DNA of 64,000 nucleotides, taken from Chloroflexota bacterium. GTDB taxonomy: Bacteria; Chloroflexota; UBA11872; VXOZ01. The notes under the pieces are model-generated. The model did no database searches, was not told the origin of the DNA, and worked only from the letters and a program-made list of their open reading frames with translations. Positions within the stretch are counted from its first letter, which is position 1; each line of letters begins with the position of its first letter. Made by a program: the position numbers and the translations under genes. The stretch spans positions 372,001 through 436,000 of the forward strand of contig CATQHC010000009.1 in assembly GCA_958295775.1 (NCBI GenBank), written 5' to 3'. Shown piece after piece: positions 1-64,000 of this stretch.

Positions 1-95
1 GTCCTGTCGCTCTACCGGCGAGACGCTGCTGTTTCCACGAACGGCCTCCCAGAAGACGTGCCGGCGCGTTCACTGCCGGAATCACTCCCACGTCC

Positions 96-1364
96 ATGAG
101 CGCGCGGTCGCCCTACCCGCTGTATGCCGTGCTCACAGTCGCGGTGCATGCCCAGGGACTAGGCAGATCGCCGGGAGAACCCACCCGCCCGGGAATAGAG
201 GACATTTACGCGGCGATCGAACGCGTCGGCTGGGTGCAGATCGATACGCTCCAAGTAGTCAACAGAGCGCAATACCTCACGCTCTGGAGTCGGCTGGGCA
301 CCTATGACACCTCCTTGCTCGACAAGCTCCTCTTCGACGACGGCAACACGTCACCCGACAACAACCGCCGCCTGTTCGAGTACTGGGCACATGCGGCCTG
401 CATCATTCCTCTAAGTCTCTATCCGTATTTCCTGCCGCGCATGCGCAGCTACCGGCAAGGCGATAACAAATGGTACAGGAATTGGGTGAAGAATCCTGAG
501 AAGCAGCAATTGGCAAGTGACATCTTCGCAACTGTACGGGAACGCGGGGGCTCCCGGCCGGCGGACTTTCGCACCGGCGAGCGCGCGCCGGGCACATGGT
601 GGAACTGGGATGACGCGAAGGTAGTTCTGGAACATCTCTATAACATTGGCGAACTCGCGATCGCCAACCGCATCAACTTTCAGCGCATCTACGACGTTCG
701 CGACCGCGTGCTACCCTCCTGGGTCGATAGAGAGGAGCCAACGGAGAAAGCAGCGCTGAAACACTTGCTGGAAATCTCCATGCGTGCCTTCGGGGTGTGC
801 GCGCCAGAGCAGGTCGGCAACTACCTTAAGCTAAAGTCTACCGACGCAAGACCGCTGGTGGCGGCGCTGATCGCGGACGGCACGTTCGCCACCATCCAAG
901 CCCAACTTGCAGATGGGGAAACGCATCAACTCCTGGTGCATCGTGACAATCTGCCGCTGCTCGATGCCGCGGCGGATGGCGCCCTCCGCGTCCGCCGCAC
1001 GACGTTTCTCAATCCATTCGATAGCCTCTTCTGGGCCAGAGGACGCGACCGCGCCATGTGGAACTTCAATCAGACGCTCGAGTGCTACAAACGAGCGCCG
1101 GACCGAATCTGGGGTTACTTCTGCCTGCCAATCCTGGACAAGCGGCGGCTGGTCGGCCGTTTCGATCCGAAGCTGGAACGAAAGACCGGCCTGCTCAGGC
1201 TAAAAGCGCTCTACCTCGAACCGGGCGTAAAACCGAGCGAGCGGCTGGCTGGCTCGGTCGCCCGCGCTATGCGTGACTTCATGCGGTTCCATGACGCAAC
1301 CGACCTGGTGATTGAACGGAGCGACCCGGCAGAATTCGGCCGTAAACTCATGTCTGCCTTATAG
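96..1364 (+). CDS. YcaQ/AlkZ-family winged-helix DNA glycosylase
   Basis: The 422-residue product resembles the HTH_42 family of interstrand-crosslink and alkyl-base DNA glycosylases (YcaQ/AlkZ). These enzymes remove damaged bases in the cytoplasm through stacked winged helices. The Q-phi-D catalytic signature is visible as Gln48-Ile-Asp50 inside WVQIDTLQ, followed by the family-typical stretch with YWAHAAC near residue 100 and the C-terminal FDPKLERKTGLLR segment. The QxD form points to the YcaQ-like branch rather than the QxQ AlkZ branch. The length is normal for the family. The ATG at 96 has no clear Shine-Dalgarno sequence, so a slightly different start is possible. The OsmC-type selenoprotein gene follows 73 bases downstream in the same direction. 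Confidence 0.85.
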   Translation: MSARSPYPLYAVLTVAVHAQGLGRSPGEPTRPGIEDIYAAIERVGWVQIDTLQVVNRAQYLTLWSRLGTYDTSLLDKLLFDDGNTSPDNNRRLFEYWAHAACIIPLSLYPYFLPRMRSYRQGDNKWYRNWVKNPEKQQLASDIFATVRERGGSRPADFRTGERAPGTWWNWDDAKVVLEHLYNIGELAIANRINFQRIYDVRDRVLPSWVDREEPTEKAALKHLLEISMRAFGVCAPEQVGNYLKLKSTDARPLVAALIADGTFATIQAQLADGETHQLLVHRDNLPLLDAAADGALRVRRTTFLNPFDSLFWARGRDRAMWNFNQTLECYKRAPDRIWGYFCLPILDKRRLVGRFDPKLERKTGLLRLKALYLEPGVKPSERLAGSVARAMRDFMRFHDATDLVIERSDPAEFGRKLMSAL

Positions 1365-1437
1365 ACCGCTGCTAGACTCAAGCCAAGGTCAGGTTTTCAG
1401 CCACTGGGATGCGCCAATTACCACGGGAGGTTTCGCG

Positions 1438-1869
1438 ATGCAGTCGGTAGTAATCAGAAGCCACGAGCGGCTTCAGCACGTCGTCGCCACGGACACACAC
1501 GCGCTGGTCGCAGACGAGCCGCCGCCTGAGGGAGAAGGTCTCGGACCCAATCCCTATGAACTCCTGCTGGCCGCGCTCGGCGCCTGAACGGCAATGACGC
1601 TGCGGCTGTATGCCGACAGGAAAGAGTGGGATCTCCGAGCGGTCAAGGTAGAACTCAGCCACGAGCGCGTGCACGCCCGCGACTGCGCCGAGTGCGAAGA
1701 CCAGAGCAAGTCCAAGATCGACCTCATCCGCCGCTACATTGTGGTGACCGGCGCGCTCGACGCAGCCCAGCGCAAGCGGCTCCTGCAGATTGCCGAACGC
1801 TGCCCCGTGCATCGCACGCTGGACGGCGGCCCGACAATCCTGACGGAGTTAGATGTAGTGTCGGGCTAA
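1438..1869 (+). CDS. OsmC-family peroxidase with predicted selenocysteine at the active site
   Basis: The reading frame from ATG 1438 (GGGAGG seven bases upstream) is interrupted once, by TGA at 1585-1587, and continues to the stop at 1869, giving 143 residues. Both halves match one OsmC-like protein: NPYELLLAALGA before the TGA, and TAMTLRLYADRK, DCAEC and ERCPVHRTL after it. In relatives the residue at the TGA is the peroxidatic cysteine of the GACTAMTLR motif, so the TGA reads as Sec50. The resolving-type cysteine is Cys122. OsmC proteins reduce organic hydroperoxides in the cytoplasm. A SECIS-like hairpin lies 3' of the TGA. A sequencing error or nonsense mutation is the alternative, but the exact position, the hairpin and two similar genes in the window argue against it. 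Confidence 0.85.
1600..1619 (+). promoter_or_regulatory. Predicted bacterial SECIS element of the OsmC gene
   Basis: Bases 1600-1602 pair with 1617-1619 and 1603-1606 pair with 1612-1615, with one bulged A at 1616 and a five-base loop UGUAU (1607-1611). The loop starts 20 bases after the TGA and has G at its second position followed by U, as SelB-binding bacterial SECIS elements usually do. The element lies within the coding region, as expected for bacteria. Folding was done by eye. Confidence 0.7.
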
Positions 1870-1973
1870 AGGTAATCTCATTGCGTAGGTCATCTAAGCC
1901 GGAGGAGAAGCCGAGAATCGAAAGGTGGCAAACCTCCACTCGACGGCAACTACGACTGGAGAAGATCGGATGG

Positions 1974-1993
1974 ATTCCCGCTTTCGCGGGAAT
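1974..1993. repeat. Intergenic palindromic repeat, type A
   Basis: An eight-base perfect inverted repeat (ATTCCCGC / GCGGGAAT) around a TTTC loop, followed by TGACAGAG. Related copies with the same flanks lie at about 6829-6852 and 28324-28345. It sits in the 250-base gap between the OsmC and ceramidase genes; nothing else codes there. Confidence 0.7.
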
Positions 1994-2020
1994 GACAGAG
2001 TGATGTATTCCCCTCTTTGT

Positions 2021-2043
2021 AGCGCGGGGGCTTGTCCCCCGCT
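2021..2043. repeat. Intergenic palindromic repeat, type B
   Basis: AGCGCGGGGG and CCCCCGCT form a hairpin around CTTGT with a small bulge. Near-identical copies are at 6946-6969 and, inverted, at 28378-28401. A partial copy is at about 37024-37048. Its place between the convergent ends of two genes is typical of small dispersed palindromes. Confidence 0.7.
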
Positions 2044-2123
2044 AGAGACCGTGGGTTCAGGGATAGACGATACAGCCCTGCTGCGTGCGCCTGCAAACCC
2101 TTCCCAGTCGAGAAGAAAGAGAA

Positions 2124-3494
2124 TTAGCGCATGTTGCCCAGCAACTCCAGCGTGGTCTCCTGCACACTCTCACCTGCGGCGGCGGTAAAGCGGCTCCAGC
2201 GGCCCATTCTCACCTCGTAGCCGCCTTCCTCGTAGGCAATCGGCGTGGGAAAGTATCCCTGGTAGCAGTTCGCGTAGCCAACAATGTACGTATTGGCAAA
2301 AGGCGACTGCTCCTTTATGTCTAGTCCAATCCGGCAGAATAACTCACCGGGCACGCCGACCCACGCGCTCTCCCCAATCTTCAGTATCTGAATCTCGCCC
2401 TCTTCTTGGCGCGCGTCATTGCGTGTGAGTTCGTACTGTTCGCGCACTACGCTGTGCTTGTTTGCCTCAGCGCGCACTTCCGCCGCCGACGCGCCGCTGC
2501 CTTCCAAGAGTTGGAATTGCGCCCTCGCAGCGGCGTAGGCGCGTTCAGCCTCGTCCTTCGTCGGCAAGTCCGCCCGGTAGTCCCAGTTCACGCGTTTGGA
2601 CGCCACCTGGACGCGGCGTTCTACCGTTGGCACTTCATCGGGCAACAGTGACGCTGCCGTCCGCAGCACCTCTCCGGCAAGTTGCAACCCAACTTCGCGG
2701 GCATCACGAGGGTTGCGCCGCACCTGCGGCGGATTGACGTCACCGCACGCGCCCTGCGTAAACAGCGCCGTAACTTTCGGTCCCAATGCCGCCTCCACCG
2801 CGGCCATGGCAAAGCCCGGATAGTCCGCCGAAACGAGCGCCTGGCTCATGGCGCAGATGGGATGTGCCGTGAAGTTGCAGAGCACCGCCAAGGGCGATCC
2901 ATCCGGGCGCTGGGCCAGCAGCACACCCACCTCTGGGTCTGTCGGGCCGCGCCGCACCTCTTCGCTGGAAGCCGTGCGATCCCAATTGCGGTACACGTTG
3001 CCGTCGCCGCGGATCACCCGCCGGTTCTCCGAGATGCCAAGGATCTCACCGGACGAAACTTTGATAACTGCCGGCTGACGCCGCTGCCACGCGCCAATCG
3101 CTGCGCCTGCCAGACTGTGTATAAGGTCCTGCACCCACGGCCAGTCCAGATCAAGGGTGGAAAGGTCAATGGACGCGTGGCTGCTGTGCGAGTGGCTCGC
3201 ACTGAGCATTACATGTTCGCCTTGGATGGATGTATGCGTTGCTACTTGCTCGCGAACCAAAGCGGCAAAAGGCGCCGGGGGAAAACCGATCATGTCGCAG
3301 GCGACCAGTGCGACCGCCTGCTCGCCATCGTCGATAACGAGCGCCTTGGCCCAGAGTTCGTCGTGGACCCCCAAGAACGGGTCCTGACGGTCCCAGCCGT
3401 AGCCTAGATAGGGCATGCCCGCCGCGGGCGTGATGCGGGCACGCGCTGTCCCCACCTGAAAGAACCGCGTGCTGTCAGAGCTGGCTGCCGGCAT
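2124..3494 (-). CDS. Neutral/alkaline ceramidase-like hydrolase
   Basis: The product resembles the N-terminal catalytic domain of neutral/alkaline non-lysosomal ceramidases, zinc amidases that release fatty acid from N-acyl sphingosine; bacterial short forms like this one have unproven substrates. Visible signatures are RARITPAAGMPYLGYG near the N-terminus, the histidine cluster SASHSHSSHAS, NFTAHPICAMS, and GACGDVNPP. The start at 3494 is chosen because GAGGAG lies six bases upstream; an in-frame start seven codons earlier exists but has no such site. At 456 residues it lacks the C-terminal Ig-like domain of full-length ceramidases. No signal peptide is visible, so a cytoplasmic role is more likely than secretion. 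Confidence 0.8.
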   Translation of the reverse strand: MPAASSDSTRFFQVGTARARITPAAGMPYLGYGWDRQDPFLGVHDELWAKALVIDDGEQAVALVACDMIGFPPAPFAALVREQVATHTSIQGEHVMLSASHSHSSHASIDLSTLDLDWPWVQDLIHSLAGAAIGAWQRRQPAVIKVSSGEILGISENRRVIRGDGNVYRNWDRTASSEEVRRGPTDPEVGVLLAQRPDGSPLAVLCNFTAHPICAMSQALVSADYPGFAMAAVEAALGPKVTALFTQGACGDVNPPQVRRNPRDAREVGLQLAGEVLRTAASLLPDEVPTVERRVQVASKRVNWDYRADLPTKDEAERAYAAARAQFQLLEGSGASAAEVRAEANKHSVVREQYELTRNDARQEEGEIQILKIGESAWVGVPGELFCRIGLDIKEQSPFANTYIVGYANCYQGYFPTPIAYEEGGYEVRMGRWSRFTAAAGESVQETTLELLGNMR

Positions 3495-3773
3495 GGTGCT
3501 CTCCTCGTTTGGCACTGGCGCCTACCGTGCTTGATCATCTGCAAAGAGGATACTCAGTTAAGGCTGTATCTGTCTAAGGAGAGGGGCGCAAAAGAGTAGA
3601 AGAGGAGTCTGCATGAATCCACGAGACCAAGCCTCAGGTCGCCGCCCTGGAATGAACACTACGTCTGCAAGTCGCTTTGGCAGAAGCATCATTGCTGCTC
3701 CAGCCGTGCGCTCGCAATCAATGCCGGCAGCAGCACATTCTGTACGCATGCAAATACCTGGGCTGCTCTCTTG

Positions 3774-3779
3774 TATAAT
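3774..3779 (+). promoter_or_regulatory. Possible -10 box upstream of the amidohydrolase pair
   Basis: A perfect TATAAT lies about 50 bases before the start at 3830. I see no good -35 hexamer at 16-18 bases, so this is only a candidate. Confidence 0.3.
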
Positions 3780-3829
3780 CAATGCAATGTGCGCCACGCC
3801 ATAGTCGGAATAGTAGGATGGAGGCATCC

Positions 3830-4603
3830 ATGCGCGAAATCCCGCACCTCTTTGACGCCAACGCTCTCCTGGGTCCCATATTTCTCCGCCACGACGATAC
3901 CCCTGATGACGTGCCGCGCCTGCTCGCGGCGCTGGACGAGAACGGCATCAGCCGCGCGCTCGTCACGCACGGCCGGGCCAAGTGGCAGCATCCCGCCATT
4001 GGCAACCGGCTCGTCATCGAACAAACCAAGGGGATTGACCGCCTCGTGCCGTGCTGGGTCGTCCTGCCGTCCATCACCGGAGAAGTGCCGCCGGAGCGCG
4101 AACTCGTCGCGCAGTTGCTGGAATCCGGCGCGCGGGCGGCGCGCCTGTGCACCGGCATGAACCGGCTTACGCTGGAACCTTTTGAAATAGACACGCTGCT
4201 CGAAGCCCTGGCCGAGCGCCGTGTGCCGCTGTTCCTGGACACCAACAACCGGCACTGGAGCGAAGACCGGCCGTGGGCGTTTATCGAGTGGGCCGTCCGT
4301 ACGTTTCCCACGCTGCCGCTCGTGCTCCTGCGCGAGCCGCCGGCGAACTACCGAACGCTCTTTACGCTCATGGAGCGGCACTCCAACCTGTATATCGAGA
4401 CCTCCTATTTCCAGGGCCACGATGCCATTGCCCATGTTGCGGGACGGTGGGGTGCGGACCGCTTGGTCTTTGGCACCGGCATACCGGAGTGGGATCCCGG
4501 CATGGCCATTACGGGGCTTACTTACGCCAGCTTCTCCGTGGAGGATCGTGATGCCGTAGCCGGCGGCAGCCTGCAACGCCTGCTCGACAACTGTGTCGTC
4601 TGA
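3830..4603 (+). CDS. Amidohydrolase-fold protein lacking the usual metal ligands
   Basis: The 257-residue protein has the layout of the Amidohydro_2 TIM-barrel family and is followed 59 bases later by a clear member. The features that bind metal in the family are altered: the N-terminal HxH motif reads FDANALLGP, and the terminal GSDxP loop reads GTGIPEWDP. The rest of the barrel, including the C-terminal VAGGSLQRLL, is preserved. The start at 3830 follows GGAGG by five bases. Because the frame is intact but the metal site is not, it may be a non-catalytic partner or a metal-independent lyase. The substrate cannot be named. Confidence 0.65.
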   Translation: MREIPHLFDANALLGPIFLRHDDTPDDVPRLLAALDENGISRALVTHGRAKWQHPAIGNRLVIEQTKGIDRLVPCWVVLPSITGEVPPERELVAQLLESGARAARLCTGMNRLTLEPFEIDTLLEALAERRVPLFLDTNNRHWSEDRPWAFIEWAVRTFPTLPLVLLREPPANYRTLFTLMERHSNLYIETSYFQGHDAIAHVAGRWGADRLVFGTGIPEWDPGMAITGLTYASFSVEDRDAVAGGSLQRLLDNCVV

Positions 4604-4662
4604 CCGCATGCGATAAGACACGCGTGGATTCCCAAGAACTATGAACAGAAAGACGTGAAGAC

Positions 4663-5487
4663 ATGGCACAGACAACAACAGCGACTGACTCCTCTACACT
4701 GACCATCCGCGAGGCGGCCCTGCGCGGCGAACCGCTCACCGATACGTTCATCGTGAACAATCACTCCCACCTCGGCCTTTACTACGGATTCGCGCAGCCC
4801 GCGCCGGACGCCGATTCGCTGGTGCGGACGATGGACCGCGTGGGCATCGATCAATCGTGCGTCTTCCCCAGCCTGGCGATAACGGCTGACATGCGCGCTG
4901 GCAACGACATGAGCCTGGAGGCGGCCCAGCGGCATCCCGGCCGCATCTTGGCATACGCCGTACCGGACCCGAACCTGGCCAGCCAGGTGCGGGACGAGAT
5001 GCAACGCTGCATTGACGCCGGAGTGCGCGGCATCAAATTCCATACCGGACTGCATGAGTACCCCTTTGCGGGTCCGGGATATGTCCCGGCGTTTGAACTG
5101 GCGGACAGACACCGGTTGCCGCTCATCAGCCACGGCGTGGACTCGCCTGACGTGCTGCGCCGCACCGCCCGCGCCTATCCCAACGCCCACTTCATCGTGG
5201 CCCATGCCGGCGCAGGCAGAAGACACCCGGAAGCGGACCCGATTTACGACGTTGCGCTTGAGGAGCCGAACGTCTATCTGGATACCGCCGGTTCCGTTGC
5301 GTACTACGGAATATTCGCGCAATTGGTCAAGCACGTGGGAGCCGGCAGGATTCTCTACGGTGACGACTTCCCGTGGATGTGTCCCACGCACCAGATCGGC
5401 CGCATTCTCTTGGCTCCCATCACCGACGATGAGAAGAAGCAAATCCTCGGCGGCACCATGCAGCGGTTGCTAAGCACGCGGCAGTGA
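4663..5487 (+). CDS. Amidohydrolase (Amidohydro_2 family)
   Basis: A 274-residue TIM-barrel metal-dependent hydrolase or decarboxylase. The expected ligands are visible: His34 and His36 in NHSHLG, a histidine in KFHTGLHEYPF, SHGVDS, VAHAGAG, and the terminal acid in YGDDFPWM followed by KKQILGGTMQRLL. It starts at ATG 4663 after a weak GTGAAG site. It forms a tandem with the upstream paralogue, in the same direction with a 59-base gap, so the two are probably co-transcribed. Members act on varied ring or amide substrates and the reaction here is unknown. Confidence 0.8.
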   Translation: MAQTTTATDSSTLTIREAALRGEPLTDTFIVNNHSHLGLYYGFAQPAPDADSLVRTMDRVGIDQSCVFPSLAITADMRAGNDMSLEAAQRHPGRILAYAVPDPNLASQVRDEMQRCIDAGVRGIKFHTGLHEYPFAGPGYVPAFELADRHRLPLISHGVDSPDVLRRTARAYPNAHFIVAHAGAGRRHPEADPIYDVALEEPNVYLDTAGSVAYYGIFAQLVKHVGAGRILYGDDFPWMCPTHQIGRILLAPITDDEKKQILGGTMQRLLSTRQ

Positions 5488-5562
5488 CCGGGTTGGTGGT
5501 CAGGATGCTACATCGCGTCGTTGCCTGCTCCACAGCCCATAGTGAACTCTCGAATTCCTTGA

Positions 5563-5637
5563 AGTGCAAGTGCTCTTCCGTTTCTCCAAAGTGCAGGCGC
5601 TCTTCTGTCACTACGCAGGCGCCCTTCTGTCATTTCG
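5563..5637. repeat. Three imperfect direct repeats
   Basis: Three units of roughly 25 bases follow each other, each built on GCAGGCGCTCTTCTGTC with changes (starting near 5563, 5589 and 5614). They lie in the 316-base gap between the amidohydrolase gene and the insertion element. A further inverted sequence (TCGAGCGCAGCGAGAAATC) follows at 5635 and resembles one at 28411. No gene is seen in the gap. Confidence 0.5.
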
Positions 5638-5803
5638 AGCGCAGCGAGAAATCTAGAATGGTTGAACTATGAATCGTTGCTTGGTAACAGCACTACAGGC
5701 ACTTCACACTGCTCATGATCTAAACGAGGCCGGGAAAACAACGCGGGGTGCCTTTCCCCGCATAGAATGGGGTTCCTGCGGTGCAATGAAGATGGATTCT
5801 CTA

Positions 5804-5829
5804 GACTCACAAACGAAGTGCAACACTTT
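5804..5829 (+). repeat. Left inverted repeat of the IS30 element
   Basis: Matches the inverse of the right end at most positions, with a short divergent patch in the middle (AAACG against TTTC). Confidence 0.75.
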
Positions 5830-6802
5830 GCTAAGGTGTTGCCATGGGAAAGAGATACACGCATTTTACCATTGAAGAGCGGTGTGAAGTGGCCAGACTT
5901 CTCGCCGCGGGGCAGTCGCAGCGGAAAATTGCTACAGCTCTGGATCGCGCGCCATCGACCATTACGCGGGAGGTAATACGCAATGGGTCCGGGAAGCAGG
6001 GGTATCAGGCGAGATATGCCCAGGAACAGGCGTTGGCGCGGCGTTGGGGCGGCGGCAAGCTGGAGCGAGATGCTGCCTTGCGGGAGGTGGTGCTGGGATA
6101 CTTGCGAGCTGGCTGGTCGCCGGAGCAGGTATCCGGACGCTTGGCGCGGGACGCCAGCGGCCCGGTCATCTCCCACGAGACCATCTATCGCTTTATCTAC
6201 GCGCAAATGGCACGCACCAAGGACTACACGTGGCGGCACTACCTGCCGCGGGGCAAGTCCAAACGCGGCTGGCGGGGCGCAGAGGCGGCAGTCCGGCCTC
6301 GTTCATTGCCCAGCGCCGACCGCTGGCAGAACGGCCCCAGACGGCGGCAGACCGCCAATCCCCCGGTCATTGGGAGGTGGACCTGATGCTCTTTCGCACC
6401 TACGGCCAAGCCGTCTTGACCTTGCACGAGCGCCACTCGCGCTTGCTCATCGCCACGCGACCGCCCGGCAAGGCCGCCGAACCTATCGCCACTGCCATGC
6501 ACGACCTGTTCGCTTCCTTGCCTCCAGAGTGGCGTCAAACCGCCACCTTCGACAACGGCACCGAGTTCGCGCGCCACTACCGCCTCCATGACCTGGGGAT
6601 GCAGACCTTCTTCTGCGACACCCACTCTCCCTGGCAAAAAGGCGGCATCGAAAATGCTATCGGGCGCCTGCGGCGCGGGCTGCCGCGCAAGACCGATCTG
6701 GCGACCGTAACCGAGGAACGCTTTGCGCAACTCGTGCAGGCCTACAACCACACCCCGCGCAAGTGTCTTGACTACCAAACGCCAGCAGAAGTATTCATGA
6801 AC

Positions 6803-6828
6803 CAAGTGTTGCACTTGAAATGTGAGTC
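6803..6828 (-). repeat. Right inverted repeat of the IS30 element
   Basis: Ends in GTGAGTC at 6822-6828. The transposase frame runs through it and stops only at 6853, in the flank. Confidence 0.75.
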
Positions 6829-6852
6829 CATCTTCCCGCCTGCGCGGGCATG
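6829..6852. repeat. Palindromic repeat, type A copy
   Basis: CTTCCCGCCTGCGCGGGCATGACGGAG resembles the element at 1974. It directly abuts the right end of the insertion sequence. Confidence 0.55.
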
Positions 6853-6945
6853 ACGGAGTGTGAACGCCACTATGCCGGTTCGATTACTAGAATGACGGTC
6901 AATGCGCTACCCTGATCGTATAAAAGGGCTAAGAGTCCAATTGTG

Positions 6946-6969
6946 TAGCGCGGGGGCTTGTCCCCCGCT
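6946..6969. repeat. Palindromic repeat, type B copy
   Basis: TAGCGCGGGGG and TCCCCCGCT around CTTG match the copy at 2020-2043 almost exactly. It lies in the 285-base gap before the isomerase gene, which holds no other recognisable feature. Confidence 0.65.
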
Positions 6970-7138
6970 CCGATGCGGCAACAGGAGCAATCGGCGATGG
7001 ACTTCCGCATGTGGGGAAACGCCGGAGCGTGGGCAGTTACCAGTAGCTATGGTCTCCTACTCACGGGTAGCAGCCACTGGTAAAATCCCACTAAGCTTTG
7101 TGCTCAAACAGCCGAGTCTACCTAGTAAAAGGTGATCC

Positions 7139-7987
7139 ATGAAATACCTAATGCTCTCAAAGCCCCTAGAGTATCTATCCTATCCGGAACTCGCCGACAC
7201 GGTAGCCGACCTTGGTATGGATGGTGTAGACCTCACGGTGCGCTCGCCGGGCCACGTTCTGCCGGAGCGGGTGAAGACCGATTTGCCCAAAGCGGCCGCG
7301 GCGATGCGCAGTCGAGGCTTGGTAATCGGCTGGTTGACCACGGCTATTGAGAGCGCAGAATCGCCCCACGCTGAAGACATCCTGGCGACTGCAAGCGATC
7401 TTGGCATCAAGCAATTCAAGCTGGGCTACTACCGTTACGCCGGCTTTGGCGCCATGCACCGGCAAATCAGGGAAGTCCGTGAACAGTTGCGCGGCATTGA
7501 GCGCCTCTGTCAGAAGTACGCCATCCAGGCCGGCATTCACGCGCACTATGGACCCACCCTCTCCGCCACCACCCACGTGGTCTCGTTACTCTTGGAGGAC
7601 TACGACGCCGCCGCCCTTTGCTACTATCCCGATCTCGGACACATGGGGGTCGAGGGGAGTTTCGGCGGTTGGATCCACGGTCTCGACCTGCTTGCGGACC
7701 GCATAGACATGCTTGCCCTGGAAAACGTCGCCCAGTTTCGTGAAGAAGACCCGGAGACGGGCGCCGCGCTCTGGCGCACGAAAGTGGTGCCGTTCGACCA
7801 GGGGTTCATCCCCTTCCCTGAAGCCTTTCAGTACCTGAAGCACATCGGCTACACGGGCTATGCGTCGTTCCAAGCCGAGTATCGGGGCGCTAACAGTTTC
7901 AAGGACATGGCCCAAGCCGAACTGCTGGCCCAGGTACAGCAGGACCTGCGGTACACAAAAGAGCTAGCGAACGCAGTTGGGCTGTAG
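7139..7987 (+). CDS. Sugar phosphate isomerase/epimerase-like TIM barrel protein
   Basis: The 282-residue product has the xylose-isomerase-like TIM-barrel (AP endonuclease 2) layout: DLGMDGVDLTVRSPGH near the N-terminus, KLGYYRY, GIHAHYGPTLS, CYYPDLGHMGVEG, LALENVAQF and the C-terminal GYTGYASFQAEYRG. The Glu, Asp and His residues of these strands are the likely metal ligands. The start follows AAAGGTGATCC. Such proteins interconvert sugars or sugar acids in catabolic clusters. A sulfatase gene lies about 200 bases downstream, which may suggest sulfated sugar use, but no shared transcript is shown. Confidence 0.75.
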   Translation: MKYLMLSKPLEYLSYPELADTVADLGMDGVDLTVRSPGHVLPERVKTDLPKAAAAMRSRGLVIGWLTTAIESAESPHAEDILATASDLGIKQFKLGYYRYAGFGAMHRQIREVREQLRGIERLCQKYAIQAGIHAHYGPTLSATTHVVSLLLEDYDAAALCYYPDLGHMGVEGSFGGWIHGLDLLADRIDMLALENVAQFREEDPETGAALWRTKVVPFDQGFIPFPEAFQYLKHIGYTGYASFQAEYRGANSFKDMAQAELLAQVQQDLRYTKELANAVGL

Positions 7988-8180
7988 GCGCGGCCGAACC
8001 GTCCTTAATCCCTCTTGGTGCATCTGCGACAAACTCCGCTCCTCGTTTGCTCTACTTTGCAGTGCTACAATGTGCATGCAGGTGCGCTCTTGCAGGTCGC
8101 CATTGTGCCGAGCGCTGGATTGCATGTGAACCAACTGGCAGCAATTACCTACGCACACCAGAAACAGGGGGCAGCAGCAC

Positions 8181-9590
8181 ATGGACCGCCCAAACATCAT
8201 CCTGATTACAACCGATGAACAGCGTTGGGACACGCTCGGTTGCTACGGCAATCAGAAGGTCAAGACGCCGACGCTGGATGCGCTGGCGGCGAAGGGTACC
8301 CTCTTCGCCAAAGCCTACAACCAGAATCCCGTCTGCATTCCGGCCCGCGCCTGTCTCCAAACCGGACGTTACACCCACCAGCACGGCGTCAGCTACATGG
8401 AAGCCGCCGTGGACAGCACGCCCGGCCTCCCGCCGTGGGAGCGCACCTTCATGGAGCACCTGCAGGACGCGGGCTACGTTACTGCCGCCTTTGGCAAGAT
8501 CCACATGATGCCGCCGAAAGGGTATAACGAGACGCAACTCACCGGCGGCAAGGGCTCGCGTTGGACGCAATCGTACGGTTCGCCGCTCGGGCCCGGGCCG
8601 TTAGGCCCTGTGTACGCCCGGTGGCTGGACTCGGTACATCCCGGCGGCTATGAGCTCATCTACGAACAGCGCCGCGAACCCGAATATCGCAAGTACATGA
8701 CGGCGATAACGAACGTGCTGCCGCTGGAAGAATACATTGACACGTGGATCACGGAGAACACCCGCGAGTTTGTCGCCCGCGACCACGACCAACCCTTTTT
8801 CGCCTGGTGCGGCATTTGCGGGCCGCACGGGCCGTTCGATCCGCCAAGACCTTACGACAGCATGTATCCCTCGGATTACGTGGACGTCTCGCCAACGTAC
8901 CTCGCGGACGACAGCGACAAGCCCAAGCACTTGCAGAATGGGGGTGGCCGCTTCGCCAAACTGCCGGACGACAGCCTGATCCGGCGCGTGACAGCCTTCT
9001 ACTGGGGCCTGTGCACGTACATTGACGACATGATGGAACGGCTGTTCCAGACGCTTGAAGAGTGCGGCAAAGCGGACAACACCCTCATCATCTTCACCAG
9101 CGATCACGGCGACCACATGGGCGATTGGTCGCGGGGCGGCAAGGGCACGTTCTGGGAAGGTTCAGCGCGGGTGCCATTCATCGTGGCGCCGCCGGCCGAC
9201 ATGCCCCGTGTGCCCCACGTGGACGGCGTCATTGGCTCCTTCCAGGTCGCGCCGACCATCCTCGACTATGCCGGTGTTGAGATACCAAAGGAAATGCAGG
9301 CTACCAGCCTCAAGTCCGTGGTGGAAGGCGCCGAGGACGCCCCGGGCTTTGCGCTCTGCGAGTACGAAGACAACAACCAGGCCGTGCGCGGCAAGTCCAT
9401 CACGACAAACCGCTACAAGTACGCTTTCTGGAACACCGAAGACGGCCAAGAACTCTACGACATGGAGAACGATCCCTTGGAGAAGCGCAACCTCGCCCGC
9501 GACCCAGGTTCGCAGGACCTCGTACGCCAGCACAAGGAAATGCTGCTCCAGCACCTGCTCGATAGCGAGAAGCCGATACGCCGCTGGTAA
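8181..9590 (+). CDS. Type I sulfatase (formylglycine-dependent)
   Basis: A 469-residue alkaline-phosphatase-fold sulfatase that hydrolyses sulfate esters. The start shows the metal-binding DRPNIILITTDEQR. The formylglycine signature is CIPAR at 52-56, with Cys52 the residue converted to formylglycine, followed by the family pattern TGRYTHQHG. A second metal motif is FTSDHGDHMGD. No signal peptide is visible, so the enzyme is probably cytoplasmic or exported without a classic leader. A strong hairpin terminator follows. The anaerobic or aerobic maturase is not in the window. Confidence 0.88.
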   Translation: MDRPNIILITTDEQRWDTLGCYGNQKVKTPTLDALAAKGTLFAKAYNQNPVCIPARACLQTGRYTHQHGVSYMEAAVDSTPGLPPWERTFMEHLQDAGYVTAAFGKIHMMPPKGYNETQLTGGKGSRWTQSYGSPLGPGPLGPVYARWLDSVHPGGYELIYEQRREPEYRKYMTAITNVLPLEEYIDTWITENTREFVARDHDQPFFAWCGICGPHGPFDPPRPYDSMYPSDYVDVSPTYLADDSDKPKHLQNGGGRFAKLPDDSLIRRVTAFYWGLCTYIDDMMERLFQTLEECGKADNTLIIFTSDHGDHMGDWSRGGKGTFWEGSARVPFIVAPPADMPRVPHVDGVIGSFQVAPTILDYAGVEIPKEMQATSLKSVVEGAEDAPGFALCEYEDNNQAVRGKSITTNRYKYAFWNTEDGQELYDMENDPLEKRNLARDPGSQDLVRQHKEMLLQHLLDSEKPIRRW

Positions 9591-9681
9591 GTGATGGGTG
9601 CGCCAAGAATAGGCGCCGCTGCAAACCGGCATCCAATCGGCCGCAATTGATGCCGCAGCGATCAAACCAGATGCAGAATCT

Positions 9682-9711
9682 AAGAGGGGCGCACGATTGT
9701 GCGCCCCTCTT
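9682..9711 (+). terminator. Hairpin terminator after the sulfatase gene
   Basis: A 13-base-pair perfect stem (AAGAGGGGCGCAC and its inverse) around a GATT loop. The T-tract after it is short (TTGCCTTG). It is symmetric enough to serve the converging minus-strand operon too. Confidence 0.7.
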
Positions 9712-9795
9712 GCCTTGCGGCTATTGCCGAATTCTACGTTCCGCCTAGAAGAACATCACCCCTCTATGCGGAAGACGCTGTAGCCACTAAGGCGA

Positions 9796-10857
9796 TTACT
9801 CCGCTGCCAAGGCGGCGGCAATCTTCTCAGCGGCGTCGGCGGTTACCCACTCGCGCCAAGAGTCATTGTTCTGCAGCCACCAGATCGCGACATCGGCGTA
9901 CTCAGCGCCCGTCTCCGAGAAGTAGGTCTCGGCCTGGCGTTGGTTATCGAAGTTCCAATTCCACTTCCCGAGCAGTTCGACCACGTCGGGAGCGGACTCC
10001 TTGATCTCTGTATTGACAGCGATCACGACTTCGGCCACGGGATAGGCGCAGGCATTACCAGCCGCCCAGCATTCCTCGTTATACTCCGGCTCTTCAAGGA
10101 AGTAGTAGCCGCCGAGTTCGGTCTCCATCTCAAATGAAAACGTCGTCGGGCCCCAGTAGTAGAAGAGCACGGGCTCTTTCTTAAGGAATGACGCGCGAAT
10201 CTCGCTCTGCAAAGTCGAATCCGCGCCGGGATTGACCAATTCGACCACGTCCGACAGACCATAGGCCTCGACCTGCCTCGCGTTCACTCCCTCGCACGCC
10301 CAGCCAGGCGGGCACGTAATCAGACGCGCCTTACCATTCGAATCCGGCGTAACGAAGATCTCCATGTGGTCTCTAAGATCTTCTACCTTGCGCAAGTTGG
10401 GGTTTTCGTCCGCAACATACTGTGGAATGATGAAGGCAGACTGCCAGTTGTCCTCCAGGCTCTTACCCACGACTTCAACGGTGCCTTCTTCTAGCGCCAG
10501 CAAGAAAGGCTCTTCCTGGTTTGGCAGCCAGATCTCCATCGTGACGTTCACGTCGCCGGCACGCAAGGCGACCAGCATCGGCAGAGTGTCGCCATAGATC
10601 GCGTCGGTCTCGTAGCCATACCCATTCTCAATAAGGTAGCGCACTACCGCGTTCTGGATTTGCGCGCTATCCCAACTCAGGTCGGAAAAGATGATGGTCG
10701 GCTTCTCCATCATCTCCGCGTCTTCAGCCTTTTCCTCCATCTTCGCTTCGCCGTCGGCAGGCGCCACCTCTGCAGTGGCGCAGGCGCTCAGCGTAAGCAT
10801 CAAGGCGAGCATCAAGGCCAGCATGCCGCCTAGTATCTTCCACGATCGTATTCTCAT
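9796..10857 (-). CDS. Glycine betaine/proline-type ABC transporter substrate-binding lipoprotein
   Basis: The 353-residue precursor has a lipoprotein signal ending LSAC at residues 23-26. The mature part is an OpuAC-type binding protein (SDLSWDSAQIQNAVVRYL, GDTLPMLVALRAGDVNVTMEIWLPN, FYYWGPTTFSFEM), the class that holds quaternary amines in an aromatic cage. ATG 10857 is chosen because it opens the signal peptide and follows GGGAGG by 11 bases; upstream in-frame codons would add a non-signal extension. It is the last gene of a three-gene operon with the permease and ATPase, so uptake of betaine, choline or a related solute is likely. Confidence 0.88.
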   Translation of the reverse strand: MRIRSWKILGGMLALMLALMLTLSACATAEVAPADGEAKMEEKAEDAEMMEKPTIIFSDLSWDSAQIQNAVVRYLIENGYGYETDAIYGDTLPMLVALRAGDVNVTMEIWLPNQEEPFLLALEEGTVEVVGKSLEDNWQSAFIIPQYVADENPNLRKVEDLRDHMEIFVTPDSNGKARLITCPPGWACEGVNARQVEAYGLSDVVELVNPGADSTLQSEIRASFLKKEPVLFYYWGPTTFSFEMETELGGYYFLEEPEYNEECWAAGNACAYPVAEVVIAVNTEIKESAPDVVELLGKWNWNFDNQRQAETYFSETGAEYADVAIWWLQNNDSWREWVTADAAEKIAAALAAE

Positions 10858-10953
10858 AACGTTGGGAACCTCCCAATTCCTCTTGTAACGTCCTAAAACA
10901 CTAATGACAGAATACACTTGATCTGTCAATCTACCGCTAAACAATGAGACACA

Positions 10954-11955
10954 CTACATCCGCAACGCCTCTTGGCGACTCTTGGCCCAAGCTTGCGTTA
11001 TGCGGTCGATAATAATTGCCAGGAATACAATCCCCAGCCCGCCCAGCAGCGCTTCCCCTGGCCGCGCTCGCGCAAGCGCCCGCTGCACGTCTTCGCCCAG
11101 ACCGCCGGCGCCGACGAGCGAGGCGATGACCATCATCGCCAGCGCCATCATCGTAGTCTGATTGATGCCGGCCATGATCGTCGGCAGCGCCATTGGCAAC
11201 TGCACCTTGAAGAGAAGCTGGCGTGGTGTCGTGCCAAACGAGCGTGCGGCCTCGACCACCTGCGGGCTCACCTCACGGATGCCAAGGCTGGTAAACCGAA
11301 TCGTCGGCGGCACCGCATAGATGATTGTGGCAAAGACGGCGGGCACATTGCCGATGCCGAAGAACATGACCACGGGTACCAGGTAGACGAATGACGGCAT
11401 GGTCTGCATGCCGTCGAGCAGCGGCTTTAGTACCGCATCGAAGTTGTTGCTGCGCGCGGATAGCACTCCGATAGGGATACCGACGACGATGGAGAGAATG
11501 ACCGAGACGACGATCAGCGCCATCGTCTCCATCGCGCTCTCCCACAGTCCGAACACGCCGGTAGTAAGCAGAGCAACCACGGCAAAGGCCGAAAACTTCC
11601 AACCGACCGTGATCCAGGCAAGCAGAGCCGCACCGACGATCACCACCGGCCACGGCGTCCATAGAAACGCCGTCTCGATCCAAAGCAAGAACCGCAGCAC
11701 CGCATCGGAGACGAGATCGAACACCGGCCCCCAAGCGACGGTGATGGCTTCCACCCCCTCATTGATCCAGCGGCTGATGCCGCGACTCCAGTCGAGGGGA
11801 AACTCGGTCCTGGGACCCCACACCAACACCATCACGAGGAAGAACGCAAGAAATCCGCCAAGAACGAGCATGGCCTTGGAAGGCCCAGCCGCGCCGTTGC
11901 GTGTCGCCTCCCGAATCTCTGCGGTCGTTTCTTTCAAACGCGTCATTACTGCCAT
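10954..11955 (-). CDS. Glycine betaine/proline-type ABC transporter permease
   Basis: A 333-residue inner-membrane permease of the ProW/OpuAB type. Hydrophobic segments begin near residue 30 (VLGGFLAFFLVMVLVW) and continue through the binding-protein-dependent transport domain. The EAA-type loop that meets the ATPase is visible as EAARSFGTTPRQLLFKVQLPMALP. The start lies 12 bases after the ATPase stop, so the two are co-translated. The binding-protein gene follows after 96 bases. Confidence 0.88.
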   Translation of the reverse strand: MAVMTRLKETTAEIREATRNGAAGPSKAMLVLGGFLAFFLVMVLVWGPRTEFPLDWSRGISRWINEGVEAITVAWGPVFDLVSDAVLRFLLWIETAFLWTPWPVVIVGAALLAWITVGWKFSAFAVVALLTTGVFGLWESAMETMALIVVSVILSIVVGIPIGVLSARSNNFDAVLKPLLDGMQTMPSFVYLVPVVMFFGIGNVPAVFATIIYAVPPTIRFTSLGIREVSPQVVEAARSFGTTPRQLLFKVQLPMALPTIMAGINQTTMMALAMMVIASLVGAGGLGEDVQRALARARPGEALLGGLGIVFLAIIIDRITQAWAKSRQEALRM

Positions 11956-11967
11956 ATTGCGTTCCGG

Positions 11968-13218
11968 CTACACGCCGGCCTCCACGCGCTCTTCTGAGAA
12001 AACTGTTCGCGCCAGCGCATCGCGTTCGACGTTCCCAACCAGTCTTCCCCCTTCGTCCACCACGGGAATCCAACCATCGTTGGACCAGGCTTGGGAAAGT
12101 GCGTCTTCAATACACAAGCTGGCAAGCACCGGCTCACACCGGCGGGACACAGCGCGCTCGATGGTGGCATCACCGCTGTCAGCAGCCTGTCGTGTGGCGG
12201 CGCGGGTGATTTCGCCCGCATAGACGCCCTCCGCCAATGCGACAAAGGCCCGATCGGCCCCATCTGCATCCAACGCCGCCAGCGCATCGTTAGGATTTGT
12301 CGCCACGCTCAACTGGACCGCGCATGACTCCATGATGTAGCCCACGGTAACAATCGAACAGGTTCGGACGTCCTGGGTGAAGTCGGCCACGTAATCGTCG
12401 GCCGGATTCGCCAAAATCTCTTCGGGCGTCCCGATCTGCACGATTGCGCCGTCGCGCATGATGGCGATGCGGCTGCCCAGCTTGGTGGCTTCGGCGAGAT
12501 CGTGGGTGATGAAGATGATGGTCTTGTGCATCTGCTCTTGCAGGCGGATGAGCTCATCCTGCATATCCCGCCGAATGAGGGGGTCCAACGCACTGAAGGG
12601 CTCATCCATGAGCAGAATCTCGGGATCGCAGGCCAGCGCGCGCGCAAGTCCGACACGCTGTTGCATGCCGCCGCTGAGGGCCGAAGCGTGGTATTCTTCC
12701 CAGCCGTCCAGCCCGACAACGCGCAGCAATTCGGCCGCTCGCGCCCGCCGATCTTCCCGGGGCACCCCTTGCACTTCCAGGCCCCAGGCCACGTTATCGA
12801 TCACCGTACGGTGCGGCAACAGGCCGAAGTACTGGAAGACCATGCCCGTCTTCTGACGGCGCGCTTCCGTAAGCTCTTCCTCAGTGAGACTGAGAAGGTC
12901 CTCGCCGTCTATGATGACCTGGCCGGTCGTCGGCTCGATGAGGCGAATGAGACAGCGCACCAGCGTGGACTTGCCACTGCCGGAGAGTCCCATCACCACG
13001 AAGGTCTCGCCCTGGTGGACGTCGAAGCTCACGTCGTGCAACGCCAGCACGGAGTCCAGCTCGTCCTGGACCTCGTCCTTGGTCTTGCCCTTAAGCGTTT
13101 CCCCCACGTCAGAGTCGGCGGCCGGGCCGAACACCTTCCACAGACCACGCACGCTTACGCGCACCTGGCCGTTGGTAGAAGCGGAGAGCTTCTGCCCATC
13201 TTCTATAGCTTGGCTCAT
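11968..13218 (-). CDS. Glycine betaine/proline-type ABC transporter ATPase with CBS domains
   Basis: The 416-residue protein is of the ProV/OpuAA type. It has Walker A GLSGSGKS, signature LSGGMQQR, and Walker [15 protein letters not shown]-terminal part from about residue 290 resembles a pair of CBS domains ([17 protein letters not shown]), which in OpuA-type importers sense ionic strength or nucleotides. The N-terminal segment before Walker A is the long form of this subfamily, with the [15 protein letters not shown] insert. It opens the operon, with the permease and binding protein downstream. Osmotic control is inferred from the family only. Confidence 0.9.
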
Positions 13219-13491
13219 GACTACTCTTCATCCTCCCCTGAAGGTACCGGCAGCAAATTGCCGCGGATCGAAGCAATGCAGCTTCAGGATCGCAACATCC
13301 TACCCCACAGTAGCCATAGTCAGGGTACCAAGCTGGTATGCCCCTTGCAAGCCTTTTGCGCGAGAAATCACCCACTAAGGGCGCCGTCAATGGCTGAGGC
13401 AACGAATTCTCCATTGACCATGAGGCGCGGAAAGAGTAATACTGATGATTACGAAACGATACACTCATACGACAGCAAAAGGAGCACATCC

Positions 13492-13728
13492 ATGGCCGAG
13501 AAGCAGCGGCTCAGCATCGAATACTGCACTTCGTGAGGCTATCTCCCGAAAGCCGTCAGTTTGACGGAGCAAATACTGGATAAATACGAACAGAACCTGG
13601 CAAGCCTCGAGCTCATCCCCTCCGGCGGCGGCGCCTTCGAGGTGACCCTCAACAACAACGTCATCTTCTCCAAACACCAAGAAGGCCGCTTCCCCGAACA
13701 CGACGAGGTGCTCAAACACCTGGGATAG
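13492..13728 (+). CDS. SelW/Rdx-family selenoprotein
   Basis: ATG 13492 follows AAAAGGAGCACATCC. After 14 codons the frame meets TGA at 13534-13536, then runs 63 more sense codons to TAG at 13728, for 78 residues with Sec15. The start IEYCTS, then Sec, then GYLPKAVSL, is the SelW CxxU pattern on the first strand-loop-helix of a thioredoxin-like fold. Downstream, GGGAFEVTLNNNVIFSKHQEGRFPE matches the SelW/SelT Rdx fold (family motif GxFEV...L..SK...G.FP). A hairpin follows the TGA at the expected distance. Rdx proteins are small cytoplasmic thiol-redox proteins of uncertain substrate. A long open frame runs into this gene from upstream, but it is a shadow of the transporter ATPase. Confidence 0.9.
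13553..13567 (+). promoter_or_regulatory. Predicted bacterial SECIS element of the SelW gene
   Basis: Five perfect base pairs, CCGUC with GACGG, enclose the loop AGUUU (13558-13562). The loop begins 22 bases after the TGA and has GU at its second and third positions, like the loop of the OsmC element. Confidence 0.7.
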
Positions 13729-13802
13729 TAGTCGGCAGCAAGTCCTCTCTATTCCACATGACTCCATGGACCTGAATGGTGCTCTTCGGCGTCAACATAA
13801 GC

Positions 13803-13842
13803 AGTGCCAGCCCCGCAGATGCGGGAGTTGGCACTTGTCTTT
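13803..13842 (+). terminator. Rho-independent terminator after the SelW gene
   Basis: AGTGCCA pairs with TGGCACT, and the interior CCCGC pairs with GCGGG. TTGTCTTT follows. It ends the SelW transcript and separates it from the AT-richer island. Confidence 0.75.
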
Positions 13843-13958
13843 CATGCTACTTTAGACATCTGCTGGAGGCAAGATTAATTGCCGCCCTAACTCCTAGCAA
13901 AACCTACGGTGTGGTAGGAATCATTGAGCAAAATGAGTTGCACATGTAACCACAAATT

Positions 13959-15473
13959 ATGAAAGAACTCCTTCAACATAGTCAGGTACTACAACGCAGA
14001 TGGGCCTTTAGGCGAACTTGGAAGGCTCAGGCGCCAAATCTTCTGAAATCCATGAGGCAGAGGGATCCTGAAGAAAATGCAAGAACCACGCCTCCGCAGG
14101 ATGAGTCAATTAATCTATGCTGTGTTTGGGCAGTGGAATTCTATACTCCTGTACACATGGATCGCCTAGTTGGGAGATTTAGGGACCTAGGGTGGGATAC
14201 AGAATACAATCGCGATCCTATGATGAATCCTGTCAATTTGCTCAACGGATTGCGCCGGTTTCAAAGTGGAGGAGCTTGGCTAAATATTGGATTCCTGCAC
14301 CCTCCAGACTCGAGATCAACATTCGGCAATTCCAGACGCAAGTCAGAGCTGCCAACTGACATTGAGTATGCAAATGCCTGGATGTATGCTGTTACTCCTT
14401 CCCTAATCAGCATCGTTGTATGCTTTGTTCTAAATGAAGACAGGTCCGGTATGTTTGACAGATCCCTAAGGGTGGATCGGCAGACTTTTACATCCCAGGC
14501 CGGAAGTGGAACTCAATATCATGAGCCATGGAAACAGAAGTCTGATGAAATTGGCGAGTTGCGTGAAAAAGTATTAAGCGAACTGCAAACTTGGTTTATT
14601 ACAAATCTTCCAGGGCTGTTTTCGTCCGGACTGCTTGATGGCAACATCCCGACCTGCGAGCTTGTCACGTTACAAGAAGGTAACCCTTTTCCATCTCTAA
14701 CGGAGGAAGAGGGAATTCCACCAGAATACCTTAGGTTACTGGGCCTGAGCCATGACCTAGAAGCTTGGAAAAGCAAGAGCATTCCGAGCTTGAAATTCAG
14801 TGTCGCTCAAGACTGGAGTAACAGCCCTCAACATCATTCGATTCTAGCCGCAAACGTCAATAGGCTGACTGAATCTATCCCAGATGGATACAGTGGAGAG
14901 TGTAGACGGAATAGAATCCTCTTCGTGGACTCTATGATGTGGAAATTGATTGCCATTTGGGCAATTCTGCCCATGTTTGAAGGATATACGCAACACCTTA
15001 GCCGAGTGCGGAGTTCGACCACACTTAGCAACACAACTCTTCAGCCTCCTATTAAAGTACTCAAGAATCTTGGACATCACATCTCATACAGCGTCGACAT
15101 TGCAGCTGTAACGGTTGAATTGGCGAACCATGCTGAAAGGCAGTTTGCTCGTTCTCACGATATTGACCCATTCGAGCCTTGTAATCCCGAAATATATAGG
15201 GAAAAGCTCTCTCTGAGCGACTATCTAAATCAGGTCATAGGTAGACAGGCAAGCTGGCTTCATGAAACGGATGCATCCATTCGTAGCCATTTGACGCAAT
15301 ATGGCACATTGATCGGGGCAACAGAAAGTGTCCGAGTCCAGAAGACAGTGACTCTCTTAACTTGGGTGTTGGTAATGCTTGCCCTTGCAACTCTAGTGGC
15401 TCCCCTCTTGCCAGCGATCGTCTCAGTCGTGTTGCATAGATTCCTTTCATTATTGGGAGAACTTTGGCTTTGA
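13959..15473 (+). CDS. Unknown protein with C-terminal membrane segments
   Basis: I do not recognise this 504-residue protein. It has no signal peptide and ends in a strongly hydrophobic region, about residues 465-500 (TLLTWVLVMLALATLV and a second short stretch), so it is probably tail-anchored with its bulk in the cytoplasm. The central part is mixed, with many Ser, Glu and aromatic residues. Codon use is visibly richer in A and T than in neighbouring genes, which suggests recent acquisition. No strong Shine-Dalgarno precedes ATG 13959; ATG 14051 is an alternative. The next gene, converging from the other side, is a methyltransferase-nuclease, so a defence role is possible but unproven. Confidence 0.6.
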   Translation: MKELLQHSQVLQRRWAFRRTWKAQAPNLLKSMRQRDPEENARTTPPQDESINLCCVWAVEFYTPVHMDRLVGRFRDLGWDTEYNRDPMMNPVNLLNGLRRFQSGGAWLNIGFLHPPDSRSTFGNSRRKSELPTDIEYANAWMYAVTPSLISIVVCFVLNEDRSGMFDRSLRVDRQTFTSQAGSGTQYHEPWKQKSDEIGELREKVLSELQTWFITNLPGLFSSGLLDGNIPTCELVTLQEGNPFPSLTEEEGIPPEYLRLLGLSHDLEAWKSKSIPSLKFSVAQDWSNSPQHHSILAANVNRLTESIPDGYSGECRRNRILFVDSMMWKLIAIWAILPMFEGYTQHLSRVRSSTTLSNTTLQPPIKVLKNLGHHISYSVDIAAVTVELANHAERQFARSHDIDPFEPCNPEIYREKLSLSDYLNQVIGRQASWLHETDASIRSHLTQYGTLIGATESVRVQKTVTLLTWVLVMLALATLVAPLLPAIVSVVLHRFLSLLGELWL

Positions 15474-15567
15474 AGGGTACGGAATTATAGGAAGTTGGCT
15501 CTATGCTGCCAGCTGTTAGTGCGGATTAAACACTACCTGTCAGACCAATCCACCAATCGGATAGTGA

Positions 15568-17034
15568 TTAGCGAAATGCAGTTGGCGCATTCGCTTGTGC
15601 CAACTGCGCCATCAGGTATTCCATCGGCCTATCGCCTTTGATACGGTTGCACGAGGAGCACAGCAGTTGCAGGTTACCTATGTGATCGGTACCGCCCCGA
15701 GACTGTGGCACTACGTGGTCTACGTCGAATATCTTGAAGGGGAAGTCCATTTTGCAGCCGTTGCAGACACCCTCTTGCCGTCCGAATAGCACGTGCTTGT
15801 TCTGGCGGTAGTGGATAGGCGCATCAATGTCTGTGCGCTTTGGTATGTCTTCGCGGGAAGTTACGAAGCCGTAGTGGTAGAGACTACCTAGCGCGCTTTT
15901 CAAGCGGAAGTTGACCAATTCCACGGCCTTAGGCGAGAGGTCGATTCCTACCCACTGTCGTCCCAGCGACTCTGCTGCAGCGCAAGCGGTTGCGCATCCA
16001 GCGAAGGGATCTAGGACCACATCCCCACGGTTGCTGGACGCCAATATGACACGCTCCAAGAGCTTTAGGGGCTTCTGGGTCGGAAAGCCTATACGCTCTT
16101 TGGCTTGTGAATTGACCGCACTAATGTCTGTCCAGTTGTTGCTTGGCACTTGACCTGGGTTAGCGTCCAAGTAACGCTTGAGCTGTGGCACCGCCCCCTT
16201 AGTCGCATGGATGAGCATGTCTGCCTCTTCCAATGAGTCTAAGCGCGCCAATACGCTCTCAATCTCCAAGTATCCCGGTATGATGTTTTGGTCAATCCAC
16301 TCAGCATACTTGCCGGATTTCGGAGCTGACCAGCATCGCCCAATGTCTGAAGGGTCATAGTCTCGCCAGATATGCCCACTCTCGCCCGCTGATAGGCCGG
16401 GACCCGTTAGGTTATCCGTCCTATAGCGTCCTCTCTTATCTGAAAAGCTATAGTGACTTTTCACATACGAAGCGGCTAGAGGGGTGCGGATGGCATCAGC
16501 ATTGATAGGCGACACGCCGTAAAAGAGGATCTTGTCACATACATTGCCAAACGTGCGTGAGTCGCTATGCGCGGTCGTTCTTTGCCAATTAATTTCCGCC
16601 TTGAATAGTTTCGCTCCGAATGTCGCGTCCATGAGCATTTTGAGGTAGTGGGACGCTGTAGTATCACAATGTAGGTAAATGCTCCCGGCCTTCTTCAATA
16701 CCCTCCGCATTTCAAGCAAGCGAATTGCCATCATGCACAAGTATGACTGCATGCCCTTGCCGTGTGTCAGTCTGGCCGCCTCCAACAGCTTGTAGATGGC
16801 AGGTTCTTGGTCGGCAATGAGACCCATCCAAGCCACGTCTAGGTCGGATAGAGTCCACGTATCCTTAAAGGCCGCGCCCGCAGCTTTGGAACCTACCGGA
16901 GCAGCATAGTTGCGATTGGAGTTGAAAGGAGGGTCGAGGTAGATGAGGTCAACAGTCTCGCTATTCATGCCGCGCATGATGTCGAGATTGTCGCCAGTGA
17001 AGATGGTGCGGTTAGACCAATTCGGAGTGCCCAT
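15568..17034 (-). CDS. DNA methyltransferase (N6-A/N4-C type) fused to an HNH nuclease domain
   Basis: From ATG 17034 (TAGGTAAT just upstream) the protein has 488 residues. The methyltransferase part shows DPPF at residues 34-37, and later VVLDPFAGCAT and GRQWVGIDL, the AdoMet-binding motif. This order places it in the beta class. The last 70 or so residues form an HNH nuclease: CNGC, FDVDHVVPQSRGGTDHIGNLQLLCSSCNRIKGD, with both CxxC pairs and the catalytic DH present. One protein could thus modify and cut DNA. An upstream in-frame extension to 17370 exists but overlaps the antitoxin gene. The next gene upstream is divergent. Confidence 0.82.
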   Translation of the reverse strand: MGTPNWSNRTIFTGDNLDIMRGMNSETVDLIYLDPPFNSNRNYAAPVGSKAAGAAFKDTWTLSDLDVAWMGLIADQEPAIYKLLEAARLTHGKGMQSYLCMMAIRLLEMRRVLKKAGSIYLHCDTTASHYLKMLMDATFGAKLFKAEINWQRTTAHSDSRTFGNVCDKILFYGVSPINADAIRTPLAASYVKSHYSFSDKRGRYRTDNLTGPGLSAGESGHIWRDYDPSDIGRCWSAPKSGKYAEWIDQNIIPGYLEIESVLARLDSLEEADMLIHATKGAVPQLKRYLDANPGQVPSNNWTDISAVNSQAKERIGFPTQKPLKLLERVILASSNRGDVVLDPFAGCATACAAAESLGRQWVGIDLSPKAVELVNFRLKSALGSLYHYGFVTSREDIPKRTDIDAPIHYRQNKHVLFGRQEGVCNGCKMDFPFKIFDVDHVVPQSRGGTDHIGNLQLLCSSCNRIKGDRPMEYLMAQLAQANAPTAFR

Positions 17035-17103
17035 ATTACCTACGAGGGTAAGCAAGCTATAGAGAAGGGAATAGTCATTGTGTACTGTGGCATTTCTATC
17101 CGG

Positions 17104-17149
17104 TGTACTTTGCCAGCCTCTAGAGATATAGTCTACATTAAACTGTAGA
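17104..17149 (+). promoter_or_regulatory. Possible promoter and operator of the antitoxin gene
   Basis: A perfect inverted repeat TCTACA-TTAAAC-TGTAGA (17132-17149) overlaps a -10-like TATAGT (17127-17132), 25 to 42 bases before the start at 17174. The -35 region (TGTACT) is weak. Phd-type antitoxins usually repress their own promoter through such palindromes. Confidence 0.4.
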
Positions 17150-17173
17150 GACAGAATTACAGGGAGTCTGCAT

Positions 17174-17452
17174 GTGAAAGAATCGGCTACCCAGCGTGTT
17201 TGGACCGTGGCGGAGGCCAAGGCGCGGCTTTCTGAAATCCTGCGGCTCGCGGAATCCGAAGGGCCGCAGCAAATCGGCATCCGCAATCCCTGTGTCGTTG
17301 TGCCCGCCGACGCCTGGCACGCAAAGACCCCGCCGCGCAAACCGCTGGGCCAATGGCTAGTAGAAAACACCCCGCGCGGCGCGAATCTTGAGATTCCCAG
17401 GCGGCGCGGATCTCAACGAGAGATTCCGTTCGCTAACGGAGACACGGAGTGA
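17174..17452 (+). CDS. Phd/YefM-family antitoxin
   Basis: The 92-residue protein begins with the Phd/YefM fold signature (VWTVAEAKARLSEILRLAESEGPQQI, VVVPADAW), a DNA-binding N-terminus that represses its own operon. The C-terminal tail, rich in Arg and charged residues, would wrap the toxin. It starts at GTG 17174 with AGGGAG seven bases upstream. The stop overlaps the GTG of a PIN-like remnant, the classic antitoxin-toxin overlap. The toxin is truncated, so the antitoxin is now orphaned here. Confidence 0.75.
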   Translation: MKESATQRVWTVAEAKARLSEILRLAESEGPQQIGIRNPCVVVPADAWHAKTPPRKPLGQWLVENTPRGANLEIPRRRGSQREIPFANGDTE

Positions 17453-17496
17453 ACAGCTTTCCCCTGGATACCACCATGCGCTCAGGGTTGATGTGA
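17449..17496 (+). pseudogene. Remnant of a PIN-domain (VapC-like) toxin
   Basis: GTG 17449 overlaps the antitoxin stop and encodes 15 residues ending at TGA 17496. The peptide VNSFPLDTTMRSGLM resembles the start of PIN toxins (FLLDTNVLSEL), with the first acidic Asp kept. The rest of the domain is not found in the 370 bases downstream, in any frame that I could see. Similarity over so few residues is suggestive only. Confidence 0.45.
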
Positions 17497-17693
17497 GACG
17501 CTCCCTACTACCGACCTGTTCTTGTCCGCTTTTCAACAACGCCGGCCGTTTACTCCCGCCGTGCGGCGCGTGACGCAGCACCGGTTCTACGTGTGGTATG
17601 CTATATTAATCCCCTTGGTTGAACGCCTTAGCCTATCCCGCTCTCTTAATTGCCGAACCGCGGTAATTCCACCGAAAACGACCCTATTTTTCC

Positions 17694-17722
17694 TTGACAC
17701 CCTATATCTTGTTATCTATAAT
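17694..17722 (+). promoter_or_regulatory. Consensus sigma-70-type promoter of nrdJ
   Basis: TTGACA at 17694-17699 and TATAAT at 17717-17722 are both perfect and are 17 bases apart. The transcript would start near 17730, leaving a leader of about 140 bases before ATG 17870. The local sequence is AT-rich. Confidence 0.85.
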
Positions 17723-17746
17723 CTCCACTACAACAAGATATACTAT
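17699..17746 (+). promoter_or_regulatory. Paired NrdR-box-like operators
   Basis: Two 16-base sites, 17699-17714 (core CTATATCTTG) and 17731-17746 (core CAAGATATAC), resemble the NrdR box (acaCwAtATaTwGtgt). Their cores start 32 bases apart, about three helical turns, as known NrdR pairs do. The first overlaps the promoter spacer and -10 region, the second the transcription start. NrdR represses ribonucleotide reductase genes when dATP is high. Confidence 0.6.
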
Positions 17747-17869
17747 GTACGCAGCACATTGAGTAGCGCAGCTACGCCGCATAGCGTATACGTTAGTCTC
17801 TAGTGCATTCCATTTCTTCCAGCAATTCGCGCAGTCTGCCACATCCACGAACCCAAGGAGATTCCAGCC

Positions 17870-20287
17870 ATGGCACTCATTCATACCAACGGCAGAAGCA
17901 CCAATGGGCGGTCCCTGCCGGAATCCAAAACCGGCACTATGCTCGAAGGCATTCGGCAGAAAGTCTTTGCCGACCGGTACTCCAACAAAGACGAGACTGG
18001 CGCCGCCTTGGAGCACTATCCGGAGCAGATGTGGCGGCGCGTGGCGCGCGGCATTGCCGCCGTGGAAGAAGAGCAGAATCGCGCCGCGTGGGAAGAAGAA
18101 TTCTACCAGGCTCTGCGGGACTTCAAGTTCGTCCCCGGCGGCCGCATTCTGGCCGGCGCGGGCACGGGCCACGAGGTCACCTTCTACAACTGCTATGTAA
18201 TCCCGTCGCCCCAAGACAGCCGCGGCGGCATTCTGGAGAATCTGAGCGTCATGACGGAGATCATGGCGCGCGGCGGCGGCGTGGGCATCAATCTTTCCAG
18301 TCTACGGCCGCGCGGCTCTTACATTCGCTCAGTCAACGGCACCGCCAGCGGCCCGTGCTCGTGGGGTGAGTTGTACTCGGTGGCCACCGGCGACGTCATT
18401 CAACAGGGCGGCTCGCGCCGCGGCGCGCTCATGCTCATGCTGGACGATTGGCATCCGGACATCGAGGAGTTCATCACGGTCAAGACCGATCTCTCCCGCA
18501 TCAACCACGCCAACCTTTCCATCTGCGCTTCGGATTCCTTCATGGAAGCCGTCAAGCGCGATGGCAATTGGGACCTCGTCTTCCCGGACACGACCGATCC
18601 GGAATACGACGAAATCTGGAACGGCGACCTCTCCGCATGGCGCGCCCTGGGTAAGGGCGTCACTGTTCACCGCACGGTCAAGGCCCGCGAAATTTGGGAG
18701 AAGATCTGCGAAGCGGCCTGGCGCTCGGCGGAGCCCGGCCTGGTCTTCATGGAGCGCTACCAGAAACGCTCCAATACCTGGTACTTCGAGCAGATCCGCT
18801 GCGTGAACCCTTGCGGCGAGCAAGGTCTGCCGGAATGGGGCGTGTGCAACCTCGGCGCGCTCAATCTCGCGGCGTTCGTGGAGAACGGCGAGATGGACTA
18901 CACTCTCCTCACGAAAACTTCGAAAATCGCCATTCGTTTTCTCGATAACGTAATTGACGCGACGCCGTACTTCATTGAAGATAACGAGCGCCAGCAGCGC
19001 GAAGGCACACGGCGCACGGGCTTGGGCACAATGGGACTCGCCGACGCCCTCATTAAGATGAAAGTGCGCTACGGCAGCAGAGAGTCCCTGCCGGTAATTG
19101 AACGCATCTATCGGACGATTCGGGATGCTTCCTATAGCGCTTCGGTCGACATTGCCAAGGAGAAAGGCGCGTTTCCGCAATTTGAAGCCGAAAAGTTCAT
19201 GCGGGGTTCGTTCATCAAGCAGCTACCCGAGGCACTGCGGGATCAGATTGCCACCTACGGCGTCCGTAACGGGGTTCTGCTCACGCAAGCGCCTACCGGC
19301 ACAACGTCACTGCTCTCCGGCGTATCCAGCGGCATTGAGCCCGTGTTCGACTTCGCCATGAAGCGCGTCGACCGCACCGGCGAGCACATCCTCTACCACC
19401 CGCTCTTCAAAGAGTGGAAAGACGCGCACGACGGCGAGCCCGTGCCCGACTATTTTGCCGCCAGCAACGACCTGGGGCCGGAGGACCACGTGCGCGTGCA
19501 GGCGGTAGTGCAGGAATATACCGACTCCAGCATTTCGAAAACCGTGAATGCGCCGAATTCCTATGAGGTAGCAGACGTCGATGAACTCTATACCCTTGCC
19601 TACGACCTGGGTTGCAAGGGCATTACCTTCTTCCGCGACGGCTCCCGCACGCCGGTGCTCTCCCGCGTGGAGGAGAAGAAGGAAGAGGAAAATAAGAAGA
19701 GTGCTGATAGCGAGCAAGCCAAAGGCGCGGCGGTACCGATAGAGATGCACCCCCGTAAACGTCCGGCGGTGGTTTCCGGCGTGACCGTAGAGAAAGTCAC
19801 CGCACGCGGCGACCTCTACGTGACCATCAATTCCACCGGCGAAGGCGAAGATCGCCGTCCCATCGAGATCTTCTTGACGCTTGGCAAAGCCGGTACGGCG
19901 GACCAGGCATACCTGGAGGCGTTAGCGCGCTCGATCACGCTCGGCCTGCGGAGCGGCGTGCCAATCAAGCAGTATCACAAGCACCTGCGCGGCATCGGCT
20001 CGGTGGACGTGATGGGCATCGGCCCCAACCGCGTCCTGTCGATACCCGACGCCATCGCGCAAGTAATTGCCGAAATCTATGACATCCCTACAGCCGCAAA
20101 CGGCATGAACGGCGCCACTACTGACGATGAGGCGTCGGTGGTACAGCTCGGCTTGGCTGGACCTAAGACTGAGCACCAGAAGCACGAGTCTCGACATGGC
20201 GAGATCTGCCCGGACTGCGGTGCGGCCGGCGTGGTCTACGAGGAGGGCTGCGAAAAGTGTCTCGTCTGTGGGTACTCACGCTGCTGA
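17870..20287 (+). CDS. nrdJ: Vitamin B12-dependent (class II) ribonucleoside-diphosphate reductase
   Basis: The 805-residue enzyme reduces ribonucleotides to deoxyribonucleotides with adenosylcobalamin, so it works with or without oxygen. The radical site NPCGEQ has Cys315 and Glu317. A paired cysteine is in WGVCNLGALNL, and TAPTGTTS-type residues occur as LTQAPTGTTSLLSGVSSG. The C-terminal CPDC and CEKCLVCGYSRC provide the shuttle cysteines or zinc site. The start at 17870 follows CAAGGAGATTCCAGCC. It stands alone behind its own NrdR-box promoter. A hairpin follows the stop. Confidence 0.93.
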   Translation: MALIHTNGRSTNGRSLPESKTGTMLEGIRQKVFADRYSNKDETGAALEHYPEQMWRRVARGIAAVEEEQNRAAWEEEFYQALRDFKFVPGGRILAGAGTGHEVTFYNCYVIPSPQDSRGGILENLSVMTEIMARGGGVGINLSSLRPRGSYIRSVNGTASGPCSWGELYSVATGDVIQQGGSRRGALMLMLDDWHPDIEEFITVKTDLSRINHANLSICASDSFMEAVKRDGNWDLVFPDTTDPEYDEIWNGDLSAWRALGKGVTVHRTVKAREIWEKICEAAWRSAEPGLVFMERYQKRSNTWYFEQIRCVNPCGEQGLPEWGVCNLGALNLAAFVENGEMDYTLLTKTSKIAIRFLDNVIDATPYFIEDNERQQREGTRRTGLGTMGLADALIKMKVRYGSRESLPVIERIYRTIRDASYSASVDIAKEKGAFPQFEAEKFMRGSFIKQLPEALRDQIATYGVRNGVLLTQAPTGTTSLLSGVSSGIEPVFDFAMKRVDRTGEHILYHPLFKEWKDAHDGEPVPDYFAASNDLGPEDHVRVQAVVQEYTDSSISKTVNAPNSYEVADVDELYTLAYDLGCKGITFFRDGSRTPVLSRVEEKKEEENKKSADSEQAKGAAVPIEMHPRKRPAVVSGVTVEKVTARGDLYVTINSTGEGEDRRPIEIFLTLGKAGTADQAYLEALARSITLGLRSGVPIKQYHKHLRGIGSVDVMGIGPNRVLSIPDAIAQVIAEIYDIPTAANGMNGATTDDEASVVQLGLAGPKTEHQKHESRHGEICPDCGAAGVVYEEGCEKCLVCGYSRC

Positions 20288-20304
20288 CAGTGGTTTAAAC
20301 GCGA

Positions 20305-20346
20305 GGCGCTGGAATCTGGACCGGAGTTAACCAAGCTTCCAGCGCC
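20305..20346 (+). terminator. Hairpin after nrdJ
   Basis: GGCGCTGGAA (20305-20314) pairs perfectly with TTCCAGCGCC (20337-20346). No T-run follows, so it may stabilise the mRNA end or act with Rho rather than terminate alone. Confidence 0.5.
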
Positions 20347-20487
20347 GGTGTCGCGCCAGAGCCTGACTGCCAAAGCAAACCGCATTCTTGACGACAGGCG
20401 TGCGCCAGGCATGGGCAATCGTGCCGGGGATGGCCGCACCCAAGCACAGATACGCAGTGTCTCTCATCCTTGAGGGGGGTAGTCCCG

Positions 20488-20916
20488 GTGGACATGGTGA
20501 GGAAATTGCTTGCGGCATTTCACTTTGCAGTCGCGCTGCTGGTGGCAGTGCACTTTGTGTTCAATTCTTTCTACCGAGACTCGTTAGACACTGTCGATGT
20601 TTGGGGAATCTTGGATTGGCCGATCGCGCTTGCCATTGTGACTGCATTTCTCGTCCACTTCCAACGCAAGCGCGCCTTGGACCGGCAGCGAACGGAACAG
20701 GCCATTACCCAAGAGTACGTGGAAGCCAATGCAGCGACGTACGTGACCGCAGTCTTGGCGCTGTGGTTTTTCTCTAACTGGTTCAACTTCCTCAACTACG
20801 GCGCCGAAGGGGAGTCGACCGTCAATGCGATCATATGGGCGCTAGTCGATGTACTTGTAGTCCTGGTTTCAAGTGCCACCGGCCGCTATCTCTGGCGTAG
20901 CGCCGGCAACCAATGA
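20488..20916 (+). CDS. Small integral membrane protein of unknown function
   Basis: About 142 residues with hydrophobic segments at the N-terminus (LLAAFHFAVALLVAVHFVF), near LDWPIALAIVTAFLVHF, around TAVLALWFFSNWFNFL and near the C-terminus (IIWALVDVLVVLVSS), which predicts four membrane helices. I do not recognise the family. GTG 20488 is chosen with GAGGGGGG upstream; ATG 20494 is equally possible and a TTG at 20470 would lengthen it. It follows nrdJ in the same direction after 200 bases. Confidence 0.65.
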   Translation: MDMVRKLLAAFHFAVALLVAVHFVFNSFYRDSLDTVDVWGILDWPIALAIVTAFLVHFQRKRALDRQRTEQAITQEYVEANAATYVTAVLALWFFSNWFNFLNYGAEGESTVNAIIWALVDVLVVLVSSATGRYLWRSAGNQ

Positions 20917-21177
20917 GCCGAATCCGGCCTCTATGCGGTCACAGAGTACATCCTACGACGAATGTATGCAGGTCATAGAGTGAAAGGCATCTAAGTAATC
21001 TAGAGATCCCTTCTCAAGACAGCAGTGCGTTTCCGCCGCAGCACGCCAGCCTCCAGCACTGTGGCAGAGGTGCCCTGCCCCTCTCGCCGGCACGCCCTGT
21101 AAGCATTGCGGGGCGTGTTGGTTTCTGTGCGCCGCGCAGAGCCCCGGCGGGCGGGTGTGTGGCATTCGCCGGAATCT

Positions 21178-21945
21178 CTACCCGGCGGCCAGTTCCGCAA
21201 GCGCGAACGAAAGGGCGAGGTAAACGGATAAGCCGGTGTAGCCTAGCGTGGCAGTATAAGCGGAGTCAGCGCGCATCCTTACTACTACCAGGTAGATGCC
21301 CATTACGACCAAAGCCACCGCCGGCTGCCAGTACACACCCTGAATCGCAAGCTGCGGCAGTGCGAAGAATAGCGCGCAGACGAGCCCGCCTACCCAGACT
21401 CCCAAGCGCGCCACCAGTAATGGGTAACTAAAGCCAAACATCAGCATTCCCACCAGCAGCGCCGTGAGCGGCACGCTTACGCAATACAGAATTATGTCGA
21501 TAGGCGAGAAGAATCCCGCGGGCGGCTCCAAGAGCGGCAGCGGATAGTTGGACCAACCAAGGGCAAACCGCAGCAAGAATGTCAACAAGACCGCGGCAAG
21601 CACCACCACTGCCAGTACCCATACAGGATTCTGACGAGTGAAGGCCAGCGCCTCCAGCGGTGCGCCGCGGTAGCGTTTTGCCACTATGCGGAACGCGATT
21701 GCCGCGGCAACCAGTATGGGGATTAGCAGCGCTACCGCAACCATAGCGCCAGGGGCGAAACTTGTGCCGCGTAACGTTGGGGGAGTCACCGCGCCCAGAA
21801 AGCGGAGCGGAGATATTGCCGTATAAAGGTCGAGGAGCACCCGGCTGAATTGCGCTAAGACCAGCCAAACCAACCAAATCAGCACAACCGCTAGGCTTCC
21901 CCAGGGAAGTTGAATTTCACCGCGATCTTGATCCTTCGGCCTCAC
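21178..21945 (-). CDS. Polytopic membrane protein, third gene of the MoxR/VWA operon
   Basis: A 255-residue protein with about six hydrophobic helices (SLAVVLIWLVWLVLAQF, MVAVALLIPILVAAAIAF, VWVLAVVVLAAVLLTFLL and others). The GTG start at 21945 follows AAGGAG by six bases and lies 18 bases after the VWA gene stop, so it belongs to that operon. The family is not recognised. Its place suggests a membrane platform or target for the AAA+/VWA pair. Confidence 0.65.
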   Translation of the reverse strand: MRPKDQDRGEIQLPWGSLAVVLIWLVWLVLAQFSRVLLDLYTAISPLRFLGAVTPPTLRGTSFAPGAMVAVALLIPILVAAAIAFRIVAKRYRGAPLEALAFTRQNPVWVLAVVVLAAVLLTFLLRFALGWSNYPLPLLEPPAGFFSPIDIILYCVSVPLTALLVGMLMFGFSYPLLVARLGVWVGGLVCALFFALPQLAIQGVYWQPAVALVVMGIYLVVVRMRADSAYTATLGYTGLSVYLALSFALAELAAG

Positions 21946-21962
21946 CGTCTGCTCCTTGCTGC

Positions 21963-23963
21963 CTAGACGCCGCGTATGCGGCGTTCGATTGTAGTCTGTA
22001 TCATGCGGGGCAAGCGCGTCACGTCCGGCACCACTACCGTCTGCAAACAACGCAGAAACTTGCCATCCGCTTCCACCACGTAAGACTCACTCAGCGCATC
22101 CCCGGGTACACCGATCCCAAAGACAATTATGCCCAACCCATCGCCGGCGCCGACCATGCCGTTGCGTCGCTCCACCTGAAACAGCACCTCCTGCAGTTTG
22201 CGGCGATTGGACGAGATCCCGTCCGTCAAGACTAATACCGTCTTGAATCCCTTCTGCTCTTGTATGTCCTGTACCGCTTGGCGCATGGCGCCGGCGTCGT
22301 CCGTCTTCTTGTGCGGATACTCAAACATTGTCCGAAAGAGGCCGCTCAGGTCTCTAGGTGTGTACGTGCGTTCGTTGGCGACAACCTGGGTCGTGAACGT
22401 GCACTCCTCAAACGTGCGCAGCCGCCATACGTCCTCCGAGAACGCCATCATCTGATATGGGATGCGCAAACGCTCATGGATCTCCGCAAAGATCACGGCG
22501 GCATCGACCGTATGGTCGAACTTGCGGGTCGAGTACCCCTTCGCGACCATACTTCCACTCACGTCCATCAGGATAATAGCAGCAAAGTCCTTCTGATGGT
22601 CGGCGCGCGGCGTACGCACACCCTTCAGGAAGGCTTGTTCGGGAGAGACCACCAGCCGCTCCACGTGGTCGGTGTCGATTTCGCCGCTATCGCCGCCGCG
22701 ACGGCGGCGGGGGCGCCGACCCGGCTCCACAGTGCCAAAGCGGCGGCGCATCATGATCTCCCTGAGGCCCTTGCTTCCGGCCTCGCCATTGAGCGACCGC
22801 CGGATCGCGGGCTCTAAGCGCCTCACGGCGGTCCGGTAGTCGAAGGTCGTGTAATCCGTCTTGGGCGCCGCTGGTCTTTCGCCCAGGCCCTGCATGATCG
22901 TCCGCGGCATCGGGTTTAGCCCCCCCGGCTGCGGCTTGAACATACGTGGATCGATCAATTGAGGAGGGCCCTGACGATCCAGTCTCTGCCGCTTCATTGG
23001 GTCCCCATCACGGCGGAGCTCGGCACGCTCGTCCGGACTGCTCTCCACCTTGGCCGGGCCACCCTCTTCATTGGCCGGCGCCGGCAAGGGTTCGTCGTCG
23101 TTCTGCTGGGTCGGAGAATTCTCCATCTCTGCGTCATCACGTGCGCTTGGCGACGTGCCGGCCTCCGCATCGACATCTAATTCAATGTGCAATTCGCCCA
23201 CGGCCTCCGCAACGTCCTCCGGCGCAGCAGCTTCGTCCGCAGCAGGGCGGTCGTTCTCCGGTCGATTCTGCGTACGACGGCTGTCATCTTCGATCAGTTC
23301 GTTGAGAATTGGCAGCATGCGCCGCGCGAGCACATCCAGCATTTGGGGCAGAGCGTCCCGTTGCAGCGCGTCCCGGACACCAGGCCACAGCACGTCAACG
23401 TAGCGGTTAGCGGTGCTCCCAATGTGCATAGGACGCACGCCCTCCGGCCACGTCTCGTAGAGCCAACACTCCATGAGGCCCTGCTGCACCTGTTCACGCA
23501 GAGGAGTGCTGCGCCGCCTGGCGGACGTCCATTGCGGGTTATCCGCATACAAAGCCCGCAGGAATCGTGCGGAGCCCGGATGCCGCTGAAGATGCATGCG
23601 GTTCACGCGCAATTCGTTCACTAAGCGCGCAAACGGCATCACGGCGGCAAACGCTACCGGCGCAATGCGCGAGAAGCTCTGCAACGCACGTTCTCCCATC
23701 ACACCTGTGTGTTCTGCTTCAGCCATTTGCTGGCAAATTGCGCCCACTACGCTCGTACCGTTCCAAGTGTCCAGCACCCGCACGGGATAGGTCAGCGTGT
23801 GCGCGCGGGCGATGTAGGCCCATTCGCTGCCGGCAACCACGTTCAGGCGCGAATCCCGGAGTATGAGCCGGGCCAGTGCCACAACTTCCCCTTGCGCGTA
23901 GCGCGTATTGCGTACGCGCGTCTCAAACTGGGTTGCCGAGTTCGGTGTGATGGTTGTCGCCAT
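21963..23963 (-). CDS. VWA-domain protein paired with a MoxR-like AAA+ ATPase
   Basis: A 666-residue protein with a C-terminal von Willebrand A domain. The MIDAS motif is DVSGSM near residue 470, with the conserved Thr and Asp following (TDGISSNRR). A long middle stretch is very rich in Glu, Asp, Gln and Pro and is probably disordered; an Arg-rich patch GRRPRRRRGGDSG precedes the VWA domain. The start lies only two bases after the AAA+ gene stop, so the two are translationally coupled. In known systems the VWA protein is a substrate adaptor for the ATPase, as in CoxD/CoxE, CobS/CobT and NorQ/NorD. The target here is unknown. Confidence 0.82.
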   Translation of the reverse strand: MATTITPNSATQFETRVRNTRYAQGEVVALARLILRDSRLNVVAGSEWAYIARAHTLTYPVRVLDTWNGTSVVGAICQQMAEAEHTGVMGERALQSFSRIAPVAFAAVMPFARLVNELRVNRMHLQRHPGSARFLRALYADNPQWTSARRRSTPLREQVQQGLMECWLYETWPEGVRPMHIGSTANRYVDVLWPGVRDALQRDALPQMLDVLARRMLPILNELIEDDSRRTQNRPENDRPAADEAAAPEDVAEAVGELHIELDVDAEAGTSPSARDDAEMENSPTQQNDDEPLPAPANEEGGPAKVESSPDERAELRRDGDPMKRQRLDRQGPPQLIDPRMFKPQPGGLNPMPRTIMQGLGERPAAPKTDYTTFDYRTAVRRLEPAIRRSLNGEAGSKGLREIMMRRRFGTVEPGRRPRRRRGGDSGEIDTDHVERLVVSPEQAFLKGVRTPRADHQKDFAAIILMDVSGSMVAKGYSTRKFDHTVDAAVIFAEIHERLRIPYQMMAFSEDVWRLRTFEECTFTTQVVANERTYTPRDLSGLFRTMFEYPHKKTDDAGAMRQAVQDIQEQKGFKTVLVLTDGISSNRRKLQEVLFQVERRNGMVGAGDGLGIIVFGIGVPGDALSESYVVEADGKFLRCLQTVVVPDVTRLPRMIQTTIERRIRGV

Positions 23964-23965
23964 AG

Positions 23966-26449
23966 CTACTCTGCCGTTACGTTGTACTGCAAGAGGAGGG
24001 CTTCCAGTACGCGCCGCGCGGTTGGCGTCGCCGCCGAGAGCACACCCTCTTGAAAGCGTCCCACTAGGCCCGCGCCGTCATCTGCATTCTGCGCAATTGC
24101 CACAAGCTCGGCGGTGCTCCAGTTTCCCGCAGCCGCCACGGCTGCGATCAATTCGGGCGAGACGGCATCCTGCCAAATGCCTTCTTGTTCCAGGTCGGCG
24201 GGCACCGCGCCGGCCGCCCAGCGTCGACACTGACCGACGAAATCAACCACCGAGCGCAGCGCCGGCGCCGGCAGGCTGCGCCCGACACTGCGGAGAATGG
24301 CGAGTTCCTCTCCGGGAGCGGGATACGCAAGCTCGAGAATCGCCCCAAAGCGATTCTCGACGCCCTCATTGAGCGGCTTCACACCCGGCCCCTCGGGCTG
24401 ACCGGTTGCGATCAAACGAAATTGCGGATGCGCGGTTACGGTTCTCCCATCCGGCAGTGTGAGCCGCCGGCCCTTGTCGAAGAGACTGTTCAGCAAAGAG
24501 TGAACGTCCGAGTAGGCGAGATTGTAGTCGTTTACCAACACCATGTAGCCTTTGATGATGGCTTCAAGGAAGGCCTGCACCGTCCATTGCGTCTCTCCGG
24601 TGCGCAAGCGGCGGCTGACTAACAGGTCGTGCTTTGACGTTTCACCCGTGAACGAGAGCTCAACCAACGGCACCTGGCGCAGGCGTGCGAGCGAGCGCAC
24701 GAGCGCGGACTTTCCGCTCCCTGGCGGGCCCTTAATGTAAACGGGCCGATCGAGTACGAGCGCTGCCTCCAACAGCCGCAATGCCGTCCAACTCGAGCGT
24801 GTAAAGCACGGCAACGCCACTTCTGCCGCCGGCAGGTTGCCGATGGGTCGGGGCACTGTAATGCCAAACTCAGCGCCCAAGGTAGCCTCCAGTTCGTCCA
24901 GGCGCGCCGGATCAGTAATCTCAAATCCATTGGCGTCCCACGCTTGCAGACGCAGGCCCAGCGCCATGGGGTTGCCCGCCCAGCTATAGAGCGGCTCGCG
25001 CAGCAGCAGACGGGTGCCGTCCGGCAAGGTGCAATCGTAGCGCGCCAGCGCCGGCTGTGCGCCGGGCGCATCGTCCGCAAGCGGCTGATAGACCTCGTTC
25101 TCCAGACCACCCGCGCGACTCTCAGTCGCTTCGCCCTGCGCCAACGGCAGGGAAGTGTGCACAATACTCGCAAGGGGAACGACACTTTCCTCAGGCACCG
25201 TAATTTCAGGGAGCAGCACGCCGCTCACGCGACGGCGGGTGCGCGCCGGCCAAGAAACATTGCGGAGCGACTTCTCGACAATTTCGGCAGCCTCCTGCCG
25301 CGCTTCCGGCGGCGCTAGCGTCAGGATGGCATCTCGCGCAACCGCGGCCAAGCTGAAACCGGTCAGGCTGCACACGCTGAGCCAGTGCACCAGCGAGCGG
25401 GTGGACACGCGGTCGCGCATGATCCCGCCCACTTCCGGATGGCTCCGCAACTCTGCCGCTGCCGCCGCGACCGCCGCACACGCCTCCTGCGGCGGCATGG
25501 CATCCACTTGCGCCAACACGGCAACCCGCTGTAACTCGTGAAATACCGCCTCAGCCTCCTCTGCCGGCGGCAAGAAGTCCATAGCCACGTTGCCGGTGCC
25601 GTGACCGAAACGCCGTTCCCACGTGACGCCGATCTCAAGCGTGCCGGTATAGTTGGGGTTAGCGGTGGCAATGACGCCGAACTGCGGGTGCACGGGCACG
25701 GTCACGTTGCCCCACTCGCTCCCCGAGAGCACCACCTGGCGGGCGTCCAGCGCCTGCGTGAAGACGCTTAGCAGGTCCTGGGGGATTATGTTCACCTCAT
25801 TCAACAACAGCTTCTTACCGGTGAGCATGGCATCCACCGCCGGGCCGAGCAGGGTTGCCGTGCTGTGCGCCTGGCTGCCGGCCTGAGTGACCACCTCCAC
25901 CGACTGATAGAAGTCGCTCAGCGCGGTATCGCCACTGAACGTAATCTCGACACACGGCTCGTTCGCAAGGAAACAGAAGGTCTTAGCCAGCGTCGTCTTG
26001 CCGCATCCGGTGGGCCCGGTAAGCAGAATAGAAGGGTTTGTCTGCTTTGTGGAAGTAGCCAAACTCGACGAAGACGCGGAGTCCGTGCTCATTACGTGTG
26101 CCATCTGCCTGAGCGTTGCCGTCATGCTCGCGGTGCAGTAGCGAAACACCTCATGTTCGCGGGGAACTGCGCTTGCAAAGCTGCGCGCGCCGTCCCACCC
26201 GTCAAACTGGCTGGGAATCTCGTCGTGCGCCGAATCTTCGGTGCGCCCTAAGGCGAGCGAGAGCGGGGGCATGCGGCGCCGGTACGTTTCGTTGCCCAGG
26301 GCAAACGCGTCCTCGTAGAGCAGGACTCCGCCGCCAAGATCATGCAGCGGCCTGCCGGAGTCTGAGGGGTCGCGCTGTGCCGAACGCACCGCGGGCTCAA
26401 TCTCCTCTTCCTCGCGACTGCCCAGGAGCCCGCTCAAAATATTCCGCAT
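23966..26449 (-). CDS. Tandem-AAA+ (MoxR/midasin-like) ATPase
   Basis: An 827-residue protein with two AAA+ modules in one chain. The first has Walker A GPTGCGKTT and a Walker B-like KLLLNEVNI, followed by IATANPNYTG. The second has Walker A GPPGSGKSA and YMVLVNDYNLA, followed by IATGQPEGPG. The N and D residues in the B motifs resemble the midasin/dynein-like AAA_5 type, in which tandem modules are normal, whereas ordinary MoxR proteins have a single module. It is the first gene of the operon with the VWA protein. Its probable work is remodelling of protein complexes or metal-centre maturation. Confidence 0.8.
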   Translation of the reverse strand: MRNILSGLLGSREEEEIEPAVRSAQRDPSDSGRPLHDLGGGVLLYEDAFALGNETYRRRMPPLSLALGRTEDSAHDEIPSQFDGWDGARSFASAVPREHEVFRYCTASMTATLRQMAHVMSTDSASSSSLATSTKQTNPSILLTGPTGCGKTTLAKTFCFLANEPCVEITFSGDTALSDFYQSVEVVTQAGSQAHSTATLLGPAVDAMLTGKKLLLNEVNIIPQDLLSVFTQALDARQVVLSGSEWGNVTVPVHPQFGVIATANPNYTGTLEIGVTWERRFGHGTGNVAMDFLPPAEEAEAVFHELQRVAVLAQVDAMPPQEACAAVAAAAAELRSHPEVGGIMRDRVSTRSLVHWLSVCSLTGFSLAAVARDAILTLAPPEARQEAAEIVEKSLRNVSWPARTRRRVSGVLLPEITVPEESVVPLASIVHTSLPLAQGEATESRAGGLENEVYQPLADDAPGAQPALARYDCTLPDGTRLLLREPLYSWAGNPMALGLRLQAWDANGFEITDPARLDELEATLGAEFGITVPRPIGNLPAAEVALPCFTRSSWTALRLLEAALVLDRPVYIKGPPGSGKSALVRSLARLRQVPLVELSFTGETSKHDLLVSRRLRTGETQWTVQAFLEAIIKGYMVLVNDYNLAYSDVHSLLNSLFDKGRRLTLPDGRTVTAHPQFRLIATGQPEGPGVKPLNEGVENRFGAILELAYPAPGEELAILRSVGRSLPAPALRSVVDFVGQCRRWAAGAVPADLEQEGIWQDAVSPELIAAVAAAGNWSTAELVAIAQNADDGAGLVGRFQEGVLSAATPTARRVLEALLLQYNVTAE

Positions 26450-26718
26450 GCGTCCGTAACTCTCTTCCGTCTACTTGACGCTCACGCAGTAGCGCGCCTG
26501 CCGCCTACGCCATCAGCAACTCGGACGGCCGTCTCTCCCCCGCCGTAAACGCGGGGGACAAGCAAGACCGTTATTCCACATTATAGCGTCATCACAGATG
26601 TCCTAGCGGCCTGGGCAAGGTTCGCTCCACCCGCGCCGAGCGGCAGCGTCAAGCGTAGCTGCGGCGGGACGCTGGAGTGCCTTGGTTTGATTGAGTCTGC
26701 CACCGCTGGAGGAAGCTG

Positions 26719-26757
26719 GGAGAAAAAGAGAAGGGACGCGGTTTATCGCGTCCCTTC
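26719..26757 (-). terminator. Rho-independent terminator for the minus-strand lipoprotein gene
   Basis: GAAGGGACGCG (26730-26740) and CGCGTCCCTTC (26747-26757) form an 11-base-pair stem around GTTTAT. On the minus strand the stem is followed by TCTTTTTCTCCC, a T-rich tail. It lies in the 380-base gap between the AAA+ operon and the lipoprotein gene; I see no gene in that gap. Confidence 0.75.
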
Positions 26758-26830
26758 CCATCCCTCTTGTGCTCAAAGAGCGAAGCCAAGCCAACGAGAG
26801 GGCATGAGGGCGGCCCTCTCTTAGCGGCGC

Positions 26831-27433
26831 TTAGGGCGCAGTCCGCTCGCTGGCCGGCGGCAGCTTGAACTGCGCCGGCACCGGCCCCACCTTTTCAAAC
26901 TCAGATGACGACGGCAAAATCTGATGCGCTATTGCCGCGCGAAAGCGCTCTACCTCGCGCGTCCGCGCTGCCGTATCTTCGACCATCACATTCCCATAAC
27001 CCTGGGCAACGATGCCGTACCAGTTGTCGTCTGTCCCGTACTCTGTGGCCAGCAGGTAGGTCTTGCCAACCTGCAAGAGTGAATCTCCCTCCAGGTCTAC
27101 GATAATGCTGTCACCATCTGCGCCACCGATCTGATCTACGATCACGGTTCCGGACAACTCGCCCTTGACGTTCTCCAACACTTCCACGGAAAACTGCGTC
27201 CGCGGAATGGATACATTTCCTGGCCCTGACGTCGGTATCCCTTCATTGCCCGCCACTGCCACCACCCGACCGACAAAGATATGGGTGGAAACGCCTACCA
27301 CCTTGCGGATGTCCTCGTGCTGGAACGACGGCGCGCCAGTCATCTGCCCGCCGGCCGCGCCACAACCCGCGACAGCGAGAACGCAGAGGAGTGTCCCCAA
27401 GAGCAGAAGTGTCCTTCGTATAGAGGCTTTCAT
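26831..27433 (-). CDS. Lipoprotein of unknown function
   Basis: A 200-residue protein with a lipobox LAVAGC at residues 19-24, so it is exported and lipid-anchored. The mature part resembles uncharacterised families in which a Val-rich beta domain (VGRVVAVAGN, FSVEVLENVKGELSG, VGKTYLLATEYG) may form an OB-like barrel. No catalytic motif is visible. The start follows AGGGAG. The matrixin-like protease gene lies just upstream in the same direction with a 77-base gap; the two may be a secreted pair. Confidence 0.7.
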   Translation of the reverse strand: MKASIRRTLLLLGTLLCVLAVAGCGAAGGQMTGAPSFQHEDIRKVVGVSTHIFVGRVVAVAGNEGIPTSGPGNVSIPRTQFSVEVLENVKGELSGTVIVDQIGGADGDSIIVDLEGDSLLQVGKTYLLATEYGTDDNWYGIVAQGYGNVMVEDTAARTREVERFRAAIAHQILPSSSEFEKVGPVPAQFKLPPASERTAP

Positions 27434-27510
27434 TGCGTCTACTCCCTTTCACGCTAAACGTAGTACCTGTTGCGGCGCGCTACGCCGCATTCTCCCCAAA
27501 AACAGCCTTT

Positions 27511-28044
27511 CTATGGCCACAGCGCGTGATAGTCTTCAAGGTCATGCGCCTGTGGCGTGGTGTGGCCTGTTGACGAGGGATACTCATACATTATCTGGTC
27601 ATCATTCGGATTATGCGCCAGCCCCAGGGCATGGCCCTGCTCGTGCACCGCCACGGCCCGCTTCTGCGCCGCCGTCTTGCTGTTCAGCTTGCACGTATTC
27701 AAGTATACCTTGTCTATGCCAAACCGATGGTATTGATAGTACGCAAGGTAGGCCTTCTTCCTACAGTCACTGTAGTCACGCCATTCGAGGTCTACGATGT
27801 GCCCGGCGGCTTGGGGCAGAATCGCCACCTTGCCCTCCGCGTGCCACTGGTCAATCGCCCATTGACGCGCATCGTCGTACTGGGTATAGTCCAGCCAGCG
27901 GATCTCGCGTCCGTCGGCCCCATCGTCCACGGCGCTATAGCCCAGAAAATAGTGGGCGAACAGTGACGTGGCGAGGAAGAACATGCCCACCGCTACGAGC
28001 GCAGCACCTGCTCCCGTTCGTCCTAGAAGCTGTCGGCTAAACAT
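27511..28044 (-). CDS. Membrane-anchored matrixin-like zinc metalloprotease
   Basis: A 177-residue protein with an N-terminal hydrophobic segment (about residues 12-33) that serves as signal anchor. The catalytic zinc motif HEQGHALGLAHN (HExxHxxGxxH) places it in the metzincin group, closest to matrixin-like short bacterial members. The typical metzincin Met-turn may be QIMYEYP. Two cysteines (YSDCRKK and LNTCKL) lie before it and could form a disulfide. The start follows AAGGAGGAG, a strong site. It is likely to work on the outer face of the cell envelope. Confidence 0.8.
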   Translation of the reverse strand: MFSRQLLGRTGAGAALVAVGMFFLATSLFAHYFLGYSAVDDGADGREIRWLDYTQYDDARQWAIDQWHAEGKVAILPQAAGHIVDLEWRDYSDCRKKAYLAYYQYHRFGIDKVYLNTCKLNSKTAAQKRAVAVHEQGHALGLAHNPNDDQIMYEYPSSTGHTTPQAHDLEDYHALWP

Positions 28045-28323
28045 TGTACTCCTCCTTCATGCATGCACACTCGTCGTACTGCACGCCGCCATCAGCCAGC
28101 ACATGCGGCCGGCGCGGCGGCAAGAGCAAGTGAGGCCAGCGTCATCACGACTGTCAGCATGGCGCGCTGGCCTCGCCGAAACCGTTCCATCTCGCCTCTC
28201 CTTTCGCTGCCAAGAGTACGTTCTCCCACCTTAATTCCAGTGCCCTACTGCGTCTGCGATTTGTCAATAGCTTTTTCTAAGAATAAGGTAAGAATTGCTA
28301 GGTTGTGTTGACTCTCAACACAG

Positions 28324-28436
28324 ATACTCCCGCGAATGCGGGAATCCATCCCCTCCGCACTAACGCGCGCTGTCTCAAGCGGGGGACAAGCCCCCGCGCT
28401 ACGCTTTAGATTCCTCGCTGCGCTCGGAATGACATG
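28324..28436. repeat. Cluster of three palindromic repeats
   Basis: In order: a type A element (ACTCCCGCGAATGCGGGAATCC, 28324-28347), an inverted type B element (AGCGGGGGACAAGCCCCCGCGCTA, 28378-28401), and TTCCTCGCTGCGCTCGGAATGACATG (28411-28436), a third family whose relative is at 5635. The 500-base gap between the protease gene and nfo holds these and the nfo promoter; I see no gene. Confidence 0.65.
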
Positions 28437-28511
28437 AAATGTCAACACTGCCTAGGCGGGGAGTAGGAGGCGCGCGGCACGCTTGGCAGCACGCGCACCG
28501 GCCACTCGCTT

Positions 28512-28520
28512 TGGTATAAT
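28512..28520 (+). promoter_or_regulatory. Extended -10 promoter of nfo
   Basis: TGGTATAAT is a TGnTATAAT extended -10 element 60 bases before the nfo start; no good -35 is seen at 17 bases, which extended -10 promoters tolerate. Confidence 0.5.
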
Positions 28521-28580
28521 GTTCGCAGCCCGTTTCCTGACCGCTCCCCCCTCCAATAACGCTCACGAAGGGATATACTA

Positions 28581-29417
28581 ATGAAACTTGGCGCCCACGT
28601 GCGCACCACCGGCGGCATCGCCACCTCCTTTGCCCGGGCCGCAGACCTCGGGTGCGAATGCATGCAGATTTTCAGTTCAAATCCGCGCGGCTGGCAGCGC
28701 GCACTGCCCAAGGACGAGAACATCACCGCCTTTACTGCTGCCCAAGTGGAATCGCCGCTGCCTGTCTTTTGCCATACCCAGTATCTCATCAACACCGGCT
28801 CGCCCAAGCCGGAAAACTACGAAAAGTCGGTGATGACGCTGACGTTCCAACTGCAAACGGGCGACTTGCTCAACGCCGCCGGTGTCGTCACGCACGTCGG
28901 CAGTCATATGGGCGCGGGTCTCGAATCGGCGTTGCCTCGAATCGCGGCCGCGATTGGCGAGGCGCTTGCCGCCTCCGACACGGTACCGCTCCTGCTGGAA
29001 AACAGCGCCGGCTCCGGCGGCAACATTGGCTCGAGCTTTGCGGACTTGGGCACCATTCTCCGCGCCTGCGACAACCACGAGCGCATCAAGCTCTGCGTGG
29101 ATACGGCCCACGCCTTCGCTTCCGGCTACCATGTGGAGACGGCAGAGGGGTTCGACGCCATGCTGGCGGAGATCGACGAGCATTTTGGTCTCGACCGGCT
29201 TGCCGCCTTTCATCTCAATGACTCGAAAGTGCCGTTCAACTCCCAAAAGGACCGTCACGAGAATATCGGCGAAGGCTACATCGGGCTGGAAGCATTCCGT
29301 TACATCGTGAATCATGCGGCGCTTGCGGACACATGCGCCGTGCTGGAAGTGCCCGGTTTCGACGACAAGGGGCCCGACCAAGCCAACATGGACATTGTGC
29401 GAGGTCTGCAAGCATGA
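28581..29417 (+). CDS. nfo: Deoxyribonuclease IV (AP endonuclease)
   Basis: A 278-residue endonuclease IV that cuts DNA 5' of abasic sites in base-excision repair, using three zinc ions. The ligand-bearing strands are recognisable: CHTQYLINTGSP, THVGSHMGAG, LLLENSAGSGG, CVDTAHAFASGY, FHLNDSKVPFNSQKDRHENIGEG, and LEVPGFD. The length is normal. The start follows AAGGGATATACTA. The stop overlaps the start of the phosphatase gene by four bases (ATGA), which implies translational coupling. Confidence 0.95.
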   Translation: MKLGAHVRTTGGIATSFARAADLGCECMQIFSSNPRGWQRALPKDENITAFTAAQVESPLPVFCHTQYLINTGSPKPENYEKSVMTLTFQLQTGDLLNAAGVVTHVGSHMGAGLESALPRIAAAIGEALAASDTVPLLLENSAGSGGNIGSSFADLGTILRACDNHERIKLCVDTAHAFASGYHVETAEGFDAMLAEIDEHFGLDRLAAFHLNDSKVPFNSQKDRHENIGEGYIGLEAFRYIVNHAALADTCAVLEVPGFDDKGPDQANMDIVRGLQA

Positions 29418-30232
29418 GCCCGGAACGCGACTTTCGGCTCATTGCCATCGATCTGGACGGCACGCTCATCGACCATGGTCTCACGATTGCGCCCCGCGTG
29501 AAGGAGGCCATCGCGGCCGCCCAAGCGCAGGGTGTCACCGTTACGCTCGCGAGCGGCCGGATGTTCGCCGCAATGGTCCCGTTTGCGCAAGAACTCAACA
29601 TTGCGGCGCCGCTCATCTGCTACCAAGGCGGTTTGGTGCGCCATGCGGTATCGCGTGAGACCATCTTTCATTTGGCGGTGCCGACAGACATGGCACAGGA
29701 GGTCGTCACCTTGGCGCGGACGCGCGGCATTCAGGTAAATGCCTTCGCGGATGACCGCCTGCACGTGGAAACTATGACCGCTGAAGCCGAAGCGTATATG
29801 CGGCTGGCGCGGGTGGAGGCCACGGTCGTGAATGACCTGGTAGTCTTCTTACAGGACAACCCTTCGACGAAGCTTGTGCTGGTCAACCTGGACGAGAATA
29901 AGACGAACCGCCTTGTCGAAGAATTAACCGCCCATTTCGGTAATCGACTAGGCATTACGAAGTCCCACCCTTACTACACGGAGGCGATCCATCCGGAAGT
30001 CTCCAAAGGACGCGCGCTCACACAGCTCGCGCGCGTCCTCGATGTCTCTCTCGATCAGGTAGTGGGCATCGGCGACAATCTTAACGACCTGAGTCTTGTC
30101 GAGACGGCCGGTTTTGGGGTAGCCATGGGGAACGGCGACCCGCGTGTAAAGGCGGCCGCGGACTTTGTAACAAGCAGCTTCGAAGAGGACGGCGTCGCCG
30201 TGGCGATTGAGCAGCACGTGCTGCATGCGTGA
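29414..30232 (+). CDS. Cof-type HAD-superfamily phosphatase
   Basis: A 272-residue HAD phosphatase of the Cof (IIB) subfamily. Motif I is AIDLDGTLID, the loop with SGRM follows, and motif IV is VGIGDNLNDLSLVETAG. Family members hydrolyse sugar phosphates, flavin mononucleotide or pyridoxal phosphate. The ATG overlaps the nfo stop. The threonylcarbamoyl-AMP synthase gene comes 134 bases downstream on the same strand. Confidence 0.88.
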   Translation: MSPERDFRLIAIDLDGTLIDHGLTIAPRVKEAIAAAQAQGVTVTLASGRMFAAMVPFAQELNIAAPLICYQGGLVRHAVSRETIFHLAVPTDMAQEVVTLARTRGIQVNAFADDRLHVETMTAEAEAYMRLARVEATVVNDLVVFLQDNPSTKLVLVNLDENKTNRLVEELTAHFGNRLGITKSHPYYTEAIHPEVSKGRALTQLARVLDVSLDQVVGIGDNLNDLSLVETAGFGVAMGNGDPRVKAAADFVTSSFEEDGVAVAIEQHVLHA

Positions 30233-30366
30233 GCGTACGATTGTGCGGCATTCGCGCACGTTCAGGACCTAGAGACTCCGTTGCCCTTGTCAATTGCCTC
30301 AGTTCCTTCGCCCACTCCGGACAGCGTCCATGCTTGACTGTCTATAACGAACCTAACTTTGAGAAA

Positions 30367-30996
30367 ATGAACGAAAGAATCCTATCTGCGTCCGATCCCG
30401 CCGCCGTCACGCGGGCCGCGGCAGCGCTCCGCGCCGGCGGCATTGTCGCCTATCCTACCGATACGGTGTATGGGCTGGGCGCCAATGTCTTTCTGCCGCA
30501 CGCACTTGAGAAGGTAATGGAGGCAAAGCGGCGGCCGGAAGAGAAGTCCCTGCCGGTCTTGATTGCCGCGCTTGACCAATTGCAGGAGCTCGTGACGCGA
30601 ATTCCCGCGGATGCAGAACGCCTCATGGCAGCATTTTGGCCGGGAGCGCTCACCATCGTCTTGCCAAAACAACCGGGCCTCTCGCCGCTCCTAGGGGAAA
30701 CAACGCTGGCAGTGCGCCAGCCGAATAACCCGGCAATCATCGCTTTGCTGGCTGCGGCAGGCAGTCCGCTCACGGGCACGAGCGCCAACCGCAGCGGTTG
30801 GTCTGCGGCCACCACCGCGCAGGAGGCTTGGGCGCAACTGGGGGACTCAGTAGACTACATTCTGGATGGGGGAGCCGCGCCCGGCGCCACGCCTTCCACC
30901 GTCATCGACTGCACGGTGCGGCCTCGGCGAATTCTCCGCGAGGGCGCGCTCACGCAGAACGCGCTAGCTGCTGTTCTAGAAGACCTTGCGCTTTAG
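30367..30996 (+). CDS. L-threonylcarbamoyladenylate synthase (Sua5/YrdC family)
   Basis: A 209-residue protein that makes threonylcarbamoyl-AMP from threonine, bicarbonate and ATP for the t6A modification of tRNAs that read ANN codons. The family signature is GIVAYPTDTVYGLGAN, with FWPGALTIVLPKQ, LAVRQPNNPA and TGTSANRSGW downstream. The length fits the short YrdC-domain form. ATG 30367 has no strong site upstream. Its 3' end overlaps the convergent Nudix gene by 47 bases. Confidence 0.93.
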   Translation: MNERILSASDPAAVTRAAAALRAGGIVAYPTDTVYGLGANVFLPHALEKVMEAKRRPEEKSLPVLIAALDQLQELVTRIPADAERLMAAFWPGALTIVLPKQPGLSPLLGETTLAVRQPNNPAIIALLAAAGSPLTGTSANRSGWSAATTAQEAWAQLGDSVDYILDGGAAPGATPSTVIDCTVRPRRILREGALTQNALAAVLEDLAL

Positions 30997-31456
30997 CCCA
31001 CAAACCGGCTTCATTCGCAAAGGTCAACGTGCGTTTCACCTCGCCTTTCGGCACCCAGAGCACTGCGCGCACTTCAGGACTCTCGTCGTTGGTCGTGCCG
31101 CCGACATATTCCATCAGGTAGAAGAGCGCGGTCTTTGCAACCTGTCGACCGCGCGCGCGAAAGACATAGCGAATGGCGCCGACACGCTCTAGGATTCTTG
31201 CATCTACGCCGGTCTCTTCCTTGACCTCTCGCAGCGCGGCGTCGCTTGACGTCTCACCGTGCTCCAAATGGCCCTTAGGGAATATCCAGCCGTCATGGGC
31301 GCTGCTCTGCGTGACAAGTATCGTCACCTGGCCGTTTTCTCGTCGGAAAACGATGCCGCCGGCAGAGTGCTCTTTCTGCGTGTGGCGGGTACGCTTCCGA
31401 TTGGGGTTGGGTGGATTACTCGCGCGGGGACGCTGCTTTTTATGTTTGCGATTCAT
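30950..31456 (-). CDS. Nudix hydrolase
   Basis: A protein of about 168 residues with a complete Nudix box, GHLEHGETSSDAALREVKEETGV, that binds magnesium and cleaves nucleoside diphosphates linked to other groups. A very basic N-terminal tail (RKHKKQRPRASNPPNPNRKRTRH) precedes the domain. Whether the start is ATG 31456 or an earlier GTG at 31480 is not decided by a Shine-Dalgarno site. It is divergent from proA and convergent with the threonylcarbamoyladenylate synthase. Confidence 0.85.
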   Translation of the reverse strand: MNRKHKKQRPRASNPPNPNRKRTRHTQKEHSAGGIVFRRENGQVTILVTQSSAHDGWIFPKGHLEHGETSSDAALREVKEETGVDARILERVGAIRYVFRARGRQVAKTALFYLMEYVGGTTNDESPEVRAVLWVPKGEVKRTLTFANEAGLWAKAQGLLEQQLARSA

Positions 31457-31592
31457 AACTTTTGCAGAGAACCGCTCCACGTAACTATACTGAAACTATA
31501 TGCTCAGTGCGCTGAGCGACTCACAACACGAATATTCGTGAAATGTGGAACAAGCATACCACGATTCAAACGCAGTTAGTGGAGAACTTACG

Positions 31593-32864
31593 ATGAGTGT
31601 CACTATCGACGTGTTGGCAGAAAAGCTAATGCACGCGCGCCAGGCATCCCGCCTCGTGGCGCAGCTTTCGAAAAAAGCCAAGGATTCAGTGCTCGCGGCC
31701 GTTGCCGATGCTCTTGAGACGGAAGCCGAGTATCTCATTGCGGAGAACCGTAAAGACGTTGCCAACGCGACCCAGGCGGGGATCGATGCGGCAACAATCG
31801 ATCGTCTCACGCTTTCAGCGATAGTGCTGGCAGGCATTGCCGGTGACGTGCGCAAGGTGGCTTCCCTGGAAGACCCGGTGGGTGAGGTGACTGAAATGCG
31901 CACAGTCGAGAGTGGGATTACGGTGGGGCGGATTCAAGTGCCCTTCGGCGTGGTTGGCGCCATTTATGAATCGCGTCCCAACGTCACGGTGGACATTGCC
32001 TGCCTGTGCTTCAAGTCCGGCAATGCCGTCGTGCTGCGCGGAGGATCGGAGGCGATATATTCCAATATTGCCCTGGCGCGGGTAATTCATGACGCCGGTG
32101 TATCCGCCGGCGCGCCGGAACATTGGGTGCAACTCATCGAAGACACCGACCGCGCCCTCGTGCACCGGTTGCTCCAGGCAAAGGGAGAGATCGACCTGGT
32201 GATTCCGCGCGGCGGGGCCGGTCTTATCAACTTTGTCGTTGAGAACGCAACCGTGCCCGTCATCGAGACCGGCGCGGGCGTCTGCCATACGTACGTGGAT
32301 GCGGATGCTGACTTGGAGAAAGCGCACCGCATCGTTGTGAACGCCAAGACACGTCGGCATACGATATGCAACGCGCTGGATACGCTGCTCGTGCATGAAG
32401 CCGTTGCGTCCCGGTTTCTCCCGGCGGTTTTTCCCGATCTTGCCGCTGCCGGTGTGGAGATTCACGGCTGCCCCCGCACTCAAGACATCCTGGGAGAATC
32501 GCCCCGCGTGCTACCGGCAATCGATGACGACTGGGGCCAGGAATTTCTGTCGCTCACGCTGGCGGTGAAAGTGATCGCTGACTTCGACACCGCCATGGAG
32601 CATCTGCACACCTACACGTCCGGTCATTCTGAAGCGATCGTGACGCAGGACTATTCCGTGGGTCAGCGCTTCATGCGTGAAGTGGATGCCGCCGCCGTCT
32701 ATTGGAACGCCTCAACCCAGTTCACCGACGGGGCGCAGTTTGGTCTTGGCGCCGAGGTGGGCATCAGCACGCAAAAGCTCCATGCCCGCGGTCCTATGGC
32801 CCTGCAAGAAATGACCACGTACAAGTGGATTGTCTACGGCGACGGCGCCATCCGGCCCCTCTAG
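31593..32864 (+). CDS. proA: Glutamate-5-semialdehyde dehydrogenase
   Basis: A 423-residue NADPH-dependent reductase of the proline pathway, converting gamma-glutamyl phosphate to the semialdehyde. The signatures are VPFGVVGAIYESRPNVT, VVLRGGSEA, LVIPRGGAGLI, and the catalytic Cys259 within RRHTICNALDTLL, and near the end WNASTQFTDGAQFGLGAEVGIS. The start at 31593 follows GTGGAGAACTTACG. No proB lies next to it in this window. Proline can serve as an osmolyte, which would fit the betaine importer in the region, but the link is inference. Confidence 0.95.
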   Translation: MSVTIDVLAEKLMHARQASRLVAQLSKKAKDSVLAAVADALETEAEYLIAENRKDVANATQAGIDAATIDRLTLSAIVLAGIAGDVRKVASLEDPVGEVTEMRTVESGITVGRIQVPFGVVGAIYESRPNVTVDIACLCFKSGNAVVLRGGSEAIYSNIALARVIHDAGVSAGAPEHWVQLIEDTDRALVHRLLQAKGEIDLVIPRGGAGLINFVVENATVPVIETGAGVCHTYVDADADLEKAHRIVVNAKTRRHTICNALDTLLVHEAVASRFLPAVFPDLAAAGVEIHGCPRTQDILGESPRVLPAIDDDWGQEFLSLTLAVKVIADFDTAMEHLHTYTSGHSEAIVTQDYSVGQRFMREVDAAAVYWNASTQFTDGAQFGLGAEVGISTQKLHARGPMALQEMTTYKWIVYGDGAIRPL

Positions 32865-32890
32865 CAGCCCTTTGGCCCGTCGCATCTCTT

Positions 32891-33301
32891 CTAGTTCTTC
32901 GGCACAGGCGTCTGCACCACCGTGGGACCGGCGGGTGTCGGCGTTGGCTCCTGGCCCGGCGGCGGCGGAATGATCAGTTCTTGGCCGACAGAAAGTGGGT
33001 ACGGGTCCTGCAGATTGTTTGCTTTCGCGATGTCTTGCCACGTTACGCCGGGATACTTGTCGGCGATTGTGCTAAGGAAGTCTCCAGACTGAACCACATA
33101 CGTAGATTCTGAAGCAGGCGGCGCCTTCGGCTCTGCCACCGCCGTAGGACTTGGCCGGATAATTGTGATCGTCGGCGACGGCGTGGGGGACACGCCGTCT
33201 TGCTCGTCATCCCCCAAGAAGGGAATGCACCCTCCTAGGAGCACGGCCATGGATACTCCCAGTAGCACTGAGTAAATGGCAACAATTCGTCCACGCTTCA
33301 T
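32891..33301 (-). CDS. LysM-domain lipoprotein
   Basis: A 136-residue lipoprotein with lipobox LLGGC, followed by a Pro/Thr-rich linker and one LysM domain (about residues 68-112: YVVQSGDFLSTIADKYPG, WQDIAKANNLQDPYPLSVGQELIIP). LysM binds peptidoglycan or chitin-like glycans. The end is Pro/Thr-rich again. It is likely a cell-surface peptidoglycan-associated protein. The start follows GGAGAAGAACAGC. Confidence 0.8.
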   Translation of the reverse strand: MKRGRIVAIYSVLLGVSMAVLLGGCIPFLGDDEQDGVSPTPSPTITIIRPSPTAVAEPKAPPASESTYVVQSGDFLSTIADKYPGVTWQDIAKANNLQDPYPLSVGQELIIPPPPGQEPTPTPAGPTVVQTPVPKN

Positions 33302-33734
33302 GCTGTTCTTCTCCGCGGTGAAGCAGCGCCACACGCCGCACAACTACAGCCTCTGCCAATAAAGACTCCGTGGTCTGCCAGACGCACTTTGTGGCTGCGC
33401 TACCACACGCTTCGCGGGTTGGAATACTTGAACGCTAGCCCCACCAATCGCTGAAGCTCGGAGATGAGCCCAGCAGGCGAGCCAGGATGCGCTCAAACAC
33501 AGCTTGCGCCACTCGCATCGCCCCGCTCTTGCCAACCAGCGCCAGCAGAAGTCCACTGCCTTGATCGGCGTCGCCCGCTCACAAGCGCTCACAGTTAATG
33601 TAGTACACCTGTGCGGGCCATGACAAGCTCACAAGGTTGGAGCGGCCAGGCGCGGCTGGACCGGCAGATTCAGTGGCGGCGAGTAGCGCTCAGGGCACGC
33701 GGCGCACACCACTCTTTGAGAGCCCTTGATATGT
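33302..33734. other. Non-coding gap
   Basis: About 430 bases between the LysM lipoprotein and the histidine phosphatase gene. Short open frames here have neither a good ribosome site nor a family match that I recognise. I see no repeat, RNA gene or promoter of note. Confidence 0.5.
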
Positions 33735-34469
33735 CTATGATCCCGTCAGCATGTCGTCCGGCAGGTGCTCTACACGGTTTTGGTAGCGCAGGGCAGTCTC
33801 ATTTTCTCCCAGAGTCAGACTCGTAATGCCCGTATGGGCATGATTGAAATAGAGTCTCTCTTGGTCTTCGCTGCCCAACAAGGCATGCAACAAGAAACTG
33901 GCCGCTGTCCCGTGTGTCACAACTGCAATGTGCTCATCCGAATTCACTGCCATTGCTCGCAGGGTCTGCGCCACACGCCCAAGGCGGGCAAGATACTGGT
34001 CTCCTTCAGGCGGAGGATTCCACCAGCCGGCATCCGGAAAGTCCCCAGGTATGACGTACTCGGGAAAATACTTTTCCACCTCTGCGCGGGTAAGCCCCGG
34101 AAAGTTGCGCGCGCCCCGCCCGTCACCTTCGTCATGCTTTACACCGTTCACTTCGTGCAAGTCCAGCCATATTTTGGGGCGCAGACCGAGTGCGGTTGCT
34201 ATGGGCTGCGCCGTCTGCAACGCGCGCCGCATAGGGCTGCTAAAAAGGCGCGTAATCGCAAAGCCTGAGCGATCGTTGGGCACTGGCTCGGCTTGGTCGT
34301 CCGGCACTGCTCTCCTCTGCAAGCGCTCGCCAAGCAGCGCAGCCTGTTTGCGGCCCAATTCGGTGAGCGCGGGGTCAGGCAAGTAACTCCGTTCCGCCGG
34401 CGGCACACTGTCCAAGGATGTACCCCGGCGATACGTCACGTGGCCGTGGCGGATGATATAAAGTCTCAC
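33735..34469 (-). CDS. Histidine phosphatase family protein
   Basis: A 244-residue phosphatase or mutase of the phosphoglycerate-mutase-like superfamily. The catalytic His is in IIRHGHVTY, with SSPMRRALQTAQPIA and the second histidine in VTHGTAASFLLHALL. The acid residue is in the LDLHEVNGVKHDEGDGRG stretch. The substrate is unknown. The dcd gene lies upstream on the same strand, with a 155-base gap. Confidence 0.85.
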   Translation of the reverse strand: MRLYIIRHGHVTYRRGTSLDSVPPAERSYLPDPALTELGRKQAALLGERLQRRAVPDDQAEPVPNDRSGFAITRLFSSPMRRALQTAQPIATALGLRPKIWLDLHEVNGVKHDEGDGRGARNFPGLTRAEVEKYFPEYVIPGDFPDAGWWNPPPEGDQYLARLGRVAQTLRAMAVNSDEHIAVVTHGTAASFLLHALLGSEDQERLYFNHAHTGITSLTLGENETALRYQNRVEHLPDDMLTGS

Positions 34470-34624
34470 AATTGTTTCAATCCTTGTCTACGCGACCGTG
34501 GCGTTTTTCCCCGTCGGCCTCGTGTCTCGTCTTTGCGAAATCTCGAACGCGAGGACTCGAATGCACCTCTAGAGGTTTCTCCCCTAGGCCGGCGCCTGAT
34601 TGTAAACGCTCTGCGCGCGCCGCA

Positions 34625-35206
34625 TCATCGGTCGTCACGCCGTCCGAAGTCCTCATGCACCTTGCTCTCGGTGGGTTTGTCCTGGTCTTGGTACTTGCTG
34701 CCCAGGCCGGGAAAACCGTAAGGCCGCTCAACCGGTGTCGTCAGCGTGAGAAAAGAGATCTGCCCGATGAACATGCCCGGATAGAGCGGGATGGGCAGCT
34801 TGGCGACATTGGAGAGCTCCAGGGTGATCGTGCCGGAGAAACCGGGATCGATGTAGCCCGCCGTCGAGTGGATGATGAGACCGAGACGCCCCAGCGAACT
34901 TTTGCCCTCCAACCGGCCCACCAGATCATCCGGCAACCCTACGCGCTCCAGCGTTGTGCCGAGCGCGAACTCCCCCGGATGGAGCACAAACGGTTCGTTT
35001 TCCTCTACCGCTATGCTCTGCGTCAGATCAGGCTGGGGTTCACGCACGTCAATATGTGTATAGCGACTGTGCTGGAAGATGCGAAAGTGCCTGCCCAGCC
35101 GCACGTCAACGCTGGACGGCTGCACATGCGCTTCAAAAAACGGCTCAATGCGCAAGCGGCCGGCGGCTATCAACTTGGAAATTGTGCGGTCGCTGAGTAC
35201 TGACAT
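34625..35206 (-). CDS. dcd: dCTP deaminase
   Basis: A 193-residue trimeric enzyme that deaminates dCTP to dUTP (or, in bifunctional types, to dUMP). Signatures are LSDRTISKLIAAGRLRI, QPSSVDVRLG, HPGEFALGTTLERVGLPDDLVGRLEGKSSLGRLGL, HSTAGYIDPGFSGTITLELSN and the C-terminal YGFPGLGSKYQDQ. The catalytic Glu is in the TAGYIDPGFSGTITLE part. The start is at ATG 35206. Together with nrdJ it covers steps of deoxynucleotide supply. Confidence 0.93.
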   Translation of the reverse strand: MSVLSDRTISKLIAAGRLRIEPFFEAHVQPSSVDVRLGRHFRIFQHSRYTHIDVREPQPDLTQSIAVEENEPFVLHPGEFALGTTLERVGLPDDLVGRLEGKSSLGRLGLIIHSTAGYIDPGFSGTITLELSNVAKLPIPLYPGMFIGQISFLTLTTPVERPYGFPGLGSKYQDQDKPTESKVHEDFGRRDDR

Positions 35207-35306
35207 AGCTAGGTCTCTGTAACAGTCGGCACGAGATCTCTCCGGCTCCCCTGCAAGTATAGAGGAGTAGGCTTCTGTGTGCGAAAGCTCGCCTCAGGCG
35301 CCTCGG

Positions 35307-35326
35307 GTATGCGCCGCGGCGCATAC
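35307..35326. promoter_or_regulatory. Perfect 20-base palindrome
   Basis: GTATGCGCCG followed directly by its inverse CGGCGCATAC, with no spacer. It lies between the divergent dcd and aminotransferase genes, 100 and 148 bases from their starts. It could be a regulator site or a cruciform; no known box is matched. Confidence 0.45.
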
Positions 35327-35473
35327 AAAGACAATGAGGTTCAGCCCGTCTTGCAGGTAGCTTGACCTCACCAACATGCTAACGGCTGCTTGTTCGTGCT
35401 ATCCTACCGTGTAAGAACCTTCCCCAATACCCATTAGCTATACGTATTGAGTGACAGGAAAGGAAACGGTGGC

Positions 35474-36808
35474 ATGCAAGTAAAGTCGAAGCTGGCATTG
35501 CTGGGCGGTCCCAAGTCGGTGCAGAGCGATCCCGGAGACATTTTCACCTGGCCAATCGTCACGCCGGAACACGAAGAAGCCGTGTTAGAAGTATTGCGCC
35601 GCGGCGGCATGTCCGGCACGGACGTGACCCGGCAGTTTGAAGCAGAATACGCGGACTGGGTCGGGACGACCTTTGCGCTCGGCGCCAATACGGGCACCGA
35701 GGCGCTGCGCGCCGCGATGTACGGCTGCGGCGTGGGCGTCGGCGATGAACTCATCTCTCCCAGCGTGACGTATTGGGCATCCTGCCTGCAGGCGCTTTCC
35801 TTGGGAGCCAGCGTTGTCTTTGCCGATATCGACCCTGATTCTCTCTGCATCGATCCCAACGACATCGAGCACCGCATCACCGATCGCACAAAGGCCATCG
35901 TGGCCGTGCACTACTGCGGCCATCCCGCCGACATGGATGCCATCTTGGAGATCGCGCGCAAGCATAACATTAAGGTCATTGAGGATGTGTCCCACGCGCA
36001 GGGCGGGCGTTACCAGGGACGAACTGTAGGCGCGATTGGCGACGTTGGCGGCATGTCACTTATGAGCGGCAAGTCATTTGCTACCGGTGAAGCGGGCATT
36101 ATGACCACCAACGACCGCGAAATCTACGACCGCGCCTTGGCCTTCGGCCATTACGACATGTACTCAGAAGAGAACATCGAGACCGAGTACCTCAAACCTT
36201 GGGCCGGTCTGCCGCTCGGTGGGTACAAGTACCGCGTAAACCAGCTCAGTTCCGCCATGGGACGCGTGACTCTCAAGTACTACGACGGCTACATTGCGGA
36301 AATCCAGCAAGCCATGAACTACTTCTGGGACCTCTTGGAAGGCGTCCCCGGCCTTGCGCCGCATCGGCCTGACAAAGATTCCGGCAGCACCATGGGCGGC
36401 TGGTACGCGGCCCGCGGACTCTACCGTCCGGAAGAGGTCGGCGGTCTCTCGATATCCAGGTTTGCGCAGGCAGTCTCGGCCGAGGGCGCGCGCTGCGGGC
36501 CGGGCACCAATAAGCCCCTTCATCCGCATCCGCTCTTTCATGAGGCGGACGTTTACGGCCACGGCAAGCCCACCGCCATTGCCAACGCCAGCCGGGACGT
36601 GCGCCAACCGTTGGGCAGCCTGCCGGTGAGCGAAGGCATTAGCGCGCGGACCTACAGCATCCCGTGGTTCAAGAAGTTCCGTCCGCATATTATCGAAGAG
36701 TATGCAGCCGCGTACCGCAAGGCTGCCGAGAGCTATGAAGAGCTGCTCGAAGACGACGAGGGTTCGCCGGAAGACATCGGCACGTGGCGGTTCTACTCAC
36801 CGGCGTAA
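35474..36808 (+). CDS. DegT/DnrJ/EryC1/StrS-type aminotransferase
   Basis: A 444-residue PLP enzyme of the sugar aminotransferase family. Recognisable are GGMSGTDVTRQFEAEYADWVG, GANTGTEALRAAMYG, DIDPDSLCIDPNDIE, VIEDVSHAQGGRYQGR, and the PLP-lysine region SLMSGKSFATGEAGIM, then GYKYRVNQLSSAMG. It could add an amino group to a keto-sugar. ATG 35474 is chosen with AGGAAAGGAAACGG upstream; a TTG at 35447 would add nine residues. It stands alone, without other nucleotide-sugar genes nearby. Confidence 0.85.
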   Translation: MQVKSKLALLGGPKSVQSDPGDIFTWPIVTPEHEEAVLEVLRRGGMSGTDVTRQFEAEYADWVGTTFALGANTGTEALRAAMYGCGVGVGDELISPSVTYWASCLQALSLGASVVFADIDPDSLCIDPNDIEHRITDRTKAIVAVHYCGHPADMDAILEIARKHNIKVIEDVSHAQGGRYQGRTVGAIGDVGGMSLMSGKSFATGEAGIMTTNDREIYDRALAFGHYDMYSEENIETEYLKPWAGLPLGGYKYRVNQLSSAMGRVTLKYYDGYIAEIQQAMNYFWDLLEGVPGLAPHRPDKDSGSTMGGWYAARGLYRPEEVGGLSISRFAQAVSAEGARCGPGTNKPLHPHPLFHEADVYGHGKPTAIANASRDVRQPLGSLPVSEGISARTYSIPWFKKFRPHIIEEYAAAYRKAAESYEELLEDDEGSPEDIGTWRFYSPA

Positions 36809-37285
36809 CGATCTTGAGTCTCACTAAAAGCTGTCCGCCAGGTTGAACGCTGCTTGACGTACTTGCAGCCAATTTACCGCTGGGCGGCTGTCTCGCGAAG
36901 AGATGCCTCGCCAAGATAAATTGAATTGCATTACGCGCCTGTCGTGCGAAAGTGCGACAGACGCGTGCTTTTGGTCGCACCCATGCATTTGATGGACTAA
37001 TAGCCTTAGAGTCCCAAGCTCCGTAGCCCAGGGGGTTCGTCCCCCGCCTCTGTGAGTCCACCGAGTGAAAGAGTCGCCGGCACTCACCCGGCAGCCACTG
37101 CGCCACCTGCGCAGTAGAGGTTTGCTGGATTTCTTGTGCTGGCGGCAACCAATGGGAGCCCCAACAAAACGATTCTGTGGGAGCGTCCGCACGCTCCTAT
37201 CGCGCTGCGCTCTATCGGAAAACCACACCTTTGGCTTACACTGTGAGTAAGAGGGTGTTCCGGTACGTGGAGAGAGGTAGCAACT
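36809..37285. other. Intergenic region with a partial palindromic repeat
   Basis: About 480 bases with no convincing gene. A partial type B element, CCAGGGGGTTCGTCCCCCGCC, lies at about 37027-37047. The last part (37175-37280) precedes the small zinc-motif gene. Confidence 0.5.
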
Positions 37286-37507
37286 ATGGACCAACTGGGA
37301 ATTGTCTTAATCGTTGGCGTGCTTGTCATTAGTGCCTGGATCCTCATTCCCCGCATCTTTCCCCATCCGCAAATGGTCTGCACCCGGTGCGAGGGCACCG
37401 GCGCCGTGGACGAAAAGTGGCCGAACCCGGACGAACCGAGCGGCTGGCATGAGCTCAAGGGGCAATGCCCCAAGTGCGACGGCAAGGGCAAGGTGAAAGC
37501 GGCGTAA
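37286..37507 (+). CDS. Small membrane-anchored protein with DnaJ-type zinc motifs
   Basis: A 73-residue protein. An N-terminal hydrophobic helix (LGIVLIVGVLVISAWILI) is followed by CTRCEGTGAVD and CPKCDGKGK, two CxxCxGxG motifs as in the DnaJ cysteine-rich domain. It probably binds one zinc ion at the membrane surface. The start follows GAGAGGTAGCAACT. No J-domain is present. Its function is unknown. Confidence 0.75.
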   Translation: MDQLGIVLIVGVLVISAWILIPRIFPHPQMVCTRCEGTGAVDEKWPNPDEPSGWHELKGQCPKCDGKGKVKAA

Positions 37508-37632
37508 CGACGGCGAACCGGGTTGGGGTAGCCGTCCGGCAATGTGCGCCTCTTTTCTTGCGGAGAATCAAAAAGGACGACCCGCATCGTCCCTAGGCTA
37601 TAACCGGCTCGCTCAGGCTAGAGAGGCCAAGT

Positions 37633-38589
37633 TTGCTCCTTATACCCATCGACGCCGCGCCTGAAGAGGAGCGAAAACGGCAGCCGTTCGTCACCATCGC
37701 GCTGGTGGCGATTAATGTTGGCATGTTTGTGGCGGCGCACAGCCTGGGGTGGAGCGCGCAAGAGTACGGCCTGAAGCCTGCCGGACTTTGGTCCGGCGAG
37801 ACCGTCCAACTCCGCAATCTGCTGCTCTCAGCCTTCCTCCACTTCGGTGTGCTCCACCTGGCCGGCAACATGCTCTTTCTCTGGGTCTTTGGCGCCAACG
37901 TTGAAGACGAGATGGGGCACGTGGGATTTGCCGCCTTCTTCGTCGCATGCGGTCTCGGCGCGGGCATCATCGAGACTGCTATTTTCGCCAGCGATACGAT
38001 TCCACGCATCGGCGCCAGCGGGGCGATTGCCGGTGTGCTCGGCGCTTACCTGGTGCTCTTCCCGCTCTCGCCTATTGGCATCATGCCCATCCACCTTCTC
38101 GGCTTCTGGATTATAGGCCGCCTCATCGGAGAGGCAGAGCAGCGCCCGCCGACGTTCGACGTATCGGCCCTGATTGTCATTGGCGTCTGGCTGGCACTAC
38201 AGATTATTGGATCGATAGGTTCGGCGTCGGGGCAAGGTGGCGGCATCGCGTACACCGCCCACCTCGGCGGGTTTGCCGTCGGCTTCGTGATCGTCCAAGC
38301 GCTGCGGCGGGGGTTTGGCTTTGCGCCCGATGCAGTACAGAGCGATCTCAATGCGCCTAGGCAGGAAGGCGGGCAGGTAGTAGTGGCAAAGCGTCCGCTG
38401 CCAGCCGGCTATACGCTTACAGCGGACGACGTGGAACCCTACATTTGGCGCCACGCTTTGCCTGAGGGTCATTTCAAACCGGATCAGATAGACTGCCTCA
38501 GCGGCAAACGCCTGCGGCGCACGCGCTATCGTTACCAAGCTATCCTTGCGGAAGACTTAGAAGAAGAGGATCCCCGTAGGAAAGAGTGA
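37633..38589 (+). CDS. Rhomboid-family intramembrane protease with an SAF-like C-terminal domain
   Basis: A 318-residue protein with about six membrane helices. The serine motif is IGASGAIAG, and the second catalytic residue is in YTAHLGGFAVG; the loop with HLAGNMLFLWVFG is also present. After the membrane part, the last 70 or so residues (VVVAKRPLPAGYTLTADDVEPY) resemble an SAF domain, a unit otherwise found in pilus-assembly and antifreeze-like proteins. The start is TTG 37633, with GAGAGG upstream, since no ATG or GTG opens this frame earlier with a site. Confidence 0.85.
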   Translation: MLLIPIDAAPEEERKRQPFVTIALVAINVGMFVAAHSLGWSAQEYGLKPAGLWSGETVQLRNLLLSAFLHFGVLHLAGNMLFLWVFGANVEDEMGHVGFAAFFVACGLGAGIIETAIFASDTIPRIGASGAIAGVLGAYLVLFPLSPIGIMPIHLLGFWIIGRLIGEAEQRPPTFDVSALIVIGVWLALQIIGSIGSASGQGGGIAYTAHLGGFAVGFVIVQALRRGFGFAPDAVQSDLNAPRQEGGQVVVAKRPLPAGYTLTADDVEPYIWRHALPEGHFKPDQIDCLSGKRLRRTRYRYQAILAEDLEEEDPRRKE

Positions 38590-38707
38590 GCGCAAATCGC
38601 CTCAACGCTCCACGCATCTCCGGAGGGTGTGGCGCTACGCTACGAAATTGCCGTTCGTGCGACAATACAACAAGCTTGACGCGCGTTAACCCTCAAAGCA
38701 AACATTG

Positions 38708-39331
38708 CTACATCTTCTGCAAGATATTCGCCTTGAGAGTCTCGTATTCAGCCTCAGAAATCAGCTCCTTGTCGAACATTTCTTTGGCTTTTGCCAGCTT
38801 TTCTACCGGGTCTTCGGCCGCATGCGCAGGTCCAACATCACCGCCTTCCGGCATCGTAATCTGGGTGCCGCCTGCCTTGGCGCGCTCCTCTTCCATCTTG
38901 CGGACACGCCGGCGCTCCCGCCATTCCTGTTCCTTCTGTTGGCAAATGGTATAGAGCGTCCGCGCCTGGTCCTTTACGAGGCTGCTAGTCTGATACGATT
39001 CCCCGTTTGTCAGCGTACACTCGAGAGAGGAAGACAGCATGTTCTGATTTATCTTCACATTTGCCACGTCTTCCCATAGAAAGTCATGGAAATCGAATCC
39101 CCTAAACCGGTGCCGCTGAAATATGATCATGCGATTGTTAGTAGCCGCCACTGCGTCATACTTCTGGCCCAGTACGGTCCAAGCCTGGTAGGCAATGTAC
39201 GAGATGCTCTCATTGGCCGTGAGCACGGAACTAACCTCTTCGGCAATCGAACGCAGGACGTCTAATTTCTGGGTTTCGTCAATTCGCTCTATGGAAAGCT
39301 CTTGGCGAACACTTTCGCTGGTGTCTGCCAT
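38708..39331 (-). CDS. PH-like and SHOCT domain protein
   Basis: A 207-residue cytoplasmic protein. Residues about 35-125 (ISYIAYQAWTVLGQKYDAVAATNNRMIIF, FLWEDVANVKINQNMLSSSLECTLTNG) resemble bacterial PH-like domains. A charged helix follows, and the C-terminal KLAKAKEMFDKELISEAEYETLKANIL is a SHOCT domain. Such proteins are thought to assemble at the membrane, but the function is unknown. The start follows GAGGAGGAGAAACTGTC. The response-regulator gene lies 34 bases upstream on the same strand and could be co-transcribed. Confidence 0.8.
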   Translation of the reverse strand: MADTSESVRQELSIERIDETQKLDVLRSIAEEVSSVLTANESISYIAYQAWTVLGQKYDAVAATNNRMIIFQRHRFRGFDFHDFLWEDVANVKINQNMLSSSLECTLTNGESYQTSSLVKDQARTLYTICQQKEQEWRERRRVRKMEEERAKAGGTQITMPEGGDVGPAHAAEDPVEKLAKAKEMFDKELISEAEYETLKANILQKM

Positions 39332-39365
39332 GACAGTTTCTCCTCCTCTGGAGCATGCGGGGGCT

Positions 39366-39812
39366 CTACTTTGGCGGCAACCTGACGATCGCGAACCAAA
39401 AGTCTTCCAGAGACTGCACCACAGTCGAGAACTGCTCTAAGCCGACCGGCTTAGTAATGTAGCAGTTTGCGTGCAGCTCATAGCTCTTCAGGATGTCTTC
39501 ATCCTGTGACGACGTTGTGAGCACCGCTACCGGAATTGTCTTAAGGTCCGGGTCCTGTTTTATGTCTGCGAGCACTTCGCGGCCGTCCTTGCGGGGCATG
39601 TTGAGATCGAGCAAGATGAGATCCGGGCGGGGCACACCTTGATATGTTCCCTCTCTGCGCAAGAACGCAAGCGCCTCTACCCCATCGCTTACCACGTGTA
39701 AGTTTGTCCGAATCTTGCTGCCGAGAAGTGTTTCCTGGGTGAGGAGCACGTCACCCGGGTCATCCTCAACCAGCAAGACATCAACCGGCTTCGCCGTGGG
39801 TTGTACCTGCAT
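39366..39812 (-). CDS. Receiver-domain response regulator (Rcp1-like)
   Basis: A 148-residue stand-alone receiver domain, without an output domain. The acid pair is in LLVEDDPGD, the phosphoacceptor Asp in [13 protein letters not shown], Thr/Ser in [12 protein letters not shown] and Lys in [12 protein letters not shown]. The Rcp1-like form acts with phytochrome-like or GAF kinases. Its Shine-Dalgarno GGAG is inside the end of the kinase gene, six bases away, so translation is coupled. It is the likely cognate of that kinase. Confidence 0.9.
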
Positions 39813-39818
39813 TTGCGA

Positions 39819-41105
39819 TTACTCCGGCACTTGGGGAAGGGTGAAGCGGAAGGTTGCGCCGGCGCCTTCCGCAGATTCAACCCAGATGCGGCCGCCGTGT
39901 CGCTCGACGATCTTCTTGCACACCGCCAGACCAATACCGGTCCCCCCATATTCCTCACGGGTGTGCAGCCGCTGAAAAATAACAAAGATGCGCTCGGCGT
40001 ATTCCGGGGCGATGCCGATGCCGTTGTCTCGCACGGAGAAGACCCACTCGTCGCGCTCTTTGGCCGCGGCGAGGTGGACTTGCGGCGGCGCCTCGCCGCG
40101 ATACTTGATGGCGTTGCCGATGAGGTTTTGCAGCAAGCGCACAAGCTGTGTCCCATCGCCAAAGACGGCAGGCAGCGCGTCGCAAGAGACCTGTGCCTCG
40201 CACTCTGCAATGGCCACGTCAAGATTAGCCTGGGCCTCCTGCAGAATCTCATCCATGTTTGCAGGCGCGAATTCTTGGCCCCGCGTCGTTACCCGCGAAT
40301 AGAGCAGGAGATCGTTTACAAGCGCCTGCATCCGCATGGCGCCGTCCACGATGTAGTGAAGGTAGGTGCTGGCCCGATCGTCCAACTGGTCGGCGTACCG
40401 CGACTCGAGCAAATTGCAAAAGCTCGCGATCTTGCGCAGCGGTTCCTGAAGGTCATGCGAGGCGACGTAGGCGAATTGCTCGAGCTCTTGATTAGACCGG
40501 CGCAGTTCCGCTGCGGTCTTTTCAAGTTCGCCCTGGGCGGCTTCCAGCTTCTCGTAGGCGAAGGAATTGGCGATGGTACCGGCGATCTGGGCGCCAATCC
40601 GTTCGGCCTGTGCCAACTGGCTTTCATCGTACGCATACGGCTGCAGCGAACGGATATTCAGGGCGCCGACGAACACGCTGCGCGCGATGAGGGGCACGGC
40701 AATCCGGGTCTGGAAATCGCCGCCCAGGTCGCGGGCCGGCTGCTGACCGGCCTCTTCCTCCTCGGCCGGCGTCTTAAATAAAATCCCGCGGCGTTCACCT
40801 TCCAAAATATCACTTATACCGCCGGGCACGATGGCGTGCACGACACCCCGTTCCCAGCCCGGAATCTCGCCGCCCACCGCATACACCGCCTGCACCGTAT
40901 GGGCTTCCATATCGACAGCCGAGATTGAGAGACGGTCAAACGGAATGAGCAACGACACCTGGTGGGCAAACTGCTCGTAGATTTCGTCGATATTGAGAGT
41001 GGAGCTGATAATGCGGCTGATCTCCGCCAAGACTGCATATTCGGCGACTTGCTGCTCGGGCGAAGGCGGCCGCGGCACGCGGACCTGTTCCGTGGCATCA
41101 CTCAT
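39819..41105 (-). CDS. GAF-domain sensor histidine kinase
   Basis: A 428-residue cytoplasmic kinase. A GAF domain spans about residues 35-190 (LAEISRIISSTLNIDEIYEQF, ADMEAH to GALNIRSLQPYAYDES), then a coiled coil (AQGELEKTAAELRRSNQELEQF), the phosphoacceptor region with SHDLQEPLRK, and the ATP-binding N, G1 and G2 boxes (NLIGNAIKYRG, DNGIGIAPEY, GGTGIGLAVCKKIVERHGG). No membrane segment is visible. The start at 41105 follows GGGAGCAGCAG; an upstream start would add 26 residues. It is coupled to the receiver gene 39366-39812, and a second receiver gene is divergent. Confidence 0.9.
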   Translation of the reverse strand: MSDATEQVRVPRPPSPEQQVAEYAVLAEISRIISSTLNIDEIYEQFAHQVSLLIPFDRLSISAVDMEAHTVQAVYAVGGEIPGWERGVVHAIVPGGISDILEGERRGILFKTPAEEEEAGQQPARDLGGDFQTRIAVPLIARSVFVGALNIRSLQPYAYDESQLAQAERIGAQIAGTIANSFAYEKLEAAQGELEKTAAELRRSNQELEQFAYVASHDLQEPLRKIASFCNLLESRYADQLDDRASTYLHYIVDGAMRMQALVNDLLLYSRVTTRGQEFAPANMDEILQEAQANLDVAIAECEAQVSCDALPAVFGDGTQLVRLLQNLIGNAIKYRGEAPPQVHLAAAKERDEWVFSVRDNGIGIAPEYAERIFVIFQRLHTREEYGGTGIGLAVCKKIVERHGGRIWVESAEGAGATFRFTLPQVPE

Positions 41106-41268
41106 CTGCTGCTCCCAGCGGCGTTCGCATCTCTCGCATGGATTGAAGCGGCGCAGTGCCCCCTCAATTCTCCCCACAGGCACACTTGCAGCGCGAGTAT
41201 GCTAGAGTGGAACATACATTTACGTGGCAAGTTTACCACACCAATCGATCAGGGGAGCCTACGACGGT

Positions 41269-41670
41269 ATGGACACGAATATCTTCGAAATCCTCCTCGT
41301 GGAAGACGATAGCGGCGACGCCGAACTGCTCTACGAGTTGCTTGAACAGGTTCCAAACATGCAGTTCGACGTGACGCACGTGACACGACTGGCGGAAGCA
41401 AGTGAGCAGACGAAAATTGAGCCCTACGACATCATCCTGCTCGACTTGGCTCTGCCCGACAGCCAGGGCATGGATACCATTCGCTCAATGGTCAGCGCCG
41501 CCCCCACCATCCCCATCGTGGTTCTGACTGGCAATAACGATGAAGAGACCGGTCTCGCGGCGCTCAGAAACGGCGCGCAAGACTACCTCGTGAAGGGGCA
41601 GGTGGACAGCGGCGCGGTCACACGCGCCATGCGCTTCGCGATCCAGCGGCACAACGAGCCGCAAGCCTAA
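41269..41670 (+). CDS. Receiver-domain response regulator
   Basis: A 133-residue stand-alone receiver domain: LLVEDDSGDAELLYELL, phosphoacceptor in IILLDLALPDSQG, Thr in VVLTGNNDEE, and Lys in DYLVKGQVDSG. It is transcribed away from the kinase/receiver pair, with 163 bases between the starts, so the kinase may also serve it. The ATG at 41269 is chosen from the domain start, with GGGGAG upstream at some distance. Confidence 0.88.
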   Translation: MDTNIFEILLVEDDSGDAELLYELLEQVPNMQFDVTHVTRLAEASEQTKIEPYDIILLDLALPDSQGMDTIRSMVSAAPTIPIVVLTGNNDEETGLAALRNGAQDYLVKGQVDSGAVTRAMRFAIQRHNEPQA

Positions 41671-41739
41671 CGAGGCCGGCGCATCGAGCGTTAGACCGAC
41701 AGGGTCTAACCGGAGGGCGGCATTCGTCGCTGCCGCAAC

Positions 41740-42366
41740 TTAGAGTTGCTTCTCTTCCATGATTTTCACGACGATCCGCACGGCTGTGTCGCTGTCGGTG
41801 CGCGCCGAATTTATGACTATGTCATAGAGTGTCGGATCATCCCAGTCCACATTGAACATGCGGCGAATGTAACTGCGGCGTTCGGAATCGGTGCGCTGCA
41901 CTTCTGCCTCAGCCTCGCCGAGGTTCATGCCAATAGTCCTGGCCTGATAACGGGCACGATGCTCCACCGGAGCAACTAGGCGCAGCTTGAGCACGCCGCG
42001 CATGTCGCCGAGGATGATGCCGGCGCCGCGTCCGACGATGATGGCGTCATCGCGCCGGGCGATTTCGCGGACCACCGAGCGCAACGCGGTACGGACGATT
42101 TCCGGCCGCACGCCACCCTCTTCTCGGCGTGTCGAAGGCTGGCGCCGCACGCTTCCTCCCGTGATTCTGGCTAGTACACTTTGAATCGCGGTGGGCTCCA
42201 ACCGTTCATCATAGGCCCGCACCACGCCGGTGTGCACTTCCAACTCCGCGGCAACTTGCTGGATGAGCCTGTCATCATAGAGGGGATAGCCGAGCGTGTA
42301 GGTTAGCTTGTCTGTGAATTCGACTTCACTGGTGCCAAGTTGCCGTGAGATGGTGATAATCGCCAT
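41740..42366 (-). CDS. Cytidylate-kinase-like protein
   Basis: A 208-residue protein of the cytidylate kinase-like family. It begins with MAIITISRQLGTSEVEFTDKLTYTLGYPLYDDRLI and has VGRGAGIILGD, LKLRLVAPVEHRARY and the DSERRSYIRRMFNVDWDDPTLYDIVIN stretch. The usual N-terminal P-loop GxxGxGK is replaced by RQLGTSEVEF, so nucleotide binding is altered. The start follows AGGAGGTTTGT, a perfect site. It lies nine bases after the isomerase gene stop, in its operon. The substrate is uncertain. Confidence 0.8.
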   Translation of the reverse strand: MAIITISRQLGTSEVEFTDKLTYTLGYPLYDDRLIQQVAAELEVHTGVVRAYDERLEPTAIQSVLARITGGSVRRQPSTRREEGGVRPEIVRTALRSVVREIARRDDAIIVGRGAGIILGDMRGVLKLRLVAPVEHRARYQARTIGMNLGEAEAEVQRTDSERRSYIRRMFNVDWDDPTLYDIVINSARTDSDTAVRIVVKIMEEKQL

Positions 42367-42375
42367 ACAAACCTC

Positions 42376-43176
42376 CTAAGCTACCGCGTACCCCACTGCG
42401 GCGAGCGTGTCTTCCAAGAAGTGTCGCGCGCGCACGGCCTCGTGATTGACCTCGTCTAGGGTCTCGCCGCTCAGGCACTCCACGACGCACGGGCCGGCAA
42501 ACCCCGCGTCCTTGAGCGCCGTGAACACGGCGGCAAAGTCAACCAAACCGTCGCCCGGGGTGACCATTACGTCGCCCTTCTGGCCGCCCACCTCGTCCTT
42601 GATGCACATCCCGCCTACGATTGGCGCGATCTCGCGAATGTGCGCCATTGGGTCTTCACCAGCGTAGAAGAGCAAATTGCCCGCGTCGTAGCAGATCTTG
42701 AAATTCTGGTGATTGACCTTCTTCCAGGAATCGATAGTTTCCCGGGTCGTATTGCTCAGGCCGCCGTGAGGCTTGAGCATGAGCGTGATACCTTTGTGCA
42801 ACGCGTACTCGGAACACTCGCGCATTATGGCGTAATAGGTGTCATATTGAGCGGGGTCGGACGCGCCGCCGGTCATGACGTGGTTGAAGCCAAGCTGTTC
42901 CACATGATCGAGCTCGCGATTGAGCGCAGCCACGCCCTCTTCCACACTGGTCAGTGGGTACGTCGCCATCATGATGGCGAACTTGAGGCCGGCGCCCTTC
43001 ACCGTCTGCTCAATCGCCGCCACCTCTTCGGGGGTCGAGTCGTAGTCGATAAGCCGTGTCGGCCCCATGCTCATCGGGCCAAAGTACTTGAATCCGGCTG
43101 CCCGCATCCCTGCGGCGGCGGCTTCAATTCCAAATTCTCGCCACGGGCGGGTGAAACAACCAAGTTTTATTTCCAT
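42376..43176 (-). CDS. Sugar phosphate isomerase/epimerase-like protein
   Basis: A 266-residue TIM-barrel protein of the AP_endonuc_2 / xylose-isomerase-like family: MEIKLGCFTRPWREF, MMATYPLTS, LGFNHVMTGGASD, KGITLMLKPHGGLSN, FKICYDAGNLLFYAGEDP and PCVVECLSGETL. The metal ligands are the likely Glu, Asp and His in these strands. ATG 43176 was chosen; a TTG three codons earlier lies too close to the GGAG. It is in an operon of sugar or inositol-type catabolic enzymes with the Gfo/Idh/MocA gene, which starts 49 bases away. Confidence 0.8.
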   Translation of the reverse strand: MEIKLGCFTRPWREFGIEAAAAGMRAAGFKYFGPMSMGPTRLIDYDSTPEEVAAIEQTVKGAGLKFAIMMATYPLTSVEEGVAALNRELDHVEQLGFNHVMTGGASDPAQYDTYYAIMRECSEYALHKGITLMLKPHGGLSNTTRETIDSWKKVNHQNFKICYDAGNLLFYAGEDPMAHIREIAPIVGGMCIKDEVGGQKGDVMVTPGDGLVDFAAVFTALKDAGFAGPCVVECLSGETLDEVNHEAVRARHFLEDTLAAVGYAVA

Positions 43177-43225
43177 GACAGGCAATTCTCCTCACTACGC
43201 TCCGCTAACACTCTGTGCAATTATG

Positions 43226-44395
43226 TTACGACTCCGCCGGCATCGAACCGGCCGGCCGCGCCGCGCTGGGCCGGAAGTCGGGCACTGAAAGCAGTTTTGA
43301 ATTCTGCGCAATTGACTCCGCAGCCAGAATGGCCGGCGCGGCAGTATCCATGGCGCGGTAAACGTCAAATTCCAGCGGCTTCGTGCCCATGACCGCATCG
43401 CGAAATGCCGCGTGCACGTAATAGTCCGCGTCACCGTGACCGCTGCCCCGGGCTTCAGCGGGGGCATCCGTACGCTGAAATTGCCAATCCACCTCAGCCA
43501 TATCGTGCATTTGCGCGCTGGCAAGCCACATCTTGGGGCGGTCGCGGGCCGAACGGCGCCACTCCACGGAACCGCGTGTGCCCATGATTTGGTACCAGTG
43601 GTAGTCGCGCGGCGGCTGCGGCTGCGCAAAACTCGCTGCCAACCGCAGGATGGCATCCTTTTCGGTCTTCATCAGGCTGACCTGCATGTCGGGTTGGGGA
43701 ATCTCAGGGTGCGCAGAACTCGGGCCCTGCGTGCTCATGCCGGTCACCGACACCACCCGGTCGTCGAGCACGTAGAGCAGCGGACTGAGCTCGTGGGGCA
43801 GATAGTGGATAGACGGCATCAGCGCGCTCCAGGTAGGCTCAGCCTCCGGGTGCTCCGCTAATTCAGTGGGACCGTAGAACGTACCGGTCGCCTTCTCCCA
43901 AAAAAACTGGGAGACGTAGTAGTGGAAGTACTGTCCTTCTACGAACGTCACGCGGCCGAGTTGCCCCTCGGCAACCATATCGTGCCAAGCCTGCATCACT
44001 CCCAAGTAGCGCGTCTGCTCTGCCAACTGGTAGACCTTGCCGGTGCGTTCCGCGGCAACGACGATGCGCCAGCAGTCGTCGATGAAGTGCGCCGCGGGCA
44101 CCTCCTGATTGACGTGCTTCCCTGCCTCCAGCGCCTGCGCCGCCAGCGCGCCCTGGCGCGGACTGCGCACGGTTAGGGCAACAGCTTCTACATTTGAATC
44201 GGCAAGAAAATCCTCGTACGCAGCATAGGTGGCGACACCACCGCTATCTTTGAGAGCGGCGAGCGCTCGCTCATGTGTGGCAGTGATTGGATCGCAGAGC
44301 GCAACAATACGGTAGCCCGGCACGCTCTGCAGCAAGCGCATCCAGTGAATACCGCGGCCTCCCAGTCCTGCCACACCTATGCGGATTTCTTCCAT
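43226..44395 (-). CDS. Gfo/Idh/MocA-family oxidoreductase
   Basis: A 389-residue NAD(P)-dependent dehydrogenase. The Rossmann start is RIGVAGLGGRGIHW, with GYRIVALCDP at the second strand, EAVALTVRSPRQGALAAQALEAGKHVNQEVPA, then the substrate domain. In place of the typical EKP motif the sequence is NQEVPA. It likely oxidises a polyol or sugar. The start at 44395 follows AAAGGACACGACA. With the isomerase, isochorismatase-like and kinase-like genes it makes a four-gene operon. Confidence 0.85.
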   Translation of the reverse strand: MEEIRIGVAGLGGRGIHWMRLLQSVPGYRIVALCDPITATHERALAALKDSGGVATYAAYEDFLADSNVEAVALTVRSPRQGALAAQALEAGKHVNQEVPAAHFIDDCWRIVVAAERTGKVYQLAEQTRYLGVMQAWHDMVAEGQLGRVTFVEGQYFHYYVSQFFWEKATGTFYGPTELAEHPEAEPTWSALMPSIHYLPHELSPLLYVLDDRVVSVTGMSTQGPSSAHPEIPQPDMQVSLMKTEKDAILRLAASFAQPQPPRDYHWYQIMGTRGSVEWRRSARDRPKMWLASAQMHDMAEVDWQFQRTDAPAEARGSGHGDADYYVHAAFRDAVMGTKPLEFDVYRAMDTAAPAILAAESIAQNSKLLSVPDFRPSAARPAGSMPAES

Positions 44396-44528
44396 TGTCG
44401 TGTCCTTTGCCAACCCCAGTCTTGCACTTGCACTGTCTTTCAAAGCACTGCAAGCCGCCTACGAATTATTTCAGCACCGCCCGCCGCACGAGCGACACTG
44501 CGTCACGGCGTATCGAGTGGGCGTGTAC

Positions 44529-45350
44529 TTATTCCGCTTCTACGCCAATTGCCGCGCCTGTTCGCAGCGGCTGCGCGGCAGCCAAGAATTCGTCCGACGT
44601 AATGGTTCCCGCGATGTCCCGCAACTCGTAGTCGTGGATCGCAATAGTGGTGCAGAGGAGACCGTCAATCGTCTCGCTCGTTTCAATGCCGGTTGTGCAG
44701 TCGCGCAGCAGAACAAGCCCATAGCCGCGGTCGCGCATGGCAAGCATGCCGTAATCCCGATGCGGCACGCACAAGTTGGTGGCAAAGCCCACGTAGAACA
44801 AATAGAGAATTTTGCGGTGAGCGCAAAGTCGGTGGAGTTGGTGTCCGTTGGCAATCACAAAGTCGTCCGGCTGCGGAAAGACCGACTCGTCGATGTAGCG
44901 GTCCTGGTTGATTTGTTCGATCTCGTCTTCCCAGGTACCGGTACGGTCTACCTTCAAATGCGCCCACTCTCCTCTGCGTTTGGCAAAGTCCTCTGGCGGC
45001 CAAGACGGCGAGGCTTGCGGTTCGGACGCTAGTTCGCTGTCGCCCGCATAGCGGAGCCACTGGGGGAATTTGTGTGCCACGCCTGGCGAAGGCGCATGAA
45101 TCACCGTAATGCCAAGGTCGCGGCAGGCGTCCAGCACCGGCGCGATGCGCTCACGGCAAATCCGGCCGGTCCGTTCCACGTGGCTGGCGGTTATGTGGAT
45201 ATCCCAGCAATCGACAAGGACAATCCCGGCCTGCTCCGGCGGCACTGAGAGATCATTGAAGCGATAGCCGAAGTTCTCTTCACGAAACGCAAGGCCGGGC
45301 GCGGTGGGTTCGTGGACGATATGCCGTGTTGAAATCGTTAGTGCTGCCAT
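44529..45350 (-). CDS. Isochorismatase-family cysteine hydrolase
   Basis: A 273-residue hydrolase of the isochorismatase-like fold. The catalytic Asp is in VLVDCWDIHITASH, the lysine or its equivalent in the FVIANGHQLHRL region, and the nucleophilic cysteine in VGFATNLCVPHRDYG. Family members cleave amides or N-carbamoyl compounds. It is the first gene of the operon with the oxidoreductase, with a 133-base gap. The family start MAALTISTRH is used. Confidence 0.82.
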   Translation of the reverse strand: MAALTISTRHIVHEPTAPGLAFREENFGYRFNDLSVPPEQAGIVLVDCWDIHITASHVERTGRICRERIAPVLDACRDLGITVIHAPSPGVAHKFPQWLRYAGDSELASEPQASPSWPPEDFAKRRGEWAHLKVDRTGTWEDEIEQINQDRYIDESVFPQPDDFVIANGHQLHRLCAHRKILYLFYVGFATNLCVPHRDYGMLAMRDRGYGLVLLRDCTTGIETSETIDGLLCTTIAIHDYELRDIAGTITSDEFLAAAQPLRTGAAIGVEAE

Positions 45351-45744
45351 AACGCTCCCTCACTTTTCCAGCCAAGCCTTACACCAAGCGGCAGGTTAGC
45401 ACTCAGCAAACCCACGCTTACCAAGACTATGGTGCAGCCGCCGCGTTGTCAAGAAAAAGGCCGCTGCGCCAGAGGATAGCCCGCTGTGCTCCGTTCTCGG
45501 TCGGGCGCACTGACAGCCATCGCCTTTGCTTTCGCTCTGATGGGAACACCTCACGGCAGCACGCCTATCAGCGCAGGCCTGGACTCTTTCGTCTTGGAGG
45601 GGAATTCGGTATACTAATGAAGAACGCTCCAGGCGGTAAAGTGCCTTTCTTGCTCTTCCTCATCTGACTTTCGCGGCCGCGACGACCTATTTCCTCTCAG
45701 TTTATTTGGTTCAGTCATCCCGTATATCGGGGAAAGCACACCCC

Positions 45745-47142
45745 ATGAGTCTCCGACCCGCATCGCTCCAGCTTCCCGCGCAAGCCTCGCAGGACTTCCA
45801 GTTGTTGGCGTTGCATCGCCGCCTCCATCAGTCCAATCGCAATTTTGAGCTAGGGCTGGGGCAGGGACAGGAGTTGATTAGGCTTGGCTTGACGGACCGT
45901 CCCGCGGCGGCGATGGCCTACCGGCTGATGCACCGCATTACCGTGAACCCCGGCATGCTCGGCCCCGATGGCTTAGTCACCGGCGCATTGGCCGCTGACA
46001 CAACAGCCGGTACATTCTTGGAGCGCAGGCGCGCGGAAATTCTCGGTGAGCTCACCGATGCCAACCTCTACGGCCTGCGCCGGGAAGTTACCCAACTCGA
46101 ACGCTGGCAAAAGCACCTTGTCGTGCCCATCCCTGAGGACATCGGCGCGGACGCATTCGGACGCTACCTAAGCAATCTTACCCAGGAATTCGAGCCCAGT
46201 GCGATCATCATCGGCAACGAAGAAAACCTGCACGACATTTACGCCGAAGATCTTCAACGCATGCAGTGGTACGTAGATCAATTTGTGGCCGGCCACCGCG
46301 CCGTGAAGCAACGCGATCCTCTGGTGAACGTCTATATGTACGGCGAGGCGTACCGCACCTGGCTTGACGCACGGTCGTTCCTCCAGGTGGTCTTGAGCAT
46401 ACTGGTGGGTCGTAATGTGCTGCCGGATGCGCTGTTGGTGCACTTCTACGACCACCCCGATCTCCTCCAGCCGTGGCTTGCGGAAATCAGTGTGGCTGTC
46501 AGCAACGTCACGCAGCATCACCTGCCGATCATCATTGGCGAACTGGGTCACTACGGCGACGTGACCGGAGACGGGACCATTCTGCGTCAAGGCGCTGAAG
46601 ACGAACAACGCATAACGCCCGCTGAACAGTCACGCTCCGTCGCACAGCTCCTTACCTCAGCAACCGCCAGCATTGCGAGACAAGCATTCTACTTTGGCGC
46701 AATCGACACCATTGGTGCCGGTGGCTTCGAGAGCAGGAAAGGCTTGACCGAGTACGTTGACAACATCGGCGGCATTCTTCCTCGCCCGGCTCTGACAGCT
46801 TTTCGTTTCATTGACAATCTTCTGGCGGGGGCCAATGCTTGGTCGACTATTAGCCGGGAGAGCGGGCTCACCTCCGTACGCTTCGTCCGGCCGCCGCTCA
46901 TGCCTGATGAGGAACAAGACTTGGAAGGCTGGATTGTCTGGGCAAACGACCAGCGCGGGGAACCGCGCGAGCTAACGCTGCCCGCCGGCTTTGTGGGCTA
47001 CGATGTTTACGGCAGACTGCAATTCGACGCTCGGGACGAGCCGGTAGTTATTCGGCTACAAGAATCCCTTAATCCCCACCTCGGCGGCGAAACGGTCATC
47101 GCCTTCCGGCTCTCCGGCAACGAGTGGTTTGCGCTGACGTAG
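45745..47142 (+). CDS. Glycosidase-like TIM-barrel protein, family uncertain
   Basis: A 465-residue protein without a signal peptide. Several stretches resemble the clan A glycoside hydrolase TIM barrel: IIIGNEENLHDIYAED at strand 4, with an N-E pair, and IIIGELGHYGDVTGD late in the barrel, with a Glu at a place suited to the nucleophile. VHFYDHPDLLQPW lies between. A C-terminal region with mostly beta-type sequence (GWIVWANDQRGEPRELTLP) could be a small beta domain. I cannot name the family. The start follows GGGGAAAGCACACCCC. Confidence 0.6.
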   Translation: MSLRPASLQLPAQASQDFQLLALHRRLHQSNRNFELGLGQGQELIRLGLTDRPAAAMAYRLMHRITVNPGMLGPDGLVTGALAADTTAGTFLERRRAEILGELTDANLYGLRREVTQLERWQKHLVVPIPEDIGADAFGRYLSNLTQEFEPSAIIIGNEENLHDIYAEDLQRMQWYVDQFVAGHRAVKQRDPLVNVYMYGEAYRTWLDARSFLQVVLSILVGRNVLPDALLVHFYDHPDLLQPWLAEISVAVSNVTQHHLPIIIGELGHYGDVTGDGTILRQGAEDEQRITPAEQSRSVAQLLTSATASIARQAFYFGAIDTIGAGGFESRKGLTEYVDNIGGILPRPALTAFRFIDNLLAGANAWSTISRESGLTSVRFVRPPLMPDEEQDLEGWIVWANDQRGEPRELTLPAGFVGYDVYGRLQFDARDEPVVIRLQESLNPHLGGETVIAFRLSGNEWFALT

Positions 47143-47288
47143 CCGCGCGGTCAAGATTCAAGGGATGCAATCAGTTTTCTTCGGGGTGAAGCACTGACGG
47201 CTAGGCCGGTGGCGCAAACCAAGAATAGCCGCTTGCCTCCAAGTACGGGGGCCTGAGGATTGGCGCTCGCCGCCCGAATTCTCCCGGT

Positions 47289-49856
47289 CTACTCCTGCGC
47301 CCGCCGCTTGAGTTCGTACAGCGTATTGATTGCCTCAAGCGGAGTCATGCCATCAACGTCGAGGTCCTGCAGTTGCGTGAGCACGGGGTGGGGACCGCTA
47401 AAGAGCGGAAGCTGATCGGCGCCATTCTGGCGCGGTATTGGTCCCGCCTCACCCCGCAGATGCCGTTCTTCCAGTTCGTGCAACACCTGCTCTGCCCGGC
47501 GCAGCACCGGCCGCGGCAACCCTGCCAGCTTCGCCACGTTGACGCCGTACGAACGGTCCGCGCCGCCCGGCACGACTTTGTGAAGAAAGACCACGTTGCC
47601 CTGCTCTTCCAACACGTCCACGCGCGAGTTCTTGACGCGGGGCAGCGTCCCCTCCAATTCGGCCAACTCGTGAAAGTGCGTGGCAAACAGCGTCTTTGAC
47701 TGCAGCCCTGCGTGATTGTGCAGGTATTCCAGCACGGCACGTGCGATTGCCAGCCCATCGTAGGTACTGGTGCCGCGCCCGACTTCGTCGAAGACCACGA
47801 GCGACCGCGGCGTGGCGTGGGTCAGAATGTAGCTCGTCTCCGTCATTTCCACCATAAACGTGCTGGCGCCGGAGGCTATCTCATCCTGCGCGCCCACCCG
47901 CGTGAAAATGCGGTCCACCATGCCGACGCGCGCGGACCGCGCAGCCACGAAACTACCCACCTGGGCCATGAGCACGGTGAGCGCAACTTGCCGGAGATAG
48001 GTGGACTTGCCGGCCATATTCGGCCCTGTGAGCACGATAATCTGTTGGTCGGTATCCAGCCGCACGTCGTTGGGAATGAAGGGCGCTCCCGCCATCGTCG
48101 CCTCCACCACCGGATGCCGCCCCTCGACGATCTCGATACAATCGCCGTGATCTACGCGAGGACGTACATAGTTGCGACGCCCGGCCACCCGGGCGAATCC
48201 GGCAAACACATCGATCGCGGCAAGACCGTGCGCCAGCTTGCGGAGCCTGCGTTCCTCCGCCGCGACGCTCTGCACGATGCCCTCAAATATCCGCTGCTCC
48301 AACGCGCCCTGCGCCTCTTCGGCGTTCAGGATAAGCGATTCGGCGTCCTGCAACTCCGTCGTGCTGTACCGCTCCCCCGTTGTCAGCGTTTGCTTGCGCA
48401 TGTAGCGTTCCGGCACGTCTGAGAGGGCGCCTTTACTCACTTCCAAGTAATAGCCATAGACCTTGTTGTGGCCCACTCTCAGAGACTTGATGCCGGTGGC
48501 GTGCCGCTCCTTGGCCTCAAGATTAGCAATGTACGTCCGCGCCTCGTGGGCGCGCCGCACCAATTCATCGAGTTCCGGGCTATAGCCCTGCTTGATGGGC
48601 GATTGTCCCGGCTCCGGGGCAACCGAAGACTCGATCAACGCCGCCACTTCCGGCGCCGGATCAAGGCTGGCGGCGTGCTCGCGAACGACAGCCGCTGCCG
48701 TAGCTGAACCCATCAGCGCTTGAATTTGCGCTGCCGCGGCCAGCGACCGGCCCAGCCGCGTTAAGTCCGGCGGCGTTGCCAGCCGCTGCAAGGCGCGGTG
48801 CGCAAGCCGTTCGATATCGGCGAGCTTCCCAAGCTGCTCGCGCAGTCGCTCCAGGAGCACCGGACTCTCGGTTAGCGCTGCGACCATCGCCAGGCGCGCC
48901 TCAACCGCACCCACGTCTACCAGCGGTTGGGTAAGCCACTGCCGGAGCAGGCGTCCTCCCATGGCGGAGCGCGTCTCGTCGAGGACACCAATCAGCGAGC
49001 CGTCTTCCTGCTGCGTACGGTTGTTACGCAGGATTTCCAGATTGCGCAGTGTGGCGGGATCCAAGCCCATGAAAGAGTCGAGGGAGTAGGTGCGCAGCCC
49101 GTCGAGTCCGCCGAGGAACGACTTCTGAGTCTCTTCCAAGTACGCCAACAACCCGCCGGCGGCGCGTGTCGCCAGCGGCAGGTCCGCGCAGCCAAATCCG
49201 TCAAGCGTGCCAACCGCGAGCACCCGCAGCAGCGTGCTCGTCGCCTCCCGCAATTCAAAGTGCCAGGACTCGTAGGGCGTGTGCGCGGTAGCGGGGAGTT
49301 GCACGTTCCTTCCCTCGGGGAACACACATTCCGCCGGCTGCAGGCGGCCCAATTCAGCAGCAAGCACTGCTTCCGTATCTTCCCGGATCTCTGTGGCGGC
49401 GAACTCCCCCGTGCTGACATCCGCGTATGCAAGCCCCACGCCCTGCTTGTCCTGCACTATCGCCGCGACGTATGTGTTCTCCTTTGCCGCGAGCAAATCG
49501 GGGTCCACTATTGTGCCCGGTGTAGCTACGCGCACCACCGCCCGCTCCACCAGGCCCTTTCCCGGCTCCGAGACCTGTTCGCAAATCGCGACGCGGTGTC
49601 CCGCCGCGAGCAATCGCCCCAGGTACCTTTCCGCCGCGTGAGCAGGCACGCCGCACATGGGCATCTTCTGACTCTTGCCGAATTCTCGCGCAGTCAATAC
49701 GATCTGCAGAGTTTCAGAAGCTACCTTGGCATCGTCACCAAAAAGCTCGTAGAAGTCGCCGAGGCGGAAGAAGAGCAACGCATCGGGGTAGTTTTGCTTA
49801 ATGCGATAGTACTGCTCTTGTATCGGCGTCAGACGCCGTGGGGAAGACGTAGGCAT
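47289..49856 (-). CDS. mutS: DNA mismatch repair protein MutS
   Basis: An 855-residue MutS that recognises mismatches and starts repair. The N-terminal mismatch-binding motif is GDFYELF (Phe and Glu present), followed by MPMCGVPAHAAERYLGRLL. The ATPase has the Walker A GPNMAGKST, DEIASGASTFMVEMTE, and VVFDEVGRGTSTYDGLAIA. The C-terminal domain and MutS signature are complete. ATG 49856 is used; it lacks a strong ribosome site, and an upstream in-frame extension would add 32 residues without similarity. No mutL is in the window. Confidence 0.95.
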   Translation of the reverse strand: MPTSSPRRLTPIQEQYYRIKQNYPDALLFFRLGDFYELFGDDAKVASETLQIVLTAREFGKSQKMPMCGVPAHAAERYLGRLLAAGHRVAICEQVSEPGKGLVERAVVRVATPGTIVDPDLLAAKENTYVAAIVQDKQGVGLAYADVSTGEFAATEIREDTEAVLAAELGRLQPAECVFPEGRNVQLPATAHTPYESWHFELREATSTLLRVLAVGTLDGFGCADLPLATRAAGGLLAYLEETQKSFLGGLDGLRTYSLDSFMGLDPATLRNLEILRNNRTQQEDGSLIGVLDETRSAMGGRLLRQWLTQPLVDVGAVEARLAMVAALTESPVLLERLREQLGKLADIERLAHRALQRLATPPDLTRLGRSLAAAAQIQALMGSATAAAVVREHAASLDPAPEVAALIESSVAPEPGQSPIKQGYSPELDELVRRAHEARTYIANLEAKERHATGIKSLRVGHNKVYGYYLEVSKGALSDVPERYMRKQTLTTGERYSTTELQDAESLILNAEEAQGALEQRIFEGIVQSVAAEERRLRKLAHGLAAIDVFAGFARVAGRRNYVRPRVDHGDCIEIVEGRHPVVEATMAGAPFIPNDVRLDTDQQIIVLTGPNMAGKSTYLRQVALTVLMAQVGSFVAARSARVGMVDRIFTRVGAQDEIASGASTFMVEMTETSYILTHATPRSLVVFDEVGRGTSTYDGLAIARAVLEYLHNHAGLQSKTLFATHFHELAELEGTLPRVKNSRVDVLEEQGNVVFLHKVVPGGADRSYGVNVAKLAGLPRPVLRRAEQVLHELEERHLRGEAGPIPRQNGADQLPLFSGPHPVLTQLQDLDVDGMTPLEAINTLYELKRRAQE

Positions 49857-50014
49857 CGGCACAGTGCTTTCAAAGCGCGGGACAGTCGCGAAGTCCCGAC
49901 CGTGGGAATTGGGACGGCTTTTTCCCCATTCTAGGTTGGGCGGGAGTCCCATTCAAGCGGTGCCGGCCACGGTGACTGCCGGAGAGTGCGGTTTGCTCAG
50001 GTGTCGGGCGACGC

Positions 50015-51067
50015 CTATTCTTCTTGAAGAATCGCCGGCCAGCGGCTGACAAACGAAAACATCAGGGTTGTAAGGTTCGTCAGCGAGTCAAGATGGACCA
50101 TCTCGAACCCGTGAGTATTCTCGCACGGGAAAGCGAGCGCCGCGATCCGGCCGATTGCGGCTACCTTGCGGGCTATGGATGCGTTCGTGCCGTAGGACTC
50201 CAGCGCAGCGTACTGAATCTCAAGATCGAGCTCCCCGGCCAGGGCGGCAAAGCGACGGAGCATTGTCTCGTCGTAGACGTTGTACGCGTCTTTGTACACC
50301 AACACAGGCGCGCCACCGGCCACAATGCCATACTCTTTCGCGACCGGAGCAACCTCCAAGGCAATGTACGTATCTCCCGGGAGGGTGCGCGCCGCAAATG
50401 GGCCACCGCCGCCGGCGTTCTCTTCCGTGCTTGAAAACACCAGGTACACGTCCTGCGGCGGCGGGCTGCTGACGAGCAGCGCGGCCAGTGAGACCAATAT
50501 CGCCACCGCGCCTTTGTCGTCCAGGGCATATGTGCCCACGTAGTCGCCAATGCGCAAGGGCTGCTTGCGTTCGCGAGCAACCACTGCCTTGGAACCGGGG
50601 TGCACGCCCCGTGCCAGGAGTTCCTCCCTGCCAAGCTTGGCATCGAGGTAACAGTCGGACCACTTGAGCGATCGACCCCCCTCCGAGCGAATAGCATGGA
50701 TTGGGCTCTCTTCCGTGACGTGCATCGCGCCAAAGCAAAGCACCGCCGGTACGGTGCCCACGTCTGCTAGGATGTCCATGGGGCCTTCGCCGTACTTCCA
50801 AGGATACGTACCGCCCAGGCTTGCGACGCGTATCTTGCCGTCGTCCTCAATGCGCTTGATGACAAGACCGAGTTCATCTTTGTGGGCGTCCAAGATCAAC
50901 GGGCAATCGCTCGCCGCTCCCGCTACCTTGACGATAAGGTTGCCGGCAGAATCTTGCCACACGTCGCACGGCAACGGATCAAGATGCGCGCGCAAGACCG
51001 CGTCTATTTCCCGTTCATTGCCCACGGGAGAATGCGCGGTCGTGAGTTCGGCGATGAGGTCAAACAT
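50015..51067 (-). CDS. M42-family metallopeptidase
   Basis: A 350-residue aminopeptidase of the M42 (glutamyl aminopeptidase/endoglucanase-like) family. The metal-ligand stretches are ILDAHKDELGLVIK, YALDDKGAVAIL, VFSSTEENAGGGG, and the late CENTHGFEMVHLDSL. The catalytic Glu is in SSTEEN. M42 enzymes act as cytosolic dodecamers on small peptides. The start follows only a weak site. It is 158 bases from mutS on the same strand. Confidence 0.85.
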   Translation of the reverse strand: MFDLIAELTTAHSPVGNEREIDAVLRAHLDPLPCDVWQDSAGNLIVKVAGAASDCPLILDAHKDELGLVIKRIEDDGKIRVASLGGTYPWKYGEGPMDILADVGTVPAVLCFGAMHVTEESPIHAIRSEGGRSLKWSDCYLDAKLGREELLARGVHPGSKAVVARERKQPLRIGDYVGTYALDDKGAVAILVSLAALLVSSPPPQDVYLVFSSTEENAGGGGPFAARTLPGDTYIALEVAPVAKEYGIVAGGAPVLVYKDAYNVYDETMLRRFAALAGELDLEIQYAALESYGTNASIARKVAAIGRIAALAFPCENTHGFEMVHLDSLTNLTTLMFSFVSRWPAILQEE

Positions 51068-51353
51068 TATTCAATTTCGTAGTGATTGATGATTTACTGT
51101 GTACACTCTAGCTACTCGTTACCAGCAAGGCTACCAAACACCGCAAAGTGCAAATCCAAACTAAACGGCCCCACTGCGCCAGATTTGCAGCCTGTTGCAC
51201 ATCTGAAAGGTGTGAGAGCCATGGAGACCTGCTTCAGCCACGCTAACGCAAGTTACAGCAACCACCAGAACGACCAAGTGCCAAGTAAGCTTCCTGTAAT
51301 CGCTGTGTGTAAGAACCGGGAAAGAAAGCCGCAAGCGCGTATTGGGTAGACAG

Positions 51354-51977
51354 CTAGAAGAGCGGCAGCTTGACTGTGATAAAGCGGCGGTGGATACTTC
51401 CCAGCGCATGCACGGGAATGCGGTTCTCCGCTCTGCTATTCGTGAGCCTACCGGCCACTTTCAAGCTTTGCAGCTTGTGCGTGAACGGGTCCACGCGCAT
51501 TTCGTCCCAGTGCCCCACTTTGGCATAGACATCGCGCACGAAGGTGTTGCCGTCAAGTTCGGCGTCCGGCACAAACGTATCCGGGAGTGCGGCCGCCTCC
51601 GCATGTACGCTGCCGTCAGCGCGACGCTGGAGCACGAGCGGTACACCGGCAATTGCGTCTACGTCAGGAAACGCCGACAGCGCCTGGCGCAGGTCCGACG
51701 CGGCAATTGTTAAGGCAATAGCCTGGCCGCTCACTCCGCGCACAAGCATGAGCGGCGCCTGGACGCGCACGATACCTTCCGCCGCCGTTGAGGGTGTTGT
51801 TGCCCGCCCCTCGCGGACCGCAGCTACCTCCACCGGCGCCGGGACGACAAGGGCCTGATCGAGGTGCAAGACTATGGCTTTTACGGTTCGCGACAGCGGA
51901 TCGATGACAATGCCGCCGAGCGTGCCAAGCGCTTCCCCATCATCTGCAGTGATAGGTGCGCCAAGCGCTAGATCCAT
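51354..51977 (-). CDS. PRC-barrel domain protein
   Basis: A 207-residue protein. The N-terminal half (MDLALGAPITADDGEALGTLGGIVIDPLSRTVKAIVLH) matches a PRC-barrel, as in RimM and photosynthetic reaction-centre H-subunits. The second half (DVDAIAGVPLVLQRR, ELDGNTFVRDVYAKVGHWDEMRVDPFTHKL) may be a further barrel. Its function is unknown. The start at 51977 follows GGAGGAAACTG. The 286-base gap to the peptidase holds nothing I recognise. Confidence 0.7.
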   Translation of the reverse strand: MDLALGAPITADDGEALGTLGGIVIDPLSRTVKAIVLHLDQALVVPAPVEVAAVREGRATTPSTAAEGIVRVQAPLMLVRGVSGQAIALTIAASDLRQALSAFPDVDAIAGVPLVLQRRADGSVHAEAAALPDTFVPDAELDGNTFVRDVYAKVGHWDEMRVDPFTHKLQSLKVAGRLTNSRAENRIPVHALGSIHRRFITVKLPLF

Positions 51978-52101
51978 CAGTTTCCTCCATTCAGACAGGC
52001 GCCAGACTGAAGTCATTGTAGCGGATAGGCCGTTTGCTGGCTAGCAGCGAGAGCTAGGAACTCCGCAGGTGCTCAGCCCTGCTTTGGGCACGATTCCACT
52101 A

Positions 52102-52509
52102 TCAGCCCGGCACGGTGAGTGCCAAGCTCAGACCAAATCCTGCGAGCAGTCCCCACCAGCGCCAGTCCGGCGGCTGCCAGCGTCCTTCGCTGCGCGTCTC
52201 GGTCCAAGCGAACGCGGCAAAGTGGGTGAGGCCCATCAGGAGCAGCGCCAGCCACGCCCACCAATGGCCGTCCCGGATACCCCAAAAGGTCAGTCCCCAC
52301 CACGCCACACCCATGATGAAGACGTGCATGGCGATATGGCGCGAAAATGCCCGCAACTCCGGGGCGTCATTCGCACCTAACCGTGGCGCTAGACACTTTC
52401 CGTATGGCCCAAGTCCAGCCAGGGTGGCCACCGTGAGCGCAAAATGGATTGCCGCTCCCAAGAGAAGCAGAAGCCAACCGGCGGTGAAGAGGTCGAGGCC
52501 TAATGACAC
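52102..52509 (-). CDS. Small polytopic membrane protein of unknown function
   Basis: A 135-residue protein from GTG 52509 with four hydrophobic segments: LFTAGWLLLLLGAAIHFALTVATL, IAMHVFIMGVAWWGLTFW, WWAWLALLLMGLTHFAAFAW and WGLLAGFGLSLALTV. I do not recognise the family. It lies between the PRC-barrel and MFS genes on the same strand. Confidence 0.65.
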   Translation of the reverse strand: MSLGLDLFTAGWLLLLLGAAIHFALTVATLAGLGPYGKCLAPRLGANDAPELRAFSRHIAMHVFIMGVAWWGLTFWGIRDGHWWAWLALLLMGLTHFAAFAWTETRSEGRWQPPDWRWWGLLAGFGLSLALTVPG

Positions 52510-52622
52510 GTTCCGTTACCGCACTTGAAGCTCGTGCATGTGAATTCAGTTCGCATTTCGGACATCGGCCTCGTTGGCCTCCAATTAGTCTTCTGCCAGC
52601 CGACCCCCCCGAAGACGCAGTG

Positions 52623-53822
52623 TCAGGTCAAAGCGCGCCGCTCGCGCTGATTGCGGGTCTCCGGCACGAACCAGGCCAAGTTGCTTGCCGCCAGCGCGCC
52701 AACGCCTGCCAGGACGATTGCGGCAAGGCCGAGTCCCGTGAGGTCCGCTACCGCGCCTACGACCAGCGGCCCCCCGGTATTCCCGCCGTCCCCAATTAGC
52801 CGCCACAGCCCGAGGAACTCACCCATCGCGTCCCGGGGTGCGAGATCGCTGCCGAGAGTCATCATGGTGCCGGAGCCGAGACCGTTTCCAAGACCCATGA
52901 TAGCAGCCGCCGCGAGCAACGAGGCGTAGCCTACGGTCAGGGGCACCATTGCCATGCCCGTGCCAAGGATGATCATGGAAGGCACCGAAGCCCACTTGCG
53001 CCCCATGCGGTCCTGCAGCAGGCCGGCGATGCCGAAGAGCGACATGTCTATTGCGGCTGAGACTGTGAGAATGACACCCACTGCCGCCACGTCTAGCCCC
53101 AAGACCGTCGCACCGTACAACGGCACGATGAGTTCGCGCCCCGCGCGAATCATCTGCGCGAGGATTTGGGCGCTCCCGGCCGCAAACAGATCGCGACGGT
53201 ACGTTCTTACAATCTGCGCCATTGTCCGCCAGTGCGGGCGGCGATGCCCAGCCTGAGCCCGCTCACGCGACTCCGGCACATAGATGAGAGTGATGACGAG
53301 GGCAACGCCGGCCAAGGCAGCGGCTAACAGGAAAGGCGTTTGCAACCCAAGTCTTGCACCGACGAAACCGCCAATGGCGGGACTGGCAAACACGCCGATG
53401 CGGCTTACACCCCCGAAGGCCGATAGGGCCCGTCCCCGTACATCCAAAGGGATGACTTCTGAGATAAATGCCATGCGGGAGAGCATCCACATGGCCGTGC
53501 CCGCGCCGGAGACCAACCGCAGCAACACCAGTACGTAGTAGTTTTCAATTAGCCCCATCAGCAATAGTGAGAGGCACGCCACGCCCACGCCAACCAGCAT
53601 CACTTTGCGGCTGCCAAAGCGCTCAAGCATCACGCCGGAGGGAAGGTCCGTAACCAGAGTGCCGATGCCTTTTGCGGCAACCGCCAGGCTCACCAAGCTG
53701 AACGAAACGCCAAATGTGGTGGCATAGAGGGGCAGCGTTGGGATCAAGAGGCCCTGCGTAAATGCCATTAAGAAGCTAGGCACATACACCGGTAGCAAGA
53801 GCGCCAAGACGCGACGGCTCAT
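52623..53822 (-). CDS. Major facilitator superfamily transporter
   Basis: A 399-residue MFS protein with about 12 membrane helices, starting LLPVYVPSFLMAFTQGLLIPTLPLYA. The loop between helices 2 and 3 has SGVMLERFGSRKVML, the family motif A (G-x-x-x-D/E-R-x-G-R/S-R/K), with a matching second copy GLLQDRMGRKWAS. Such proteins usually export drugs or metabolites. No regulator is next to it. The start is ATG 53822, without a strong ribosome site. Confidence 0.88.
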   Translation of the reverse strand: MSRRVLALLLPVYVPSFLMAFTQGLLIPTLPLYATTFGVSFSLVSLAVAAKGIGTLVTDLPSGVMLERFGSRKVMLVGVGVACLSLLLMGLIENYYVLVLLRLVSGAGTAMWMLSRMAFISEVIPLDVRGRALSAFGGVSRIGVFASPAIGGFVGARLGLQTPFLLAAALAGVALVITLIYVPESRERAQAGHRRPHWRTMAQIVRTYRRDLFAAGSAQILAQMIRAGRELIVPLYGATVLGLDVAAVGVILTVSAAIDMSLFGIAGLLQDRMGRKWASVPSMIILGTGMAMVPLTVGYASLLAAAAIMGLGNGLGSGTMMTLGSDLAPRDAMGEFLGLWRLIGDGGNTGGPLVVGAVADLTGLGLAAIVLAGVGALAASNLAWFVPETRNQRERRALT

Positions 53823-54326
53823 GGGACGAATTGCATAGAAGGCGGCACACTAAGGCGGCCGCTCCCATAGTCAACAGGAGAAGCACAGTGAACCGGCCCG
53901 GCTACGGCAATCGTGGCGCCGGCTGCGCCCGGCGCGCGCACGTGAAATCGACAGGGAGAACTAAACGTCGGCATCTCTAAGTAAAAGACACGTCAAGGAG
54001 GCAACAAACGGCGCTGGCGCATCTACTATAGCATAAGCCGGTGGGCGGTTTGGCAGCCGGTATACGCTTGCATCTTGAGCGTCTTTCATTCAAGTAACAG
54101 CGCGTCACAGAGCCAAACTAAGGCAATCGCGCGCTGATTCATCAATGGTGCTTGCATCAATATGATTAGTCTCGTATACTTGGTCAATCAATGCACATCA
54201 TGTATGCCGCATGCATGAATGAGCAATATGCGACAGTGGTGCTTCACGCGCAGAATCGTAGTATTGCGCGGTTGTGATTGATGTAGAGGTGCAGGCGGTG
54301 AGAACCAGTGCAAGGAGATGTCCATA
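53823..54326. other. Gap with a candidate promoter for the zinc-ribbon gene
   Basis: About 500 bases without a gene. A TATACT (54175-54180) with TTGCAT 17 bases upstream (54152-54157) is a candidate promoter, about 150 bases from the start at 54327. Nothing else recognisable lies here. Confidence 0.35.
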
Positions 54327-54605
54327 GTGTCAGCCGAGGATCGCTCGATAATCTGTGTGGAGTGCAACCAGCCGTTTGCTTTCACTGCCGGAGAGCAAGC
54401 GTTCTATCAGGAAAAGGGCCTTATGCATGAACCGCGCCGCTGTCCGGAGTGTCGCACGGCACGACGGCGGGAACGCCACGGCGAGCGCCAGATGCACGAG
54501 GGGGTGTGCGCAGATTGCGGCAGCGTTGCTCGCGTACCGTTTGTACCGCGCGATGACCGGCCTATCTACTGCAGCGATTGTTTTACAAACCGCCGCGCCG
54601 AATAA
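54327..54605 (+). CDS. Double zinc-ribbon protein (zf-trcl plus CxxC-x17-CxxC)
   Basis: A 92-residue protein with two zinc sites. The first, CVECNQPFAFTAGEQAFYQEKG followed by CPEC, matches the probable zinc-ribbon family with the AGEQ-FY pattern. The second is CADC then 17 residues then CSDC, the CxxC-x17-CxxC type. GTG 54327 is chosen: AAGGAG lies nine bases upstream, whereas for the ATG at 54318 the same AAGGAG would be directly adjacent. Similar proteins are common and of unknown function; nucleic-acid or protein binding is likely. Confidence 0.8.
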   Translation: MSAEDRSIICVECNQPFAFTAGEQAFYQEKGLMHEPRRCPECRTARRRERHGERQMHEGVCADCGSVARVPFVPRDDRPIYCSDCFTNRRAE

Positions 54606-54834
54606 CATGGGCTGATATTGGAACCAATTCGAGCCTGAGAGTCCCTTGCTTGGCCCTACCAGCCGTGGGTCTATAGGGGCCAGCCCATCTACTCATATCC
54701 TTCGCATACATCGCATCGAAACGAAGGAGCGCAACGGCCTCATTGAGGCGAGCCAAGGCGCTCCGGAGAATTCGCCAGTTAGCCGGCATTTCTCGTGAGA
54801 GAATGGTTGACAAGGATATTATCTTTTGGTAGCC

Positions 54835-54863
54835 TTGACTGTGAAGCGTGATCTCTATATAAT
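54835..54863 (+). promoter_or_regulatory. Promoter of rho
   Basis: TTGACT (54835-54840) and a perfect TATAAT (54858-54863) are 17 bases apart. The start would be near 54870, so the rho transcript has a leader of about 420 bases. Confidence 0.7.
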
Positions 54864-55291
54864 CCTTCCATACATCCGCACGACCTTCTCTTTAGAATAA
54901 CTATAGAAGTATCTGCTTCGACACGCTGTTCTTTCCACAGGCCTACCAAGTTACCCTTCACTGCTTATCAGCGCCCAGACACTTCGAGACCGCACTGGCT
55001 CTGAATCTTCCACTTTTCGATGCTCACTAGTTGGCGCAAAGCACGCATACAACTCGCGGCAGGGTAACTTACCGAAGGCGAAGGTCGTATCCAGCACAAT
55101 ACGCCAAGCCTACCAAGCTCTATACAGCCTTGGTTCGTTGTATTGGAATTGTAAGGAGGACAAATCTGTCAACAGTTATACCCTCTCGCAAACGTGGCAA
55201 TCGTCGTCGCAAACGTTCTACCCGCCATTGGATGCAACGCAATGGATCGGACCATGCATCCAAGCCAACCAAGCAAAGGAGTGATCCCGGA
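54864..55291 (+). promoter_or_regulatory. Long leader of the rho transcript
   Basis: Between the promoter and GTG 55292 lies an unusually long leader. It contains TAAGGAGG at 55152-55159, six bases before an in-frame CTG, so a longer basic N-terminal extension of Rho (RKRGNRRRKRSTRHW) might be made. In several bacteria rho is autoregulated by termination inside its long leader, which would suit this arrangement. No other gene is visible here. Confidence 0.45.
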
Positions 55292-56548
55292 GTGCAATAC
55301 GCAGATCTAGACGCGAAACCTCTGGCCGAGTTGCGAGAGCGCGCTAGAGAACTGGGAATCAGCGGTTATTCAGTTCTTAAAAAGCACGAGCTCGTCAATC
55401 GGCTACTGCAGGCACAATCTGAAGAACAAGGCAACCTCTATCGCACCGGGCTCCTTGAGACCATTGACGATGGGTATGGCTTCCTACGCCTTCACCGCTA
55501 TTGGAATACCGGCTGGGCCGAGGACGTCTATGTTGCACCCACGCAGATTCGCCGCTTGAGTCTGCGCACCGGTGACATGATCGCCGGCCAAGTGCGTCCC
55601 CCTAAAGAAGGGGAAAAGTATTACGGCCTCTTGCGGGTCGAAACCGTAAACAACCTTGATCCCGAAGAAGCCAAGCGCCGCCCGCATTTCGAATCCTTCA
55701 AGGCGGTGTTCCCCAATGAACGCCTTGATCTGGAGACGCCCACCCCCAGCATCACCGGCCGCCTGGTCAACCTCGTCTCTCCAATCGGCCGCGGCCAGCG
55801 TGGTTTAATTGTCGCGCCTCCCAAGACCGGTAAGACTATGCTCATGCAGAGCATTGCAAACTCTGTCATGACGAATTACCCCGATATTCACGTCATGGTG
55901 GTGCTTATCGGTGAGCGTCCTGAGGAAGTGACCGACTGGGAACGCAGCGTCGGCGCGGAAGTTGTCGCCTCTACGTTTGACGAAATGCCGGAGAACCAGA
56001 CTCGCATCGCCGAACTGGCGCTGGAACGCGCCAAACGGATGGTAGAGGGCGGCCAAGACGTAATGTTGCTGCTCGATTCAATCACCCGTCTCACGCGCGC
56101 GTACAATCAAGCGATCCCACCGAGCGGACGCACCCTCTCAGGCGGCATCGACCCCGCTGCTATCTACCCGCCGAAGCGTTTCTTCGGTGCAGCACGCAAC
56201 GTCGACGACGGCGGCAGCCTGACGATGCTTGCAACGTGCTTGGTCGAGACCGAAAGCCGCATGGACGACGTCATCTACGAGGAATTCAAGGGTACCGGCA
56301 ATATGGAATTGCGGCTCGACCGCAAGTTCGCCGAGCGCCGCATCTACCCCGCGATCGACGTGGAACGTTCCGGTACCAGACGTGAGGAACTCCTGCTCGA
56401 GTCGGAGATACTACAGAAGGTGGTTACGCTCCGTCGCATGCTCGCCGCCCTCGGCAACACCGAAGGGTTCGAAGCCATGCTCAAACGGCTGGAACGCACG
56501 AAGTCGAATGCAGACTTCCTCTCGCGGCTGAGCCGAGACGCAGTGTAG
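55292..56548 (+). CDS. rho: Transcription termination factor Rho
   Basis: The 418-residue hexameric RNA helicase ends transcription at rut sites. The N-terminal helix bundle is [30 protein letters not shown], then the cold-shock-like RNA-binding part ([33 protein letters not shown]), then Walker A APPKTGKT, Walker [17 protein letters not shown], and the Q/R loops ([21 protein letters not shown]). GTG 55292 gives the normal Rho length, with AAAGGAG ten bases upstream. An upstream extension is open in frame (to 55031) and could be used; see the leader entry. Confidence 0.93.
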
Positions 56549-56589
56549 TCGGGCGATCGCGTTTCGCGTTGCCCGCGATTCTGTAACCA

Positions 56590-57795
56590 ATGAATGCCTG
56601 CGGTTGGCATAAGGCGCTTTCGGGCACTGCTGGGGCCTGCCTCGCAGGTATTCTTTGGCTCTCCCTGTTCCTGTTAGCGTGCGCCTCGACTGATACCTCG
56701 CGTGCGCTTGTCGAACTTGACGTGCAACCGGCCACGCTGCAAGCCGACGGCGCCGGCGCGGTTTCCATACGGTATCACCTTGCGCGCCAGTCGATCGTGT
56801 CGGTAGCATTACGCTCCACGGACGGCGAAACGTACGTCTTGCGCGACCGCGTCGCTCGCGGACCGGGGACGTTCTCTTTCAGCTTTCGTGGAGCCATTGC
56901 CGGCCGCGTCCTGCCAAACGGCCGCTATGAAGTCGTCGCCACGGCCCAGGGCTCTGAGGCTGAGGCGGCCATTGAGCGGCGTCAACCGCTCACGATTGTG
57001 AATGCCGATACCGAGCCCCCTGTCATCGCGGACCTCCACGTCACTCCTGCTGTGGTTTCACCCAACCAAGACGGTGTAGACGACCGCTTGACGATTAGCT
57101 TCACCGTGGCTGAGCCTGTATCCGTGGACGTGCGCCTCCTGGTTGGCGACGATCCCCTCTGGCTGATTGAGGACGGCGCCGCGGCACCGGGCTTGGTGCA
57201 GGTGTCCTGGCCGCCTCCCCTACGCCACGCGCCGCAACTCAATCAAGCGATTGAGCGCCTACCCGCGGGACCGGCGGACTTGGAAGTCGCGGTCACAGAC
57301 CTCGCTGGCAATCGCAGTGTGGAGCACCTCAGCATTGTGCTGGGTGAGTCTGGCACACCCCAGGCACAGTTGTCGGATGTGGAAATTACGCCCGCGGTCG
57401 TCAAGACCGGCGGCACGATTTCTGTGTCTGCCACAATCACCAACACCGGCGCGGTCACGCTGCGCGCGGCGCCGCCAGGCCCGACGGTCTACGCTTGGGA
57501 CGAGGATGCCCCAACCCGCGGCTACAGTGCCGGCACGGGCACGGTACGTTGGGGTGTGGAGTTCTCGCTCAATCGCAGCGGCATTGCCTATCCCTTTCGC
57601 TGGGGTCTGGGCCGCGATCTCGCACCCGGCGAGAGCGTTGCGGTATCTGGAGAGATCCAGGTAACTGACGACTTCCCCTATGAGCCGGTGCAACTCTGGG
57701 TGGGCATCATCCACGAAAACAACCGTGTCCTTGCCGACAAACGCGGCATCACGCGCTTAGAACGAAACAGCGGCGCAGACGCGGATTCGCGCTAA
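56590..57795 (+). CDS. Lipoprotein with FlgD/Ig-like domains
   Basis: A 401-residue protein with a signal and lipobox LLAC at about residues 28-31. The mature part has repeated Ig-like beta domains: SIRYHLARQSIVSVALRS and NGRYEVVATAQ, then VTPAVVSPNQDGVDDRLTISFTVAEPVSVDVRLL (a FlgD-like Ig domain), and a third with SATITNTGAVTLRAAPPGPTVYAW. It is probably an extracellular adhesion or scaffold lipoprotein. It follows rho by 41 bases in the same direction but has no obvious shared function. Confidence 0.7.
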   Translation: MNACGWHKALSGTAGACLAGILWLSLFLLACASTDTSRALVELDVQPATLQADGAGAVSIRYHLARQSIVSVALRSTDGETYVLRDRVARGPGTFSFSFRGAIAGRVLPNGRYEVVATAQGSEAEAAIERRQPLTIVNADTEPPVIADLHVTPAVVSPNQDGVDDRLTISFTVAEPVSVDVRLLVGDDPLWLIEDGAAAPGLVQVSWPPPLRHAPQLNQAIERLPAGPADLEVAVTDLAGNRSVEHLSIVLGESGTPQAQLSDVEITPAVVKTGGTISVSATITNTGAVTLRAAPPGPTVYAWDEDAPTRGYSAGTGTVRWGVEFSLNRSGIAYPFRWGLGRDLAPGESVAVSGEIQVTDDFPYEPVQLWVGIIHENNRVLADKRGITRLERNSGADADSR

Positions 57796-57799
57796 ACGC

Positions 57800-57976
57800 G
57801 AGCGGGATCTCGCGCGAACTCCATATGGAAGCCCTGCGCGCCCAGTCGGTATCACGCGCTCTCAGTGCCTCTACAGACTGGTCGATGGCCACGCCCACCA
57901 TGTGCCCGAGAGAGACCACTTCGTCCTGAAGCGTACGGAGTTCCCCCGCAAATCTGGCTCGCGGCGCCATGGTCAC
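57800..57976 (-). pseudogene. Truncated remnant of a PhoU gene
   Basis: On the minus strand, from ATG 57976, PRARFAGELRTLQDEVVSLGHMVGVAIDQSVEALRARDTDWARR matches the N-terminus of PhoU, the phosphate-uptake regulator, very closely. After about 45 residues the similarity stops, and the frame ends inside the 3' end of the opposite lipoprotein gene. PhoU normally has about 215 residues, so only a fragment is left, with no pst genes nearby. It is a decayed copy or the edge of a rearrangement. Confidence 0.7.
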
Positions 57977-58270
57977 GCCTGCTCTTGCTCATCGGCCAAC
58001 GTATAATGCTGAGTTAAGCAATGGATCGCGCGCAGTAGCCAGCGCATTGGCGCTTGCTGTGCAGGTATCGCCGGTAGCAGGCCGTTGCGGGCTTGGACCA
58101 AACCACTTTGGCGTCACTGCAAGCCCTCTTGTCACCAGCAGTAATAGGATTTCAGCATTTTCACATGACAAACACAGTCTTGCTAGTTCGACGGGCGCTG
58201 GATTTCGTTCGTTGCTATGGCAGCACGGCATCATTGCCGGGGCGGAAGTTACCAACCACCAATAACTCCC
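57977..58270. other. Non-coding gap
   Basis: About 290 bases between the PhoU remnant and the phosphotransferase gene. No repeat, RNA or promoter stands out. Confidence 0.4.
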
Positions 58271-59305
58271 ATGAGTGTTGACTGCTCCTCCTATAAACGC
58301 TTCATCGAGACCTGCTTCCCCGATTTTGAGGTCGCGGACATTCGGTTTATTGGCGGCGGCACCTGCCGCGTGTTTGCCGTTAACCATACGCTGATCTTTC
58401 GCTTTCCCCACGGCGAGAGCGGGCCCATTGGACGCGAAGACTCAGATGAAGACGGCAATGTTGCAGAAGACAGCCCCGTTGAAGGTAGCAACCCCGTTGA
58501 GGAAATCGGCGCGTTCCTTTGGCATGAAAAGCGCGTCTACGAGGCCCTGGCGCCGCTGCTCCCGTTGCCGATTCCCCAGTTCAGTTACTTTAGCGCAGGC
58601 TGCGCGCAGTTTCCCTTTCCGATAGCGGGCTACAAAATGCTGCCCGGCCGCAGCCTGAGCGAGTGTGTCCTGAGTGCGCGCGAGCGCCACCATGCCGCCG
58701 CCCAGATCGGCGAATTCCTCTCCGCGCTGCATGCCGTGCCGCTCGCCGCACTGCCTGCGGAGCTGCGGCCCCCGCCACCTGCGCGCATCGGACATTCCAA
58801 CGCGCGAAGACTGTTCGGTGAGATTGAGGCCCACGCCTTGCCATTCCTGAGCGCGGCGGAACAAGCCTGGACGAGCCGCTTATTTCAGGAGATGATTGAC
58901 GACCATTCGCTACGGGAACTCACGCCCGCCTTTACTCACGGCGACTTCGACGGCTCGAACATATTGTATGACCCGGCACAAGGCGCGGTCAATGCAATTA
59001 TAGATTTCGAGGAGGCGGGGCAGAAAGGCGATCCGGCAGTTGACTTCTGCGCCCTGCTCGCGGGCTTTGGCAGGGAGTTCCTGGAGGCTGCGCTCGCTGC
59101 CTATACCCATGAGGTCTCTGAAGCTATGCGCCGCCGCATCGATCTTCTCTCCAAGCGTATCCTCTTCATCGAGTTGCTCTACGGCATTCAAGTTGACGAC
59201 CGGCGTTTCATCGACAACGCGCTCCGTCGCCTCCACCGCGCGCGGCATGACATCGACCCCATCGGTGACTGGCTAGACGTCTCCACCAGCGAGACAAGAC
59301 CTTAG
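58271..59305 (+). CDS. Aminoglycoside-phosphotransferase-like kinase
   Basis: A 344-residue protein of the APH/choline-kinase-like fold. The catalytic loop is FTHGDFDGSNILYD (HGDxxxxN) and the metal-binding acid is in NAIIDFEEAGQKGDPAVDF. The N-terminal nucleotide-binding sheet contains an acidic insertion (REDSDEDGNVAEDSPVEGSNP) not typical of the family. It may phosphorylate a small alcohol or sugar; antibiotic resistance is not implied. The start at ATG 58271 has no strong site. Confidence 0.8.
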   Translation: MSVDCSSYKRFIETCFPDFEVADIRFIGGGTCRVFAVNHTLIFRFPHGESGPIGREDSDEDGNVAEDSPVEGSNPVEEIGAFLWHEKRVYEALAPLLPLPIPQFSYFSAGCAQFPFPIAGYKMLPGRSLSECVLSARERHHAAAQIGEFLSALHAVPLAALPAELRPPPPARIGHSNARRLFGEIEAHALPFLSAAEQAWTSRLFQEMIDDHSLRELTPAFTHGDFDGSNILYDPAQGAVNAIIDFEEAGQKGDPAVDFCALLAGFGREFLEAALAAYTHEVSEAMRRRIDLLSKRILFIELLYGIQVDDRRFIDNALRRLHRARHDIDPIGDWLDVSTSETRP

Positions 59306-59448
59306 CTGGGAATCCGCCAAGTTTGCCGACATCGTTGCTGCCGGTACACAAGACCGGCGTTTCTGGGGTAAGGTGGAATTAGGAGTACACAATCGACCGC
59401 TGCCCCGGCGGAGAAGTGAGCCACTTTAGACAGGAGCGTTTGCAGAAC

Positions 59449-60528
59449 ATGACAAGAAGAAGCCTATTCGGCGTTGGCTTGGCCTGCGTCAGCGCACATT
59501 TGATTGCGGCGTGCGGCGGGGAATCCGAAACACTCATAGAAGCGGATCCCGGCACCGCTGCGCCGACGCCGGCGGCCGCGGCAACCCCGTTGCCAACGAC
59601 GGAACCGCTGCAGGCGCCCGCGGCGGAAGACGTGACGCTGCAGGAGTTCTCGGTCCCCAACGGCGCGCATCCTCACGACGTCGCGCCCGCGGCAGAGGCC
59701 GATGGCATTGTCTGGTATACCGCGCAGCACCAAGAAGCACTGGGAATACTGGACCCAACGACAGGTCAGACCCGCCACATTCACCTCGGCAGCGGTGCGC
59801 GTCCCCACGGCGTGATCGTGGGGCCGGACAACGCGCCTTGGATCACCGACGGCGGCCTGAACGCCATCGTGCACGTCGATCCGTCCACGGAGGCCGTTAC
59901 GCCATTCCCCCTGCCGGAGGACACCGGCTATGCCAACCTCAATACGGCCGCATTCGACCTCCAAGGCATCTGCTGGTTCACCGGCCAAAGCGGTATCTAT
60001 GGACGGGTCGACCCGCAGAGCGGAGAAGTGACCGTATATAACGCGCCACGGGGACGCGGCCCCTACGGCATCTGCACCACGCCCGACGGCAACGTGTACT
60101 ACGCCTCGCTGGCGGGGAGCTACGTCGGCCATATCGACACAGCAACTGGTACGGTTACGGAACTCAATCCGCCCACAGCCAGCCAGGGCGCGCGGCGCGT
60201 CTGGTCGGACTCACAGAGCCGCATCTGGGTCGCGGAGTGGAACTCCGGGCAGGTGAGTCTCTACGATCCCGCGAGTCAGAGCTGGCGGGAGTGGCAACTC
60301 CCCGGCACGGCCCGCACGTACGCCGTCTATGTGGACGAGCACGATCTGGTCTGGCTCACGGACTTTGGCGCGAATGCGTTGGTCCGCTTTGACCCAACTT
60401 CAGAGTCATTCACTGCCTATCCCTGGCCCAGTCCCGGTGCGGCCGTGCGCCAACTCCTGGGTAGGCCCGGCGAAGTCTGGGGCGCAGAATCCGGCGTCGA
60501 TGCCCTGGTCGTCGCCCGCACCGGCTAG
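59449..60528 (+). CDS. Vgb-like beta-propeller lipoprotein
   Basis: A 359-residue protein with a lipobox LIAAC (residues 18-22) after a Tat/Sec-like start, MTRRSLFGVGLA, then a Pro/Ala/Thr-rich linker. The mature part is a beta-propeller with repeated blades of about 42 residues, each with patterns such as NAPWITDGGLNAIVHVDP and DGNVYYASLAGSYVGHID, as in streptogramin lyase (Vgb). It resembles many secreted propellers of unknown substrate. A GTG at 59416 would extend it by 11 residues. It is 144 bases after the kinase gene. Confidence 0.8.
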   Translation: MTRRSLFGVGLACVSAHLIAACGGESETLIEADPGTAAPTPAAAATPLPTTEPLQAPAAEDVTLQEFSVPNGAHPHDVAPAAEADGIVWYTAQHQEALGILDPTTGQTRHIHLGSGARPHGVIVGPDNAPWITDGGLNAIVHVDPSTEAVTPFPLPEDTGYANLNTAAFDLQGICWFTGQSGIYGRVDPQSGEVTVYNAPRGRGPYGICTTPDGNVYYASLAGSYVGHIDTATGTVTELNPPTASQGARRVWSDSQSRIWVAEWNSGQVSLYDPASQSWREWQLPGTARTYAVYVDEHDLVWLTDFGANALVRFDPTSESFTAYPWPSPGAAVRQLLGRPGEVWGAESGVDALVVARTG

Positions 60529-60574
60529 CCATCTACGCGGTAACCCAGACGATATCGCCGTTTTTGAATTTTGA

Positions 60575-61789
60575 ATGAAAGAGAGGTCAGCGGCAATTAA
60601 TACAGCGTCGCGCCGGTCAGCTCCCGCCGAGTCCACTGTCCTTATCATCGGCGGCGGAATCGGCGGACTGGCGTCAGCCATCGCCTCGCAGCAGGTTGGT
60701 GTACCCGCTGTAGTCTTTGAACGCGCCCCCGTCCTGCAAGAGGTTGGGGCCGGCATTGGCCTCGGCGCAAACGGCATGTATGCGCTGGCCAAGCTCGGCA
60801 TCGCTGATGCGGTTAAGGCGGTAGGGTCGAGCGTTGAGCGCATAGAGATTCGTGGGCAAGCCGGTGACGTACTAAGCGTGTTGTCGACCGGTCCGCTGGA
60901 GCGAGAACGTGGCGTGGCAACCACGCTGGTGCACCGCGCCGACCTGCACGCAGCGCTAGCCGAGAGATTGGACGCAGACTCAATCCGGCTGAACGGCGAG
61001 TGCATCGGGTTTGATCAAGACGAAACCGGCGTTACGGTCCGGCTCGGAACCGGCAAAGAAGTGCGCGGAGCATTGCTAATCGGCGCTGACGGCATGTCTA
61101 GTGCCGTGCGCAGACAGTTGTGGGGCAACCAACCGCCGCGCTACGCAGGCTACACGTCTTGCCGGGGAATCTTAGAGTCTGGTTTCGTGTCTCTTCAAGA
61201 AGACACGGGGTTCGAAGCCTGGGGCAGCGGCCGGCGGTTCGGCCTCTTTCATATCAATAGCGGTCAAGCCTATTGGTACGCCACCTGGAATGCACCCGCA
61301 GGCGGCGCCGAATCCGGCGAGCCGCTCAAGCAACGGCTACAAAGCCTCTTTCAAGGTTGGGCCTCACCGGTTCCCCAAGCGCTCGCCAATACTCCTGCGG
61401 AAACACTCATTCTCACCGACATTTGCGATCGTCCGCCACTGCCCCAATGGGGACGCGGCCGGGTGACGCTGGTCGGCGACGCGGCACATCCCACGACGCC
61501 AAACCTTGGTCAAGGCGCGTGCATGGCAATTGAAGACGCCGTCGTTCTCGCCCAGTGTCTTGGCGGCCGGAGCGACCGCATGACGGCGTTACGCGCGTAC
61601 GAGGACCGCAGACGCAGACGCACGGCCGGCATCGTGAGCGCATCCAGGCGCATGGGTTGGATCGGACAGTGGGAAAACCCCTTCGCCTGTGCCCTGCGCA
61701 ATACTGCCCTCAAACTCACTCCGCAGCGTCTAGCCCGCAGGCGCAACGATGCGCTGTTGCGGGAGGCCGTAGCGCAACTGGACGGGTAA
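60575..61789 (+). CDS. FAD-dependent monooxygenase
   Basis: A 404-residue group A flavin monooxygenase. The FAD-binding start is VLIIGGGIGGLASAIASQQVGV, followed by ALLIGADGMSSAVRRQL (the GD-type motif) and RVTLVGDAAHPTTPNLGQGACMAIEDAVVLAQCL, the second FAD motif. Such enzymes hydroxylate aromatic or polyketide compounds with NADPH. It is 46 bases after the propeller gene and may share its transcript. The substrate is unknown. Confidence 0.88.
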   Translation: MKERSAAINTASRRSAPAESTVLIIGGGIGGLASAIASQQVGVPAVVFERAPVLQEVGAGIGLGANGMYALAKLGIADAVKAVGSSVERIEIRGQAGDVLSVLSTGPLERERGVATTLVHRADLHAALAERLDADSIRLNGECIGFDQDETGVTVRLGTGKEVRGALLIGADGMSSAVRRQLWGNQPPRYAGYTSCRGILESGFVSLQEDTGFEAWGSGRRFGLFHINSGQAYWYATWNAPAGGAESGEPLKQRLQSLFQGWASPVPQALANTPAETLILTDICDRPPLPQWGRGRVTLVGDAAHPTTPNLGQGACMAIEDAVVLAQCLGGRSDRMTALRAYEDRRRRRTAGIVSASRRMGWIGQWENPFACALRNTALKLTPQRLARRRNDALLREAVAQLDG

Positions 61790-61903
61790 AGTCTGCTTCA
61801 GCATTGCTGCGAGCGCTCGCAATGTCCATCAATCCAAATTGCGCGCGTTTGCAGACAAATTCGCAGCCACGGTCGGTGGTATGACGCCGACACGGAGCTC
61901 CGC

Positions 61904-62389
61904 CTACCTGGCTTTCGTTGCGGCAGACTTCTCATACTCTTCGTCTACCCGCAAGTCACTGCCCCGGGCCGCCGTGTTTGCCAGCGCATCGCCGCGTTCG
62001 TTCTCCGGTATGCCGCTGTGGGCCCGCACCCACTTGAACGAAACACTGTGCCTACAGGATAGGTCGAGCAGCCGCTCCCAAAGGTCGGGGTTCAGGGCCT
62101 TGCCGCGTTTCCCGCGCTGCCACCCCTGCGCTTGCCACGCTTTCGCCCAGCCCTTCGTCATCGCGTCCACGAGGTACTTCGAGTCGCTATGCAAGATTAC
62201 CTCGCACGTTTCGGTGAGCTCTTCCAGCGCTTTAATGGCTGCCTTGAGTTCCATTCGATTGTTCGTCGTCGCGCGGTATCCGCCGGCAATCTCTTTGCGA
62301 ATCTGTTTGAAGAGGATCACAGCGCCGTAGCCGCCGGGGCCCGGGTTCCCGATGCAGGCGCCGTCCGTGTAGATCGTGACACGCTTCAT
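61904..62389 (-). CDS. rnhA: Ribonuclease HI
   Basis: A 161-residue RNase HI that cuts RNA in RNA-DNA hybrids. The catalytic acids are in IYTDGACIGNPGPGGYG (Asp), NRMELKAAIKALEEL (Glu), HSDSKYLVDAM (Asp) and NERGDALAN (Asp). The HxH-type basic loop WQRGKRGKALNPDLWERL is present. The start at ATG 62389 fits the family; an in-frame extension of nine codons is open. The C-terminal charged tail is short. Confidence 0.93.
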   Translation of the reverse strand: MKRVTIYTDGACIGNPGPGGYGAVILFKQIRKEIAGGYRATTNNRMELKAAIKALEELTETCEVILHSDSKYLVDAMTKGWAKAWQAQGWQRGKRGKALNPDLWERLLDLSCRHSVSFKWVRAHSGIPENERGDALANTAARGSDLRVDEEYEKSAATKAR

Positions 62390-62512
62390 ATTCAATTCCC
62401 GTAGCTGGGCATGCAATCGGAGTAATTCAACCCGGCACTCTCAGAGCACGCGCCCAGACTTAGGTGCGTGAAACTTCGCCCGGCAGAGCGGATCCAATTG
62501 CCCCCTCTCCCG

Positions 62513-62660
62513 CATCGGAGACCTCTGCGAATCCCTTGCCGAGGCGAGAAAGTCCCCTCTCCCGGCGGGAGAGGGTTAGGGTGAGGGGAGTCTTCCCATC
62601 ACACGGCCCAAGTTGTGCAAGAGTCTCCGTATCGGGGGAGGGCCTGGGTGAGGGTGAACC
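62513..62660. repeat. Repeat cluster between rnhA and the HesB gene
   Basis: CCCTCTCCCGGCGGGAGAGGG (62551-62573), an inverted repeat followed by TTAGGGTGAGGGG, and nearby GGGGGAGGGCCTGGGTGAGGGTG copies. Such sequences recur widely in bacterial intergenic regions. The 560-base gap between rnhA and the HesB gene holds these and nothing else I recognise. Confidence 0.55.
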
Positions 62661-62927
62661 GCTCTGCAAACTGCAAACTCACTCCCCGTGTACACGTGCA
62701 AAGTCCGCCCTGCAAGGATCGGATAGACGAGATCAGGCACACAAGCTCGTCATACCCGCAGGAGTGTCCTCAGCGGTTGCATCTTTCGTGCGGGCCGTCC
62801 AAGCCAGCGCGCGAGCACCCACTGCACTATCAAGAGTCATTCGAGAAGCAAAGCAAAAGGAGCGCTCTGCTTCCCTGCATCGTCGGGAAGAGCAGAATGC
62901 TCCTCTAAGTCCGTCGTTCACCTTGAT

Positions 62928-62947
62928 GAAAGCCGACACGGGCTTTC
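62928..62947 (-). promoter_or_regulatory. Predicted bacterial SECIS element of the HesB gene
   Basis: On the minus strand GAAAGCC (62947-62941) pairs perfectly with GGCUUUC (62934-62928) around the loop CGUGUC (62940-62935). The loop starts 22 bases after the TGA, as in the SelW gene, and has GU at positions 2 and 3. Because the Sec codon is so near the end, most of the hairpin lies past the TAG stop. No U-run follows, so it is not a terminator. Confidence 0.65.
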
Positions 62948-63258
62948 TATTCGCCGCCGCCTCAGCCAGCGGTATCAACACCGCTTATCATAAACCCGCG
63001 CCGCGCGCCCTCATTCACGTACTCGACGGAAGCGCCGTCCAACGCTGCAAACGCTTGCTGGTCCATCACTACACCAACGCCGGCGGAATCCACCACCTGG
63101 TCGTTGTCTTCCACTTCCTGGTCGAAGCCCATGCCGAAATTCACCTTGCCGCAGCCGCACTCGCTTTGCACGAAGATGCGCAGCTTGGCATCCGCCAAGT
63201 CATTATCCGTCATGAGCCGCTGCAACTCTGCCGCCGCCGTATCCGTAACCGTAATCAC
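62947..63258 (-). CDS. HesB/IscA-like protein with predicted selenocysteine
   Basis: The frame from GTG 63258 encodes 98 residues, meets TGA at 62964-62962, and with selenocysteine read through runs four more codons (GGGE) to TAG at 62949-62947. The product resembles A-type iron-sulfur carriers: the start VTDTAAAELQRLM, Cys34-x-Cys36 in QSECGCGKVNFGMGFD, DGASVEYV and GFMISG. In relatives the C-terminus bears a CGCG motif; here AG-Sec-GGGE follows, so Sec99 takes the place of its first cysteine and the second is a Gly. A seven-base-pair hairpin follows the TGA at the right distance. If the TGA were a plain stop the protein would lose its C-terminal metal ligand. Confidence 0.75.
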
Positions 63259-63506
63259 GTTATCGCTCTCTTTCTTCCAGCCAGCCGCGAAAGGTCCTCA
63301 AATTAACTCTTCGCAACGGCATTATAGCATAGATTCCTGCAACCATAGTCTGCCACTGCCTCGTGCCGAACCACGAGCGGTGGCTTCACCATGCGCACAA
63401 ATTCCCACGCCCCCAAGAGGGTCAAGCTGGCGCCGATCGGCCTTGGCATCCCGAGGGGAAGTGTCTCGCGCAAGGTGATTCCGCGCCGCCTTGCACAACG
63501 TCGTCC

Positions 63507-63880
63507 TGGTGGAGATGGGGGAGAGTCGAACTCCCCGTCCAAAGCTGTTCTTCCGGCAACCTCTACGAGCGTAGTCAGCTTTTATGTGTCATTCCCAGAG
63601 CACGAGCGGACGAAAACCTCTGAGAACTAGCCTCCGTTTGTCTTTCGCAGTCCCCGAAGGCGGCGGATGCTATCCGCATGGACTGCGGCACTCCGGCTGG
63701 TAGGTCGCCCAAGCTGCGCTCACCGGAGGAAGAGCAGGTGGACGTCACAGCTTTAGTTAAGCTGCGAGAGCAAAATCGTGCTTGTTGGCACTTAAAAAAG
63801 TTGCTACCTGTTTAACGAGGGTGATAGCACCTCGGCTCGCAGTTACGGGCCTCCCAACCCTGTCGAATCCACTCATCCCC
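63507..63880 (-). ncRNA. ssrA: tmRNA (transfer-messenger RNA)
   Basis: A 374-base RNA that rescues stalled ribosomes. The 5' end (63880) begins GGGGAUGAGUGGAUUCGACAGGG, and the 3' end is CAUCUCCACCA with the T-arm GGUUCGA-like GAGUUCGACUC at 63540-63516. The acceptor stem GGGGAUG pairs with CAUCUCC. The tag reading frame, ANKHDFALAA followed by TAA, spans 63789-63757, with the usual AALAA-type end for protease recognition. A TATACT at 63898-63893, 13 bases upstream, may be its -10 box. Confidence 0.93.
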
Positions 63881-64000
63881 ATGTACATTTCCAGTATATC
63901 ACGCTTTGGGCCCGATTCTTCCACTGGAATCCGAAAAACTCTTGGCGGTCTTCGAAGTCCAACGGCACGTCCGACAAGGCTAGCGCGCTGCCCCAATATG

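Follow-up and report, generated by a model that had tools for sequence, protein, structure and literature searches.

The locus analysed here raises the question of whether an OsmC-like gene interrupted by an in-frame TGA codon is a functional selenoprotein gene or a broken one, and, if the former, what kind of enzyme it would encode. The gene lies in a 64,000-nucleotide stretch of DNA, hereafter the window, taken from a 3.4 Mb Chloroflexota genome in nine contigs, and the metagenome-assembled genomes of its genus (Chloroflexi or Chloroflexota records) are ones that we take, from their sample names, to be probably sponge-associated. With high confidence, we read the gene as encoding a predicted single-domain OsmC-like selenoprotein, a putative redox enzyme of a second Sec subfamily, in which a downstream hairpin and SelB would direct selenocysteine (Sec) to residue 50 (Table 1).

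Table 1. Features of the OsmC-like locus, in window coordinates
Feature	Position	Strand	Remark
Shine-Dalgarno-like GGGAGG	1425..1430	+	7 nt upstream of the ATG; read directly
OsmC-like gene, predicted selenoprotein	1438..1869	+	143 residues, Sec at position 50
UGA codon, predicted to be read as selenocysteine (Sec50)	1585..1587	+	aligned with the invariant Cys
Putative bacterial SECIS hairpin	1600..1619	+	1600-1606 paired with 1612-1615 and 1617-1619
Second conserved Cys codon (Cys122, motif CPVHRTL)	1801..1803	+	presumed resolving residue

The Interrupted Gene and the Maintenance of Its TGA

The codon for residue 50 is the one internal TGA of the reading frame, and under the standard code it breaks the gene into two pieces (1312-1587 and 1594-1869), as the initial annotation had anticipated. 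The readthrough product is an OsmC domain (PF02566; 68.5 bits against a cut-off of 27.5), and a purine-rich stretch resembling GGAG or AGGAG precedes the equivalent ATG in the congeners shown. This is the one PF02566 gene found in the host genome, and therefore no second OsmC-family gene that might serve as a back-up was detected there.

The TGA had been placed at the conserved cysteine of the family, and the alignment bears this out: the codon falls on the reactive Cys that is invariant in all 57 Cys homologues (at least 37% identity), and across 121 homologues the position holds TGC in 53, TGT in 26, and TGA in 42 (a few of the latter being the same gene from two collections), with TAA or TAG found in none of the 121. 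Ranked by coding potential on both flanks, it comes first among the 400 TGAs of the window with an open frame on either side. It is kept in five of the six genomes of the genus, the sixth (G002) having TGC, and it recurs in two further families of the same phylum (G296 and G332) and in the record HRbin23. A search of 95 Methylomirabilota/Rokubacteria genomes returned TGA in 33 of the 33 matches listed (L136-L165), suggesting, from those matches, that Sec forms of OsmC may be phylum-wide there. Among five Sec congeners, the C-terminal half of the gene has accumulated 119, 52, and 351 changes at codon positions 1, 2, and 3, respectively, and this third-position excess downstream of the TGA therefore marks the second half as maintained coding sequence and not debris; synonymous codon identity, in turn, peaks at codons 48-60. 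Together with the hairpin and machinery described below, we consider the selenocysteine reading to be close to the firmest that sequence evidence allows.

The Downstream Hairpin

The hairpin carries a UGUAU loop (1607-1611) and a bulged A (A1616) and lies 19 nt past the TGA, inside the limits given for bacterial SECIS elements, namely a loop of 3-9 nt, an early G, and a distance of 16-37 nt from the UGA (PMC13188914). By itself, it is statistically weak: folded singly in 56 nt, it does not exceed shuffles in strength (z 0.27), and against synonymous recodings its energy reaches p 0.04 and its model stem p 0.23. Its uninterrupted stem has just 4 bp. Rfam, run over this region, returned no SECIS family. 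Since single-sequence folding gave no support, the relatives were compared. Of the 38 Sec homologues, 32 have a bSECIS-type stem of 6 bp or longer, whereas among the 57 Cys homologues 3 do (p = 7e-16, Fisher), and the mean local folding energy is -10.8 kcal/mol in the former versus -4.0 kcal/mol in the latter. The stem also covaries, with 16 cells in which both sides have changed, a value reached by 0 of 500 shuffles and compared with at most 5 in slid controls, in a test run on a specified structure and on the CTG class of sequences; the Fisher and shuffle values overstate independence, because the sequences are related. At its two central pairs, where G-C, C-G, and U-A replace one another, every cell (100%) is paired, and one double change is seen at a further covarying pair, the third (columns 18/32). 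The codon of the loop-forming Leu, which precedes a Tyr, is CTG in all 30 Sec forms that have the Leu, compared with two of eight such Cys forms. RNAalifold returned no structure for a 23-sequence alignment, presumably because the paired positions of the CTG class are offset by one base from those of the ATG class; specifying the structure and confining the test to the CTG class overcame this. The UGUAU hairpin of the initial annotation thus finds its counterpart in a stem that is conserved and covarying in the Sec homologues, and it becomes convincing as a putative SECIS element solely through this comparison with relatives.

Selenocysteine Machinery and the Cysteine Congener

The expectation that Sec machinery would be encoded elsewhere in the genome proved correct: selA (571 bits), selB (359 bits), and selD (377 bits) all score above their curated thresholds, and tRNA-Sec (selC; 67 bits) is over its gathering threshold. 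Both SelB and tRNA-Sec occur in five of the six genomes of the genus, the exception (G005), which lacks both, being 69% complete; tRNA-Sec is also present in G101, G102, G296, and G332. The selD gene of the host (L001, G000:C9:447099-448028) has an in-frame TGA of its own near the N-terminus (LAACAGUAGK) and is probably itself a selenoprotein gene. The window, moreover, holds a gene of the SelT/SelW/SelH (Rdx) family at 13492-13728 (+), with a product beginning MAEKQRLSIEYCTSUGYLPKAV and a TGA at 13534-13536 within a CxxU motif; it scores above the cut-offs of NF041051 (95.9 versus 88) and TIGR02174 (70.8 versus 34.2) and is probably the second selenoprotein gene of the window.

The congener G002 (L082, L031) has TGC in place of TGA, yet it possesses both SelB and tRNA-Sec, and its hairpin is half decayed: the lower stem is lost, and it folds no more stably than synonymous recodings do (z -0.01). 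With moderate support, the tree places G002 within the Sec forms, and a replacement of Sec by Cys without loss of the machinery is therefore likely, although not certain. Given that a Cys form exists alongside SelB and tRNA-Sec, Sec is evidently not indispensable to this protein. As to whether the Sec forms have a single origin or several, the tree needs seven label changes, two of which are forced by well-supported branches.

Position within the OsmC Superfamily

Sec forms of OsmC-like proteins had been said to be predicted in marine metagenomes, and indeed they are, in the Sargasso Sea and GOS data, although with a UxxT motif (PMC1088965, PMC2398784) that assigns them to a different subfamily from the window protein. 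On the basis of this common motif, we infer that the Sargasso sequences fall in the NCBIfam family OsmC_like_Se (NF041052), which shares with the window protein the OsmC superfamily domain, the Sec at the first conserved Cys, and an occurrence in Chloroflexota. Members of NF041052 over its cut-off in the same phylum have TGA in 25 of 26 cases, and those read mostly carry F-U-L-L-T or a close variant; they differ from the window protein in this motif, in the context of the second Cys, and in the sequence of the SECIS element. The window subfamily is instead marked by U-T-x-[MI]-T ... CPVHRTL, being U-T-A-M-T in the window protein, with Thr at +4 in all 38 Sec homologues and Met, Ile, Val, or Leu at +3. 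The over-cut-off members of NF041052 form a clade separate from the window subfamily (SH-aLRT 99), and from motif and clade separation, therefore, the OsmC superfamily contains two predicted Sec subfamilies, with the window protein belonging to the second.

A description of this subfamily was not found in the literature searched, an absence that is no proof of novelty, and the same literature held nothing specific on OsmC selenoproteins in Methylomirabilota. A passage in a review does cite a Methylomirabilota metagenome-assembled genome with 63 predicted selenoproteins.

Fold and Active Site

The predicted structure is an OsmC fold (pLDDT 82), and a fold search against the PDB puts 1ml8, the nearest single-domain fold, first (E 2.4e-07, with 22% identity over the fold alignment), which we take to be E. 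coli YhfA and which is a Cys form, unlike the window protein. Sequence comparison, by contrast, singles out the OsmC domain of 9wo1 (E 7.6e-35) as the nearest solved relative, and a far closer one than 1ml8. The 9wo1 protein, a 400-residue 'Osmotically inducible protein C', shares the GACTAMTLR and CPVH motifs, but it has Cys for Sec, and its OsmC domain forms the C-terminal part of a longer chain, unlike the single domain encoded by the window gene. As a further comparison with the YhfA type, PRK10738 was matched by only one of 11 members.

Sec50 and Cys122 are both conserved as redox positions, and in this pairing, as in its fold, the protein resembles the Ohr/OsmC thiol peroxidases (1zb8/4xx2, 1nye). 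In E. coli OsmC, the aligned counterpart of Cys122 is the second Cys; all 38 Sec homologues and 54 of the 57 Cys homologues have the Cys-Pro motif to which Cys122 belongs. The thiol peroxidases differ in having a catalytic Arg and Glu, which in Ohr are Arg19 and Glu51 and serve to orient and activate the catalytic Cys (PMC5962072); in the window subfamily, when the OsmC proteins of E. coli and T. thermophilus are aligned with it, the equivalent positions hold neither Arg nor Glu, an absence common to the Sec forms and most Cys forms. Of the 38 Sec forms, 31 have Tyr at -10, and the column of the E. coli OsmC Arg holds no Arg. The subfamily may be more YhfA-like than Ohr/OsmC-peroxidase-like.

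As a working mechanism, a complex of SelB, GTP, and Sec-tRNA(Sec) would bind the hairpin downstream of the UGA, and Sec would be inserted at residue 50 in place of the reactive Cys, a step to which both the machinery and the hairpin point. The selenolate at position 50 could then attack an oxidant or a disulfide-type substrate, and Cys122 may resolve the intermediate to a selenenylsulfide that would in turn be reduced by cellular thiols.

Alternative Readings

That the TGA is a mutated or misread TGC or TGT, in a pseudogene or through an assembly error that leaves the protein short of full length, must be considered, as one base separates these codons and the window alone would be insufficient to exclude it; nevertheless, the recurrence of this TGA in five congeneric genomes and among the 33 listed Methylomirabilota matches, all from separate assemblies, the avoidance of TAA and TAG, the codon-level constraint on the downstream half, the covarying hairpin, and the presence of the Sec machinery render it extremely improbable. 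A suppressed, skipped, or reassigned UGA, decoded for instance as Trp or Cys, is just as improbable beside the covarying hairpin and a complete set of Sec genes, for the UGA aligns with Cys alone, and two other in-frame UGAs of the genome lie at the classical Sec positions of SelD and a SelW-like protein. It is likewise improbable, if not to the same degree, that the window protein belongs to the known OsmC_like_Se family with the UxxT motif of the Sargasso sequences: NF041052 is its best NCBIfam match, but the score (42.4 bits) falls well under the curated cut-off of 95, the motif is U-T-A-M-T and not U-L-L-T, and the clades are distinct.

A different kind of alternative, compatible with the selenocysteine reading, concerns function, the initial annotation having made the protein a peroxidase, and a faster one than its Cys form. 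A Sec-dependent enzyme reducing hydroperoxides in the manner of Ohr/OsmC would fit both the OsmC fold and the placing of the second Cys where the resolving Cys lies, and Sec generally raises peroxidase rates. Ohr and OsmC are themselves thiol peroxidases, whereas the YhfA subfamily, to which the best fold match points, is the one excepted from shown peroxidase activity (PMC4069020). The positions aligned with Arg19 and Glu51 are moreover occupied by other residues, and an activity of the window subfamily was not found in the literature searched; we accordingly regard the peroxidase assignment as possible, if rather doubtful, and the claim of greater speed as unsupported.

Returning to the preferred reading of a hairpin-directed OsmC-like selenoprotein, a broader version of it seems to us plausible, albeit tentative: the gene may represent an unmodelled second subfamily of OsmC-type selenoproteins, common across Methylomirabilota and sporadic in Chloroflexota, with a SECIS class of its own, a reversion to Cys in one species of the window's genus (G002) that has kept the Sec machinery, and Sec/Cys redox chemistry that dispenses with the Arg/Glu pair and hence would not be that of a classical organic hydroperoxide peroxidase.

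Significance

In the literature found, the OsmC-family selenoproteins are a few marine sequences that share one type of motif, and to these the second subfamily adds dozens of members, mostly from Methylomirabilota, that are missed by the NCBIfam selenoprotein model and whose genes are, therefore, probably split in public annotation. The genus additionally contains two naturally occurring counterparts, one Sec and one Cys form (81% identical, with the same upstream gene), with which to probe what Sec contributes to the OsmC fold, and which bears as well on why a lineage that has Sec machinery gives up Sec.

Genomic Neighbourhood

Upstream of the OsmC-like gene lies an AlkZ-like gene (96-1364), with 73 bases between the two, and on the other side a ceramidase-like gene (3515 to 2124) is oriented toward it; one or both of these neighbours adjoin the OsmC-like gene in the genus, in the contigs examined. 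A short palindromic repeat (ATTCCCGCTTTCGCGGGAAT) occupies 1970-2000, between the OsmC-like and ceramidase-like genes, and an Rfam match to FtrB at 1945-2017 was dismissed as a chance match on this repeat. Further along the window, a transposase-like gene (5844-6853, +) resembles the IS30 type by eye and seems to be divided between two frames (5844-6386 and 6044-6853).

Follow-up and report, generated by a model that had tools for sequence, protein, structure and literature searches.

A TGA codon at positions 13534-13536 (forward strand) of the window, the whole 64,000-nucleotide stretch of Chloroflexota DNA analysed here, raises the question of whether it ends a reading frame or is read as selenocysteine (Sec). 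The same codon terminates a mechanically called open reading frame (ORF) of 344 amino acids (12502-13536), the upstream shadow frame to which the initial annotation had drawn attention, and lies inside a complete ORF of 78 codons on the forward strand (13492-13728), with this single in-frame TGA at residue 15, a Cys at residue 12 and a TAG stop, exactly as had been proposed for a CxxU protein. We regard it as close to certain that 13492-13728 is a single-copy SelW-like (Rdx family) selenoprotein gene, in which Sec is inserted at the UGA by way of a hairpin at 13553-13567. This reading draws on the gene itself, its family, the machinery genes of the genome, the conservation of the TGA, selection on the sequence that follows it, a covarying hairpin and a modelled fold.

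Family, fold and conservation across the TGA

The product matches the Pfam Rdx profile (PF10262; 6.5e-24, 84.4 bits against a cut-off of 22.6) over residues 6-76, and the match therefore covers both sides of the TGA. It also exceeds the curated cut-offs of TIGR02174 (70.8 bits, cut-off 34.2) and of its best NCBIfam match, NF041051 (SelTWH_Campy; 95.9 bits, cut-off 88), so that all three profiles bear out the suggested membership of the Rdx family. An AlphaFold2 model, built from a 32-row alignment of selected Sec forms, has a mean pLDDT of 90.5 and has the CxxU motif (Cys12 and Sec15) where the first strand (residues 5-12) ends. The top Foldseek matches of this model were the SelW-related structures 2fa8, 2obk, 2oka and 2p0g (query TM-scores of 0.86-0.92), with scores of about 0.82-0.92 across the bacterial group. 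The model thus indicates that the product has the thioredoxin-like Rdx fold of solved SelW-related proteins. Cys12, residue 15, Ala21, Gly47, Phe49, Glu50, Ser60 and Lys61 are invariant in the 32-row alignment.

The best named relatives of the gene come from Chloroflexota metagenome-assembled genomes, with protein identities of 81-88%; 23 stretches of viral contigs fitted a pattern, none of them coding for a relative. We surveyed 201 genomes, consisting of the organism's own and 200 relatives, and found an Rdx match in 103. The CxxU form occurs in 84 genomes, at 85 loci, every one of which carries TGA three residues past the Cys, and in this survey not one of the 85 ends there, the first observation that would have told against the original proposal. 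Another 31 matches lack an internal stop, and 30 of these have Cys at the site, which puts the TGA in register with the redox Cys of the Cys homologues. Three loci (L057-L059) duplicate L029-L031 and were not counted, and one (L094, from G110, a genome with SelA) was left out since its gene leaves the contig before the CxxU site. One genus relative, G005, gave no Rdx match; its genome is 69% complete.

Within the genus, purifying selection acts on the sequence after the TGA. Over the 63 post-TGA codons, dN ranges from 0.021 to 0.110 and dS from 0.126 to 0.514 in all 10 pairs among five genus members, giving dN/dS values of about 0.13-0.26. Protein and profile searches of the organism's own genome found no second Rdx locus. 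The second adverse outcome that had been envisaged, a Cys-form gene elsewhere combined with an unselected second half here, is accordingly at odds with both results.

These data bear directly on the alternative that the TGA is a true stop, yielding either a small peptide or the end of the 344-residue frame, with the remainder being a decayed Rdx gene. The mechanical ORF does terminate at this codon. However, upstream of the TGA the frame runs without a stop for 402 codons here, compared with only 21, 28, 25 and 57 in four relatives from the genus, and the shadow ORF lies mostly antisense to a gene at 11968-13218 that we take, by eye, to encode an ABC ATPase of the glycine-betaine/proline kind; the shadow frame is therefore considered accidental. 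In addition, all five genus members keep the TGA, the frame that follows it is unbroken in each, with dN far lower than dS, and the Rdx profile match runs across the TGA. The conserved downstream frame already refutes a true stop, to which we leave virtually no chance, and the TGA is treated below as a sense codon.

Sec decoding and its distribution

The genome contains matches to selB (359 bits, cut-off 242), selA (571 bits, cut-off 268) and selD (377 bits, cut-off 125), as well as a tRNA-Sec match (67.1, cut-off 47) that is also called by ARAGORN, with anticodon tca. Judged by this gene content, the organism is able to read UGA as Sec. The SelD gene of this genome (L022; G000:C9:447099-448028) has an in-frame TGA of its own near the N-terminus, in the context C-A-G-TGA-A-G-K-L-G, and SelD is itself predicted to be a selenoprotein.

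Across the survey, SelA was found in 83 of the 84 genomes with the Sec form, in 15 of the 18 Cys-only genomes (G110 left out) and in 68 of the 98 with neither form. Fisher's test for the association of the Sec form with SelA gives 4.8e-8, a value that is only indicative because the genomes are related. The single exception, G026 (L098), has a Sec form with a complete hairpin and no SelA match; as this genome is 77% complete, the missing SelA is probably a gap.

A sense reading of the TGA need not in principle mean Sec, as an open frame under a given code is no proof of Sec insertion, and the UGA might be read as another amino acid through near-cognate suppression or a code in which UGA specifies Trp. 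Several observations argue against this: the alignment of the TGA with a redox Cys, the dedicated Sec machinery in the genome, the near-universal presence of SelA beside the CxxU form, a complete hairpin that is confined to Sec forms, and a tree in which two of the three Cys genes inside the Sec group come from genomes with no SelA match (both described below). We therefore judge decoding as another amino acid to be highly improbable, and Sec remains the preferred reading of residue 15.

A hairpin downstream of the UGA

A five-base-pair SECIS-like hairpin had been proposed for this gene. The hairpin is present, but with six base pairs rather than five: CCGUCA-GUU-UGACGG, at 13553-13567 of the forward strand and within the coding sequence, has a three-nucleotide GUU loop that lies 22 nt past the UGA. 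The bacterial SECIS model as outlined in PMC13188914 specifies a loop of 3-9 nt, a stem of 4-16 bp, a G in the first two loop positions and a distance of 16-37 nt from the UGA, and the hairpin fits this geometry (loop of 3, 6 bp, G first, 22 nt). The model also specifies a minimum free energy (MFE) of -7.5 kcal/mol or lower, the sections of that source cited here giving no folding length. Our hairpin has an energy of -6.5 kcal/mol alone, -7.8 within a 67-nt stretch, and -8.9 to -9.9 when the first 6-13 nt are omitted. Folded from the UGA onwards, the stretch has another structure as its MFE fold (-11.0 versus -7.8 for the SECIS hairpin), and the hairpin enters the MFE fold once at least 6 nt from the UGA start are omitted, as in the ribosome. 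Folding z-scores for this gene's hairpin (-0.26 to 0.05) are no better than chance, and when this gene alone was recoded synonymously, all six pairs also arose in 359 of 2000 cases. With z near 0, we rejected single-sequence folding as evidence for a SECIS; the significance of the hairpin derives from its conservation across genes.

This conservation was assessed in 76 distinct Sec forms, a set that, like the 55 rows used for covariation and the 88-row tree below, includes six loci outside the relatives' set (L060-L065); a further 26 loci are represented in neither the 55 rows nor the tree. All six pairs form in 39 of the 76 Sec forms and in none of the 30 Cys forms, all five lower pairs are kept in 54 of the 76, and the first loop base is G in all 76 Sec forms versus 4 of the 30 Cys forms. 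Among the 55 rows, the covariation score is 0.330 versus 0.202 in shuffled alignments (0 of 500 shuffles as high), 30 stem cells have changed on both sides versus 4.6 in shuffles, and pairing is lost when the partner columns are slid. Two of the five covariation measures were no better than shuffles (both-side-changed pairs, 71 of 500; further pair types, 322 of 500). As the sequences are related, all of these counts represent fewer independent events than rows. Overall, the SECIS suggested for this gene is supported by a hairpin that is conserved, with covariation, in Sec forms.

It is nevertheless conceivable that the hairpin is a by-product of conserved amino acids and codon bias, and that Sec insertion uses a different RNA structure. 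Consistent with this, RNAalifold recovers only 3 of the 6 pairs from the 55 rows at a weak energy (-1.28 kcal/mol), and 15 of the 76 Sec forms hold just 3 or 4 of the 6 pairs, several of which score better with a shifted stem and a loop of CGUGA or GUG. On the other hand, synonymous recoding of the 76 Sec forms loses the stem, leaving on average 8 and at most 15 complete stems in 200 trials compared with the 39 observed, and sliding the partner columns abolishes pairing. Where Ser is encoded at the loop position, its codons are all AGT or AGC (24 and 8, respectively, with the rest of the 55 rows coding for other residues), a choice that keeps the loop G. We thus consider a by-product hairpin unlikely, and favour the hairpin at 13553-13567 as the SECIS of this gene. 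As a means of telling the two forms apart, the published geometry was set aside as too loose: a loose form of the model passes all 76 Sec forms and also 21 of the 30 Cys forms, and a stricter version passes 69 of 76 and 9 of 30, such that the model alone discriminates poorly.

We propose that the ribosome would start at the ATG at 13492 and that, with UGA 13534-13536 in the A site, SelB-GTP-selenocysteinyl-tRNA-Sec, positioned on the hairpin at 13553-13567, would deliver Sec instead of termination taking place. SelB would thus be expected to bind this hairpin, and the full-length protein is presumably synthesized in the organism. The 78-residue product would fold as a thioredoxin-like Rdx protein, with Cys12 and Sec15 closing the first strand and most likely cycling between a reduced state and an intramolecular selenylsulfide; such a redox cycle could serve thiol-disulfide exchange or peroxide reduction, with a cellular thiol as the reductant. 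For SELENOW, work cited in PMC8508763 describes a selenylsulfide at the CXXU and a glutathione-dependent protective role, and the sections of a 2026 review (PMC13188914) cited here give no exact function for bacterial SelW-like members; we therefore suggest a role as a small thiol-disulfide or peroxide-reducing redox protein.

The elements flanking the gene were compared within the genus. A ribosome-binding site, AAAGGAG (13478-13484, forward strand), ends 7 nt ahead of the ATG; each of the five genus members has an AGGAG (here at 13480-13484) 7-8 nt upstream of its ATG, in keeping with the strong ribosome site that had been described. A consensus scan detected a putative promoter, TTGACC-18 nt-AATACT (13414-13443, forward strand), and the pattern TTGACN-N16-19-NATACT occurs at 46-49 nt upstream of the start codon in four of the five members, being absent from L031. 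Downstream of the stop, the expected terminator is matched by a strong hairpin (13801-13838, forward strand; -27.1 kcal/mol, z -4.65), but its T-tract is weak and a terminator consensus scan did not list it. In four genus relatives, visual inspection showed hairpins of other sequence at a comparable position.

The SelW-like gene stands head to head with the ABC ATPase gene, which is also upstream on the other strand in the genus loci L028-L031 and L057-L059. Apart from a weak ATPase hit in L062, no match to this gene was obtained at loci from other genera, and for this reason we rejected the neighbourhood as an indication of function. On the far side of the gene, 13959-15473 is an ORF of 504 amino acids whose product has a hydrophobic C-terminus and which has an 81% identical copy after the selW gene in L057, followed at 15568-17370 by what we take, by eye, to be a DNA methyltransferase gene with an HNH-like C-terminal end. 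The window also contains a tmRNA gene (63507-63880) with the tag ANKHDFALAA.

Sec and Cys forms in Chloroflexota and beyond

A poorly resolved tree (88 rows, 75 columns) separates a group of 27 Cys rows (100/100) from a second group made up of 58 Sec rows and three Cys rows. The 27-row clade comprises L066-L093 except L068 and L070, plus L095, and most of its host genomes have SelA. Two of the three Cys rows within the Sec group, those from G170 and G128, are the ones whose genomes had no SelA match; this fits a history in which Sec decoding was lost and Sec was then replaced by Cys, with the caveat that these two long branches may have been grouped in error. The third, L070 (G183), has other copies alongside it in a genome with SelA. 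Both Sec and Cys forms occur in 8 of the 201 genomes, all 8 with SelA, and the Cys-only line has typical motifs, P-W-x-x-G-[ST]-F-[DE]-V and H-[SA]-M-x-R-[DE]. From these patterns we tentatively suggest, as a possibility to which we give somewhat less than even weight, that Chloroflexota hold two separate SelW-like lines: one with Sec, whose covarying SECIS keeps a constant position, and one with Cys only, which persists in Sec-decoding genomes, sometimes beside the Sec form. The SelW-like family is described in PMC1794560, in the part cited here, as having at most very few Cys homologues in organisms that contain Sec; contrary to this, SelA is present in 15 Cys-only genomes and in the 8 with both forms.

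The SelW-like CxxU family is already known in bacteria, and the Chloroflexota gene is a further member. SelW-like CxxU proteins with a bacterial SECIS were reported in 2005 from the Sargasso Sea set (PMC1088965), followed by ten SelW-like proteins in sequenced bacteria (PMC1794560); the family was the commonest in marine data in 2008, with 427 GOS sequences (PMC2398784), and a 2021 survey (PMC9402790) put its share of marine selenoprotein genes at 11.3%. The present gene shares the profile (PF10262/TIGR02174), CxxU motif, size, fold and in-frame UGA with a downstream hairpin, and differs from these bacterial relatives in its host only, a member of a phylum for which the sections of these papers cited here name no SelW-like protein. 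In epsilonproteobacteria, annotation is reported to have overlooked SelW genes altogether, and selenoprotein genes to share a 5/6-bp hairpin downstream of the TGA (PMC4607533). The Campylobacter jejuni SelW (CJnc60), which was unannotated, is likewise a protein of about 80 amino acids with a UGA read by tRNA-Sec, and its translation past the UGA is documented by Ribo-seq and proteomics (PMC11955535); it belongs to another phylum and has been seen experimentally, whereas the Chloroflexota gene is known from sequence. Agrobacterium Atu0228 (2fa8) and Streptomyces SAV_2001 (3dex), two Rdx proteins with solved structures, are related to the product in sequence (E-values of 4.3e-13 and 6.2e-12, respectively), but have Cys where it has Sec in the alignments. 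Mammalian SELENOW shares the CxxU (PMC8508763) and the fold (TM-score of 0.65 to mouse SelW, 2npb) and is remote in sequence (E-value of 0.016 to 2npb); eukaryotic SECIS elements lie in the 3' UTR (PMC1088965), unlike the hairpin here, which is inside the coding sequence. Literature searches on the phylum and selenoproteins gave no paper with a title dealing with SelW in Chloroflexota, which is not proof of absence.

As the protein's family is well known, this is a real but ordinary find. It adds a small Sec gene, of a kind cut short at the UGA by mechanical ORF calling, and it reveals the Sec form to be common in our Chloroflexota set, a phylum for which PMC1794560 lists three selenoproteins of three families, unnamed there. 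The 76 Sec and 30 Cys forms together yield a covarying SECIS that could serve gene finders as a model. If the two lines are real, the division between them would be one of function, not of selenium supply, and the view of scarce Cys homologues expressed in PMC1794560, as cited here, would need amending.
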